A stretch of 49,445 bases of DNA from the NCBI RefSeq assembly GCF_014696105.1, contig NZ_JACJPO010000043.1:1-49445 (forward strand), given 5' to 3'. Origin of the DNA: Microcoleus sp. FACHB-1515 (GTDB taxonomy: Bacteria; Cyanobacteriota; Cyanobacteriia; Elainellales; Elainellaceae). The notes under the pieces were generated by a model, which saw only the letters and a list, made by a program, of their open reading frames with translations, was not told where the DNA came from and ran no database searches. A program made the position numbers and the translations under genes. How positions within the stretch are numbered: the stretch's first letter is position 1; the number at the start of each line of letters is the position of its first letter. Of the stretch, positions 1-49,445 are shown in pieces.

Positions 1-343
1 AAGATTTGGGTCGGTCAAGTTTCTGTTTCAATTAGTCACACATTGTCAAACCTTTGCTTTTGCCAAAGCATTTATGTACGGCTACTGTTCATCTCCTATT
101 TAGGATTGCTGTAATTGTATTAAAAAGTACAGTTTTGGGGCGGCAAACTTTAAGAATTCAGGGAAGTTTAAGCGGAGCTGCTGCATACGGTATACAAAGA
201 TTTGCCCAGAGAAACTGTTAGACAGAATACGATTCGTGGTTCTTGCAGGCGATCGACGTTGCTCTAGCGGCGATCGAGTTGTTCCCTGTATACTGTGGAC
301 GATGCCTGTTGGCAATTTAGCCGTTCGGATCTGGGAGGAACCG
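1..343. other. upstream region without a recognisable gene
   Basis: No open frame here has homology I can recognise. The last 10 bases before the GntR-type gene hold a good ribosome binding site (GGGAGGAA at 333-340). The stretch is fairly AT-rich over the first 230 bases, as expected for a promoter region. I could not fix a promoter or operator. Confidence 0.4.
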
Positions 344-1027
344 TTGACCCTTTCGCTCTCCTCAATTCAGCGCAGTAAATCGCTACACGAGCAAATCTAT
401 GAAACCTTGCGATCGAGCATTCTTTCCGGTGAAATTCCTGCTGGTTCTCGCTTGATCGAAACGCAGCTTTCCGAACAGCTTCAGGTCAGCCGCACTCCGA
501 TTCGCGAGGCCATCCGCCAGCTTCAGCGCGAAACGCTGGTGACAACCGATGCGAGCGGCAATCTGCGCGTTGCCAAAGTTTCTGCTGCCGATGCCGAACA
601 GCTTTACGACTGCCGCATTGCGCTTGAGCAACTGGCGATCGAGTCTGCCTGCCGCCACGCTTCCCCCAGCCAACTGCGCGAACTCGAAGCGATCGTCACG
701 CAGGCCGAACAGCTTGCTGCCCAACCGCAGCACCATGTGCAAATGCTCGACCTCGACTATCGCTTTCACCGCACGATCGCGGAATCGTCGGGCAATGGCT
801 GGCTCGTCTTTTTGCTCGAACAGGTGTTCAGCCAAATGACCTTGCTGCGTACCCAAACTACGCGCCAAAATCCCAGCGTTCTCGAAATTCGCGTTGAACA
901 TCGTCAAATTTATACGGCGATCGCTCAGCAAAACCCCGAAGCTGCGATCGCTGCCATGCGCGAACATCTCGAAGCGAGTCGCCAGCGCGTAATCGAACAG
1001 TTGAATTGGGGGCGATCGAGCGATTGA
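344..1027 (+). CDS. GntR/FadR-family transcriptional regulator
   Basis: A DNA-binding regulator of the FadR subfamily of GntR proteins. With the start chosen here it has 227 residues. The N-terminal winged helix-turn-helix reads through SLHEQIYETLRSSILSGEI and the recognition segment QVSRTPIREAIRQL, which is textbook GntR. The C-terminal two-thirds is an all-helical FCD ligand-binding domain; DLDYRFHRTIAESSGN is its usual metal or ligand motif and EHRQIYTAI another. I chose the TTG at 344 because GGGAGGAA lies 3 bases upstream of it. ATG at 302 and an earlier start at 236 are in frame but lack a comparable site and precede the conserved domain. Family members sense small carboxylates; the ligand here is unknown. 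The next gene is convergent, so no target is suggested by context. Confidence 0.9.
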   Translation: MTLSLSSIQRSKSLHEQIYETLRSSILSGEIPAGSRLIETQLSEQLQVSRTPIREAIRQLQRETLVTTDASGNLRVAKVSAADAEQLYDCRIALEQLAIESACRHASPSQLRELEAIVTQAEQLAAQPQHHVQMLDLDYRFHRTIAESSGNGWLVFLLEQVFSQMTLLRTQTTRQNPSVLEIRVEHRQIYTAIAQQNPEAAIAAMREHLEASRQRVIEQLNWGRSSD

Positions 1028-1078
1028 ATCCGCTTGGCTGCTGTTGCTCTTGAAACTCGACTCAAACGAACCCGTTCG

Positions 1079-1759
1079 CTAGGGCACAGCGATCGCATTC
1101 CAATTCAGAAAATCTTGCAGCAGGGCGGTGTAGCCTTTGACATTGGGATGGAGGCCATCGGCAGAAAGGCGCGATCGCCAATCGTCGTGTCGAAGCCACT
1201 GCTCAAACACATCAAGGTAGGGAATTTTGCGGGCAGCGCAGGCGAGGCGAGTCGCTTCTTTGTAGCGATATTGGTCGGCGTGGCTGTAGTAGAGCGCTTC
1301 GGCAAACGGCATTCGCGATTCATCAACGGGCGTCATGCCGACAAACAGAACCGGACAAAGCTGGCAGGCGCGATCGAGCAGATGCGTCAAATCCGCCTGA
1401 AACAAGCTGAATTCGGTGAAGTTGCGAGCGTTGGGCGAACCAAGCCGCGCAGAATCATTCACGCCCACTGAGAGGATGATCAAATCCGGTTGACGATGCC
1501 GCAGTTCGCCGCGATTGCGAAATTCCGCTTCGAGCCGCTGGGCAACCTGACCGACGCGATCGCCGCGAATTCCCAAGTTGTAAACGGCGTGTCCTGCGCT
1601 GTCGGGCTGCATCCACTGTCGCCGCAGTCGCTCTACCCAGCCGCCGCCTTCCAAGTCGCCAAAACCATAAATTAAGCTGTCGCCAAGTGCGATGATTCGC
1701 AACGGAGCAGCGTGCAGGCGATCCAGACGAAACTCAGAAACGTTCGCGAGCGTTTGCAT
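1079..1759 (-). CDS. SGNH/GDSL-family esterase or lipase
   Basis: A 226-residue SGNH hydrolase, an esterase superfamily acting on lipid, carbohydrate or peptidoglycan esters. All four consensus blocks are visible: block I ALGDSL with the nucleophile Ser28, block II with the glycine of NLGIRGDR near 63-68, block III GVND with Asn101, and block V DGLHP with Asp201 and His204. The length is normal for a cytosolic GDSL enzyme, and I see no signal peptide. It is convergent with the GntR-type gene, so the two are not co-transcribed. The substrate cannot be told from sequence. Confidence 0.88.
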   Translation of the reverse strand: MQTLANVSEFRLDRLHAAPLRIIALGDSLIYGFGDLEGGGWVERLRRQWMQPDSAGHAVYNLGIRGDRVGQVAQRLEAEFRNRGELRHRQPDLIILSVGVNDSARLGSPNARNFTEFSLFQADLTHLLDRACQLCPVLFVGMTPVDESRMPFAEALYYSHADQYRYKEATRLACAARKIPYLDVFEQWLRHDDWRSRLSADGLHPNVKGYTALLQDFLNWNAIAVP

Positions 1760-1948
1760 GAAGTCAAAAAATGCAGCAGAGAATACTTACTTCTGGAATT
1801 TTATGATCCTATGTCGGTTTTGTTGCAAAAAATAACAAGGCGCAGCGATCGTTCAGTGAGTGTCGATCGCGTCCAGATCGAACGGTTTTCAGAAGAAGAC
1901 TCACGTTAAATTAGTCAATAGCTGCCGCACCCCTTTTAACGATCGTTC

Positions 1949-2380
1949 ATGCCGCTTTCGCCTGTGCCACCTCGACAGCCTGTCATTTTAGGATTTGACC
2001 CCGGACGCCAAAAGTGCGGATTTGCCGTGATGGGACTCGATCGCAACTTGTTTTATCACGCCGTGATTGCGTCGGCGGATGCGATCCCCACAGTTCAAAC
2101 GCTCCGTCAACAATATCCGATTTCCATTTTGGTGATGGGCGACCAAACGAGCGCGTTGGAATGGAAGCAAAAATTGCTCGATCTGCCCGATCCGCTGCGC
2201 GTGGTGATGGTAGACGAGCGCTACAGCACCTTAGAAGCTCGCGATCGCTACTGGCAGATGTTTCCGCCCAAAGGGTTGTCGCGGCTGTTGCCGATCGGCC
2301 TGCGCGTCATCGATCGCCCCATTGACGATATTGTTGCGATTTTGCTGATTGAACGCTACCTAGAGCGACTGGTGAAATAG
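1949..2380 (+). CDS. YqgF/RuvX-like RNase H-fold nuclease
   Basis: A 143-residue protein of the YqgF (RuvX) type, a family with an RNase H-like fold implicated in pre-16S rRNA 5'-end maturation and once proposed as a Holliday junction resolvase. The first acidic residue sits in ILGFDPGRQKCGFAV (Asp17). A second acidic motif is VDERYST, and the C-terminal acidic pair is in PIDDIVAILLIERYL. The central sequence is more divergent than canonical YqgF, so this may be the cyanobacterial paralogue often labelled resolvase-like. It ends 4 bases before the convergent receiver-kinase gene. Confidence 0.75.
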   Translation: MPLSPVPPRQPVILGFDPGRQKCGFAVMGLDRNLFYHAVIASADAIPTVQTLRQQYPISILVMGDQTSALEWKQKLLDLPDPLRVVMVDERYSTLEARDRYWQMFPPKGLSRLLPIGLRVIDRPIDDIVAILLIERYLERLVK

Positions 2381-2384
2381 CACT

Positions 2385-3554
2385 TCAGGCGGAAGCTAGC
2401 GGCTCGATCGCCCGCAGCGGCAGGGTCACTGTCACAGTGGTGCCGACGCCCTCAGTGCTAGCGATCGAAATGCTGCCGTGATGAGTTTCTACACAGCGCT
2501 TGACAACGGCTAAACCCAAGCCCGTACCTTTAATGGAGCCGACATTATTGCATCGATAAAAGGTTTCAAACAGATGTGGCTGATTTGCGGCAGGAATGCC
2601 AATGCCTTGATCTTGAATTTGAAAGGTTGCCCAGCCGTCTTGACAGTCCAGCGTAAATTGAATTGTGCCGCCATTTGGCGAATATTTCATGGCGTTGCTA
2701 ATTAAATTGGTGAGAATTTGACGCAGCAGCGTCGGATCAATTTCGCCCACATTGGAGACACCGCTGCAAACCAATCGAAGCTGATGCCGATCGCTACTCA
2801 CCTGCAATACTTCAACCAGTTCCTGACAGAAACTGAAGAGATCCATTGCGATCGGTTCATATCGCGCTTTGCCCGATTCCAAGCTGCCAATGAGCAGCAC
2901 TTCATCAAGCAGATTCAACATGTGATCGATCGCGCCATCGATTTTTTCAAAGTAGCGGGCTTGCACGTCCGGTGATAGCGCGGGCTTGCCGGATGGCAGC
3001 GTTTGCCGCAGCAGTTCCGAGAAGCCGCGAATGCTTGTGAGCGGGCTGCGAAAATCATGCGAAATCATCGAGACAAATTCGGTTTTCAGGCGGTTTAATT
3101 CTTTTTCTTGCTCGAGTGCTTTCAGCGCTTCGGCCTTTGCCTGCTGAAGATCCATTTGCATTCGGCGCAAGGTGAGTTGATTTTCGACTCGCGCCAGCAC
3201 TTCTTCAACCTGAAACGGTTTGGTGATGTAGTCTACGCCGCCGACTTGAAAAGCGCGAACTTTGTCGATCGCTTCACTCAATGCGCTCAAAAAAATAACG
3301 GGAATGTCTTGAGTTTGTGGGTCAGCTTTGAGCTGTTCGCACACTTCATAGCCGCCCATTTTTGGCATACTAATATCGAGCAAAATCAAATCGGGATGCA
3401 CCGTTCGCACCGCCATCAGCGCCACTGCACCGCTAATCGCACTACGCACTTCATAGCCTTGCTGCGTCAACATACTTGAGAGCAGCCGCAAATTATTGGG
3501 CGTGTCATCCACAATCAAGATGTTGCCTTTGGTGAGGGCAGGAATTGAATTCAT
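2385..3554 (-). CDS. receiver-histidine kinase protein (REC-HisKA-HATPase)
   Basis: A 389-residue cytoplasmic protein with an N-terminal receiver domain, a short coiled coil and a complete kinase core. Receiver: acidic pair VDD at 15-17, phosphoacceptor Asp60 in LLDISMP, Lys112 in TKPF. Kinase: H-box MISHDFRSP with His166, N-box around Asn287, G1 DQGIGIP at 315-321 and G2 GTGLGL at 343-348, so it should be catalytically competent. The layout, receiver before kinase, suits a relay component that takes phosphate from an upstream hybrid kinase. Its ATG overlaps the stop of a decayed kinase tail (ATGA at 3551-3554), so it was probably once translated by coupling to a now-lost gene. It is the last gene of the minus-strand signalling block. 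The receiver is very close to that of the giant kinase upstream, including 38 identical bases. Confidence 0.93.
   Translation of the reverse strand: MNSIPALTKGNILIVDDTPNNLRLLSSMLTQQGYEVRSAISGAVALMAVRTVHPDLILLDISMPKMGGYEVCEQLKADPQTQDIPVIFLSALSEAIDKVRAFQVGGVDYITKPFQVEEVLARVENQLTLRRMQMDLQQAKAEALKALEQEKELNRLKTEFVSMISHDFRSPLTSIRGFSELLRQTLPSGKPALSPDVQARYFEKIDGAIDHMLNLLDEVLLIGSLESGKARYEPIAMDLFSFCQELVEVLQVSSDRHQLRLVCSGVSNVGEIDPTLLRQILTNLISNAMKYSPNGGTIQFTLDCQDGWATFQIQDQGIGIPAANQPHLFETFYRCNNVGSIKGTGLGLAVVKRCVETHHGSISIASTEGVGTTVTVTLPLRAIEPLASA
3220..3257. repeat. 38-bp exact repeat, copy 1 (receiver domains)
   Basis: The 38 bases starting TTGGTGATGTAGTCTACGCC match 10109-10146 exactly and in the same orientation. 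Both copies code for the VRAFQVGGVDYITK part of the receiver, one in the receiver-kinase protein and one in the giant kinase. With two mismatches the similarity extends to about 50 bases, which implies recent duplication or gene conversion. Confidence 0.9.
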
Positions 3555-3857
3555 GTCTGGGCAGTGACGGTAATCAGGTTGAAAATATCGTTAAAGCGAT
3601 AGTCAGCAGCAAGCGCTGCCAGCGTATCAGCAAGGACAACTTTTTCAGCCGGAATCTGCTCGATCAAGTCGAGCACCTGGCGATCGCGACAGCCCTGCGC
3701 TGCTTCACGAAGTTAAGCAATCCAGTCGGCGGGCATTGCTGCTAGCTCGTGCTGAATTGATTCGACAGCCGCGATCGGCAAAGTGCGATCGGCAGGCTCA
3801 TATTTGTAGTCTACCCCCAGGTACTGTCCGAGCTTGGCAAGCAATACCTCAGTCTGC
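3551..3857 (-). pseudogene. remnant C-terminus of a hybrid histidine kinase
   Basis: Translating the minus strand in the frame that ends at 3551 gives the end of a receiver domain (EVLLAKLGQYLG) and then a helical tail (AAMPADWIA-stop-LREAAQGCRDRQ, then VLDLIEQIPAEKVVLADTL, ending YRFNDIFNLI). It aligns almost without gaps to the last 100 residues of the 2195-aa kinase (EILAKLAEHLD, SVMPPDWIARLHRAA, QVLQLIEQIPPAE, NFRFDDIVELT). A TAA stop at 3713-3715 replaces the arginine of WIARL, and everything N-terminal to the receiver end is gone. The terminal TGA still overlaps the downstream ATG. The fragment therefore looks like what a deletion left of a third hybrid kinase gene. It should make no useful protein. 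Confidence 0.85.
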
Positions 3858-3867
3858 ACTACAGCAC

Positions 3868-6800
3868 TTAATTTGTTTCTGAACGAGTTGTTAGTTCAAC
3901 GATGTCATCAAAGCGAAAGTTGTAGGCAAGGTCGCGGAGGGCGTTGGCGAGTTCTACTTCGGCAGGCGGAATTTGCTCGATTAGTTGCAGCACTTGGCGA
4001 TCGCTACAGCCGCTGGCGGCACGATGCAGTCGGGCAATCCAGTCGGGCGGCATCACGGATAGCGCCGATCGATCGAGCTTCGGCGCGGTGTCCGTCTGCG
4101 CTTCTAGCTGCTCGTAGAGATAGCGGATGTCCAGATGCTCTGCTAGCTTCGCCAAAATTTCGTCGGGGTGAAACGGTTTTCGCAAAAAGTCGTCACAGCC
4201 AATTGCCAAAATCGCCGATCGATCTTCTTCAAAGGCGCTGCCCGTCACGGCAATGATGATGGGTGGTTTGTTCGTGCTGGCTTTGATCTGGCGCGTCGCC
4301 TCATAGCCATCCATCACGGGCATCCGCATATCCATTAAAATCAAGTGCGGCTGCCACTGTTGCCACAGCGCGATCGCCTCTTTGCCGTTTTCTGCCCGCT
4401 GCACTTCAAAGCCCAGCGGCGTCAGCAGCTTCAGCAGCAGTTGACTGTTTTCTGATTGGTCTTCGGCCACCAGCAAGCGGTAGGTGGGCTGGTCAGGCAT
4501 CAGTCCGACAATGCATTGCACTGAGGAAGTGGGTAAATCAAGAGCTTCCGCAAGATTTGCTGCGATCGTGGCGCGAAACATGCTGCCCCGCCCGACTTGA
4601 CTTTCGACCGTGATGTCGCCGTTCATCAACTGCACAAAGCGACGGCTGATCGCCAAGCCCAGCCCTGTGCCTTCGGGGGCCATCTGGCTCGATCGCGCCT
4701 GCACAAATGCACTAAAGAGCGTTTTCATTTCTTCGGGGGCAATGCCAACTCCAGTGTCTTCAACCTCAAAGTGAAGCATGAGGGATGAAGGATGAGTCAG
4801 GAAAGATCGATCCTCCTGCCTTGCTTCTGCCCAAGCCCGCAGCGTCACTTGTCCCGCATTTGTAAACTTGATCGCGTTGCCCAGCAGATTCAGCAGGACT
4901 TGGCGGAGTTTGCGCTCGTCGGTGTCGATGTAGCGAGGAAGATCCGGGGCGAGGTCAAACTGGAGGTGAAGCTGTTTGGTGATCGCTTTGAGGCGGAACA
5001 TGGCTTCAAGGCGATCGAGCAGCGCTTTGAGATCAAAGCATCCGGTATTGAGCTTGAGGCTTCCCGCTTCGATTTTGGACATTTCCAGCACGTCGTTAAT
5101 CAGTCCCAACAGATGCTGACCGCTGGAGTTGATGATTTCCAGGTTGGCGCGATTTTCGGCGCTGAGCAGGCGATCGCGGCTCATCAGTTGCGTGAAGCCC
5201 AAGATAGCGTTGAGTGGTGTGCGGAGTTCGTGGCTCATGTTGGCGAGAAATTCGCTTTTGGCGCGGTTGGCAGTTTCGGCAGCATCTTTGGCGCGTTCCA
5301 GTTCTGCGGACTGCTGCTGCGTTTGCGCGAGCAAGTCGGCCTGCTGAAGGGCGATGCCAAGCTGTGTGCTGATATGCGTGGCAAGGCTGACTTCGGATTC
5401 TTTCCAACTGCGCGGACTGGAATTTTGATAGCTCGCCAGCAAGCCCCACAGCTTTGCGCCTTGGAAGATCGGCACGGTCAGGTAGGCTCTGGTTTCAAAG
5501 CGCTCTAGCAGTTCGACATAGCACGGCGAAAATCCAGCTTTGTAGATGTCGTTCACGCAAAGATAGCTATCGCATTTGTAGCGTCCACCCTGATTTTCTT
5601 GGAGATAGGTGTCTTCGACAGAATCGACTGCGCCCCAAGCCCGCACAATGCAGCGATCGCTATCTGTCGCTCGCTTGGTTAGTGTCACATCTTCGATAGG
5701 CTGCTGTACCAGCGGCTCCCAACCTGCTGCAACAGATTCGGCCACAAAGCCGCCGCTCCAGTCCGGATTGAAGCGGTAAATAGCCACGCGATCGCAGCGC
5801 AACAACTGCCGCATTTCTTCGGTTGTGGCGCGAAAAATCTGGTCAAGTTCGAGCGTTTGGCGCATTCGTTCAACCACGCGCAAAGTGGCGCGTTCGCGTT
5901 CGGCACTTTCGCGCAGCGCATCTTCGGCCAGTTGGCGATCGAGTTCGGCTCCGGCTCTCGCGCCAAAAATCCGCAAAATCAAATGATGCGTGGAATCGTT
6001 GACCATCGGCTGAGTGTCCATGACGCTGAGGACGCCCAGAATTTGGCCGTTTGCATCGGTCAATGGCAAGCCCAAGTAGCTGACGACGCCGAGTTCGTGC
6101 AGCTCGGTGTCGGTGGGAAACAGCGTCGGAACTGCGTCTGGATAGTAGCAGACTTCGCCTTGCAGCACTTGCTCAGACGGTGTGCCGATCGCGCTGTAGT
6201 CGGTGTCGGGCGCGAAATCTTCGCCGCACCAAAAGGCCAGCGATCGCAACTGCGTCGATCCAGGTGTGATGCACTGGGCAATTTCGGCATAGCGCACTTG
6301 CAGCACTTCGGCCAAATAGCGCACTAGCGACTGCAAAAATGCGCTGCCCGTTTGGGCTGCTGTGCCTTCGACAATCAGGCGCAAAGCGGCTTCTTGCCGC
6401 TGCTGCAAGGCGGCACTCTGTTTGGCTGCGGTGATGTCGCGAGCGACAATGATCGCCGTTGTATCCGAGAGCGGCGAAATATTCGCAGACAGCCAGCGAT
6501 CGCGCCCGTCGATCGCCTGAGCATATTCCAGGTTGACAGTGGTGCGATCGTGCAGGCAAGCTTGAATGCCTTGATGCAGGCGATCGGCCATGTCGGGCGG
6601 CAGCACTTCATGCAGCGATCGACCCAAAATGTAGCCGGGCAGCTTGTAGGGCGGACTGGTCGGCGCAATTTTGAGGCAGCGCGTGGCGGCATCGCAGACC
6701 AGCACCACATCGGTCATGGCCGAGAATAACGCTCGCAGTTCGGCTTCGGCTCGCTTTTGAGCCAAAACGCTGCCAAGCTGAGCGGCGACTGCGGCCACAA

Positions 6801-9800
6801 GCTGAATCAGTCGTTCGTCCTGCTGGCGCGATTCCACCATAAAAAAGACCAAGACAGCAACGACGCTCGTGCCCTCAGAGGCGTTTCCTGTGACCGTAAT
6901 CGGCACGCCAAATCGCGCTTTCATGCCGTAGTTGCGGGCGGGCTGCGATCGCAATCGTTCATCGTGAACCGGATGCGGAACGCTATCGACGGGTTCGTCA
7001 ATGTCGGGAATCCATTCAGGCTGCTGCCGCTGCCAAACGCGCCCCGCAATTCCTTCCCCCAGTTCAAACGTGACACCTGCCAAGTTCCGGCGAAATTCAT
7101 TCACAGCCGCGATCGCGCCTGCCGTTGCGCCTGCCGAATTGCAGTGCCAAATCGGGCTGCACTCTAGCACGCTGCGATCGGCGGCGGGCAGCCAAACTTC
7201 GCCATAGATCCAGCCTGTGGTGTTGCAAAGGGCACGCAGCGCCACTTCCAAAGCCGAATCAAAATCTTGGGCAGCCGCGATCGCCTGCGTGATGCTCAGC
7301 AAAAGCTGAATTTCTTCTTCGGCTCGCTGGCGTTGCAGTTCAAGCTGGTGCGTGCTGATGAATTTGCTGATGCTTTGCGCCATCAATTCAATGATTTCGC
7401 GCTCGTGGCTGACAAAATCGGGGCGGGGCTGCTGCGAGAAAAAGCACAGCGTGCCATACACCTGGTCATCCACAAAAATCGGCGTGCCAATGTAAGACTC
7501 GATGCCCAAGGCGAGATACAGCGGATGATTGCTCATCGACTCGATCGCTCCCACGTGGCTGTAGCAAACGGTGTGGCGATCGTGCACCACCTGTGCACAA
7601 TAAACATCGTTGAGGCTGAAACGCTGCTCTGGTGCGAGCGACCGAATATCCGAGTGAATCGAGCGAATCGTGTAGCTGTCAGTTTCGACGCGCCCAACCG
7701 CTCCAGTGGAAAAGTCGAGAATTTTGCAGCCTGTTTGGATGTATTCCGCGCAGAGCGCTTCGATCGACTCGAACGGCGTCACGTTGAGGCGGTGCAGATG
7801 CTTCAGGTTCGTGCTGAATTCGGCCAGCGTTGCTGACGTTCGCAGCAAATCCACTTCGGCCTGTTTGCGATCGCTAATGTCGCCAGTCGAAACCACAAAC
7901 CGCACAGGCTGGCCGCATTCATCCCACTGCGCTTGTCCGCGCGAGACTACCCACTTGTAGCGATCGTCGCGGCAGCGCAGGCGATATTCGACGTGATATT
8001 GCGGCATTTGGCGCGACAGATACGCTTGGTTTGCCTGCATGACGCGATCGAAATCGTCGGGATGGATGCGGCTGCGCCATTCTTCATCTGAGTTGGAGAG
8101 TTCTTCTTCGCCATAGCCCAAAATTTCCTTCCATCGCTGCGAGAACAAAACGCGATCGTGCCGCAAGTCGATATCGGCAATGCCGTCGTTGTTGCCGCGA
8201 ATTGCCAGTTGCCAACGTTCTTCACTGGCTCGCAGTTCCGCTTCCGCAGATTTGCGCTCGGTGATATCGCGGGCAACCCAGATCGCCTGATCGTCGGAAA
8301 TCGGCGACGACTTGGCGCTAAACCAAAATTCGCGATCGCCGATCGTCACGCAGTATTCGCATTCTTGCGTGGTGCGTTCGGCCAGCGTTGTGTGAATGAT
8401 CGCCAGAAACCGATCGGCCTGTTCGAGCGGAAATACTTCATAAATGGTTTTGCCCAGCAGTTCATAGGCGGGCTGCACCAAGCGATCGGAATGTGCGGGC
8501 GTAACTTTGCAGTAGCGGCCTTCGCGATCGACCACCATCACCAAATCGGTCATGGCGGCAAACAACGCTCGCAGTTCGGCTTCAGACGCTTGCAGGGCAG
8601 CTTCGGCCAAGCGGCGGTCGCGAATTTCCTGCCGCATCAGTTGGTTGTGATAGTCCAAAGCTTCGCGCTGCTTGTGCGCCTGTTCCAGCAGTCGCGCCTG
8701 AGCGATCGCAATGCCCACCTGCGCGGCGATCGCTTCCAATAATTCAATTTCATCCACCGTCCAGTCGCGGCGAGCGGTTTGCTGAATTGAAAGGATTCCG
8801 TTTGGCTGACCTTGGTAGGACGTTCGCACGGCCAGCATTGACTGAATGCCCAACTGTTCGCAGATCGATCGCACTGGGGCAAGCAGCGGATCGGTAAACA
8901 CATCCGGCGAGGCAACAGCGCGATCGGACGCGAGGATTTGCTGCACATGCGGATTGCCGATTACAGGCACATCCAGATCTGGGTCGATCATCTCGCCCGT
9001 AATGCTGTAGGCGGCCACGACTGGAATGCGCGGCGGCACGCTTGCCACATAGGTTTTGATCATGCAGGCATCCGCTTCAAACGCTTTGCCTACCTGCACA
9101 ACAGTCGTTTCAAAAATCAGTTCGCTGTCGATGTGCGATCGAATCGCATCGGTGACTTGCTGCAAGATCAGCGTGTGGTGCAGTTGCCGCTCCAGCATGG
9201 CTTCGGCCTGCTTGCGCTCGGTGATGTCTCGCGACACGACAATCACTTCCGGTTCGCTGCCTAGCTCGACACTGCACACGACGCGGCAGGACATTTCGAT
9301 CCAGCGCGGCTGATCTTGCACCCGATAGCTTTGTGTGTGAACGCCTGCCATGCGTCCGGCCACATCCAGCATCCGCATCATTGCGCCTTGATCGTGCGGG
9401 TGGACAAATTCCAGCAGCGATCGACCCAGCAGTTGATCCGGGTCGTGACCGAGGAGCGATCGACAGGCAGGCGACGCATACAGAAATACGCCGTCTAGTG
9501 TGTGGCGCGAAATCATGTCGGTGGAATTTTCTGACATCAGGCGATAGCGGGCTTCACTTTCGCGGAGTGCCTGCTCGGTTTGCTTGCGCTCGGAAATATC
9601 TTTGGTCGATCCGACGATGCGAAGCGGTTCGCCCGCCTCGTTCCACTGCGCCTGACCGCGCCCTAGCACCCATTTGTATGACCCGTCATCGCAGCAGACG
9701 CGATATTCCATTTGATAGAACAGCGTTTGGCGATCGAGATACGCCTGCATTGCCGCCTGCACTGCTTCGCGATCGTCCGGATGAATGCGAGCGATCCAAG

Positions 9801-10455
9801 CCTCGCGCGTATCCAGAGTTTGCGTCAAATCGCAGCCGAGTATTTCCAGCATTCGCGGCGATCGAAACACCTGTCCGGTTTGAATATTCCAGTCCCAAAT
9901 GCCGTCATTGTTTCCCTGAAGCGCCAACTGCCAGCGCTCTTCGGTTTGGCGCAGCAGCAGTTCGGCAGTTTGGCGTTCGTCTTCGACGCGCAAGCGTTCG
10001 CGCACTTCCTGCTGGAGCTGCTGATTTTGCTCGAAAAGCTGTCGCTGAAGCCGCTGGAGGCGCAGTTGGTTTTCGACGCGAGCGATCACTTCGGCCATCT
10101 GAAACGGCTTGGTGATGTAGTCTACGCCGCCGACTTGAAAAGCGCGGACTTTGTGATTGGCTTCGCTGAGCGCACTCAGAAAAATTACCGGAATGTGACG
10201 GGTGCGATCGTCGGTTTTGAGCCTTTCGCACACCCTAAAGCCGTCCATTTGCGGCATCATCACATCTAGCAAAATCAAATCTGGCTGGCGCGACAGCACA
10301 GACTGCAAGGCAAGTTCGCCGCTGGGCGCAAACCGCACTTTGTAGCCGCGATCGATCAGCATTTCAGCCAAAAGCTGAAGGTTCGTGGGATTGTCGTCCA
10401 CCACCAAAATGCTTTCCAAGCGATCATCAGATTCACAGAAATCGGCAGCGTTCAT
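3868..10455 (-). CDS. giant multi-sensor hybrid histidine kinase (5 PAS, 5 GAF)
   Basis: A 2195-residue soluble hybrid kinase, very long even for cyanobacteria. Approximate order: receiver 1-125 (Asp64 in LLDVMMP, TKPF lysine), coiled coil to 165, PAS 170-295, PAS 295-420, GAF 425-590, PAS 620-735, PAS 735-860, GAF 875-1040, GAF 1050-1235, PAS 1240-1350, GAF 1355-1515, phytochrome-type GAF 1520-1700, HisKA with His1742 (MSHELRTPLN), HATPase to about 1960, receiver 1985-2110 (Asp2042 in LMDMRMP) and a helical tail 2140-2195. The last GAF has Cys1645 (AGFSPCYVELLERF) where canonical bilin-binding cysteines lie, so photosensing is possible but unproven. The start ATG overlaps the stop of the upstream hybrid kinase (ATGA, 10452-10455), so the two are translationally coupled. 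No membrane segments are seen. The stimuli cannot be read from sequence. Confidence 0.93.
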   Translation of the reverse strand: MNAADFCESDDRLESILVVDDNPTNLQLLAEMLIDRGYKVRFAPSGELALQSVLSRQPDLILLDVMMPQMDGFRVCERLKTDDRTRHIPVIFLSALSEANHKVRAFQVGGVDYITKPFQMAEVIARVENQLRLQRLQRQLFEQNQQLQQEVRERLRVEDERQTAELLLRQTEERWQLALQGNNDGIWDWNIQTGQVFRSPRMLEILGCDLTQTLDTREAWIARIHPDDREAVQAAMQAYLDRQTLFYQMEYRVCCDDGSYKWVLGRGQAQWNEAGEPLRIVGSTKDISERKQTEQALRESEARYRLMSENSTDMISRHTLDGVFLYASPACRSLLGHDPDQLLGRSLLEFVHPHDQGAMMRMLDVAGRMAGVHTQSYRVQDQPRWIEMSCRVVCSVELGSEPEVIVVSRDITERKQAEAMLERQLHHTLILQQVTDAIRSHIDSELIFETTVVQVGKAFEADACMIKTYVASVPPRIPVVAAYSITGEMIDPDLDVPVIGNPHVQQILASDRAVASPDVFTDPLLAPVRSICEQLGIQSMLAVRTSYQGQPNGILSIQQTARRDWTVDEIELLEAIAAQVGIAIAQARLLEQAHKQREALDYHNQLMRQEIRDRRLAEAALQASEAELRALFAAMTDLVMVVDREGRYCKVTPAHSDRLVQPAYELLGKTIYEVFPLEQADRFLAIIHTTLAERTTQECEYCVTIGDREFWFSAKSSPISDDQAIWVARDITERKSAEAELRASEERWQLAIRGNNDGIADIDLRHDRVLFSQRWKEILGYGEEELSNSDEEWRSRIHPDDFDRVMQANQAYLSRQMPQYHVEYRLRCRDDRYKWVVSRGQAQWDECGQPVRFVVSTGDISDRKQAEVDLLRTSATLAEFSTNLKHLHRLNVTPFESIEALCAEYIQTGCKILDFSTGAVGRVETDSYTIRSIHSDIRSLAPEQRFSLNDVYCAQVVHDRHTVCYSHVGAIESMSNHPLYLALGIESYIGTPIFVDDQVYGTLCFFSQQPRPDFVSHEREIIELMAQSISKFISTHQLELQRQRAEEEIQLLLSITQAIAAAQDFDSALEVALRALCNTTGWIYGEVWLPAADRSVLECSPIWHCNSAGATAGAIAAVNEFRRNLAGVTFELGEGIAGRVWQRQQPEWIPDIDEPVDSVPHPVHDERLRSQPARNYGMKARFGVPITVTGNASEGTSVVAVLVFFMVESRQQDERLIQLVAAVAAQLGSVLAQKRAEAELRALFSAMTDVVLVCDAATRCLKIAPTSPPYKLPGYILGRSLHEVLPPDMADRLHQGIQACLHDRTTVNLEYAQAIDGRDRWLSANISPLSDTTAIIVARDITAAKQSAALQQRQEAALRLIVEGTAAQTGSAFLQSLVRYLAEVLQVRYAEIAQCITPGSTQLRSLAFWCGEDFAPDTDYSAIGTPSEQVLQGEVCYYPDAVPTLFPTDTELHELGVVSYLGLPLTDANGQILGVLSVMDTQPMVNDSTHHLILRIFGARAGAELDRQLAEDALRESAERERATLRVVERMRQTLELDQIFRATTEEMRQLLRCDRVAIYRFNPDWSGGFVAESVAAGWEPLVQQPIEDVTLTKRATDSDRCIVRAWGAVDSVEDTYLQENQGGRYKCDSYLCVNDIYKAGFSPCYVELLERFETRAYLTVPIFQGAKLWGLLASYQNSSPRSWKESEVSLATHISTQLGIALQQADLLAQTQQQSAELERAKDAAETANRAKSEFLANMSHELRTPLNAILGFTQLMSRDRLLSAENRANLEIINSSGQHLLGLINDVLEMSKIEAGSLKLNTGCFDLKALLDRLEAMFRLKAITKQLHLQFDLAPDLPRYIDTDERKLRQVLLNLLGNAIKFTNAGQVTLRAWAEARQEDRSFLTHPSSLMLHFEVEDTGVGIAPEEMKTLFSAFVQARSSQMAPEGTGLGLAISRRFVQLMNGDITVESQVGRGSMFRATIAANLAEALDLPTSSVQCIVGLMPDQPTYRLLVAEDQSENSQLLLKLLTPLGFEVQRAENGKEAIALWQQWQPHLILMDMRMPVMDGYEATRQIKASTNKPPIIIAVTGSAFEEDRSAILAIGCDDFLRKPFHPDEILAKLAEHLDIRYLYEQLEAQTDTAPKLDRSALSVMPPDWIARLHRAASGCSDRQVLQLIEQIPPAEVELANALRDLAYNFRFDDIVELTTRSETN
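10109..10146. repeat. 38-bp exact repeat, copy 2 (receiver domains)
   Basis: Second copy of the 38-base direct repeat described at 3220-3257. The spacing is about 6.9 kb, spanning the giant kinase and the kinase remnant; recombination between the copies could delete both. Confidence 0.9.
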
Positions 10456-13400
10456 GTTGTCCGTTCGGGCGGTTGGGTAGGCTGAGTGAGCGTGAGGAGC
10501 TGCACGTACTGAAAATGATTGGCAAGGCGGGCGATCGCCTCCGCCAGAAACTCGTGCTGCGGGCGAATTTCCGCCACCAGCGACAGCATCCAGTCACGAT
10601 CGCCTTCCAGCGCCGCCTGATGAAGCCTAGCGATCCACGAGTTTGGCAGTAAAGCAAGCTGCTGGCGCAAGTGGGTCAGATCCGGTACTGCAACAGGTGC
10701 AGCGTCGTTTTGATCATTCGAGTCTAAATATTTTTTAATGCTGACGCGAACTTGAGTTTTGTGCAGTGGACGAACGAGAAAATCACTGCATCCTGCCGCC
10801 TGCGCGATCGATTGCGCTTCCGCATCGCCGATCGCAAAAATCACTGGAGGTGAATTGCTACCGAGGGCACAAATTTGGCGCAGCGCGTCGATTCCGGCGG
10901 GCAGTTGCAGATCGAGCCAGATGAAATGGGGCTGCCAGGTTTTCCACAGCGCCACAATTTCCTCACCGCTGCTTACCTCGCGAATGCGGTAGCCCAGCGA
11001 TCGCAGCAGCGCCAACAGCAGCGGTCGATCGCGATCGTCCAATCCGACTAAGCAGCGGAACGCCTCAGACGGCAGCGGCGGAGTCGTGATTCCGACCGGA
11101 ATTGCAAATTCAAACACGCTGCCTTGTCCCACTTCGCTTTGCACCGTAATGTTGCCGCCCATCAACTGCACAAACCCTTGACTAATCGACAGTCCCAGCC
11201 CTGTGCCTTCTGCTGTCTGTCGTCCACTTGCCGTTTGTACAAACACTTCAAAGATGGTGTCAAGTCGATCGCGATCGATGCCAATGCCCGTGTCAACAAC
11301 AGAGAAATGCAAAGTGGTGGGTGCCGAGTGTTGGCCGTTGACGACCTTCACCGTGACGCTGCCGGACTGCGTGAATTTAATTGCGTTGCCGATCAGGTTT
11401 ATCAGCACTTGGCGAAGTTTGAGTTCGTCAGCGCAAATCCACTGCGGCAGCGCAGGAGCGCGATCGATTTTCAGGGCGATCGATCGGTCTTGTGCTTTGA
11501 GCTGAAACATTTCGAGCAGTTCTTGCAGCAAACGGTGCAGATCAAAGCAGCTTTCGTCCAGCGTTAAGCGACCCGCTTCGATTTTGGACGAGTCGAGGAT
11601 GTCGTTAATCAGTTGCAGCAGATGTTCGCCGCTGCGCTGAATAATATCGACATATTCGCGATGGTCGGCAGGCAACTGGTGACTGAGCGCCATGAGCTGC
11701 GTGAAGCCCAAAATCGCGTTGAGTGGCGATCGCAGTTCGTGGCTCATGTGGGCAAGAAATTGACTTTTGGCGCGGCTGGCAGCTTCGGCAGCTTCTTTAG
11801 CGCGTTCCAGTTCCAGTGCGATTTGCTTGCGCTCTTGAGCGATGCGGCGACGTTCGGCTTCGGCGCGTTTGCGATCGCTGATGTCTTTGATCACTGCGAG
11901 GATGCGCGGTTCGCCTTCGATTTCGATCAGTTCGGCAGAGACCAAAGCAGTTTTGGCTTCTCCGGTTTTGGTGCGAAACGCGACTTCGACATTGTGCAAA
12001 GTGCGCCGCTGACGCAGAATTTTTCCAAAGCGGGTAAAGCCTTCGGGCGTCAAGGGAAATTGCAGATCGAACGGCGTGCGGCCAATAATTTCAGCGCGAT
12101 CGTAGCCGCTGATGCGACAAAAACTAGTGTTCACATCGAGATAGCGTCCGCTGCTGACAGTGGTGATCGCGATCGCATCAGGACTGGCGCGAAACACTTT
12201 TGTAAACTTCGCCTCCGACGCTTGCAGCGCTTCGTTGACTCGCTCAAACGATTGCCCCATCTGCCTTGCCATCTGATTAAACGATTGCGCCATCACATCC
12301 AGTTCGGTGACAGGTAAATCAACAGGGACACGCTGATTGAATTCGCCCGCTGCGATCGATCGGCTCGCTCGACTCATCCGCAGCAGCGGCTCAGCGATCC
12401 AGCGCGATGTACGCAAACCTAAAGCGATCGCCGCCAGCAGCGTCGCCAAACACAGCAGCAGCGTGTTTCGGTTAGACGCCGCGATTTGGCGAGTAAAGTC
12501 AGACTTGGGCACAACGACGGCGACCAGCCAGTTGATTCCCAAGTCGCGACCGAACGGCATCACCGTTAGAAATTCGGGTGTGCCGTTGCGGTTAAACATC
12601 ATTTGATGAGGGCGATCGATTTGGTGCAAATCGCCGAATTTTTCGCTCAAAAAGCGGGTTGCTGCTTGAATTTGTGGGTTTTTGCTGTCCAAGGCCGATC
12701 GCCGCTGCTGCTCGCCATCTACCAGGTCAAACGGCGGCTCGTCTGCCGAAGACGCAATCAGCAAACCGTCCTGCTCGATGATAAAGGTCGCGCCCGTCTG
12801 CCCAATCTTCAAACTGCCCAAAAATTCACTCAGGCTCGACAGCTTCACTTCAGCATTAACCACGCCCAACAGCCCTTCATCTTGAAAGGTTGCGTCCGCT
12901 GAAATCACCAGCCGCGCCGGATTCAACGTTAGGTAAGCACCTTGCCAGAAGGGGCGATCGGCAATTACCGCGTTGCGATACCAAGAACGCTGGCGATGGT
13001 CATAGTCGGAATCGAGCGTTGAAGAAAGAATGCGGCCTTGCGCGTCAATTTTGGAGTCAATCAGTCCCCCTTGCGATCGATTCCAGCGCGACAGCACCAT
13101 CGAGCCATCTTCGGCGTACAGAATGCCGATGTAGTCCGGTTTCTCAGTAGCGATCGTGATGCCGCTGAGCGTGGGAAACTGCTGCAACTGCCGCATCAAA
13201 TAGCCTTGCAGCCCGCTTAAATTTTGGGCATCGATTAAGCCAGATTCCAGCGCATCCACGTTTACACGATTAACAATCAGCGGCGTTTCGAGGTGATCGG
13301 TGAGCTTTTGCTCGATGCGAGCCGCAATCTCCGTCCGAATTTCTTCGGCAAGTTCGGCCACCACCATTTCTCCGTTGCGGTAGGAAAAATAACCGACTAA

Positions 13401-13499
13401 GCTTACCGCTCCCAAAGTCAGCAGCACAAAAGGAACGACCAGCACCAGACGGAGCGGCCAGCGGCGCGGCTTCATTTTGGAGCGGAATGGCTTCTTCAT
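10452..13499 (-). CDS. membrane hybrid histidine kinase (Cache-HAMP-PAS-HisKA-HATPase-REC)
   Basis: About 1015 residues. A basic N-terminus leads into a membrane helix (about 16-38), a long periplasmic Cache-type sensor region to about 340, a second membrane helix (LLLCLATLLAAIALGL), a HAMP linker, one PAS domain (ASPDAIAIT onward), HisKA with His587 (MSHELRSPLN), HATPase with DTGIGID and GTGLGLS, and a C-terminal receiver with Asp863 (WLDLQLP). The receiver is atypical: the usual KPF lysine motif reads VRPL, and its surroundings are weakly conserved. It ends in the same helical tail as the giant kinase (LPNSWIARLHQAA). It heads the kinase run and overlaps the next gene by ATGA. I took ATG 13499; a TTG two codons earlier (13505) is possible. 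It probably binds a small extracytoplasmic ligand, by family analogy only. Confidence 0.92.
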   Translation of the reverse strand: MKKPFRSKMKPRRWPLRLVLVVPFVLLTLGAVSLVGYFSYRNGEMVVAELAEEIRTEIAARIEQKLTDHLETPLIVNRVNVDALESGLIDAQNLSGLQGYLMRQLQQFPTLSGITIATEKPDYIGILYAEDGSMVLSRWNRSQGGLIDSKIDAQGRILSSTLDSDYDHRQRSWYRNAVIADRPFWQGAYLTLNPARLVISADATFQDEGLLGVVNAEVKLSSLSEFLGSLKIGQTGATFIIEQDGLLIASSADEPPFDLVDGEQQRRSALDSKNPQIQAATRFLSEKFGDLHQIDRPHQMMFNRNGTPEFLTVMPFGRDLGINWLVAVVVPKSDFTRQIAASNRNTLLLCLATLLAAIALGLRTSRWIAEPLLRMSRASRSIAAGEFNQRVPVDLPVTELDVMAQSFNQMARQMGQSFERVNEALQASEAKFTKVFRASPDAIAITTVSSGRYLDVNTSFCRISGYDRAEIIGRTPFDLQFPLTPEGFTRFGKILRQRRTLHNVEVAFRTKTGEAKTALVSAELIEIEGEPRILAVIKDISDRKRAEAERRRIAQERKQIALELERAKEAAEAASRAKSQFLAHMSHELRSPLNAILGFTQLMALSHQLPADHREYVDIIQRSGEHLLQLINDILDSSKIEAGRLTLDESCFDLHRLLQELLEMFQLKAQDRSIALKIDRAPALPQWICADELKLRQVLINLIGNAIKFTQSGSVTVKVVNGQHSAPTTLHFSVVDTGIGIDRDRLDTIFEVFVQTASGRQTAEGTGLGLSISQGFVQLMGGNITVQSEVGQGSVFEFAIPVGITTPPLPSEAFRCLVGLDDRDRPLLLALLRSLGYRIREVSSGEEIVALWKTWQPHFIWLDLQLPAGIDALRQICALGSNSPPVIFAIGDAEAQSIAQAAGCSDFLVRPLHKTQVRVSIKKYLDSNDQNDAAPVAVPDLTHLRQQLALLPNSWIARLHQAALEGDRDWMLSLVAEIRPQHEFLAEAIARLANHFQYVQLLTLTQPTQPPERTT

Positions 13500-14045
13500 C
13501 GGCAACTGACTGGCATGGGCTAGCAGGCTGAAAGGTTGATCCGAGATGTAGGAGGTGGGCGATCGAGTTCAAATCGGCGTATTTCTTACGATAAGCTGGC
13601 AAAACTGATTAGTGCTTGATTTGACGATCGTAAATAGAGACGGGTAAATCCTCGTGAAAATCCTGAATCAAAAATCGAAGATTCGCAATCAGCCTTGCTG
13701 AGAACTGTCTTGCTGGGAACTGGATGGAACAGAAGCTGAACCGATCGCGACTTTGCGATCGCCCCCTTCGGGCATCAAGCGATCGGCAAGATGTTCGATC
13801 GACTGCTGCTTTCTACGATCGTTGACTGCAACCTTGGCGGTGGCTGTTCTGCAACTGGCTGAATAAGGACTTACGCACTTAGGAACCAGGAAATCAATTT
13901 CCTAGCTCAAAGCGCCAGTCCCCAAAACGGACTGGCGATCCCGTAGGGCTGCCAGAACAAACTCGCGAGGATCAACCCATTTGAATGGGTTTGCGCTTTC
14001 AGCCGAAACTTGACACGGCCTCTGCCGCTGTCCTATGAGTGTGAA
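13500..14045. other. intergenic region with hairpin cluster
   Basis: About 545 bases between the DHp-EAL gene and the hybrid kinase run, both on the minus strand. No coding frame is convincing. The part near 14000 holds three hairpins, listed separately as a repeat. The part near 13500-13860 has many CGATCG cores and presumably carries the promoter of the kinase run, which I could not locate. Confidence 0.45.
13888..13991. repeat. cluster of three perfect hairpins, possible degenerate mobile-element remnant
   Basis: Three inverted repeats follow one another: AGGAAAT-CA-ATTTCCT at 13888-13903, CGCCAGTCC with a 7-base loop and GGACTGGCG at 13913-13937, and AACCCATT-TG-AATGGGTT at 13974-13991. 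All arms pair perfectly. The preceding words ACTTACGCAC and TAGGAACCAGG and the following GCGCTTTCAGCCG resemble dispersed non-coding elements I associate with cyanobacterial genomes, perhaps insertion-sequence ends. No transposase fragment is visible beside them. A terminator role for the upstream DHp-EAL gene is also possible. Confidence 0.5.
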
Positions 14046-15089
14046 TTAGCAGAGCAGTTGAACGACGGCTTCGCTATTGAGCGGTTTGGCAAAAAAATAA
14101 CCTTGCCCTCGATAGCAGCCTAGTGATTGCAGTTTTAACACTTGTTCTTGCGTTTCGACACCCTCGGCAATTACATCGATCCCCAAGCTGCGCGCTAAAT
14201 TTGCGATCGCCCGCACGAGGTATTCGCCGCGCTCAGAGTCAAGCTGCTGCACAAACGATCGATCGATCTTCAGCACATCGAGCGGCAAATCATACAGGCG
14301 ATTGAGCGAAGAATACCCCGTCCCAAAATCGTCAATGTAAAGCTGGACGCCCAGCGATCGCAATTGATGCAACACGTTTTTGCCCACTTCGGCATTGTTC
14401 ATCGCCGCCGTCTCGGTAATTTCCAGCTTCAAAAATTCTGCGGCCAGCCCGGTTTCTTGCAAGACCTGATCGATCTGTGCAGCCAAGTCAATGCAGGTCA
14501 ACTGACGACTCGACAAATTGACGCTCACCGAAAGATTGCCAAATCGATCGGGAAATTGCTGCTGCCACTGATAAAGCTGGTGACAAGCTTCGCGCAACAC
14601 CCACAGGCCAATCTCAAGAATCGAACCGCTTGCTTCGGCGATGCTGATAAATTCAGTTGGTGCCAGCAATCCCAAGGTTGGATGCTGCCAGCGCAATAGC
14701 GCCTCGAAGCCGTTGATTTGACAGGTTGCAAGCGACACCAAGGGCTGGTAGTGCAGTCGCAATTCACCATGTGCAACCGCCGATCGCAGTTCGGTTTCCA
14801 GCCGCAGCCGCGCCAATTCTTCGGGCGAAACAAGATTGAAAATTGTGTTTGGCTCTTGCTCGATCGTGGTCGTTAGCCGCATCAGCCGCTCAACGTTGCT
14901 TGCTGCGATCGAAACCATCCGTTGTCCTTGCTCGGTTAAAAGTCCCAGCCTGCCACTGTCGAGCAGATCAAGTGCACCTTGAATCGCCGTCAGCGGCGTT
15001 CGCAGTTCGTGACTAATATCAAGTGCCGTTTCTTGTGCAGCGGAATCAAAATCCAAGTGGTTCTGTGTGTAGGGTTTGCTCAAAGTCAT
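14046..15089 (-). CDS. DHp (HisKA)-EAL fusion, predicted c-di-GMP phosphodiesterase
   Basis: About 347 residues. Residues 20-75 form a histidine-kinase phosphoacceptor hairpin with an intact H-box (DISHELRTPL, His27), but no HATPase domain follows. Instead an EAL domain fills the rest. Every catalytic landmark is present: EALLRW (Glu129), the asparagine of SVNLS, EITET, IDDFGTGYSSL, LKIDRSF, VIAEGVET and the closing GYFFAKPL. Active hydrolysis of c-di-GMP to pGpG is therefore expected, and there is no GGDEF domain. The hairpin resembles that of the neighbouring 707-aa kinase (SG+LG..LT..GQ pattern). The ATG at 15089 was chosen because codons upstream to an ATG at 15233 look non-coding; that longer form would add a hydrophobic N-terminus. 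Control by phosphorylation in trans is inference. Confidence 0.88.
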   Translation of the reverse strand: MTLSKPYTQNHLDFDSAAQETALDISHELRTPLTAIQGALDLLDSGRLGLLTEQGQRMVSIAASNVERLMRLTTTIEQEPNTIFNLVSPEELARLRLETELRSAVAHGELRLHYQPLVSLATCQINGFEALLRWQHPTLGLLAPTEFISIAEASGSILEIGLWVLREACHQLYQWQQQFPDRFGNLSVSVNLSSRQLTCIDLAAQIDQVLQETGLAAEFLKLEITETAAMNNAEVGKNVLHQLRSLGVQLYIDDFGTGYSSLNRLYDLPLDVLKIDRSFVQQLDSERGEYLVRAIANLARSLGIDVIAEGVETQEQVLKLQSLGCYRGQGYFFAKPLNSEAVVQLLC

Positions 15090-15811
15090 GAAAATTGTTG
15101 TAAATAGATGCAGTACCTCGGAGAACAACCTGGATACTGAATTTATCAGGCAGGAAACAGCAACCATCAAAAAAACGAATCGCGTAACACAAAACGGTTC
15201 GCGAAAAGACGAATTGATTAACACGAAGAACATTCAAAATTCTCTCATGTCATCTTCGACTTAAGTATCAGTGTAAGCATGAGTTTTTGTGGCGATCGCC
15301 GCGATCGCCGCTGATGAATTTGCGGAGAAAACTGGCTTCAAGCGCGATCGCATCTGGTGAACTCCTGTGGTTAAGCAAGTTGAAATTATAGTCTAACTAA
15401 AAAACATCTTGCTAGCTCTGTATCGATAGTAGTATTCACATGAATGCCGAGATATTGAGGTACGGCACGCCTTGTCCGACAAGAAGTTTGACCGCAATTC
15501 GATCGAGCATTGCTAGTAATGTCTGCATTTCATACAAGTGCTCAATTGAAAAATCAATTCAGCAAATGCTGGCTTTTCTAGAAATTGCAAAAACAGAAGA
15601 AATAACAAGGTTGCAGTGCGTCGTCGAGGAATATTCGATCGAGCAGATGTTGTGCATTTCCGTTTCGGCTGAATGCAGAAAATGATTTAACCATGCTTCA
15701 AATGATGCAAGCAGCCTTCAAAGTAACGCAGCAAGCTAAATCGATCGCATTGACTTTGAGCAGTCAGAATAATGATTTGGAAATTCTACATCAGCCCTGG
15801 TGAACTGCGGC
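15090..15811. other. long intergenic region, no supported gene
   Basis: About 720 bases, AT-richer than the genes on either side. Two HIP1 octamers occur in tandem near 15291-15309 (GCGATCGCCGCGATCGCCGC). A frame at 15440-15685 has no family resemblance and no convincing ribosome site, so I do not call it. The stretch probably carries the promoter of the DHp-EAL gene and the end of the receiver transcript. Confidence 0.4.
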
Positions 15812-16189
15812 TTAGTTCCAGCCAAGCACTTGCAGAATCTGCTCAGCGAGTTTGGCAGGCTTAAACGGTTTAGCAATCATTGCCTTGACGCCCAAATCGG
15901 CAAAGCGACGCTGATCAGACACTTGCACTTTTGCCGTGAGCAAAATGACTGGAATGTGCTGGGTGGCCGGATTTGCCTGAAGCTGCTGGAACGTGGCAAC
16001 GCCGTCCATGTCGGGCATCATGACATCGAGCAAGATGGCGTCTGGCTGCTCGCTTTCGGCTAGGGTTAATCCTTCTCGGCTCGATCGCGCCACGCAGACA
16101 TCTAGCCCTGCCATGATTTCCAAGCTCATCTGTGCAATTTCACGAATGTCATCTTCATCGTCGATTACTAAAACGCGCTTAGCTGCCAC
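15812..16189 (-). CDS. single-domain response regulator (CheY/Rcp-like)
   Basis: A 125-residue stand-alone receiver. The acidic cluster VIDDEDD (Asp10, Asp11), phosphoacceptor Asp55 in LLDVMMPDMDG, the threonine of ILLTAK and the lysine of AKPFKP are all intact, and there is no output domain. GTG at 16189 is the likely start: GGAGG ends 6 bases upstream. A TTG at 16195 is too close to that site. The gene overlaps the last 11 bases of the upstream sensor kinase, a tight arrangement that argues for a cognate kinase-receiver pair. Without an output domain it probably acts by protein contact or as a relay intermediate. Confidence 0.93.
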   Translation of the reverse strand: MAAKRVLVIDDEDDIREIAQMSLEIMAGLDVCVARSSREGLTLAESEQPDAILLDVMMPDMDGVATFQQLQANPATQHIPVILLTAKVQVSDQRRFADLGVKAMIAKPFKPAKLAEQILQVLGWN

Positions 16190-18302
16190 GAGCAACCTCC
16201 AGTAAATTTTTCACCCCGCGATCGCCTTTAGTGTTCCCCGGTTGTGTGGGAAAAACCGTCGCGGCGATCGGGAGCGCCAGATAAAAGCTGCTGCCCTGCC
16301 CGACCTTGCTTTCCACCCAAAGGTGGCCTTGATGCCGATGGGCAATGCTGCGACATAACGTTAAACCGAGTCCGGCTCCGCTCTGAGGGCGAGCGTCCGA
16401 AGCGTCAGCCTGCCCAAAGCGCTGAAAAATTGCTTCTAGTCGATCGGCGGGAATGCCCAGTCCTTCGTCTTTGACCTGAATCACGACATAAGACTCGGCG
16501 GACGCGGGGATCGGGAAGGTGGCAGGAAGGGCAAGGCTCGATCGTTGTTCTACGGTTAGCCAGATTGTATCGCCCGCTGCTGAAAATTTAATGGCATTGT
16601 TCAGCAGATTCGTCAAAACTTGAGTAATGCGATTAGAATCTGCAAAGATTTCGATCGGTTGAAGGTGCAGTCGCAAATTGATGCTGGCTTGGGCGGCGGC
16701 GGGCTGCACGGCGATCGCCGCCTGCTCGATCAACTCTACAATCTGGCAGGGCTGCGACAAAAGCTCAACCTGCCCCGCCGCAAACTGAGCCAGATCAAAA
16801 ATATTGTTTGTTACCTGCACTAAGCGATCGCTGTTGCGAGCCGCCAGTTTCAGCAATTGCTGGCCGCGATCGGTCAATTCGCCCAGCTTGCCGCTGAGCA
16901 GCAGTTCAACTGATCCGTGCAGCGCGGCAATTGGCGTACGCAATTCATGGCTGATGGTCGAGATCAATTCATCTTTCAGACGATCGAGGCCAGGGTGAGG
17001 AGTGATGTCTTTGACGAGGATGGCAACGCTGCTGACTCGCCGCTGAACGTGAATGAGTGAAAGCACCATCATCACCTCGATCGATTCACCCGTCTTGCGC
17101 TGATGCTGAACAGGATGGCGAGCGATCGATCCGGCCAGCAGCGACCCAGCCAGCGCAGCATTGAGCCAGAGTCGATCGTCGCTGGAGCGAATCAGCTTGG
17201 CGATCGGCTGCCCGATCGCTTCCGCTGCGCTGTAGCCGTAGATGCGTTCTGCCCCGCCGTTCCAGCTCAAGATGCGACCTTCAAGATCAATGTTGATGAT
17301 GCCGTCTTCGGTGGCTGCGACGATCGCGCTAAGCAACTGCAAAGCTAGTTCGCTCTGCTGCCGCTTTAGCAGTTGCCCTAGCCTTTGCGTCAGTAAAGAT
17401 GCGAGCTTGAGAAAATCGGGTTGGGGTGGCTGCGGCTTGCGGCTATACACAATCAGAGCGCCGAGATGACCAAAGGCAGTGGAACCGTCGCTGCTGACGC
17501 AAATGGGCAGGCTCCAAACGGTTTGCAAGCCTTGAGCATCGGCGGCAGCAAGGCGACCTTCGATCGCGTCTAGCAAACGAAGCGCAGTTGTGTTGCTGGG
17601 CAAAACGGCTTCAGCCAGTGAGCAGTGCAGCTCAAAGTTTTGAATGGGGGCTGTATGCCACTGGGCGATCGGCTGAAGCGCTTGTGCCGTTGCCACCCAA
17701 ATTTCGCCTACATCCCAGCCAAAGGCTTGACAAAGCGGCGGCAGCAAGGCGACTGCATCCATTACGGTCGTGGCGTTCGCCACCTTGAAGCGAAAGGCTG
17801 CTAGCGCTTGCGATCGCGTCAGTCCTCGATCGAGCTGCTGCACAATTTGCTGTTGCTGACAGTAAAGCTGGAAGCGCTGATCGGTGAGTTGCTGCCGCAA
17901 TGCAACAAGCTGTTGCTGTGTACAGGGTTGGTTTGACTTTTTGCCGAATGGAATTGAGCAAAGCTGAGCAAGCTTGGCAGGTAGCCGTGCTAGCTCGTGA
18001 AGTTCTAGATAATCGTCGGCTCCCGCCTTGATCAGCGTGACCGCCTCAGTTGCGCTGAGATAATTGCCAATCACCAAAAACGGCAGATCGCTCAAGACAC
18101 GAACTCGATGTAGAGCCAGCAGCGGGTCGATCGCGCCATCGATCGCCGTGACGATCACTGCATCCCAAGCGGGCGACAGGGCTGCTTCTAAATCGGCCAA
18201 CCTGGTGACTGGATGACAGATTGCACCATCAACTAAAAGTGTCTGAGCAATCAAAGCATGAGTTGCCTCGGTTGCAGCACATAAAATTTGCAAAGGAGCC
18301 AT
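16179..18302 (-). CDS. sensor histidine kinase with pseudo-receiver and PAS domain
   Basis: A 707-residue soluble kinase. Residues 1-120 have a receiver-like pattern but lack the acidic pair, the phosphoacceptor Asp (AVIVTAIDG has Thr at that site) and the lysine, so this is a pseudo-receiver. Next come a coiled coil rich in Gln, a GAF-like region with TVWSLPICVSSDG, a PAS domain (ATEDGIINIDLEGRILSWN), HisKA with His452 (ISHELRTPIAAL) and HATPase with DEGLGIP and GAGLGLTL. The enzyme should autophosphorylate. It is the first gene of a pair with the receiver that overlaps its end. The DHp region resembles that of the DHp-EAL protein two genes downstream, suggesting shared origin or shared partners. 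Confidence 0.9.
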   Translation of the reverse strand: MAPLQILCAATEATHALIAQTLLVDGAICHPVTRLADLEAALSPAWDAVIVTAIDGAIDPLLALHRVRVLSDLPFLVIGNYLSATEAVTLIKAGADDYLELHELARLPAKLAQLCSIPFGKKSNQPCTQQQLVALRQQLTDQRFQLYCQQQQIVQQLDRGLTRSQALAAFRFKVANATTVMDAVALLPPLCQAFGWDVGEIWVATAQALQPIAQWHTAPIQNFELHCSLAEAVLPSNTTALRLLDAIEGRLAAADAQGLQTVWSLPICVSSDGSTAFGHLGALIVYSRKPQPPQPDFLKLASLLTQRLGQLLKRQQSELALQLLSAIVAATEDGIINIDLEGRILSWNGGAERIYGYSAAEAIGQPIAKLIRSSDDRLWLNAALAGSLLAGSIARHPVQHQRKTGESIEVMMVLSLIHVQRRVSSVAILVKDITPHPGLDRLKDELISTISHELRTPIAALHGSVELLLSGKLGELTDRGQQLLKLAARNSDRLVQVTNNIFDLAQFAAGQVELLSQPCQIVELIEQAAIAVQPAAAQASINLRLHLQPIEIFADSNRITQVLTNLLNNAIKFSAAGDTIWLTVEQRSSLALPATFPIPASAESYVVIQVKDEGLGIPADRLEAIFQRFGQADASDARPQSGAGLGLTLCRSIAHRHQGHLWVESKVGQGSSFYLALPIAATVFPTQPGNTKGDRGVKNLLEVARGS

Positions 18303-18703
18303 GCTATTAGCGACGCGCAGTCGCTCGCGTCAATAGAACGATGGGGGAAAAGCGATCATTGCTAAAAAAGCCGAACTGTGCGATCGCAAGAAGCCGAGAG
18401 AGCGAGTCGATCGCAACTTATCAACTGCAAATTAAAAGTGCAGTGTCAGGTCGAGCAGTCTGAAGCAGTGGGGCGATTTCGAGCGTGAGCTTAATGATTA
18501 TTTTAGAAAAGAACTGTGGAAAAGTTGGGGAAAAAACGACCAGTAAAATGCAAAAAGGCGTATCGCTCTAAAGTTCCCCGACTTTTCCACCTTTAAGTTT
18601 TAGTTTATGATTAACCCCTGTTTGATAGATCGAGACAGAGTTGAACTGCTTTTTGGCAACTCCAGTTTGACTCCAATGAAATCTAGCAGCGGTGCATCAG
18701 GCT
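18303..18703. other. divergent promoter region
   Basis: About 400 bases between the divergently transcribed sensor kinase and the conserved gene at 18704. No small gene is supported. The notable structure is the long inverted repeat at 18516-18590, listed separately. Promoters for both directions are expected here, but I cannot assign -10 or -35 elements with confidence. Confidence 0.45.
18516..18590. repeat. 17-bp inverted repeat in a divergent promoter region
   Basis: GTGGAAAAGTTGGGGAA at 18516-18532 is matched by TTCCCCGACTTTTCCAC at 18574-18590, its reverse complement with one mismatch, around a 41-base centre. It lies between two divergent genes, so it could be a pair of regulator sites in opposite orientation or an RNA or DNA cruciform. 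There is no T-run after the second arm, so a simple terminator is unlikely. Confidence 0.7.
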
Positions 18704-19684
18704 ATGTCATTTAGCAAGTTCAACGATTTAGACAACGCTGAATCGTCTCTCTCTTCAGCACCTGGGCAACATCCCGCGACCCTCGCTGACCTCGATCGCC
18801 TCATCAGCGAGCGGTTTTGCGCCAGTGCGCTCGATCAAATCATGCTCTATCTGGCATTCAGCGCATTACGCACGAGCGGTCATCGGCACGGGGCATTTCT
18901 CGATGCGGCAGCAACAGCGGCCAAGTGCGCGATCTACACGACCTACATGAAAGAAGGTCAAAATCTGCGGCTGACCGGACAGTTGCATCACATCGAACCC
19001 AAGCGCGTCAAGGTGATTGTCGAAGAAGTCCGGCAGGCGCTCACGGAAGGCAAAATGCTGAAAACGCTCGGTTCCAATGAGCCGCGCTATCTGATTCAGC
19101 TTCCGTTTGTGTGGCTAGAGCAGTTTCCCTGGCAGCCCGGAGAATCGCGCATTGCCGGATCAAGCTTGCTGCCTGCTGAAAAGCGGCAGGTGGAATCACT
19201 TCTGCCCGCTGATTTGCCGAATGCACGGCTGATCAACGCGCTGGAGTTTATGGATCTGATCGAGTTTTTGCATTTGCGATCGCAAGCCGACTGGCCGATC
19301 GAGCAGCAATTGCCCCTGAGCGAAGCAATGGCCGAACACATCCGCCGCCGCTTAATTTATTCCGGAACGGTGACGCGCATTGATGCACCCTGGGGAACGC
19401 CGTTCTATGCCTTGACACGCTTGTCCTATTCGCCTGCGGATGACGATGCTCGCGCTTATGCCGCGATCGAAGACACTGCCGATTTCTACGCGCTGATGCG
19501 CCGCTGGGCAAACCGAGAACCCAAGGTTTTACGCATGGTCGAAGAACTCAACATTCCTGCTGATCAAATTGAAATCGCGCTGGCGGAACTCGATCGACTG
19601 GTCAAAGATTGGGCAGACCGCTACCACCAAGACGACGGCGAACCGATCGTGCTGCACATGGCAATCGGTCAGCACGAAGCTTGA
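18704..19684 (+). CDS. conserved protein of unknown function
   Basis: A 326-residue protein that I cannot assign. It is soluble, mixed alpha/beta by composition, with no signal or membrane segment. Recognisable blocks are a helical N-terminal part with ALRTSGHRHGAFLDAAATAA, a basic HHIEPKRVKVIVEEVRQAL, and a C-terminal segment EPKVLRMVEELNIPADQIE that could be a winged-helix-like unit. I have the impression of similar proteins being widespread in cyanobacteria, possibly among those labelled HetZ-related, but I cannot confirm it. ATG 18704 was chosen over 18692 because it starts the charged soluble region; neither has a strong ribosome site. It stands alone, convergent with the kinase-WD40 gene. 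Confidence 0.75.
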   Translation: MSFSKFNDLDNAESSLSSAPGQHPATLADLDRLISERFCASALDQIMLYLAFSALRTSGHRHGAFLDAAATAAKCAIYTTYMKEGQNLRLTGQLHHIEPKRVKVIVEEVRQALTEGKMLKTLGSNEPRYLIQLPFVWLEQFPWQPGESRIAGSSLLPAEKRQVESLLPADLPNARLINALEFMDLIEFLHLRSQADWPIEQQLPLSEAMAEHIRRRLIYSGTVTRIDAPWGTPFYALTRLSYSPADDDARAYAAIEDTADFYALMRRWANREPKVLRMVEELNIPADQIEIALAELDRLVKDWADRYHQDDGEPIVLHMAIGQHEA

Positions 19685-19694
19685 GGCGATCGCT

Positions 19695-21317
19695 TCAATT
19701 TGGCTGCCAGATGCGAATTGTTTCAGCACTGCCGCTAATCAGCACACTATCTGGCGTAAACGCGATCGCCCCGACACTCCAATCATGCTCCAGCGTGGCA
19801 ATTCGCCGCCGTGCCGACAAGTCCCACAGCTTCACTGTCTGGTCAGCACTGGCACTCGCGACAATTTGCGAGCGAGGCGCGATCGCTAGAGCCGTCACCG
19901 CTGAATGATGAGCCGCTAGGATCGTCAATAGTTCACCCCGCTCGACCTGCCAAAATTTCAGCGTTTTGTCTTCACTGGCGCTGATCAAGGTGCGATCGTC
20001 TAGAAAGACCAAAGCGCAGACGCTGGCACTGTGCGCCTCGATCGATCGATCAAGCTGCTGACGATCGAGATTCCACAGGCGAATGGTGCGATCATCGCTG
20101 CCGCTAGCGAGAAACTGACCGTTTGGACTGAAAGCGATCGCGTTTACCCGCTCGGAATGCTTGCCTGCCGACAGAATCCGCTTGCCTGCATCGAGATCCC
20201 ACAGCGTCACCGCACCTTCACCCCCGCCGCTTGCCAGCAGTTCTGCGTCAGTGGCGATCGCGTCCACTCCCCAGTCATGCGCCTCGATCGTCCGGGTCAG
20301 TTTGCGACTGGCAAGGTTCCACAGCTTAATCGTGCCGTCGTCGCTGCCGCTGATTAGCAAATTTCCCTCTGGACTGAAGGTGAGCGCATTAATCCGTCCG
20401 CGATGACCGCTCGCCGACCACAGCGATCGCCCTGCGAAGGTTTGCACCAGCTTGCCGCTGGCAATGTCCCACAGCTTGATCGATCGATCGCGGCTACCGC
20501 TGGCAAAAAAGTAGCCATCCGGACTCACAGCCAAGGCGGTAACGTCGCCCGAATGCCCGCTAAACACTTGCCGACAGTTCCAGGTTGGTCGATCGATCGG
20601 CTTGGAAATCGCAGAACGAACTGGAGTTGATTGCAAGTCGCGCAAAACAACCTCGACATTTCGGTAGCGGCGGCGCAAGCTCGGTTGCAGCAGGCGATCG
20701 AGAATTTCGGCCAGCGCGGGATCGATCGGATCTGAGCGGTGCGATCGCCAGTCCACTTCGCGCAGATCAAACGGATGCAAACCTGTGAGCAGATGCACAC
20801 AGGTCAAGCCCAGACTGAAGAGATCGCTGGCCGCTTCGGGTTCGCCTCTGGCTGCTTCGGGAGCGGCATATCCTGCGCTGCTGATGACCGCAGCATTGTT
20901 GAGATCAACTAGGAAGGGACGATCGCCACTCAAAATAATATTTTCCGGCTTGATGTCGCCGTGCAGCTTGCCAGCGCGGTGAATCGTTTGCAGGGCAGGC
21001 AGCAGATCAATCAGCAGTTGCCGAATAAAGTTGCCGTCTCGCAACCCCGTCTGCGCCAAGCTTTCGCCTGCAATGAATTCGTAAACCAAAACCTGATCGA
21101 ATCGATCGATCAGGCGCGGCAGTTGCGGATGTTCGATCGCCTCTAATCCGTCAAAATTCGGCGGAGTGGGCAGCAAAAATTGCTTCACTACAACCGGATT
21201 TTCGGACGCATCAATCGCCAAATCCGTGCGGCAAAATTGACTTTGACCGAGGGGACGCACCGAGCGATAGCGCTGCCACAGCGAATTGGGCGTGATGGCT
21301 TGGGAGCGATCGACCAT
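19695..21317 (-). CDS. Ser/Thr protein kinase-WD40 fusion protein
   Basis: A 540-residue fusion. Residues 10-240 are a Hanks-type kinase domain and 250-540 a seven-bladed WD40 propeller, each blade ending in a LWD/LWN/FWQ/IWQ motif after GS.D.TI. In the kinase the glycine loop is lost (LGQSQFCR in place of LGxGxxG), the VAIK lysine remains (VVVKQF), the catalytic loop is HGDIKPENI, DFG reads DLN, and APE is present. Metal-binding and catalytic aspartates are retained, so weak or atypical activity is possible. The propeller is probably a scaffold or sensing surface. The start lies 3 bases after the stop of ycf34, so the two form an operon. The fusion type is common in cyanobacteria; its partners are unknown. 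Confidence 0.9.
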   Translation of the reverse strand: MVDRSQAITPNSLWQRYRSVRPLGQSQFCRTDLAIDASENPVVVKQFLLPTPPNFDGLEAIEHPQLPRLIDRFDQVLVYEFIAGESLAQTGLRDGNFIRQLLIDLLPALQTIHRAGKLHGDIKPENIILSGDRPFLVDLNNAAVISSAGYAAPEAARGEPEAASDLFSLGLTCVHLLTGLHPFDLREVDWRSHRSDPIDPALAEILDRLLQPSLRRRYRNVEVVLRDLQSTPVRSAISKPIDRPTWNCRQVFSGHSGDVTALAVSPDGYFFASGSRDRSIKLWDIASGKLVQTFAGRSLWSASGHRGRINALTFSPEGNLLISGSDDGTIKLWNLASRKLTRTIEAHDWGVDAIATDAELLASGGGEGAVTLWDLDAGKRILSAGKHSERVNAIAFSPNGQFLASGSDDRTIRLWNLDRQQLDRSIEAHSASVCALVFLDDRTLISASEDKTLKFWQVERGELLTILAAHHSAVTALAIAPRSQIVASASADQTVKLWDLSARRRIATLEHDWSVGAIAFTPDSVLISGSAETIRIWQPN

Positions 21318-21320
21318 GCC

Positions 21321-21569
21321 TCAAGTGGGAACCAGTTCGCCCGGACGCAGCTTCGACCATTTTCCAGTTTCGCGCGTGAAGCTGAGGCAGCCCACCACGT
21401 CCCACTCCATTTCGATCACGTCGCCGCGTGGTCGAATGTTGACGTTGATTTCCGGTTCGGTCGCCTCAAAGTCCGGCGACTCGGTGAGGTGCTGCTGTTC
21501 GTGCTGTTCTTCAACGGCGTGATAGGTCGTGCAGCGATCGACATAAAAGCAGTTGACACAAATACACAT
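21321..21569 (-). CDS. ycf34: Ycf34 family protein
   Basis: An 82-residue protein with the Ycf34 hallmarks: it opens MCICVNCFYVDRC, continues TYHAVEEQHEQQHLT, and ends EWDVVGCLSF and GKWSKLRPGELVPT. The cysteines fit the published view that cyanobacterial Ycf34 binds an iron-sulphur cluster and affects photosynthetic electron transport. ATG 21569 was chosen because the conserved protein begins there and GGGAGGA lies 10 bases upstream; an in-frame ATG nine codons earlier would place that site inside the gene. It is the first gene of a two-gene operon with the kinase-WD40 protein. Confidence 0.92.
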   Translation of the reverse strand: MCICVNCFYVDRCTTYHAVEEQHEQQHLTESPDFEATEPEINVNIRPRGDVIEMEWDVVGCLSFTRETGKWSKLRPGELVPT

Positions 21570-21688
21570 TGATCCGAATTCCTCCCGCTCCGACATCCAG
21601 CATTTTCTGCTACTCTAGCTCAGGTTTTGATCAAAAAGCGCGACTCCTCCGAGGGATTCGTGGCGATCGATCGGGCTGAGGAAAAGCC

Positions 21689-21787
21689 TGCCCTCATCCC
21701 CTAACCCCTTCTCCCCAGGGAGAAGGGGAACCGAACCGGATCGGAAGTCCCTCTCCCCCAGGGAGAGGGATTTAGGGTGAGGGTTGG
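21689..21787. repeat. dispersed palindromic repeat, double hairpin
   Basis: Starts CCCTCATCCCCTAACCCC and ends ATTTAGGGTGAGGG, with two inner hairpins: CCCCTTCTCCC/GAGAAGGGG and CCCTCTCCC/GGGAGAGGG. This is the familiar CCCTCACCC...GGGTGAGGG repeat found in many copies in bacterial genomes, including cyanobacteria. It lies between ycf34 and the tRNA nucleotidyltransferase gene and complicates the start assignment of the latter. Confidence 0.85.
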
Positions 21788-21864
21788 CTGTTTCCTCCGC
21801 GAAAACCATCTGTGAAACTCGATCGAGATTGCTAGCCTTGAGATGTATTGAATTGAGTTGGGAT

Positions 21865-23103
21865 TTGAATCAGCGCAGCCAGCCCGCCAGCGTTTTGTCG
21901 CCGCACACATGGCCGTTTCGCCTGTCTTGGCTTCCCGAAGAAACCTATCTGGTCGGGGGCAACGTCCGCGATGCGCTGCTCGATCGCCAAGCCGGATATC
22001 TGGATTTGGATTTTGTTATGCCCGATCGCGCGGTGCAAACGGCCAGAGCGATCGCTCGTCATCATCGCGCCGGATTTGTCTTGCTGGATGCCGATCGGCA
22101 AATTGCTCGTGTGGTATTTGAGAATGCCACCGTCGATTTTGCTCAGCAGGTGGGATCAACGCTGGAAGCGGATTTGGAGCGACGCGACTTCACCGTGAAT
22201 GCGATCGCCTACAGTCCGTTTACTGAGCAACTGTACGATCCGCTGTATGGCTATCGCGATTTGCAGCGGCAGCAAATTCGCATGGTGGCGATCGACAATC
22301 TCAAGGAAGACCCGCTGCGCCTGCTCCGTGCCTATCGACAATCTGCCCAGCTTGGCTTTGCGCTGGAGCCGAAGACGCAAGCCGCGATTCGTCAACTGGC
22401 TGGACTGCTGAAGTTTGTCGCCGCCGAGCGCGTCCAGTCCGAACTCAACTATCTGCTGGGTTCCGCGAAAGGAACGCCGTTTCTGCAAGCGGCATGGCAA
22501 GACGGTTTGCTGCAAGCGTGGCTACCTCATGCCGATGGCGATCGACTGGCTGAAATTGCCCGGATCGATCGAGCGGCGGTCGACTTGCAGTCGCGTCCTG
22601 ATTTGCTTGAGCCGACCAAAGGCCGCAACTGGCTCAAAATCGCTAAGCTCAGTCGCTTGGTCGCGCCGAATGCAGAACTTGCTGAAAGCGAACTGTGGCG
22701 ATTGAAATACAGTCGCGTTGAAGTGCAAGCGGTTGTCCTGACGCTGAAGAGCTTAGCGCCGCTGCAAGCGCTAATGCCGTCTGCGCCCGCCGCCCAGCAG
22801 TATTTCTTTTTTCAGTCGGCAGGAGCGGTGTTTCCGGCTGTCGTGCTGCTGGCCTTGGCAAATGGCTTGTCCCTCGAATTGATCGCCCCGCTGATCAATC
22901 GCTACCTGACGCCCGACGATCCGATTTGTCATCCGCGATCGCTCGTTACAGGCCGCGATTTGATGGTTGCACTTCAGCTTGCGGCAGGGCCGCGCATCGG
23001 CCAGTTGTTGCAGGAGATTCGCATCGCGCAGGCCGAAGGCAAAATTACGTCACAGGCCGAAGCAATCGACTGGGCGCGCTCGATCGCTGCGGCTGAGTCG
23101 TAA
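21865..23103 (+). CDS. CCA-adding-type tRNA nucleotidyltransferase / poly(A) polymerase family
   Basis: A class II nucleotidyltransferase of about 412 residues. The head domain has YLVGGNVRDALLDR, the metal-binding pair in YLDLDFVMP, the RRDFTVNAIAY motif and the flexible-loop region; the neck has EDPLRLLRAYRQSAQLGF. These are standard for enzymes that build or repair the 3' CCA of tRNA. Some bacteria split the task between CC- and A-adding enzymes, and I cannot tell which this is. No in-frame ATG precedes the GGN-VRD motif. The TTG at 21865 is a plausible start; a TTG at 21784 is also open but lies inside a dispersed repeat. Related proteins begin close to the SVLSPHTWPF segment, favouring the later start. 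Confidence 0.88.
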   Translation: MNQRSQPASVLSPHTWPFRLSWLPEETYLVGGNVRDALLDRQAGYLDLDFVMPDRAVQTARAIARHHRAGFVLLDADRQIARVVFENATVDFAQQVGSTLEADLERRDFTVNAIAYSPFTEQLYDPLYGYRDLQRQQIRMVAIDNLKEDPLRLLRAYRQSAQLGFALEPKTQAAIRQLAGLLKFVAAERVQSELNYLLGSAKGTPFLQAAWQDGLLQAWLPHADGDRLAEIARIDRAAVDLQSRPDLLEPTKGRNWLKIAKLSRLVAPNAELAESELWRLKYSRVEVQAVVLTLKSLAPLQALMPSAPAAQQYFFFQSAGAVFPAVVLLALANGLSLELIAPLINRYLTPDDPICHPRSLVTGRDLMVALQLAAGPRIGQLLQEIRIAQAEGKITSQAEAIDWARSIAAAES

Positions 23104-23200
23104 GTTGAGCGGCATCTGTGTTAGGGTGGATCTCTTGGAATGCCGAGTTTGAGCGGCAGCAGATTTGTTTGTCACAGTCGATCGATAAAAGGGGTCAAGA

Positions 23201-23392
23201 ATGGCTAAACGCCGCAACCAAAAAAAAGAAAAAGCACTTCGCAACCAAGCCTACGCTCGTAAATTTCGCAAGCGCACGAACACCGGACGATTTGGCCGTC
23301 GTCGCTATGGAAATGGAGGCCAAGACGGAGATGAACTGAACACTGAGCGCAGCAGTGACACGGGTGCTGAAGGCGCAGCCGACGTAATCTAA
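23201..23392 (+). CDS. small basic conserved protein
   Basis: A 63-residue protein with a highly basic first half (MAKRRNQKKEKALRNQAYAR, then FRKRTNTGRFGRRRYG) and an acidic, low-complexity tail. A clear ribosome site (AAAGGGG) lies about 9 bases before the ATG. I recognise the N-terminal pattern as a small conserved cyanobacterial protein, resembling ribosome-associated or RNA-binding tails, but no function is established to my knowledge. It is followed by a long palindrome that may end the transcript. Confidence 0.8.
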   Translation: MAKRRNQKKEKALRNQAYARKFRKRTNTGRFGRRRYGNGGQDGDELNTERSSDTGAEGAADVI

Positions 23393-23421
23393 ATCTAAAC
23401 TTTTCCATTGAATTATTTTTT

Positions 23422-23447
23422 GCCAGGCGATCGCGCGATCGCCTGGC
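23422..23447. terminator. 26-bp perfect palindrome with two HIP1 cores
   Basis: A perfect palindrome of 26 bases, made of GCCAGGCGATCGC and its exact reverse complement with no loop. It sits between the convergent small basic gene and the aldo/keto reductase gene. The T-run after it is short (GCTTTT), so termination is only a possibility; the two HIP1 octamers are certain. Confidence 0.5.
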
Positions 23448-23486
23448 GTTGCTTTTGGGAATTGATCTTGCCTCGATCGATTCGGC

Positions 23487-24524
23487 CTATCCAGAAGTCA
23501 GCGGGGTGGGGTGGCGATATTCATCACCGCAATCACCGATCGCTGCAAACAAATCGCGAGATTTGCCGAGAACAACTTCAATTTCGGCGCGATCGGCCTC
23601 GTCTAGCTGCAAATCAAAGACGCGAGCGTTGTCTCGCAGATGTTCGGCAATGCTGAGTCTTGCCCCGACGATCGCGCCTGCCACAGCGGGTTGATCAAGC
23701 ACCCAGCGGATAGCGACATTGGCAATGCTCACTTGGTGCTTTTGGGCGATCGAATGCAGCACGTTCAGCAGCGATTGCAGCAAATTCCAATCGCCCCACG
23801 CATCGATCATTTTTTTGTATTTGCGCTGCGAAGCGGTTGAAAGCTGATTGGCGGACGGCTCTGGCTGATTGAGATAGCGATCGCTGAGCAGTCCGCCGCA
23901 CAAGGTTCCGTAGGCCAGTAATTTAATATCGTGCTGCTGACAAAATTGCGCCATTTGCACGAGCGGACGGCGATCGATCAGCGAAAACTGCACCTGATTG
24001 GAAACGATTTGAATGCCGCAATCGAGAACAATTTGCAGGTGATCGGTGTCGAAATTGGTCAGCGCGAGATGGCGAATTTTACCTTCTTGCTGAAGGTCTT
24101 GCAGATGCAGTAAGGCGTCGAGATAGCTGCGATCGCGATAGTCCCACCAGTGAAATTGCAGCAAATCGAGCGTTTCGGTTTGCATTCGCCGCCGCGAAAG
24201 ATTGATACTTTCTTCGACAATTTGGCGCGTCATTCGTCCCGGATGCGGAACCCATTTCGTCAAGGCTTGCACTTGTGAAAGTGCGGCTTCGCCTCGTTCT
24301 GCTTGCCACTGCTGCCGAAATTCACCGATAAAATCTTCTGCCGCACCGTAATGATTGGCCAAATCCCAAGTTGTAAATCCGGCATCGACATAATCAAACA
24401 TTTGGGCGATCGCGGCTCGTGAATTGATGCATCCATGCCCGCCCGAAACCTGCCACATGCCGTTTAGGATGCGACAAATCTTCAGATCGGGCGTGAGTTG
24501 CAGTCGGCTTTGGTCAGGCAGCAT
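23487..24524 (-). CDS. aldo/keto reductase family oxidoreductase
   Basis: A 345-residue AKR-fold NADPH-dependent reductase. The catalytic tetrad can be placed: Asp and Tyr in TTWDLANHYG, Lys in ALTKW and His in LQFHWWDYRD. The cofactor end shows the VAIRWVLDQPAVAGAIVGAR block. The length is normal. The substrate is not predictable; such enzymes reduce aldehydes or ketones in detoxification or biosynthesis. It is divergent from the Rieske gene 82 bases away, so the two may share a promoter region. Confidence 0.9.
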   Translation of the reverse strand: MLPDQSRLQLTPDLKICRILNGMWQVSGGHGCINSRAAIAQMFDYVDAGFTTWDLANHYGAAEDFIGEFRQQWQAERGEAALSQVQALTKWVPHPGRMTRQIVEESINLSRRRMQTETLDLLQFHWWDYRDRSYLDALLHLQDLQQEGKIRHLALTNFDTDHLQIVLDCGIQIVSNQVQFSLIDRRPLVQMAQFCQQHDIKLLAYGTLCGGLLSDRYLNQPEPSANQLSTASQRKYKKMIDAWGDWNLLQSLLNVLHSIAQKHQVSIANVAIRWVLDQPAVAGAIVGARLSIAEHLRDNARVFDLQLDEADRAEIEVVLGKSRDLFAAIGDCGDEYRHPTPLTSG

Positions 24525-24606
24525 GGCAACAAAATTAGAGACGATCGGCAGTGAAGTTGTCTACATTAGCATAGGTAATCTTTCCAAATCGACGGAGAAC
24601 ACACGG

Positions 24607-25044
24607 ATGGAACGGCGAGCTTTTTTGCAGTGGGTCGGGATTGGTGGATTAGCCAGCTTTTTGCCAGTCGCGATCGCTGCTTGCGATTCCAATTCGTCTA
24701 GCCCGACTGCCGAGGCAGAATCCCCTGCATCAAATCGCGAATTTGAAGCCGTTGGGACAACTGAGCAGCTTCAACAATCCGGAAAGATCGACGTTTCAGT
24801 TGGAAATGAAAAAGCGATCGTGCTGCGTGATCCCGACAGCAATAATTTAGTGGCCGTCAACTTAACCTGTACGCATCGAGGCTGTGAAGTGGCGTGGCAG
24901 GCGAATCAATCCGAATTTGTTTGCCCCTGTCATCAGGCAAAATTCAAGGCCAATGGTGAAGTCGTTGAAGGTCCTGCTGAACAACCGCTAACGACCTATG
25001 CAGTGAAAACCGAAGGCAATTCAATCTTGATTCAAAAAGGCTAA
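24607..25044 (+). CDS. Rieske [2Fe-2S] protein with twin-arginine and lipobox-like signal
   Basis: A 145-residue Rieske-fold protein. The cluster ligands are visible as CTHRGC and CPCHQAKF, the two Cys-x-His boxes, followed by GPAEQPLTTY. The N-terminus MERRAFLQWVGIGG is a good twin-arginine signal, and VAIAAC looks like a lipobox, so export as a folded, lipid-anchored protein is likely. It is shorter than the cytochrome b6f Rieske protein PetC1 and lacks its membrane-anchor length; the PetC3 type, reported in the plasma membrane of other cyanobacteria, is the closest guess. ATG 24607 is preceded by CGGAGAAC. The alternative upstream frame to 24424 would bury the signal. Confidence 0.85.
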   Translation: MERRAFLQWVGIGGLASFLPVAIAACDSNSSSPTAEAESPASNREFEAVGTTEQLQQSGKIDVSVGNEKAIVLRDPDSNNLVAVNLTCTHRGCEVAWQANQSEFVCPCHQAKFKANGEVVEGPAEQPLTTYAVKTEGNSILIQKG

Positions 25045-25173
25045 ATTGCTCGTCTTTTGAGTGAAAATCAATCATTTTTGATGCAGTTGCTTGATTATTT
25101 GCTAAACTCTACCGCAGTGTTTCATGCCACAAGTTGAACTGTGTGCGATCGACGAGGAGGTTGACGAATTCGC

Positions 25174-26046
25174 ATGAACTGGATGAAGCAATTACGGCGG
25201 CGATTTTTGCGATCGCAATCCGCTCGTCGATCGCCTTCGCGCCAATTGAATTTAGTCGAAAGAAATCGGATTCGACTCGGTAAGCTGCTGCTGCTCGCCG
25301 CGATCGGACTAACCATTCTTGTTGTGCTTGAACTGCGGCAGGAGATGGTCAAGGCGATCGAGCCAGCGGTGAATGAACAACCTGCGATCGAACGGCCTGC
25401 GATCGAACAGCCGATTCGCTTGCCCGAAGCGCCCAGCAGTACGGCCACGCCAACCGCAACCGCCCGTGCTGGAGAAACGATCGCCATCAGCACCGATCCC
25501 AATGCCACTCGCCCACAGCAAATCGCCCAAATTAACCCTAGCCAAATCGCTGCAAATCAGTGGGCAGGTTCGTCGTTTCCGGTCGAAAGCTTTCAGGCAT
25601 ACACTTCACCGTTTGGCTACCGTCGATCGGCAACGGGCGGCTACGGACGCGAGTTTCACTATGGCCTCGATTTGGCTGCACCGATGGGCAGCTACATCCG
25701 CAACTGGTGGGCAGGCACGGTCGTCGAAGTTTCAGACAACAGCAATTGCGGAACATCTGTTGTCGTTGAATCCGGCCACTGGCTGCACATCTACTGTCAC
25801 ATGCAGGGACATGTCGAAACCGTGAACGGTCAACTCACCATGCTCGATCGATCGGGCGGCGTCCAGATTGCCCAAGGTCAGCAGGTCGCAGCCGGAACGC
25901 GCATCGGTCGGGTTGGCATGACCGGACGCACCACAGGCCCACACCTGCACTGGGGCTTGAAATATGACGGCAACTGGGTTAATCCGGCCTTGGTCTTGCG
26001 AGCAATGTATGCAGGTCAGCAGGCAACCGCTGCGAATCCGCAGTAG
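25174..26046 (+). CDS. M23 (LytM) family metallopeptidase, membrane-anchored
   Basis: A 290-residue protein with a very basic N-terminus, one membrane helix (about 34-52, KLLLLAAIGLTILVVLEL), a Pro/Glu-rich linker carrying short repeats (AIEPAVNEQPAIERPAIEQP), and an M23 domain from about 130. Zinc ligands are in HYGLDLAAP and HLHWGLKY, with YCHMQGHV also present. Such enzymes cut peptidoglycan crosslinks or activate amidases at division. The periplasmic location follows from the helix. GAGGAGG precedes the ATG by about 12 bases. The gene ends at a strong bidirectional terminator. Confidence 0.9.
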   Translation: MNWMKQLRRRFLRSQSARRSPSRQLNLVERNRIRLGKLLLLAAIGLTILVVLELRQEMVKAIEPAVNEQPAIERPAIEQPIRLPEAPSSTATPTATARAGETIAISTDPNATRPQQIAQINPSQIAANQWAGSSFPVESFQAYTSPFGYRRSATGGYGREFHYGLDLAAPMGSYIRNWWAGTVVEVSDNSNCGTSVVVESGHWLHIYCHMQGHVETVNGQLTMLDRSGGVQIAQGQQVAAGTRIGRVGMTGRTTGPHLHWGLKYDGNWVNPALVLRAMYAGQQATAANPQ

Positions 26047-26084
26047 GGGCTAGTCGCATTCTTTCAAGCAATCTTTTTTAAACA

Positions 26085-26120
26085 AAAAGCCCTCACTGCC
26101 AATCGGCAGTGAGGGCTTTT
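26085..26120. terminator. bidirectional intrinsic terminator
   Basis: AAAAGCCCTCACTGCC and GGCAGTGAGGGCTTTT form a perfect 16-base-pair stem around a 4-base loop. A-rich bases precede it and T-rich bases follow, so it can end transcription from both the M23 peptidase gene (+) and the processing-protease gene (-), whose ends converge here. Confidence 0.93.
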
Positions 26121-26142
26121 CGCGGGAGAACGATCGCTCTTG

Positions 26143-27495
26143 CTACTGAGGAAGCGAATTCAAGCTCTGCACTTGGTTGGCATCTGCTGGTATCTGCTCT
26201 GAGACGCGAGAAGTTGTCGATCGATTTGCGGCGATCGCCGTTCGCAGCGCTGTCACCGCTCCAACATACTGCGGATCAGCCGTTGTACCGATTTGATCTT
26301 GGTGACTGACGAGCTGCTGACGCTGTGCATCGGTGAGCGCGATTTCCACATCTGGCGAGATCCCGCGATGGCTAATATCGCTGCCGTTCGGAGTGTAGTA
26401 GTGTTCAATCGTCACGGCCAAACCTGACCCGTCCGAGAGCGGATGGACGGACTGCACAAGCGCTTTGCCAAATGTCGTTGTGCCTACGATCGTCGCCCGA
26501 CCGTTATCCTTCAGCGCACCTGTCAAAATTTCGCTAGAACTGGCCGAACTGCCGTCCACCAGCACGGTCAGCGGTAAATCTGTGATCGCCGTATGATCAG
26601 CGGTCATTTCGTTGGATGCACCGTTGCGATTGACTCGCCGGACGATCGCGCCATTATCCAGCCACAAGCGCGAAATTTCGATGCTGGCACTCAGCAGACC
26701 GCCTGGATTGCCGCGCAGATCCAGCACGAAGCCATCCACGTTTTGCTGTTCGAGGTCTTCGATCGCCTGACGCATCTGTTCGGCAGCGTGGTCGCTAAAC
26801 TCACTGAGGCGAATGTAGCCGACTCGCGTGTTGCCTTCTTGATTGAGCGTATAGCGGACAGTTGGCAGCTCAATTCGAGCGCGAACCAGTGAGAGATCGA
26901 AGCTGCTGCTGTCGCGATCGATCCGCAGCGTAATATCCGTTCCGGCTTCACCGCGAATCAGGCTCGATGCTTCTTCGACGCTCATGCCCTGCGTCGATCG
27001 CCCATCGATCGCGAGGATGCGATCGCCGACACGAATTCCCGCCGCCGCAGCGGGCGAATTGGGAATCGGCTCGACAACCGTGAGATTTCCGGTTTCCTCT
27101 TCGGCCTGAAGGCGAATGCCCACGCCCGACAGTTCACCTCGCGTTTGCCGCGTCAAAGCGTCGTACTGCTGCGGATCCATGAAGCGCGTGTAAGGATCGT
27201 CCAAGCGTTCCAAGGCGGCTCGCAAAGCGTCGTAGGCTTCTTCTTGTGAACTGTAGTTGCGATCGAGCAGTTCTTGACGGACTGCTTGCCAGTCAACTTG
27301 GTTGAACGTGGTATCCACATATTCGCGGTTCACGATTTGCCAGGCTTCATCCAGGACGGCTTTGGGACTGTCTTGCAGTTCGGCGCGGGCAGAATGACTA
27401 AAGGTCGGCGTGAGCAAAGAAATTGCGGCAGTCGTCGCGATCGCGCCGCTGAACAAAGCGGCTTGCAGCAGATGAGAAAGGTTGGGTCGTGTCAT
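26143..27495 (-). CDS. C-terminal processing peptidase (S41, PDZ domain)
   Basis: A 450-residue exported protease of the Ctp/S41A family. A signal peptide (MTRPNLSHLLQAALFSGAIA, cleavage near SARA) is followed by an N-terminal helical region, a PDZ domain (GVGIRL through VGDRILAIDG) and the catalytic domain with the Ser of DGSSASSSEI and the Lys of TTFGKALVQS, the Ser-Lys dyad. Cyanobacterial members include CtpA, which trims the D1 protein of photosystem II, and CtpB and CtpC. Which paralogue this is cannot be settled here. ATG 27495 was chosen because the signal peptide begins there; an ATG 23 codons upstream (27564) would add a non-signal stretch. Confidence 0.9.
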   Translation of the reverse strand: MTRPNLSHLLQAALFSGAIATTAAISLLTPTFSHSARAELQDSPKAVLDEAWQIVNREYVDTTFNQVDWQAVRQELLDRNYSSQEEAYDALRAALERLDDPYTRFMDPQQYDALTRQTRGELSGVGIRLQAEEETGNLTVVEPIPNSPAAAAGIRVGDRILAIDGRSTQGMSVEEASSLIRGEAGTDITLRIDRDSSSFDLSLVRARIELPTVRYTLNQEGNTRVGYIRLSEFSDHAAEQMRQAIEDLEQQNVDGFVLDLRGNPGGLLSASIEISRLWLDNGAIVRRVNRNGASNEMTADHTAITDLPLTVLVDGSSASSSEILTGALKDNGRATIVGTTTFGKALVQSVHPLSDGSGLAVTIEHYYTPNGSDISHRGISPDVEIALTDAQRQQLVSHQDQIGTTADPQYVGAVTALRTAIAANRSTTSRVSEQIPADANQVQSLNSLPQ

Positions 27496-28134
27496 GAAGC
27501 TAATGACTACAAAGAAGGGTTGATGGGCGGATGAAGTGAGGTGACGAATCGAAACAGAGAACACTCAGCAAGCTTAGCAATGAAGGCGGCTGAAAGCGTC
27601 ACTAGTATGACCGCTTGCACCCGAAAATTTAAAGCATCTGAATTAAAGCTTCAAACTCGTCAAACTGTCCGAAGCAAAGCAGGTTCATTGTGCCAGTTTT
27701 ATTCAGCGTGATGTCAATGCGATGACAAATCAAAGCGGTCAACTGAGCGCTTCACTCCAGCAAAATAAGCAGGATTCGAGCGGGATGCTCCCCGAAACTC
27801 TTGCTAATCTAACGCCGTTTGATCCTGGCGATCGAAAACTAGCGCACAAAATTTAAGGAAGTTTGAACAATGAGATCGAAAAATGCCGAATCTTAGCGCT
27901 CCCATCGAGAATTGATTGCCATTTATCCAGCTTTACGGCAAGGCGATCGATGATTCCGATTGATTTTGTCGAAAGTCAGAAAGCGAACGGTGGAGAATCG
28001 CTGCGATCGCTCGAAATTCTGCCTTGAGAGAGTGAAGCTTCTGTGCGGCTTGATCCACACTGCGTAGTAGCAATGTGTCACAATGTAAGCGGTTTTGACA
28101 AAGTAAGTAAAGAAATTTGAAGTGGGCGTGAGTC
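27496..28134. other. divergent intergenic region upstream of ndhF
   Basis: About 640 bases between the processing-protease gene and ndhF, read in opposite directions. No coding frame is supported. A TTGACA hexamer lies at 28095-28100 just before ndhF, but no matching -10 element sits at the usual distance. A near-palindromic GTGTCAC word occurs around 28073. I see no hairpin terminator. Confidence 0.4.
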
Positions 28135-30234
28135 ATGGAATCACTGTACCAGTACGCCTGGATCATCCCCGTTCTGCCACTGGCAGGGGCGATGTTGTTG
28201 GGCGTGGGCTTAATTTCATTTGGTAAAACCACAAATCAGCTTCGACGGGCAAGCTCTACCTTCATCGTGTCCATCATGGGCGCAACGATGACGTTTGCGT
28301 TTGCGTTGCTTTGGAGTCAGATTCAAGGTCACGAGTCTTACACCCGAATGCTCGACTGGGCAGCGGCAGGAGATTTTCACCTCAGCATGGGCTACACGAT
28401 CGATCACCTCACTTCGCTGATGCTGGTGATTGTGACAACCGTAGCTTTCCTGGTGATGATCTACACCGACGGCTACATGGCTCATGACCCTGGTTATGTT
28501 CGGTTTTATGCGTATCTGAGTTTATTTAGCTCCTCAATGCTGGGGCTTGTCGTCAGTCCTAATTTGGTGCAGATCTACATCTTTTGGGAACTGGTCGGGA
28601 TGTGTTCCTATCTGCTGATCGGCTTTTGGTACGATCGCAAGGCCGCAGCCGATGCCTGCCAAAAGGCGTTCGTGACCAACCGAGTCGGCGACTTCGGTTT
28701 GCTGCTCGGCATCCTTGCCCTGTATTGGGCGACGGGAAGCTTTGAATTTAACGAGATTGGCGATCGCCTCCAAGAACTCGTTCAATCTGGAGCGCTGAGC
28801 GGCGGACTTGCTGCCCTGTTCGCGATTCTCGTCTTCCTGGGTCCCGTCGCAAAATCAGCACAATTTCCCCTCCACGTCTGGCTTCCAGACGCGATGGAAG
28901 GCCCCACGCCGATCTCGGCTCTGATTCACGCGGCGACGATGGTGGCGGCGGGCGTTTTCCTGATTGCGCGGATGTTCCCCGTCTTTGAGGGACTGCCAAC
29001 CGCGATGAATGTGATCGCTTGGACTGGGGCGTTTACGGCGTTTTTGGGAGCATCGATCGCCATTACGCAAAACGACATCAAAAAAGGCTTGGCCTACTCC
29101 ACGATGTCTCAGTTGGGCTACATGGTGATGGGCATGGGCGTCGGCGCATACAGCGCAGGCATGTTCCACCTGATGACGCACGCCTACTTCAAGGCGATGC
29201 TGTTTTTGGGTTCTGGCTCGGTCATTCACGGCATGGAAGCGGTTGTCGGTCACGATCCTGTCTTTGCACAGGATATGCGCTTGATGGGCGGCTTGCGGAA
29301 GTATATGCCGATCACGGCAATCACCTTTTTGATTGGTACGCTGGCAATTTCGGGGATTCCTCCCTTTGCGGGCTTCTGGTCAAAAGATGAAATTTTGGGC
29401 GCGACGTTTGAAGAAAATCCGGCATTGTGGGCGATCGGCTGGCTAACGGCGGGGATCACCGCCTTCTATATGTTCCGGATGTACTTCAGCACGTTTGAAG
29501 GCACATTTCGCGGCAAGAACGACAGCATCAAAGACAAGCTCAAGAACGAACAGCTTCAGCGCATGGGATTGGCTTTTGGTCCCGGTGCAATGAATCCGCA
29601 AGAGCTAACGGCAGAACTGCCGCAAGAAGCGCACGACCACGAAGCCCACGAAGGCCACCACAGCGACGAGCCGCACGAATCGCCCCTCGCGATGACGCTG
29701 CCGCTGATGCTGCTGGCCGTTCCCTCGATCTTGATTGGCTTGGTCGGAACGCCGTTCGCCAACTACTTTGAGGAATTTTTGCATCGTCCGGAAGCAGGCG
29801 CGATCGCATCCCACGTTTCCGAACTGGAAATTCCCTCGACCGAATTCAACTGGACGGAATTCCTGGTCATGGGCGGAAGCTCAGTCGGGATCGCCCTGAT
29901 TGGGATCACGCTGGCCTCCTTGTTCTACCTGCGGCACAAGATCGATCCCGGTGCGATCGCTCACCGGATCGAGCCGCTGTATCGCCTTTCGCTCAACAAG
30001 TGGTATATCGATGACATCTACAATCGTGTCTTCGTTCAAGGCAGTCGCCGCTTGGCGCGTCAAGTTCTTGAAGTGGACGTGCGGATCGTGGATGGCGTTG
30101 TCAACCTGGCGGGTTTTGTTACGCTGGTTTCGGGCGAAGGTTTGAAATACCTGGAAAATGGCCGAGTCCAGTTCTACGCGCTGATCGTGTTTGGCGCAGT
30201 GCTTGGCTTAGTGCTGGTTTCAGGGATTACCTAG
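28135..30234 (+). CDS. ndhF: NAD(P)H-quinone oxidoreductase subunit 5 (NdhF1 type)
   Basis: A 699-residue polytopic membrane protein, the NuoL-like antiporter subunit of photosynthetic NDH-1, which takes part in respiration and cyclic electron flow around photosystem I. It shows the expected blocks: MIYTDGYMAHDPGYVRFYAYLSL as its early helix, FWELVGMCSYLLIGFWYDRK, KSAQFPLHVWLPDAMEGPTP and MSQLGYMVMGMG. The opening MESLYQYAWIIPVLPL and adjacent ndhD fit the NdhF1 form and not the CO2-uptake NdhF3 or F4. A cytosolic loop near 499-517 is rich in His, Asp and Glu (EAHDHEAHEGHHSDEPHE). ndhD follows after 126 bases, with a hairpin between the genes. Confidence 0.95.
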   Translation: MESLYQYAWIIPVLPLAGAMLLGVGLISFGKTTNQLRRASSTFIVSIMGATMTFAFALLWSQIQGHESYTRMLDWAAAGDFHLSMGYTIDHLTSLMLVIVTTVAFLVMIYTDGYMAHDPGYVRFYAYLSLFSSSMLGLVVSPNLVQIYIFWELVGMCSYLLIGFWYDRKAAADACQKAFVTNRVGDFGLLLGILALYWATGSFEFNEIGDRLQELVQSGALSGGLAALFAILVFLGPVAKSAQFPLHVWLPDAMEGPTPISALIHAATMVAAGVFLIARMFPVFEGLPTAMNVIAWTGAFTAFLGASIAITQNDIKKGLAYSTMSQLGYMVMGMGVGAYSAGMFHLMTHAYFKAMLFLGSGSVIHGMEAVVGHDPVFAQDMRLMGGLRKYMPITAITFLIGTLAISGIPPFAGFWSKDEILGATFEENPALWAIGWLTAGITAFYMFRMYFSTFEGTFRGKNDSIKDKLKNEQLQRMGLAFGPGAMNPQELTAELPQEAHDHEAHEGHHSDEPHESPLAMTLPLMLLAVPSILIGLVGTPFANYFEEFLHRPEAGAIASHVSELEIPSTEFNWTEFLVMGGSSVGIALIGITLASLFYLRHKIDPGAIAHRIEPLYRLSLNKWYIDDIYNRVFVQGSRRLARQVLEVDVRIVDGVVNLAGFVTLVSGEGLKYLENGRVQFYALIVFGAVLGLVLVSGIT

Positions 30235-30253
30235 ATTCTGTTGATTTTCTGAA

Positions 30254-30318
30254 GAAAAACCTCTTGCTCACCTGGAAACGGTTCGATCGAATCAGCCAGA
30301 AATGGCGAGAGGTTTTTC
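30254..30318 (+). terminator. terminator-like hairpin between ndhF and ndhD
   Basis: GAAAAACCTCTTGC at 30254-30267 pairs with GCGAGAGGTTTTTC at 30305-30318: 14 positions, one of them a G-T wobble, around a 37-base loop. The second arm carries five T. It follows ndhF by 19 bases and precedes the ndhD start, so it may reduce read-through or protect the ndhF message end. Confidence 0.75.
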
Positions 30319-30360
30319 CTTTGACCGATGACCCAATCGATCGCACAACCGAAATTGAAT

Positions 30361-31953
30361 ATGGATATAAACAACTTTCCTTGGCTGACTACGATTATCC
30401 TGCTGCCGATCGCAGCTTCGCTCGTCGTTCCCTTCCTTCCTGACAAAGACGGCAAAACCGTCCGCTGGTTTGCCCTCAGCGTCGGTCTGATTGATTTTGC
30501 TTTAATTTCCTACGCTTTCTACACCCAGTACGACTTCTCGAATCCGGGAATGCAGCTTGTCGAGCGCTATACCTGGGTGGAATCGCTCGATTTGAACTGG
30601 TCAGTTGGCGCAGATGGCCTCTCAATGCCGCTGATTATCCTCACCGGATTTATCACGACGCTGGCGATGCTGGCTTCTTGGCCTGTAACGCTGAAGCCAA
30701 AACTCTTCTACTTTTTAATGCTGGCGATGTACGGCGGACAGATCGGCGTGTTTGCCGTGCAGGATATGCTCTTGTTCTTCCTGTTTTGGGAACTGGAACT
30801 GATCCCGGTTTATCTGCTGCTGTCAATTTGGGGTGGAAAAAAGCGGCTGTATGCGGCCACGAAGTTCATTCTTTACACGGCGGGCGGTTCGCTGTTCATC
30901 TTGATCGGCGCGTTGGCGATGGCATTCTATGGCGATACGGTCACGTTTGATATGCGATCGCTCATCGCCAAAGACTACGCCCTCAACTTCCAGCTTTGGA
31001 TTTACGCCGCCTTCTTGATCGCCTATGCCGTCAAACTGCCGATCTTCCCGCTCCACACTTGGCTTCCCGACGCGCACGGCGAGGCGACCGCACCCGTTCA
31101 CATGTTGCTGGCTGGAATTCTGCTGAAGATGGGCGGCTATGCGCTGATTCGGATGAACGTCGAGATGCTGCCGGATGCTCACGTTTACTTTGCCCCGATT
31201 CTGCTGATTCTGGGAATCGTCAACATCATCTATGCAGCTCTGACTTCTTTCGCCCAGCGCAACCTGAAGCGGAAGATCGCCTACTCCTCGATTTCGCACA
31301 TGGGCTTCGTGCTGATTGGGATCGCTTCGTTCACGGATCTCGGTCTCAGCGGTGCGATGCTGCAAATGATTTCGCACGGATTAATCGGAGCAAGCTTGTT
31401 CTTCCTAGTGGGCGCGACCTACGATCGCACCCACACCCTGATCCTCGACGAAATGGGCGGCGTTGGAAAGCAGATGCCCAAGATCTTCGCGATGTTCACC
31501 ACTTGCTCCCTCGCCTCCCTCGCGCTTCCCGGCATGAGCGGCTTTGTGGCAGAACTGATGGTCTTCGTTGGCTTCTCGAATAGCGAAGCTTACAGCCAAA
31601 CCTTCAAGATCATTGTCGTTTTCCTGGCCGCAGTCGGTGTGATTCTAACGCCGATCTATCTCCTGTCAATGCTGCGCGAAATCTTCTACGGGCCAGAAAA
31701 CAAAGAACTCACCTCGCATGAAAAGCTAATCGATGCCGAACCGCGTGAAGTGTTCATCATCGCCTGTTTGCTAATTCCGATCGTCGGCATCGGTTTCTAT
31801 CCGAAGATGATCACGCAAATCTACGACTCGAAGACTTTGGAAATAACGGCTCGTCTGCAAGACGCTTTGCCGACGCTAGCTGAAAAACGAATCGATGCTG
31901 AACCAATGGCAACGATTCCGCTGACGGCTCCGGCGATCGAATCTAGCCGTTAA
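30361..31953 (+). CDS. ndhD: NAD(P)H-quinone oxidoreductase subunit 4 (NdhD1 type)
   Basis: A 530-residue membrane subunit, homologous to NuoM, that forms one of the proton-pumping channels of NDH-1. Landmarks are [65 protein letters not shown] and [15 protein letters not shown] chose ATG 30361 because homologues begin at the equivalent of [16 protein letters not shown]; a frame start at 30328 adds eleven residues with no ribosome site. It is paired with ndhF. A hairpin separates them, so ndhD may have its own promoter or rely on read-through. A rho-independent terminator follows the stop. Confidence 0.94.
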
Positions 31954-31976
31954 TTTCAACTTAAATCAACCTCCTC

Positions 31977-32004
31977 AAGGGCGGCCTCCGGGTCGTCCTT
32001 TTTA
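31977..32004 (+). terminator. intrinsic terminator after ndhD
   Basis: AAGGGCGGCC pairs with GGTCGTCCTT through about ten positions, two of them G-T, around a four-base TCCG loop, and is followed by a run of T ending at 32004. It lies 24 bases after the ndhD stop. Confidence 0.85.
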
Positions 32005-32093
32005 CTGTTGAAATCCTTACTGGAGGGCTGGAACTTTCTTTGCACCTACCGCGTTAAATACTTCAAGTAGCACCTAAGAAAGGGTAGTGGTGT

Positions 32094-32498
32094 ATGCGTT
32101 TGCGCCATGAATATGTATGGATTGCGATTGGTTCGCTTATTGCAATATGTGTTGCTTGGGGCTGGTTTATCAGTCGATCGCAATACTTGAACTTAACAAA
32201 TGACGGAACAACAACTGATTCTTTAGGAACAACGTTGAACGTAGAGGCAGAACAACAATTTTTTGCTGCATACCAACGCGGGAAGCCGGGGCAGTGGCAA
32301 CATATACAGACGACTATTGAAGGTGATCCTGTAACTCGGCAATTGTCTTATTTTGGTAGCGGCACAACTTATCAAATGGTGGTTGATGCTCGCCACGATC
32401 AGTTCGGTTCGGGGCGTATTGAACGATATACGTGTCAGAGGTTATTCATGTTGAATGGACGGTTAGCGTTTGATGAATGCACTAAAGAATCTGGCTGA
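32094..32498 (+). CDS. small membrane-anchored protein of unknown function
   Basis: A 134-residue protein with one N-terminal membrane helix (YVWIAIGSLIAICVAWGWFI, about 7-26) and a soluble remainder that I do not recognise. It has no clear motif; the soluble part contains RLSYFGSGTTYQMVVDARHD-like beta-rich sequence and two cysteines near the end. Its codon use and AT content differ from the flanking ndhD and deacetylase genes, and HIP1 sites are almost absent, which may indicate recent acquisition or relaxed selection. It stands alone between terminator and convergent neighbour. Confidence 0.65.
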   Translation: MRLRHEYVWIAIGSLIAICVAWGWFISRSQYLNLTNDGTTTDSLGTTLNVEAEQQFFAAYQRGKPGQWQHIQTTIEGDPVTRQLSYFGSGTTYQMVVDARHDQFGSGRIERYTCQRLFMLNGRLAFDECTKESG

Positions 32499-32537
32499 CA
32501 CCATCCTCGATCGCCCCTCCCCCCATCAATCAAACGG

Positions 32538-33461
32538 CTACTCAAGGCAAGCTTCGATCGTCGCGCTAATCGATCGCGCCAAATCGTCATACTCATATCC
32601 GCCTTCTAGCCCGAACACAATCCGCCTGGTCAACTTCAGGCAGTAGCGCGTAAACCTGCCGAAATCTTCCGGCTCTAAATTGATTTGCGCCAAGGGATCG
32701 CCCGTCGTCGCGTCGTATCCAGCACTGACAATCAGCAAATCGGGCTGGAACTCCTCGAAAAAGGGAATTACTTTTTGCTCAAATAGCGGCTCGTAGTCGG
32801 CGATCGAACTACCTGCCCGCATCGGCAAATTCAAAACGTTCTCAAACTTGCCGCGCTCATCTGCTCGCCCTGTGCCCGGATAGTGCGGCGACTGGTGCAG
32901 CGAACAAAAGCGAATCTGCGGATTGTCCTCGACGCAAGCCTGCGTGCCGTTGCCGTGATGTACATCCCAGTCGAGAATGCCAACCCGCTCGATCCCCGGC
33001 TGCTTCAAAGCGTAATGGGCTGCGATCGCTGCATTTGAGAAGATGCAAAAGCCCATGCCGATTTCGCGAACCGCGTGATGTCCGGGCGGGCGTGAGAGGA
33101 CAAAGGCGGGATTGTTGGTTTTCAGGACGCGATCGATCGCATCCAGCCACGCATTGACTGCCAACAGCGCTACATCAAAACTGCGGGGCGAAACGTAAGT
33201 ATCGGCATCAATCTGGCCGCCACCGCTATTTGCCAACCGTTCAACCGCCACAACGTAGGACTGAGGGTGAATGGCAAACAATGCTTCGGTTAGTCGTCGA
33301 TCGTCCAGTGCAGCAGGTTTGGGCGTTTGCCAGTCGAGGCGATCGCTCCAGGGAGCAGACCGCAGCGCTGCCGCCACTGACCGCAAGCGACCGGGATTTT
33401 CCGGGTGATAGCCTTTGCAGTCGTGGTCAAGGAATTCGTCAGAGTAGAAAACTGGAAACAT
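32538..33461 (-). CDS. histone deacetylase-like (class II) acetylpolyamine/protein deacetylase
   Basis: A 307-residue zinc hydrolase of the HDAC/AcuC superfamily. The metal ligands are in LDWDVHHGNGTQ (Asp and His) and SAGYDATTGDPLA (Asp); the catalytic histidine pair is in SRPPGHHA, and the closing LEGGYEYDDLA provides the substrate glycine motif. Bacterial relatives deacetylate polyamines or proteins. The N-terminus FYSDEFLDHDCKGYHPENP is typical of class II. Start ATG 33461. It is convergent with the small membrane-protein gene and I see no operon partner. Confidence 0.92.
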   Translation of the reverse strand: MFPVFYSDEFLDHDCKGYHPENPGRLRSVAAALRSAPWSDRLDWQTPKPAALDDRRLTEALFAIHPQSYVVAVERLANSGGGQIDADTYVSPRSFDVALLAVNAWLDAIDRVLKTNNPAFVLSRPPGHHAVREIGMGFCIFSNAAIAAHYALKQPGIERVGILDWDVHHGNGTQACVEDNPQIRFCSLHQSPHYPGTGRADERGKFENVLNLPMRAGSSIADYEPLFEQKVIPFFEEFQPDLLIVSAGYDATTGDPLAQINLEPEDFGRFTRYCLKLTRRIVFGLEGGYEYDDLARSISATIEACLE

Positions 33462-33843
33462 GGAATCGATCGAGATGGGCTTAGCGCCAGCCTAGCGCAA
33501 GCGGGTGAGGTCGAGCATCCCAAAAATCCGGCAGGGGGCAATCGAGATCGTCGCGCCAGTAAAGATTTATCGCTGCTTTGAATTTGAAGGATTTTTCCAT
33601 GAATTGACTTGCGTTTTGGCACGTCAATCCGCAGAATTGCTGGAATGGGTGAACTACTGCGAGTTCACCGCGTCATCCGATAAAGCAGTTTTGCGCGGCC
33701 ATCAGCCATTTTTTAGGTAAATACCAGCAATCTCGCGCATTTTAGAGATAGTACGGATATATTAAACTGGTTTATGTATCGAATATAACTTCGATCGCCG
33801 TTTGCTTCCTGAATTGTTTCCTGAATCGTCTCCCGAAAATCCA
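33462..33843. other. intergenic region
   Basis: About 380 bases between the deacetylase start and the small acidic protein. A frame from a GTG at 33505 has no family resemblance and is not called. The second half is AT-rich and could contain promoters. I see no repeat or hairpin of note. Confidence 0.4.
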
Positions 33844-34035
33844 ATGACACTTGAAGAATTTGAGGATGAAGTTCGTCAAGCGATCGAACGCATCCTTAAT
33901 CATTTGCAGGCTGCTAGTCTGCTGGCTCCTCGCTCTGTCGCTGAAGCCCAAGCTGAAATTCTGCACACGGGCAGACTGGTCGAAGAATTAGGCTACCTCA
34001 TTGAAGACTTTATCGAGCAACAGCGCAATCGCTAG
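33844..34035 (+). CDS. small acidic protein of unknown function
   Basis: A 63-residue acidic, helical protein beginning MTLEEFEDEVRQAIERILNH and ending LVEELGYLIEDFIEQQRNR. Two amphipathic helices are predicted from the heptad-like spacing. I believe similar short proteins occur in other cyanobacteria, but I know no function. ATG 33844 begins the conserved-looking helical part; an ATG at 33802 would add fourteen residues. It overlaps the convergent receiver gene by four bases (CTAG holds both stops). Confidence 0.65.
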   Translation: MTLEEFEDEVRQAIERILNHLQAASLLAPRSVAEAQAEILHTGRLVEELGYLIEDFIEQQRNR

Positions 34036-34460
34036 CTGCGATCGTCTTGCAAGTGCCACAGTTCTTCAATGATGGCGCGATGCAAAGCGGCGAGATCGAT
34101 CGGCTTGACCAGATAGCGACGCGCTCCTAATCCAAGTGCTCGCTGCTGGTCACTTTTGAACGCGCAAGCTGAAACGACAACAACTGGAATTTTGCACCAT
34201 GTTTCGTTTTGACGCATCTGCTGCAACAGCGAATAGCCGTCGATGTCGGGCAGTTTGATATCCAGCAGGACGAGATGCGGCTGAAACTGGGGCAGAGCTG
34301 TGAGAAAATCGCGTCCACAGACAACGCTCGAAACGCAGTAGCCCATGTGCGTCAGATAGTCCAGCAGCAATAGGCGATTGGTTGAGTTGTCCTCTACTAG
34401 CAATATTCGAGCAGAATGCGCGGGGCAGTGCTGCTTTGTAAGTTGAGTTTGAGTTGACAA
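34032..34460 (-). CDS. single-domain response regulator
   Basis: A 142-residue CheY-like receiver with an 18-residue variable leader. Acidic residues are in LLVEDN, phosphoacceptor Asp67 in LLDIKLPDIDG, the serine of VVSA and Lys119 in LVKPIDL. All activation residues are present; no output domain. No kinase lies beside it: DNA polymerase I is 200 bases upstream and the other neighbour is convergent. It could therefore be an orphan receiver served by one of the hybrid kinases elsewhere, including those in this window. Confidence 0.9.
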   Translation of the reverse strand: MSTQTQLTKQHCPAHSARILLVEDNSTNRLLLLDYLTHMGYCVSSVVCGRDFLTALPQFQPHLVLLDIKLPDIDGYSLLQQMRQNETWCKIPVVVVSACAFKSDQQRALGLGARRYLVKPIDLAALHRAIIEELWHLQDDRS

Positions 34461-34660
34461 GGGAATATTCGGCCTGTGCAGGAGCGTTCACTACCAGTGA
34501 CACGACGGATCTAATCGCTTTTACAAAGCCGAAACAGGCTAGCTCAAAAAACTTAATGCACCCTTGTTTCTCTGTCTTTGCTGATGCCGCTCTAGCAATG
34601 TTAAGCGATCGTGTTTTTATCATTACATGATTATGGCGGGCATTCAGACTGTTCGATCGT

Positions 34661-37621
34661 CTATTTGGTTTCCATCCAGTTTTGCCCAGCGCGAACTTCG
34701 ACCATCAGCGGCACCGTTAACTCAACTGCCGTTTCCATTGCCGATTTAATTTCAGGTTGAAGCGCTTCCCACTCATCCGGATGCACTTCAAAGACAAGTT
34801 CATCATGGACTTGCAGCAGCAGTCGTGCCCGTCTATCTTGCAGCACCTCATGCAGCTTCACCATCGCAATCTTGATGATATCCGCGCTGGAGCCTTGAAT
34901 CGGTGCGTTTGCTGCCGCTCGCAAAAGCTGTGCGTCAAACTGGTCGCGGGTTTTGAGCTTGTCCAGGTTAATCGAATTGGGATCTTTACCGCGCTGGTTG
35001 CGGATGCTGTCGCTGGCGAAATTGAAGTAGCGACGGCGACCTTTAATCGTAGTGACAAACCCGTGTGCGATCGCTTCTCTTTGCATCTGTTGCAGATAGC
35101 GAAACACTTTGGGATAGCGTTTGTTGAAGCGATCGATAAACACTCGCGAATCATTCACAGATGCACCCGATTCACGCGCAAATCGCTGTGCGCCCATGCC
35201 GTAAATGACACCAAAGTTGATCACCTTTCCTAAGCGGCGTTCTTCCGATGTCACTTCATCTTTTTCAAACAGTAACCGCGCCGTCAGTGTGTGAACATCT
35301 TCGCCTTTGCGATAGGTTTCAACTAACACAGGCTCTTGCGTCAGGTGCGCCAAAATTCGTAGTTCAATCTGTGAATAGTCGGCAGCGGCCATCAGCCAGC
35401 CAGATTCGGGAATAAAGGCTTTGCGGATGCGGCGGCTAAATGCGGTGCGAATGGGAATGTTTTGCAAATTTGGGTCAGACGAAGACAGGCGGCCTGTCGA
35501 GGTAATTGCCTGATTAAAGTCAGTGTGCAGCCGTCCGGTATCTTTGCGAACCAAGCTGGGTAGCTTGTCAACGTAGGTCGATTTGAGCTTCGTCAGGGTG
35601 CGGTGTTCGACGATCGCCTCCACAACCGGATGATCGTCCCGCAGCTTCTCTAGCGTTGCTGCATCGGTCGAATAGCCCGTCTTGATTTTGCGCGACTTTT
35701 TGCGATCGAGATTCAGCTTGCCAAACAGCAAATCGCTAAGCTGCTTGGGCGATCCGAGGCTGAACTTTTCGCCTGCTGCTTCATAAGCTCGCAGTTCGAT
35801 CGCCGCCAAATCCGTTTCTAGCGTCTTCGAGAATTCCTTTAAGTAATCGATGTCGATGCAGATGCCGTCGATTTCCATCTGTCCCAGCACGGGTTCGAGT
35901 GGCTGTTCAATATCGAGCAGCAGGCTGTGCAGTTCGGGAACCTGATCGAGTTCGGCTCTGAGCTTGCCAACTAAGTGATAGGTGCTGTAGACATCCATGC
36001 CGCAGTAGTCCGCGACGGCAGGAATCGAGATGTCTGCGATCGTTTGGCCTTTCGGAACGAGATCGGTATAGTTCAACGCCTGCACGCCCAAATATCTCAG
36101 CCCCAATTCGCTCAATTTGTGCGAACCTTCGGGATTGAGGACGTAGCTTGCCAGCATTGAATCGAAGATGACGCCGCGCACTTCGACGCCTTGGAAGTAA
36201 AAGACCAAGCGATCGAACTTGGCGTTGTGCATCGCCTTGGGATAGTCGGCGCTTTCGAGAATTGGGCGCAGGGCTTCGAGAACAATTGACTTGTCGAGGT
36301 TCTGGCCGGACTTGTGGCCGATCGCAATGTAGGCCATTTCATCCAAATCCTCTCCCCAACAGCAGCCAATGCCGACGAGATCGGCATCGCGAGGCTCAAC
36401 GTCAGTCGTCTCGGTATCCCACGCGACGGGACGAGCCGGATCGGTGCAGGTTTTGAGAATGTTGACCAGTTCCGTCAGCTTTTCGGGCGTGTCGATGATA
36501 CGCGGACGAATGGCGATCGGCGTTCGCTGCTGTGCAACTTCCGTCTCTTCGGCACTGAAGAACCACAGGTCATCGCTTTCGCCAAAATCGGGAATGGCAA
36601 TCGGTGCTCCGATCGCCTGAGCAGCCGTTGCTTCAACGCCAGTCGCTTCCGAAAAATCGGTATCGACGCCATCGAGATCGGATGATTTCTCGATTGCGCC
36701 GCCGAACTGCTGCTGCAACTGCGGCATTTTGTTGAGAAACGATTTCATCTCCAGCTTTTCAAGCAGCGATCGCACCTTCGCCTCATCGAACCCATGCAGC
36801 TTGCAGGCATCAACATCGACCTCGACAGGCACATCGAGGTGAATCTGCGCCATGTACTGCGAATGACAGGCGGCATCGCGTCCGGCTTCGAGTTTTTGCT
36901 TGGTCGCGCCTTTGATCTGGTCGATCGAAGCGTAAATTTGCTCTAGCGAGCCATAAGTATTCAGTAAGGTGACAGCAGTTTTTTCGCCAATTCCTTTGAC
37001 ACCCGGAATATTGTCAGACGTATCGCCGCACAGCGCTTTGAAGTCCACGACTTGAGCGGGCGCAACGCCGAGCTTTTCCTTCACCTGTTCGGGGCCAAAC
37101 TCACGAGGCGGCGGCTGTCCGCGTCCAAACGTGGTGCTGAGGTAGAGGACACGAATTTTGTCGTCATCGACAAGCTGGAACAGGTCGCGATCGCCACTCA
37201 AAATTCTGACCTGAAAATCATCTCCACTGACTCGCCGCGCCAACGTGCCAATCACGTCGTCCGCTTCGTAGCCTGAGACGGTGACGATCGGCAAATCCAT
37301 CGCCTCCAGCAGTTCCTTGAGGTTCTTCAAATCCGGCTTGAAGTCTTCCGGGGCTTCCGGCCTGCCTTCTTTGTAGGTTTCGTCAGCCGTGTGGCGGAAG
37401 GTCGGATCGCTCAGATCAAAGGCGATCGCCACGTGCGTCGGGCGTTCTTTTTCGATCGTTTCAATCAGCGCTTTGAGAAACCCAAACGTCACGCTCGTCG
37501 GAATTCCGGTTGTCGTCCGCAAACCGCCATCGCGTCCTTTGGCGTGGGCGAAGTACGATCGGAAGGCCAGCGAGTGTCCGTCAACCAGCAGAAACAGAGG
37601 CGTTTTGTCGTTCGTCATCAT
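34661..37621 (-). CDS. polA: DNA polymerase I
   Basis: A 986-residue family A polymerase used for Okazaki fragment processing and repair synthesis. The 5'-3' exonuclease domain fills about residues 1-290 (LLVDGHSLAFRSYFA, SGYEADDVIGTLA, LSGDRDLFQL, GVKGIGEKTA). The 3'-5' proofreading domain follows after a cyanobacteria-like insert; VAWDTETTD carries its acidic pair, so proofreading is probably active. The polymerase has motif A AADYSQIELRILAHLT, the O-helix block RRLGKVINFGVIYGMG, and motif C LLQVHDELVFEV. Length and layout are typical. It starts at 37621 with a second ATG immediately after, and stands alone. Confidence 0.97.
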   Translation of the reverse strand: MMTNDKTPLFLLVDGHSLAFRSYFAHAKGRDGGLRTTTGIPTSVTFGFLKALIETIEKERPTHVAIAFDLSDPTFRHTADETYKEGRPEAPEDFKPDLKNLKELLEAMDLPIVTVSGYEADDVIGTLARRVSGDDFQVRILSGDRDLFQLVDDDKIRVLYLSTTFGRGQPPPREFGPEQVKEKLGVAPAQVVDFKALCGDTSDNIPGVKGIGEKTAVTLLNTYGSLEQIYASIDQIKGATKQKLEAGRDAACHSQYMAQIHLDVPVEVDVDACKLHGFDEAKVRSLLEKLEMKSFLNKMPQLQQQFGGAIEKSSDLDGVDTDFSEATGVEATAAQAIGAPIAIPDFGESDDLWFFSAEETEVAQQRTPIAIRPRIIDTPEKLTELVNILKTCTDPARPVAWDTETTDVEPRDADLVGIGCCWGEDLDEMAYIAIGHKSGQNLDKSIVLEALRPILESADYPKAMHNAKFDRLVFYFQGVEVRGVIFDSMLASYVLNPEGSHKLSELGLRYLGVQALNYTDLVPKGQTIADISIPAVADYCGMDVYSTYHLVGKLRAELDQVPELHSLLLDIEQPLEPVLGQMEIDGICIDIDYLKEFSKTLETDLAAIELRAYEAAGEKFSLGSPKQLSDLLFGKLNLDRKKSRKIKTGYSTDAATLEKLRDDHPVVEAIVEHRTLTKLKSTYVDKLPSLVRKDTGRLHTDFNQAITSTGRLSSSDPNLQNIPIRTAFSRRIRKAFIPESGWLMAAADYSQIELRILAHLTQEPVLVETYRKGEDVHTLTARLLFEKDEVTSEERRLGKVINFGVIYGMGAQRFARESGASVNDSRVFIDRFNKRYPKVFRYLQQMQREAIAHGFVTTIKGRRRYFNFASDSIRNQRGKDPNSINLDKLKTRDQFDAQLLRAAANAPIQGSSADIIKIAMVKLHEVLQDRRARLLLQVHDELVFEVHPDEWEALQPEIKSAMETAVELTVPLMVEVRAGQNWMETK

Positions 37622-38044
37622 TCAATTTTAACGCTCCCTTTCTGCGACCGAACTAGACTAGAGTGGCGTTACTGCAAAAAAGTGTAGTTGTTAGGTTACC
37701 GATCGACTGTTTTGGATTCAGTTATAGCTGAACGGGCGGACGCATTGTGAAGTGATGAGTAGATTCAGCAGAAAACGACTATTTCAATTTAGCATCGCAG
37801 TTTTGTTTGCAAGTATTGTTTTTCTGCTGTGGATTTCAAATAAGAGCTATGGATTAGACTTGAATCTTCTGCTACTGATCCTAGTTTGCCCGATCTTGGA
37901 GTAGCACTTGTCGGTTTTGTCGTCTGGCTAATCATTGAAGGAATTGGAGCAATATGGGACAGGCTGTATTGCTTCGATTGGTGGCGCAATCTCGATCGCA
38001 GGCAGCGGTAAAGTAAAATCAATTTCATCGCTGCGTCCGTCCTT
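37622..38044. other. intergenic region with a probable broken gene
   Basis: About 420 bases between polA and the PIN-domain gene, which are divergent. The first 130 bases presumably hold promoters. The rest contains the frameshifted small membrane gene described separately. Confidence 0.45.
37755..38011 (+). pseudogene. probable frameshifted small membrane protein gene
   Basis: ATG 37755 opens a frame reading MSRFSRKRLFQFSIAVLFAS with a hydrophobic helix, and stops at 37902-37904. In another frame (open from about 37845) the sequence continues as DLGVALVGFVVWLIIEGIGA, then IWDRLYCFDWWRN, to a TAA at 38009-38011. Together they read as a two-helix membrane protein of about 85 residues broken by one frameshift near 37845-37905. 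Each part alone is short, so a sequencing error or chance cannot be excluded. Confidence 0.4.
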
Positions 38045-38473
38045 ATGGCAATTCCACAAATTGTAATTGATACGAATGTGATTGTTGCTGGACTTAGATC
38101 AAAGCGAGGAAGCGCCTATCAGCTATTATCCCTTGTCGGCACAGGTGCATTTGAGATTCATTTGTCAGTGCCGATCGTGCTTGAATATCGGGAAGTTTTG
38201 CTGCGAGAACTTCCAAATCTCCTGATTTCTGAAGCAGATGTTGAAAGCTTGATCGGATTTCATTGCTCAGTTGCAACACGTCATCAAATCTTTTTCCTTT
38301 GGCGACCTCTTCTACGAGATCCAAAAGATGACATGGTGCTAGAGCTTGCTGTTAAGGCTAGATGTGATAGCGTAGTGACGTATAACATCCGCGATTTCGC
38401 GGGTATAGAGCAGTTTGGAATCAGCGCAATTACGCCTGCGGAATTTCTTCAATCGATTGGAGCATTGTCATGA
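38045..38473 (+). CDS. PIN-domain toxin (putative toxin-antitoxin system)
   Basis: A 142-residue PIN-fold ribonuclease of the PIN_3/COG1569 type often annotated as a VapC-like toxin. Acidic active-site residues are in VIDTNVIVAGL, the Glu of VLEYREVL, and RDPKDDMVLELAV, with NIRDF late in the protein. Such toxins cut RNA when their antitoxin is degraded. The next gene begins within its stop codon (ATGA at 38470-38473), so the pair is translationally coupled. Toxin-first order differs from the classical vapBC order but is common in this subfamily. Confidence 0.85.
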   Translation: MAIPQIVIDTNVIVAGLRSKRGSAYQLLSLVGTGAFEIHLSVPIVLEYREVLLRELPNLLISEADVESLIGFHCSVATRHQIFFLWRPLLRDPKDDMVLELAVKARCDSVVTYNIRDFAGIEQFGISAITPAEFLQSIGALS

Positions 38474-38733
38474 GTAATCTAAACATTCAACTGCCCGATT
38501 CTCTCCACAAGAGCCTGCAAATGCTCGCGAAACAAGATGGAATTTCGATCGATCAATTCATTGCGATCGCCATTGCAGAAAAAATTGCCGCTCTCACGAC
38601 TGAGAAATATTTAAATGAACTTGCGGAACGAGGCAGTCGAGAAAAATACGAAGTCGTTCTAGCGAAAGTTCCTAATGTTGAACCAGAGCCGTTCGACCAG
38701 TTACCTATCCAAGATACCAATCGAAATCAATAA
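38470..38733 (+). CDS. antitoxin-like ribbon-helix-helix protein
   Basis: An 87-residue protein. Residues 1-45 look like a ribbon-helix-helix domain: a short strand NLNIQLPDSL, a helix LHKSLQMLAKQDG, a turn ISIDQ, and a helix FIAIAIAEKIAAL. The acidic C-terminal tail (VPNVEPEPFDQLP) fits a toxin-binding segment. The overlap with the PIN-domain gene and the small size support an antitoxin that also represses its own operon. This is inference from context and fold pattern, not a motif that proves it. Confidence 0.78.
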   Translation: MSNLNIQLPDSLHKSLQMLAKQDGISIDQFIAIAIAEKIAALTTEKYLNELAERGSREKYEVVLAKVPNVEPEPFDQLPIQDTNRNQ

Positions 38734-38741
38734 CTAAAATT

Positions 38742-39599
38742 ATGCAGCAGTCAAGTCATTTGGTTAAATCGTCAGCTAATTCAACCATTCGCCTTTTAGC
38801 CCTTGACATCGACGGCACGATCGCCGGACTCAACAACGAAATTAATCCGCCTGTCCTTGAAGCAATTCGCGCTGCACAAGTGAAAGGAATTCAAGTGGCG
38901 ATCGCCACAGGTCGAATGTTTCGATCGGCACTGCGATTTCATCAAGCGATCGGCTCCACTTTGCCGCTGATTACCTATCAGGGTGCACTGATTAAAGATG
39001 TTTCAACTGCTAAAGTTTTGCGTCACTGGCCGCTGTCGATCGAAACGGCTTTGAAACTGTTGGAATATTTTGATCAAACTGAGTTTCGCCAAGAGCTTTC
39101 GCTGCACTTGTATATTGACGATCGGCTCTACGTTCGTGAAATCACGCCGGAGACTGCTTTATATTGTGAGCGATCGGGCGTGGAAGCGATCGCAGTTAGC
39201 GATTTACGTCGTGCTTTGGAAATTGACACGCCGACAAAAATTTTGGCGTTGAGTGAAGATACCGATTTGATCGATCGCTTGCTTTCCAATTTGCGACAGC
39301 ACTATACGCCTGCTGAACTGTATTTCACCAAATCGGTTGCCACCTTTTTTGAAGCTGCAAATCCGCTGGTGAATAAAGGAACGGCTGTGAAGTATTTAGC
39401 TGAAGAAATATTGGGGTTGAAAGCCGAGAATGTAATGGCGATCGGAGACAACTTCAACGACGTTGAGATGATTGAATATGCCGGGATTGGTGTGGCAATG
39501 GGCAACAGCCCGATCGAGGTTCAAACTTATGCAAATTGGGTCGCGCCTGATGTTGAAAAGTCCGGAGTTGCACGGGCGATCGAACAATTTTTGCTGTAA
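38742..39599 (+). CDS. Cof-type HAD-IIB phosphatase
   Basis: A 285-residue HAD-superfamily phosphatase. Motif I ALDIDGTIAG carries the nucleophile Asp and the general acid Asp, motif II is in IATGRM, the type IIB cap follows, motif III is the lysine of VNKGTAVKYL, and motif IV is AIGDNFNDVEMIEYAG. Enzymes of the Cof group dephosphorylate sugar phosphates, pyridoxal phosphate or similar metabolites; the substrate here is unknown. It lies 8 bases after the antitoxin-like gene, so all three genes may share a transcript. Confidence 0.92.
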   Translation: MQQSSHLVKSSANSTIRLLALDIDGTIAGLNNEINPPVLEAIRAAQVKGIQVAIATGRMFRSALRFHQAIGSTLPLITYQGALIKDVSTAKVLRHWPLSIETALKLLEYFDQTEFRQELSLHLYIDDRLYVREITPETALYCERSGVEAIAVSDLRRALEIDTPTKILALSEDTDLIDRLLSNLRQHYTPAELYFTKSVATFFEAANPLVNKGTAVKYLAEEILGLKAENVMAIGDNFNDVEMIEYAGIGVAMGNSPIEVQTYANWVAPDVEKSGVARAIEQFLL

Positions 39600-39600
39600 A

Positions 39601-39629
39601 AAAGGGACTTGCTAAAGACAAATCCCTTT
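39601..39629. terminator. bidirectional terminator-like hairpin
   Basis: AAAGGGACTTG pairs with CAAATCCCTTT (one internal mismatch) around a 7-base loop, between the convergent HAD phosphatase and DUF2231 genes. A-rich and T-rich edges serve both directions. Confidence 0.7.
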
Positions 39630-39637
39630 CCACATTC

Positions 39638-40180
39638 TTACTGCTTACGGCTGCTGGGACCAATTACCGAAACTTTGTGACGGTAAACCAGTTCGCCACC
39701 GTACCAGCCACTAATTCCCAGCAAGGTTGCTGTCAGAATTGAAATGATAATTCCGGTTGGCAAGATTGCATCAGCAGGGTTGCCCAAGCGCAGCAAATAG
39801 TTAACCAGCGTCAGGCCAAGAATCGCGATGTTGATATACATGTGCGCCCAGCCTGCGGTGTTTTTGCGAACGCGCTTGATTCTCAAAAAGTCGCTCATTC
39901 CAGTAATGGCAGCGGCGATCGCTGTCACCAAACCTAGACCAATCAGCCAAATTGAAGCTCGTGCCCAGAAGTTATCCTGCGTGAAAAAGTAGCCGATATC
40001 GCTGCCTGCTGCCGTCACAAGTAGGCCGATCGGCATTGTCACGATCACCGGATGCAGCGGGTGTCCGGCAACATTTACCGTGCTGACAATGCCTGGATCA
40101 ACGTACTCGTCATGCTTGCTTTCCATGACAGCAGGCACATCGGGATAGGGCGTGCCGTTATCTCTCTCTTTGGTTTCCAT
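39638..40180 (-). CDS. DUF2231 membrane protein
   Basis: A 180-residue protein with four predicted membrane helices (IVTMPIGLLVTAAGSDIGYF, ASIWLIGLGLVTAIAAAITG, MYINIAILGLTLVNYLL, GIIISILTATLLGISGWYGG) and the DUF2231 hallmarks VAGHPLHPVIVTMPIG near the first helix and SGWYGGELVYRH at the end. The conserved HPLHP histidines suggest metal or haem contact, which I cannot test. ATG 40180 starts the acidic soluble leader; a frame start at 40243 would add 21 basic residues. Function unknown. Confidence 0.82.
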   Translation of the reverse strand: METKERDNGTPYPDVPAVMESKHDEYVDPGIVSTVNVAGHPLHPVIVTMPIGLLVTAAGSDIGYFFTQDNFWARASIWLIGLGLVTAIAAAITGMSDFLRIKRVRKNTAGWAHMYINIAILGLTLVNYLLRLGNPADAILPTGIIISILTATLLGISGWYGGELVYRHKVSVIGPSSRKQ

Positions 40181-40360
40181 GAGTGTTCTCGCTCGCAGCT
40201 TGGCTACCGAAAATTTGCGGGTAATACTTGTTTGAAAAGGCACTTGAATCGCAGCGATACCTTACCGGAAGCGCTTCCTTCTCGCCCATTCAATTGTTTT
40301 CTCTTTTTAGGTGTATCGAGAGAAACCCGTAAGAGCATCCAACTTTAGGCAGACTCACGC

Positions 40361-41101
40361 TTAAGTGGGAAACTGCTCGACGATCGCTTGCCCTTGAAAC
40401 GTGAGTCTTCCAGCCGCAATTACCAGTTGCGTCAGCTTGATCGAAACGCCTTTCATATCGAAATTGCGTAGATCAAGAATGTCACCAGCGCTATCAAGAA
40501 TAGCAGTGGTTAATTCTGGTGAGATTTCTGCTTCATCGCCATATTCAACCTGATTGAGCTTGAGGCGTTGGCCGTTGGTGTCGATCGAGGGAACAGCGGT
40601 GAAAGCAATCTGCTCGATCGCGCCTGTATCTTGCCGTTCGACTTCAGCTTTGAGGGCGACTTTTTGGGTGTCAGGTAGGGAAAAATGGATCGATCGCACG
40701 TTCAAATGAACAGGCTGACCATTGATTTCAACTGACAGATTTTGCAGCTTGCTTTTAATGAAATCTGAGTTGAAAGCTCGCTCAATATCCTGCTCAGTCA
40801 GCACCATTTCTGCTACCGCTTCGGAAGGACGAGTGAATTCAATTTCGCCAAAAGCCGCTTTGAGCGGATTAATGCCAACCTGATTGATTTCCAGCGTCAA
40901 TTCTTCAGCGCGGAGGTCTTGTTTCATCACCAAGCCTTCGCCTTCAATCTTCACCGATTCAAGCTCGCCCTGCATCAGCTTGAAACCGTCAGTGCGAATA
41001 TCAACTTCAATATCTTCCACTTCATCAAGTGCAGTCGAAATCCCAACTTCTGCGGCTTTGCTAAGCGCTTGCTCTCCAAGATCTGGCCCGTTACCAAACA
41101 C
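40361..41101 (-). CDS. DUF2993 (LmeA-like) protein
   Basis: A 246-residue protein of the DUF2993 family, some of which bind phospholipid (LmeA of mycobacteria). It shows the family's long beta-rich pattern: DVRTDG-like repeats around DIEVDIRTDG, LTEQDIERAFNSDFI, and closing LRNFDMKGVSIKLTQLVIAAGRLTFQGQ. No signal peptide is seen. GTG 41101 was chosen because AAAGGAACG lies about 10 bases upstream and the helix GNGPDLGEQALSKAAE follows; a frame start at 41161 adds 20 residues without a good site. The role is unknown; the nearby genes are membrane- or stress-like. Confidence 0.8.
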   Translation of the reverse strand: MFGNGPDLGEQALSKAAEVGISTALDEVEDIEVDIRTDGFKLMQGELESVKIEGEGLVMKQDLRAEELTLEINQVGINPLKAAFGEIEFTRPSEAVAEMVLTEQDIERAFNSDFIKSKLQNLSVEINGQPVHLNVRSIHFSLPDTQKVALKAEVERQDTGAIEQIAFTAVPSIDTNGQRLKLNQVEYGDEAEISPELTTAILDSAGDILDLRNFDMKGVSIKLTQLVIAAGRLTFQGQAIVEQFPT

Positions 41102-41209
41102 AGTACTTCGTTCCTTTGATTGAGTGTTTCTTGATTCTGGAAAACCACTTCCACACAGCAATGTAAAGGTGGAAGTGGTTTCTAGATATGTCTAGGTAGC
41201 TCGATCGAA

Positions 41210-42253
41210 CTACTTCATCTCAGCAGCCATTTCTTGCTGCAACTGCGCTTTGTACTCTTTGAATTGAGTTGCCAAGCGCTCGCTTTCTTCACTGCTGAAG
41301 TTGTCACGAATAGCAGCAAAGTAGGTGCTTTCTTCTTGACGAACGTGATCCATCACGATGTTCTTGAGCTGATTCACCTTTTCTTTGAAGATGGGTGAAG
41401 CCGGATCGGTGGACTTGAGTTCGTCCATGATTACGCGCATCTCAGCTTGCTCATCATAGAGTTCCTTCAAGTCACCATCAGGATATTTGCCGCGCACCGC
41501 AGGATAGGCAACTTCTTCTTCTGCCTTGGCGTGAACATTCAGATCCTTGTAGATTTGACCGAAGTATTCTTGGATCTTTTGCGGGTCATTGCTCTGCAAC
41601 AGTTCCATGAACAAAACGTTCACTTTCTGGTGATCCATGCGGATGACATCTTGCAGGTTCATGTCCGACTTGTCGGAAGTTTGGGTAACCACGCTACCCG
41701 CAACGCCGCTCAGCGCAGCAACGGCATCTTGAACCCGCGCCCATAGACCTTGATCGGCTTGCTGTCCGGTCAATTCGTAAACGCCCAGCATTTCCAGAAC
41801 ACCCTTGAGTTGTTCTTGGTGAGCGCGATTTTCAAAATTGATCGTGTTCAGCGGAGTAATGGCAGCTTCGACATCTGCGCCGACTTTTTGAGCGGCTTTG
41901 TGAACGATGATGCCGTTCATAAACTGCTGGTGCTTCAGCAATTCGTGCTGGAACACTTTTTCAAAAATTGTTAGCTTTGTGCCAGACATCAGTTCGTCAA
42001 TCTTCCTCACCATGTCCGAAATTTCCTCTTTCGGCTGGGCAGGATTGCCGTATTGGACAATCACGGTTTCGAGGATGCCCAAGTTTTTTTGGTCATCCTT
42101 GATCATGTCTTGAAAGCGCTTTTGAATATCGCTATCGCCGATCGCCGAGATAAACTTTTGTTCGTTAGAAATAATCAGTTCTTGAATGGCCTTCATGTCG
42201 GCAAGCTTCATGCCGATCGCTTGACGCTTCGTATCATCAAGAGTCGTAACCAT
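41210..42253 (-). CDS. two-domain hemerythrin-like protein
   Basis: A 347-residue cytoplasmic protein made of two helical halves. The C-terminal half is a hemerythrin HHE domain: a helix with MDHQKV, NVHAKAEEEVAYP, DEQAEMRVIMDEL, and MDHVRQEESTYF. Most iron ligands are present, but the usual EH of the third ligand motif reads EQ, so the diiron site may be altered. The N-terminal half (ISNEQKFISAIGDSDIQKRF and later FQHELLKHQQFMNGIIVHKA) is a related bundle without a clear ligand set. GGGAGAAC precedes the ATG. Hemerythrins bind oxygen, nitric oxide or iron, or sense redox state. Neighbouring genes are consistent with a stress role. Confidence 0.88.
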   Translation of the reverse strand: MVTTLDDTKRQAIGMKLADMKAIQELIISNEQKFISAIGDSDIQKRFQDMIKDDQKNLGILETVIVQYGNPAQPKEEISDMVRKIDELMSGTKLTIFEKVFQHELLKHQQFMNGIIVHKAAQKVGADVEAAITPLNTINFENRAHQEQLKGVLEMLGVYELTGQQADQGLWARVQDAVAALSGVAGSVVTQTSDKSDMNLQDVIRMDHQKVNVLFMELLQSNDPQKIQEYFGQIYKDLNVHAKAEEEVAYPAVRGKYPDGDLKELYDEQAEMRVIMDELKSTDPASPIFKEKVNQLKNIVMDHVRQEESTYFAAIRDNFSSEESERLATQFKEYKAQLQQEMAAEMK

Positions 42254-42545
42254 TGTTTGTTCTCCCTATGAAGCAGTTATTACAAAGAACGCTCACAATT
42301 TCCACTTTGCCGCAGCAATTTCAAACCATCATCAATCTTTTGACGGACGCTCATTAATTCACCCTTTAGAAGGAGAATCGCTTGAAGTCGATTTGTGATT
42401 TGAATCGACACTTTGAGAAGTTTTCAGTTGCATTCAAGTTCTACCTCTGTCGATCGATAGAAATCATTTGCAAAATCTAGCTGTGTCACCTGGCAAAAGA
42501 CTCGTTAAGCTGGAAAATAAAGAAAACATCGATGCAAGAAGGCTT

Positions 42546-43055
42546 ATGAATTATGTAATTGCTGTGTTGCCCGATCGCATTCAGGCAGAAGCAGCGTATT
42601 CCGCCTTGGAAAAAGAAGGTCTGCCGATGGAGCAGGTCAGCATTTTGGGCAAAGGCTATAAAAGCGCCGACGAATTTGGCTTGATCGATCCCAATCAACC
42701 CGCTCGCAAACAAGCTGGCTTGCTTTCGTTCTGGCTAATTCCATTTGGGTTTGTGGGCGGCTATCTGTTCAACGTCTCGACGGGTTTTAACTTGGTTGAG
42801 TCGGTCGGGGCGATCGGCAATCACCTGATTGGCGGTTTGCTTGGTGCGGTGGCGGGCGCGATGGGCAGCTTTTTTGTGGGAGGTGGGGTCGGTGCCTCGG
42901 TTGGCAGCGGTGACGCTTTGCCCTACCGCAATCGCCTCAATCAAGGTAAGTATCTTGTTGTAGTCAGCGGTGCGGCGAACATCACGACCAAGGCAACGAG
43001 CGTTCTGCGACAGTTTAACCCCGAAAATCTTCAGGGCTACGCGACGCAGGGCTAG
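42546..43055 (+). CDS. GSP17M-like small membrane protein
   Basis: A 169-residue protein opening MNYVIAVLPDRIQAEAAYSA, a ferredoxin-like alpha/beta unit similar to the general stress protein 17M domain, followed by two glycine-rich membrane stretches (FWLIPFGFVGGYLFNV and NHLIGGLLGAVAGAMGSFFV) and a beta-rich end (KYLVVVSGAANITTKA). ATG 42546 is chosen because AAGAAGG lies just upstream; a longer frame begins at 42468. Function unknown; the family name reflects only induction under stress in Bacillus. Confidence 0.75.
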   Translation: MNYVIAVLPDRIQAEAAYSALEKEGLPMEQVSILGKGYKSADEFGLIDPNQPARKQAGLLSFWLIPFGFVGGYLFNVSTGFNLVESVGAIGNHLIGGLLGAVAGAMGSFFVGGGVGASVGSGDALPYRNRLNQGKYLVVVSGAANITTKATSVLRQFNPENLQGYATQG

Positions 43056-43123
43056 CCATTCGATCGCCGCTTGGTGTATGCTTTGTAATTCTGGATTGCT
43101 CAATGCCCCCGAACGTCCGCCCC

Positions 43124-43843
43124 ATGAGTCAAATTCCCGACACGCTTGAAGATGCGATCGAGCAGGCAAAACAAGCGACGCAAGCCGCACTTGCCGATGG
43201 TCTAACTCGGCTTCAAGTTGAGCTTGTCTTTCCGGAACTGAAGATTTTGCCGATCGCGGAACAGTTTATTCCCGCTTTTGCCAACATGGGAAGTGAACTG
43301 CGCGTGTTTTTTCCCGATGCGGGTGCGGCAGCTTTGGCGCGGCGCGATTGGGGCGAGCAGGCTTATTCGGTGCGCGGCATTGGTGAACTGAAGGCGCAAA
43401 TTCAGCCGGAAGAAAAATTGTTTATTTTTGTTGAGCCATCCGCAGTTGAGGTAACGCAGGTTGAAGAACTGTGTAGCCAGGCAGCAGAACGCCCTGTCGT
43501 CATGCTCAATCCCCGGTTGGAAGATATTGGGGCAGTCGGCATTGGCTGGACAGGGCGGCAACTGCGCGATCGCTTGCTCAATACGTTTGAGTCGTGCTAT
43601 TACCTCAGACCGCTAGAGGGCGCGGCGATTTTGCGCTGCTATCCGCAGCCTTGGCAAGTTTGGGTGCAACGAGAGACGAGCTACGAACTGGTGGCCGAAG
43701 AACCACGCCGACCTGTGGGCGAAGCGCTAGAGGCGATCTTGGCGCAAGCCGCAGGGCAAACAGAAGCAGGAGCGCCTGTCGCTCCACCAAAACAAGGCTT
43801 CTTGGCAAATTTGCAGCAGTTTATTCGAGCTTTAAGTCAGTAA
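43124..43843 (+). CDS. DUF1995 family protein
   Basis: A 239-residue soluble protein with the DUF1995 pattern: MSQIPDTLEDAIEQAKQATQ, LQVELVFPELKILP, LRVFFPDAGAAALARRDW, and EEKLFIFVEPSAVEV. The family occurs in cyanobacteria and plastids, and one plant member (LPA3-like) assists photosystem assembly; whether this holds here is unknown. ATG 43124 fits the family start; an ATG seven codons earlier (43103) is possible. It stands after the GSP17M-like gene on the same strand. Confidence 0.82.
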   Translation: MSQIPDTLEDAIEQAKQATQAALADGLTRLQVELVFPELKILPIAEQFIPAFANMGSELRVFFPDAGAAALARRDWGEQAYSVRGIGELKAQIQPEEKLFIFVEPSAVEVTQVEELCSQAAERPVVMLNPRLEDIGAVGIGWTGRQLRDRLLNTFESCYYLRPLEGAAILRCYPQPWQVWVQRETSYELVAEEPRRPVGEALEAILAQAAGQTEAGAPVAPPKQGFLANLQQFIRALSQ

Positions 43844-44042
43844 AGCTTCTGCGTAGATTTAAGCATCGGGTGCGTGTTTTTTGGCTCTCTCTGAGCGAGG
43901 CAAGGCATAATCGTAGTATTACGACACATCAACCTCTGCTGTTAATTTTGAGCAGGTTGCTGTCCTCGTAATCGTTGAAGCTCGCAATTGCGAAAGATCG
44001 ATCGCCATTTCATTCACTGATAGATAGTAAGAGGCGACTAGC

Positions 44043-44798
44043 GTGACCAAAGGTCGGCGCATTGTAATCGGAGATGTACACGGACACTACGACGGCCTGA
44101 TGCAGTTGCTGATGGCGATCGCACCGTCCGCCGAGGATGAAGTGTATTTTTTAGGCGATCTGATCGATCGCGGCCCCAAAAGTTTTCAGGTCGTGAGCTT
44201 TGTGCGTGCAAGTGGCTATCGCTGCTTGCTGGGCAACCACGAACAGTTGCTCATCGATTCGTTTCCCAACGGCAACATTGCTCCCAACGCCCTTCACGCT
44301 TGGTTGCACAGCGGCGGACAAGCGACCGTTGCCAGCTATGACGAGCCGGAAGTGCTGCTCGATCATTTGGAATGGATGCGATCGCTGCCTACCCATATCG
44401 ACTTAGGTGACTACTGGCTGGTTCACGCGGGCGTACATCCGCGCCTGCCGTTGAGCGAACAGAGCGTGCAGGAATTTTGCTGGATTCGCGAAGAGTTCCA
44501 CAGCAGTCCACAGCCCTACTTTGTCAACAAAACAATCATCACAGGCCACACGATCACGTTTACGCTGCCCAATGTGCCCGCAGGCGCGATCGCTCAGGGA
44601 GCAGGCTGGCTCGACATTGACACCGGAGCCTATCATCCCAAGAGCGGCTGGCTCACTGCCTTGGATCTAGACAATCAGCAGGTCTATCAAATCAACGTCT
44701 TTCAAAATACGCAGCGCATCTTGCCATTTGTTGAAGCCGTCGTGCAGATTAACCGCGACAAAATTGCCGCCCGCCGTCGCCAACTGCTGCAACTGTAA
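44043..44798 (+). CDS. PPP-type metallophosphoesterase
   Basis: A 251-residue protein phosphatase or diadenosine-tetraphosphatase-like enzyme. Metal motifs are complete: GDVHGHYDG, GDLIDRGP, GNHE, VHAGVHP and TGHTI. It begins with GTG, preceded by AAGAGG. The fold is shared by Ser/Thr phosphatases (PrpA/PrpB type) and Ap4A hydrolases; sequence alone does not decide. Upstream are 200 bases with no gene. Confidence 0.9.
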   Translation: MTKGRRIVIGDVHGHYDGLMQLLMAIAPSAEDEVYFLGDLIDRGPKSFQVVSFVRASGYRCLLGNHEQLLIDSFPNGNIAPNALHAWLHSGGQATVASYDEPEVLLDHLEWMRSLPTHIDLGDYWLVHAGVHPRLPLSEQSVQEFCWIREEFHSSPQPYFVNKTIITGHTITFTLPNVPAGAIAQGAGWLDIDTGAYHPKSGWLTALDLDNQQVYQINVFQNTQRILPFVEAVVQINRDKIAARRRQLLQL

Positions 44799-44829
44799 AC
44801 CCAGAAAAAAGAAATTTTTAGATTAATTC

Positions 44830-44865
44830 AGCGATCGATGCCGCTTGTGGCAGACCTCGATCGCT
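44830..44865. terminator. hairpin between convergent genes
   Basis: AGCGATCGA at 44830-44838 pairs with TCGATCGCT at 44857-44865 around an 18-base loop that has a small inner hairpin (GCC/GGC). It lies between the convergent phosphoesterase and secreted-protein genes. No T-run follows, so a terminator role is tentative. Confidence 0.4.
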
Positions 44866-44892
44866 CTAGTTTGAACAATGTAGGTTGAAAAA

Positions 44893-45306
44893 TTAATTCC
44901 AGCGAATCACAGCCTGCCGCAGAATTTCGCGATATCCGGGCATCTGCGTCACGGTCAGCACAGAACCTCTAGTTGTGTTGCGGGCAAGAATGTAGATTGT
45001 ATCGCCGTTGACCGCTTCAAACGAGTCGCGATCGTAGTCTCGCAGCGGCACCCGAATCGCATTGCCGTTCCGCTTGTTCACGCCCACGTAGGTATTCGGC
45101 AAGTCGCCGCCGCAAATATTCACCCAGTAGTCTCGCGTTTCTGCGGCTACAAACATACTTTCTTCTGGGCGGCAAAAATTGCGAATTTGTGATTGGGCAA
45201 TCAGTTCTCCTGATGGCGGAATCGCAACAGCATTGACGGTAGTGAGCGGTGCAACCGTGCTGACTGTGGCGATCGCCCCTGCCATAAATGCGCGGAAAAG
45301 CTGCAT
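44893..45306 (-). CDS. predicted secreted protein of unknown function
   Basis: A 137-residue protein with a signal peptide (MQLFRAFMAGAIATVSTVAP, likely cut near the VNA site) and a small beta-rich mature part that has two cysteine pairs (FCRPEES, NICGGDLP), a possible disulphide-stabilised domain. GGAGAAA precedes the ATG by about 9 bases. I do not recognise the family. Confidence 0.75.
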   Translation of the reverse strand: MQLFRAFMAGAIATVSTVAPLTTVNAVAIPPSGELIAQSQIRNFCRPEESMFVAAETRDYWVNICGGDLPNTYVGVNKRNGNAIRVPLRDYDRDSFEAVNGDTIYILARNTTRGSVLTVTQMPGYREILRQAVIRWN

Positions 45307-45496
45307 GAATTTTCTCCGTGAATTTTCTTGAGTATTAGTCGTCTTGGGTATGAATCAACACCAACCTACACGACTCCGTGAGTAGATCCAAGCGCGATCG
45401 CTCGGCTTCCGAAGAAATTTCACTAAATTGCGATCGAGCCACTGGCAAATTTGTTTAAGATTTATGACAGAGGCCGTTCATTCTAGGAAGCGAAAT

Positions 45497-46258
45497 ATGG
45501 GTTGGTGGTCAAACTGGTTTTCTGCGACAGACGATCGCCCGATCGAGTCAGGCAGCGGCGCACAGGTGCAGATCGAAAACCTCTCCAAGCGTTTTCAAGA
45601 AGGCGAACTCGATCGCGTCGTCCTTGCAAACGTCAGCCTCACGTTTCATCCTGGTGAATTCGTTGTCCTGCTCGGTCACAGCGGCAGCGGCAAAAGCACC
45701 TTGCTGAATTTAATTAGCGGCATCGATCGCCCCACGACGGGCAGTGTCAGCATCGATGGTGTGGCGCTCACCGACCTGGATGAACGAGCAAGAACGCTGC
45801 TGCGGCGCGATCGCATCGGCTTTGTCTTCCAGTTTTTCAATCTAATTCCCACGCTCACCGTCCTCGAAAACATTACATTGCCGCAAGAACTGGCGGGGCG
45901 ATCGACTCAGGCGGCACAGGCGTCTGCCCTGCAACTGCTGACACAGGTTGGACTGGCCGATCGCGCGGCGACCTATCCCGACAAGCTATCGGGCGGACAG
46001 CAGCAGCGGGTGGCGATCGCTCGCGCCCTCGCCCACAATCCGCAGCTTGTTTTGGCCGATGAACCGACAGGCAATCTTGATGAAGAAACCGGCCAAATCG
46101 TACTGGAACTGCTGCTCAACCTGACCCGCAGCGCAGGCAAAACTTTGGTGATGGCGACGCACAATCCGGATATTGCCCGACTCGCCGATCGCGTTTTGCG
46201 CGTACAGGACGGGCAGATTGCTCCGATCGCCTCAACAGTCGAAGAAATCGCTGCCTAA
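45497..46258 (+). CDS. ABC transporter ATP-binding protein (LolD/MacB-like)
   Basis: A 253-residue ATPase subunit. Walker [10 protein letters not shown], signature [15 protein letters not shown], Walker [17 protein letters not shown], the Q-loop in [17 protein letters not shown] and H-loop ATHNPD are all intact. The [16 protein letters not shown] and TGNLDEET wording is characteristic of LolD, MacB and DevA-type exporters. ATG 45497 follows AGGAAGCG; an upstream ATG at 45464 is less well spaced. No permease gene is seen on either side, so its membrane partner lies elsewhere. Confidence 0.92.
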
Positions 46259-46366
46259 CGTCCCAGTCGCTTTCCGCTTCTCTAACGCTCCGAATTGTCC
46301 TTGCCCCGTTTCCGTTTGCGTCTGCATCTCGTACCATGAGCTATTGCTCGCCTCATATCGATCGAG

Positions 46367-47569
46367 ATGCAGCTACTTTGCCTCAGCAACGGACATGGAG
46401 AAGATGCGATCGCCCTGCGGATTCTACAGGCTTTGCAGCAGCGATCGCCCAATGCGAAAATTGCCGCTCTGCCCATTGTGGGAGAAGGTCACGCTTTTAC
46501 CGATCACGGAATTGCGATCGTCGGTACGGTCAAGCCAATGCCGTCGGGTGGATTTATCTATCAAGATGGGCGGCAGTTTGCTCGTGATCTGCGTGGCGGC
46601 TTGCTGAAGCTGACCTTGGCGCAGCGAAAAACCGTGCGGGCTTGGGCAAAAGCGGGCGGCGTGATTTTGGCAGTCGGAGATATTGTGCCGCTGCTGTTTG
46701 CCTGGATGAGCGGTGCGCCCTATGCCTTTGTGGGAACGGCGAAATCGGAATACTACCTGCGCGACGAAGTGGGACTGCTGCCGCGCCCGACTTGGTTTGA
46801 GCGAATGGAAAGCTGGTCAGGCTCGGTCTATTTGCCTTGGGAGCGGTGGCTGATGCAGCGATCGCACTGTCGCGCCGTGTTTCCGCGTGATTCGCTGACC
46901 GCTCAAGTGTTGCAGCGCTGGCCGATTCCCGTGTTTGACCTGGGCAATCCGATGATGGACGGCTTGGAAGCACCTGCCACTGAACCTGTCGATCGCGATG
47001 GCCTCACCTTCGTTTTACTGCCCGGTTCGCGTCCGCCGGAAGCTTATCAAAACTGGCAGCGCATCCTGGTTGCAGTGCAAGCGCTGATCGATGCGCGGTT
47101 GGGAAGGTCGCTGCTGTTTCTCGGTGCGATCGCGCCTCAACTGGACTTGCAGCCGCTCAGTGCTTCCCTGATTGCACAAGGATGGACACAGAATGAGGAT
47201 TGCTTTACGCAGGGCAAGGCGACGATCGCCCTCAGCCAAACGCACTATCGCGACTGTCTGCACGAAGCGGATTTTGCGATCGCAATGGCGGGAACGGCAA
47301 CTGAACAGTTTGTCGGCTTGGGCAAACCTGCCTTGACCATTGCCGGAGAAGGACCACAGTTTACGCCGAAGTTTGCCGAAGCGCAAACGCGCCTGCTGGG
47401 AGCATCGGCCATTTTGCTACAAGACCCGCGCCAAGCTCCGAAAATTGTGCGATCGCTGCTGCAAGACCCCGATCGCCTGCATCTAATCGCCGAAAACGGA
47501 CGCCGCCGCTTGGGAGCAACGGGAGCCGCCGATCGCATTGCTGAATGCTTGCTCGATCGCTTCGCTTGA
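46367..47569 (+). CDS. lipid-A-disaccharide synthase-like protein
   Basis: A 400-residue GT-B-fold protein of the lipid-A-disaccharide synthase-related family found in cyanobacteria (TIGR03492 type). Motifs are LSNGHGEDAIALRIL at the start, PIVGEGHAFTDHG, the glycine-rich VILAVGDIVPLLFAW, LPGSRPPEAYQNW and the donor-site AMAGTATEQFVGLGKPALTI. True LpxB transfers glucosamine in lipid A synthesis; the members in cyanobacteria are divergent and the substrate is uncertain. It begins 109 bases after the ABC ATPase gene on the same strand; both could act on the cell envelope, which is inference. Confidence 0.85.
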   Translation: MQLLCLSNGHGEDAIALRILQALQQRSPNAKIAALPIVGEGHAFTDHGIAIVGTVKPMPSGGFIYQDGRQFARDLRGGLLKLTLAQRKTVRAWAKAGGVILAVGDIVPLLFAWMSGAPYAFVGTAKSEYYLRDEVGLLPRPTWFERMESWSGSVYLPWERWLMQRSHCRAVFPRDSLTAQVLQRWPIPVFDLGNPMMDGLEAPATEPVDRDGLTFVLLPGSRPPEAYQNWQRILVAVQALIDARLGRSLLFLGAIAPQLDLQPLSASLIAQGWTQNEDCFTQGKATIALSQTHYRDCLHEADFAIAMAGTATEQFVGLGKPALTIAGEGPQFTPKFAEAQTRLLGASAILLQDPRQAPKIVRSLLQDPDRLHLIAENGRRRLGATGAADRIAECLLDRFA

Positions 47570-47594
47570 TGAACCGATGCGCCTCACGCTGAAT

Positions 47595-48638
47595 TTAGTT
47601 CAGCAAGTCGCGATCGGGGCTTGATGCGCTTTGAGCCAACTGCGCCACGAGTTGAATCAGCTCAGTCGGTTGTGCCAGCTTGTGCAGATGTGCTTCAAAG
47701 CCAGCGCTAAGTGCCTTTTCTCGATCTTCTTCCAAATAGGCAGTGATGGCGGCAGCGGGAATATGGCCGCCCTGAGCCGCTTCGATCGCCCGAATTTGTC
47801 GAATCAAGCTGTAGCCGTCGCCATGCGGCATCCGAATGTCGCTCACCAGCACATCCGGATGGAAATGCTCGATCGCCTCTAGCGCGGCTGCAACGCTTGC
47901 GACTGCTCGAACGCCAACGCCATGCGCTTCCAGCACAGCCGTGAGAAATTCGCGAATATCCGCTTCGTCCTCCACCACCAGCACCTGCAAACCATCTAGC
48001 GACTGGGGCAGAGGCGATTGGGGCAGTCTGGCTGCGGGTCGAATTTTTTCGAGAACGGAGGGTACAGTGGGCAGAGCAACCTGCGGTTTGCTCAAGCCGT
48101 ACACGCCGATTCGCAGCGTTGCAATTTCACCATCCGCATCGTGGTCGATCGCAATTTGCCATTCCGTCAGGAACGGATTGCCGCCGCGTGGACACAAGTG
48201 AATCTGCCAAGTTTGTTGTCCGTCATTCTGGGCAAGCTGATCGAGCTTGGTGTAGAAAACTGGTCGATCGCTTTCTGCCACATAAACAGCCAGCGACCGC
48301 CCTGCTAAATAGCGCGGTGGCACGTTGAGAAGCCTCGCGATCGCATGATTTGCTTCTAAAATTCGACCGCTGGCATCGATCACAAGATAGGCGATCGGAG
48401 AATTTTGAAACAAATCGTAATAATAATGGCAGCGATCGGTAAGCTGTTGGGTCTGCTGAAGAAATTCTTCTTCGACGCTTTCTGCGATCGCTAAATTGGT
48501 CTGCATCTGCTCGCAGATAACGTGGAGATCTTCGAGCACAGTATCAATTTTCTGCCAGGCTTCCGTATCCTTACTTTGCAGGGCGGCCATCTGCTGCCGA
48601 ATTGTTTGAAAATGCAGTCTTACTTGATCGTCATTCAT
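47595..48638 (-). CDS. PAS-receiver protein
   Basis: A 347-residue protein with no kinase domain. An N-terminal coiled coil (1-70) is followed by a PAS domain (FQNSPIAYLVIDASGRILEAN, about 75-185), a Pro-rich linker and a C-terminal receiver with VVEDEAD, Asp267 in LVSDIRMPHGDG and the lysine of HLHKLAQP. This order is the reverse of most PAS-bearing regulators. It may modulate signals from a separate kinase. A 17-base tandem repeat lies upstream. No partner kinase is adjacent. Confidence 0.88.
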   Translation of the reverse strand: MNDDQVRLHFQTIRQQMAALQSKDTEAWQKIDTVLEDLHVICEQMQTNLAIAESVEEEFLQQTQQLTDRCHYYYDLFQNSPIAYLVIDASGRILEANHAIARLLNVPPRYLAGRSLAVYVAESDRPVFYTKLDQLAQNDGQQTWQIHLCPRGGNPFLTEWQIAIDHDADGEIATLRIGVYGLSKPQVALPTVPSVLEKIRPAARLPQSPLPQSLDGLQVLVVEDEADIREFLTAVLEAHGVGVRAVASVAAALEAIEHFHPDVLVSDIRMPHGDGYSLIRQIRAIEAAQGGHIPAAAITAYLEEDREKALSAGFEAHLHKLAQPTELIQLVAQLAQSASSPDRDLLN

Positions 48639-48733
48639 AAACAGTTTTTGTCATGTTGCCGATCGATCGCAATCTACCAAGCATTCCAGTCGTTCTCGCG
48701 CCTGGCGGCACAGCGAGTCTTCAGCAGTGGATC

Positions 48734-48767
48734 ATTTATTAGTTTAATCAATTTATTAGTTTAATCA
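48734..48767. repeat. 17-bp tandem direct repeat
   Basis: ATTTATTAGTTTAATCA occurs twice in direct succession (48734-48750 and 48751-48767), continuing three further bases into a third copy. It is AT-rich and lies about 100 bases upstream of the PAS-receiver gene. It could be a short duplication or a pair of binding sites. Confidence 0.85.
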
Positions 48768-48793
48768 ATTGCCTACGATCGCAAAGCGATCGC

Positions 48794-49027
48794 TCATTCC
48801 TGCAAATCTCGCTCTAAATACAAATTTATAAATTCTTCTGCTGCGGCTTCGTTAATTTGCCTAAGTGCTTTGAAAATTTCGCTAACCGCTTCAGCAAGCG
48901 GATCGCTACCTTCGTTTACCCATTGATGGACAGTCGATCGATTGATTCCCATTGTGACGGCTAAACGATTTTGGCTGATGCCGTAATTTTGCAAAACTTG
49001 CCTCAGTGCTTTCCCTGCTTTTCCCAT
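48794..49027 (-). CDS. XRE-family transcriptional regulator
   Basis: A 77-residue helix-turn-helix protein: GISQNRLAVTMGINRSTVHQ is the HTH, and the acidic helical tail (AEEFINLYLERDLQE) may mediate dimerisation. Two palindromes of the form GTTTGTAA-N-TACAAAC lie in the 109-base divergent region between it and the gene at 49137, so autoregulation and control of that gene are likely. The set resembles a small regulated pair, perhaps a toxin-antitoxin-like or stress locus, which I cannot confirm. Confidence 0.88.
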   Translation of the reverse strand: MGKAGKALRQVLQNYGISQNRLAVTMGINRSTVHQWVNEGSDPLAEAVSEIFKALRQINEAAAEEFINLYLERDLQE

Positions 49028-49064
49028 GCCTCAAATCTTGTCAGAGGCTCATAACCAAGTAAAT

Positions 49065-49080
49065 GTTTGTAACTACAAAC
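49065..49080. promoter_or_regulatory. candidate operator 1 of the XRE locus
   Basis: GTTTGTAACTACAAAC, a 16-base palindrome imperfect only at its centre. Its centre is 43 bases, about four helical turns, from that of the second site, so both lie on the same face of the DNA. It is 38 bases upstream of the XRE start codon. Confidence 0.75.
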
Positions 49081-49106
49081 GAAAAATAGACTGATAGCGG
49101 TAATGA

Positions 49107-49124
49107 TGTTTGTAATTACAAACA
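49107..49124. promoter_or_regulatory. candidate operator 2 of the XRE locus
   Basis: TGTTTGTAATTACAAACA, a perfect 18-base palindrome, shares its GTTTGTAA and TACAAAC halves with the first site. It ends 13 bases before the ATG at 49137, where a bound repressor would block transcription or translation start of that gene. Confidence 0.8.
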
Positions 49125-49136
49125 CGAGGTTAGACC

Positions 49137-49367
49137 ATGACCGACAATTCTAAGGAGCAAGAACAGGAATTGCTGGATTTCGCTGCAAGCGCAGACGGCA
49201 AGCAGTTCAATAAGGTGATTTTGGTCGGTGAACCGGATTGGGTGGCGCGATCGATCCATAGTCTCCACGCCCTCGGATTTGCCGACTCTGCCCTGTGGAC
49301 ACCTTTACTGCCAACAAAAAATCCCGGTGAAGTAGACCTCTTGCATGAATCAATTAGCCATAGCTGA
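49137..49367 (+). CDS. small protein of unknown function, possibly altered at its 3' end
   Basis: A 76-residue protein, MTDNSKEQEQELLDFAASAD with an acidic N-terminal helix and a mixed C-terminal part (VILVGEPDWVARSIHSL). GAGGTTAG precedes the ATG. I do not recognise it. It is divergent from the XRE regulator and has an operator just before its start. Its last 17 bases overlap the apparent stop region of a transposase on the other strand, so its C-terminus may have been created or cut by that insertion. Confidence 0.6.
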   Translation: MTDNSKEQEQELLDFAASADGKQFNKVILVGEPDWVARSIHSLHALGFADSALWTPLLPTKNPGEVDLLHESISHS

Positions 49368-49445
49368 CTCAAAGTTAACGATACCCGCCAGTAGGTGGAC
49401 TCGGCGCGTGAAATGCCGCCGCCGATTGCGATAGCGCTCCGCCAG
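49351..49445 (-). CDS. partial transposase C-terminus (window edge)
   Basis: Reading the minus strand from the window edge gives LAERYRNRRRHFTRRVHLLA and then GIVNFESAMAN before a TGA at 49351-49353, 30 residues in all. The RYRNRRRxF...LLAGI-NFE pattern is what I expect at the C-terminus of IS5/DDE_Tnp-type transposases of cyanobacteria. The rest of the gene lies beyond the window, so the family cannot be confirmed. Confidence 0.5.

Follow-up and report, generated by a model that had tools for sequence, protein, structure and literature searches.

A phosphoacceptor hairpin joined to an EAL phosphodiesterase domain, encoded beside a single-domain response regulator in Microcoleus sp. FACHB-1515

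Gene cluster and the DHp-EAL protein

The window, that is, the whole stretch of DNA analysed here, comprises 49,445 nucleotides of Microcoleus sp. FACHB-1515 (RefSeq assembly GCF_014696105.1, contig NZ_JACJPO010000043.1). On its minus strand lies a gene of 347 aa (14046..15089), delimited by ORF, Pfam and alignment, in which a phosphoacceptor hairpin (DHp, Pfam HisKA) is followed directly by an EAL domain. The same-strand order is a PAS-HisKA-HATPase histidine kinase of 707 aa (16179..18302), a single-domain (CheY-like) response regulator of 127 aa (15812..16195; Pfam, synteny and residues), the DHp-EAL gene, a Cache-HAMP-PAS hybrid histidine kinase of 1017 aa (10452..13505), a multi-PAS/GAF hybrid histidine kinase of 2195 aa (3868..10455) and a receiver-HisKA-HATPase kinase of 389 aa (2385..3554; Pfam and synteny). 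A preliminary description made from the letters alone had placed the DHp-EAL gene correctly and had noted several kinases in the block, which are these four, but it missed the response regulator, which we propose as the partner of DHp-EAL. The regulator ORF, listed with a TTG start, shares its first 17 bases with the end of the 707-aa kinase ORF, and 722 bases separate it from the DHp-EAL start. Genes 64-70% identical to the 389-aa kinase occur in all six group A loci (L101-L106). The 707-aa kinase begins with some 110 residues that by eye resemble a worn-down receiver; Pfam finds none in this protein, and a receiver is recognisable in its relatives in L102-L104 and L106. Divergent beside the kinase-regulator-DHp-EAL cluster is a HetR gene (Peptidase_S48 and HetR_C; 18692-19684, plus strand), and a gene 64-68% identical to it has the same neighbourhood in four of the six group A loci (L101-L104).

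The longest ORF over the DHp-EAL gene starts at 15233 and would encode 395 aa; the ATG at 15089 agrees with the start sites of the nearest relatives. The HisKA hairpin (PF00512) covers residues 22-76 (14862..15026) and scores 44.9 bits against a curated cut-off of 26.9. Its H-box reads DISHELRTP, with His27 (codon 15009..15011) at the phosphoacceptor position by sequence and conservation. Pfam detected no HATPase domain in the window protein, which is thus not a histidine kinase, and none in eight relatives scanned (seven DHp-EAL and one DHp-GGDEF-EAL), so the observation of a histidine-bearing hairpin without an ATPase of its own is confirmed. The EAL domain (residues 100-336, 14082..14792; Pfam, alignment and Foldseek) scores 245 bits. 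Residues E129, N191, E223, D253, D254, K274, E309, E312 and Q329, which we take to be the catalytic set, are invariant in 13 aligned sequences including that of the window, to which the relatives are 42-68% identical. With fold and conserved residues present, the domain is a predicted c-di-GMP phosphodiesterase, in line with the earlier remark that it looks intact.

An AlphaFold2 model of the protein (mean pLDDT 89.8) has helices at residues 14-47 and 53-78, followed by the EAL fold; a two-helix hairpin bearing the conserved histidine is thus predicted. The hairpin was modelled without alignment depth, as the addition of short kinase rows lost invariant columns and these rows were omitted, and its pLDDT is about 73-83 over residues 21-80 in ten-residue blocks. 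The closest solved fold is the BifA EAL domain (8arv, TMt 0.94; Foldseek). No PDB structure with hairpin and EAL was found by sequence (47 matches, the earliest starting at residue 84), and the best 50 Foldseek rows name EAL proteins only, some of them (Bd1971, MorA, RocR) spanning about 300 aligned columns.

Distribution of the family and the hairpin histidine

We searched 388 cyanobacterial genomes with a profile, scoring five candidates per genome, and the counts are therefore lower bounds. Hairpin and EAL were covered together at no fewer than 61 places, in at least 53 of the 388 genomes and in ten family codes. Scores fall from 412.8 to 395.9 bits, and the matches listed below this gap begin at model position 55 or later, mostly at 92-98. 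A fragment from G025 that starts at model position 69 scored above the gap and was left out of the count. The profile-search places, window included, and one protein from Argonema antarcticum give 62 DHp-EAL members. DHp-EAL is present in two of the 20 genomes reached via named loci, Leptolyngbyaceae M33_DOE_097, whose copy has the same contig and place as that of G183, and Argonema antarcticum. An earlier contig scan used patterns mostly within EAL and hence retained EAL-dominated relatives; it is uninformative on distribution. Among the matches listed from 299 Pseudomonadota genomes, at about six candidates scored per genome, there was no stand-alone DHp-EAL. A 348-aa frame of G407 from this phylum was rejected as a candidate: by profiles it carries GGDEF-EAL and not HisKA, and it overlaps a 986-aa GGDEF frame.

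A quick tree was built without bootstrap from the EAL columns alone, with the split gene of L199 omitted. On it the EAL domains of all 62 members form one side of a branch (SH-aLRT 97) against 26 other EAL and four DHp-GGDEF-EAL rows. The latter proteins, which have Tyr at the histidine place, are encoded in L112 (6939-8600), L113 (9659-11377), L196 (7018-8697) and L198 (754-2415), and their EAL domains branch apart from those of DHp-EAL; a further such gene is split over two frames in L199 (4577-6297). The GGDEF motif of the L112 protein reads REDEF by eye, which makes EAL its likely output. That a sequencing or assembly error joined two genes, as the preliminary description had considered, is vanishingly improbable, and artefact or pseudogene is ruled out by the 13-sequence alignment, this distribution and the single EAL clade. 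The one other genome of this genus (G001) has the gene in two pieces, at the ends of contigs C290 and C657 (L116 and L117), and the hairpin piece has two in-frame TGA; this copy may be damaged or misassembled and is silent on the fusion question. Genome G104 has a tandem DHp-EAL pair (L185, 7845-8942 and 8978-10066) whose members are placed apart on the EAL tree, and a third copy on the same contig (L150, 8865-10016, listed with the tandem pair).

The expectation that homologues keep the histidine holds for most of the family. The residue at this place is His in 55 of 61 readable members, Tyr in four, Asp in one and Gln in one, the remaining member (L152) being unreadable there. It fails for about four lineages, in which the histidine has been lost to Tyr, Tyr, Asp and Gln; three Tyr members (L114, L159, L191) form one clade, and the other losses are in L192, L187 and L195. 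The EAL tree has five state changes at this place, including the separate Tyr clade of DHp-GGDEF-EAL. Among positions 15-100, His27 is the most informative column (4.61 bits, 61 members). The 55 His-bearing members all have E28 and P32; 54 of them have R30 and 50 have G38. In the ten His-less proteins (six DHp-EAL and four DHp-GGDEF-EAL), counted without correction for kinship, R30, L40 and L42 are kept throughout, P32 in six and G38 in three. PF00512 falls below its cut-off on L187, L192 and L195, has no match on L114 and is above it on L112. We read the residue frequencies as a sign that selection acts on histidine chemistry in the proteins that have the histidine, and in every one of them, with or without it, on a surface for docking or dimerisation. 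Position 34 is Thr in only 43 of 65 hairpin proteins, a finding that counts against docking of a regulator.

Regulators and kinases near DHp-EAL genes

A same-strand single-domain regulator lies within 2.5 kb upstream of 32 of the 55 DHp-EAL genes with room for one, compared with 1 of 27 other EAL genes (Fisher p 7e-7). With one member per 70% identity group the linkage is 17/37 against 1/27 (p 1.6e-4), and all three testable DHp-GGDEF-EAL loci have the regulator within the same distance. Within 700 bases upstream, it is found for 24/59 DHp-EAL, 3/3 DHp-GGDEF-EAL and 1/27 control genes. The 27 controls consist of 19 cyanobacterial EAL genes, one from a Pseudomonas region and seven from regions fetched for other loci, of which five neighbour a DHp-EAL gene (L164, L171, L177, L183, L195); the sole control with a regulator, L199, is itself the split DHp-GGDEF-EAL gene. 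When either strand is counted within 4 kb, a single-domain regulator is present for 35/51 DHp-EAL genes and 4/22 controls, and any receiver or ATPase gene for 49/51 and 12/22, five controls being DHp-EAL neighbours. Such linkage does not amount to interaction, and EAL genes in these genomes often have two-component genes nearby. The 34 upstream regulators all have D12, D57, T87 and K109, and 33 have D13.

Several observations bear on the partner model from the other side. The regulator is missing within 2.5 kb upstream of 23/55 DHp-EAL genes, which counts against it; no two-component gene lies in the 16-kb region of L187, nor was one detected in L111, L181, L186 and L193, whose regions are shorter. 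The His-less L195 still has a regulator, as do the three testable Tyr-bearing DHp-GGDEF-EAL genes, and phosphotransfer therefore cannot be required everywhere. Over 34 pairs, regulator distances correlate with hairpin distances at 0.86 and with EAL distances at 0.90. The partial correlation of regulator and hairpin is 0.15 (Mantel p 0.036), and that of regulator and EAL given the hairpin is 0.56; hairpin-specific coevolution was accordingly rejected as support, the signal beyond ancestry being weak.

The preliminary description had likened the hairpin to that of the 707-aa kinase, and genome-wide this kinase is indeed its second nearest relative (53.8 bits). The nearest is a receiver-kinase encoded on contig C64, which scores 60 bits and has TSGA as docking residues, and the third reaches 26.4 bits. 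Positions +7, +8, +11 and +12 from the histidine are important for kinase specificity, and we use them as docking positions. They read AAGS in the 707-aa kinase, the likely kinase of the regulator by Pfam and hairpin similarity, and NAGF in both hybrid kinases. The window hairpin resembles the 707-aa class and not the hybrid kinases nearby. The 62 DHp-EAL proteins have mainly ASGA (18), TSGA (14), TSGV (6), TAGA (5) and TVGA (4). Among 100 kinases in the fetched loci, 54 have N-x-G-F, and in 17 the four positions end in G followed by a small residue. A matching class was defined, after DHp-EAL had been seen, by a small residue at +12 preceded by G or A at +11; whole-hairpin BLAST is independent of the class so drawn, and in it all 66 hairpin proteins (62 DHp-EAL and four DHp-GGDEF-EAL) had their best match among the 100 kinase hairpins in one with TSGA (36), TSGS (25) or TSAS (5), residues of the class to which the 707-aa kinase belongs. 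A kinase with matching residues was present in 7/61 loci (the window, L102, L103, L104, L106, L192 and L194), each searched over about 16 kb or up to the contig ends.

Nine relatives of the regulator have no adjoining DHp-EAL gene, and five of them have a kinase of the class upstream, within 60 bases or overlapping in L197, L204 and L207 and at 0.7-0.8 kb in L206 and L208, the last with docking residues TSAS. The other four (L201, L202, L203, L205) have none, which counts against the model. In the genome of L197, a DHp-GGDEF-EAL gene lies about 11 kb from the regulator relative. From the best matches of the hairpin and the kinases upstream of regulators, the hairpin probably derives from a kinase class that often serves single-domain regulators of this kind.

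Within 6 kb, a non-kinase protein with at least two receivers accompanies 29/47 DHp-EAL genes and 0/10 controls. Five proteins of this kind were scanned, three encoded in DHp-EAL loci and two near regulators that have no DHp-EAL gene beside them; all five have receiver, Trans_reg_C and Hpt domains, and two also have GGDEF. Proteins of the order receiver, winged-helix, Hpt, receiver lie beside the regulator in L106 (3642-5174), L107 (3331-5340), L160 (4849-6891), L204 (2930-4801) and L197 (11770-14568); profiles found none in the window. Such neighbours fit a phosphorelay.

Proposed mechanism, alternatives and known systems

We tentatively propose that DHp-EAL is a c-di-GMP phosphodiesterase that uses a kinase hairpin as a reversed input, reading the single-domain regulator encoded with it. 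The hairpin would dimerise the enzyme, and the regulator would dock on a surface that the hairpin shares with its parent kinase class. Phosphate would reach the regulator from a kinase of the 707-aa class; in the simplest form of the proposal it would be the phosphorylated regulator that docks on the hairpin and, where the histidine is kept, hands the phosphate over. Depending on its state, the four-helix bundle would then change how the two EAL domains pair or open and might thereby speed up or slow down c-di-GMP hydrolysis. A more specific form is possible, although we hold it with more doubt: the relay would end on phospho-histidine rather than phospho-aspartate, passing from kinase to single-domain regulator to a hairpin histidine that directly gates EAL. 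The hairpin would then be a transferable module for reading the regulator, one that probably became attached to EAL enzymes on at least two occasions, and the Tyr forms would work by docking only.

The preliminary description had offered phosphorylation in trans or a dimerisation device, an interpretation that is partly supported: it omits the likeliest partner, the regulator. The alternative that survives best, though we consider it rather unlikely, is docking without phosphotransfer, in which binding of the phosphorylated regulator alone switches EAL and the histidine is a leftover or aids binding or dephosphorylation. It draws on the replacement of His by Tyr, Asp or Gln in about four DHp-EAL lineages and by Tyr in DHp-GGDEF-EAL, in some of them with the regulator alongside, and on the pseudokinase DivL of Caulobacter. 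According to the accessible text of PMC4211667, DivL has Tyr at the histidine place, binds DivK~P via its docking surface, with binding unreduced in Y550H, and senses DivK~P in this way without kinase and phosphatase activity. The same text gives its docking residues as R at +3, T at +7, G at +11, Y at +12 and L at +15, with R553 and T557 required for DivK~P binding; R30 and T34 of DHp-EAL correspond to these two, and the DHp-GGDEF-EAL proteins and two DHp-EAL lineages likewise have Tyr at the histidine place. DivL, as described there, has the kinase CckA as its target and still possesses PAS and ATPase-like domains, whereas the output of DHp-EAL is EAL and most members bear the histidine; the window protein keeps His27 and is thus not a DivL-type pseudokinase, in which the docking surface is kept and the histidine replaced. 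Against docking only, the histidine is the most informative hairpin column even among proteins 42-68% identical to that of the window, and P32 varies only where the histidine is lost, neither of which docking alone would explain.

EAL enzymes act as dimers, and DHp bundles dimerise. The hairpin might accordingly be a mere dimerisation scaffold for EAL, with the signal coming from elsewhere; the PaMorA phosphodiesterase, listed among the fold matches, is dimeric, and the histidine is dispensable in some lineages. We nevertheless judge this reading improbable, given the strong conservation of His27, E28, R30, P32 and the docking positions and the linkage to one kind of regulator. Phosphorylation by a paralogous kinase, whose ATPase domain would act in trans or within a heterodimer, would agree with the closeness of the hairpin to the 707-aa kinase class, with which DHp-EAL has the hairpin subfamily and docking residues in common although those kinases have HATPase, and with E28 next to the histidine in all 55 His-bearing members. 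An acidic residue beside the histidine also occurs in pure phosphotransferases. A matching kinase is found at 7 of 61 loci only, compared with a regulator at 32 of 55, and this reading seems to us distinctly improbable.

Hairpin proteins such as Spo0B and ChpT retain a degenerate ATPase domain. They are degenerated kinases serving as phosphotransferases, and in Sphingomonas melonis SdrG~P donates its phosphate to the conserved histidine of the kinase-derived PhyT, as far as the accessible text of PMC5898713 describes them. PhyT is thus a kinase-derived hairpin protein that reads a single-domain regulator through a conserved histidine, and DHp-EAL may be similar by analogy. PhyT differs in retaining a degenerate ATPase domain and relaying phosphate to a further regulator, according to the same portion of that paper. 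In DHp-EAL the EAL domain follows the hairpin directly, for which reason we do not class it with the Spo0B/ChpT/PhyT type, though it may work alike. Two-component input to c-di-GMP enzymes is otherwise represented by RocR, which is among both the PDB sequence and fold matches to DHp-EAL, and in Anabaena by CdgS with CdgK (PMC9927289) and by Alr2306, a REC-GGDEF-EAL protein (PMC13075795); in the accessible accounts these enzymes carry their own receiver, whereas DHp-EAL has a histidine-side hairpin and the receiver is separate.

Among the titles and abstract openings listed from the open-access literature, none describes a hairpin-EAL protein that lacks an ATPase domain, nor is one mentioned in the accessible text of PMC8461337, PMC8846402 and PMC1183210; the architecture may be listed in domain databases. 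If the proposed reading of the regulator by the hairpin is true, the flow of two-component signals to c-di-GMP enzymes can run in reverse, with the histidine side on the enzyme, and one regulator could serve several outputs because it is a free diffusible protein. With natural variants from His to Tyr, Gln and Asp in one family, experiments could tell docking from phosphotransfer, a distinction that matters for pseudokinases such as DivL.

In the genus coded g95, the gene after DHp-EAL, at most about 110 bases on, encodes a GGDEF protein in nine loci (L160-L163, L167, L169, L170, L174, L176) and a GGDEF-EAL protein in four (L164, L171, L177, L183). In L160 the following gene is FHA-GGDEF and the two ORFs overlap. 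Hydrolase and cyclase are likely encoded in one operon in this genus.
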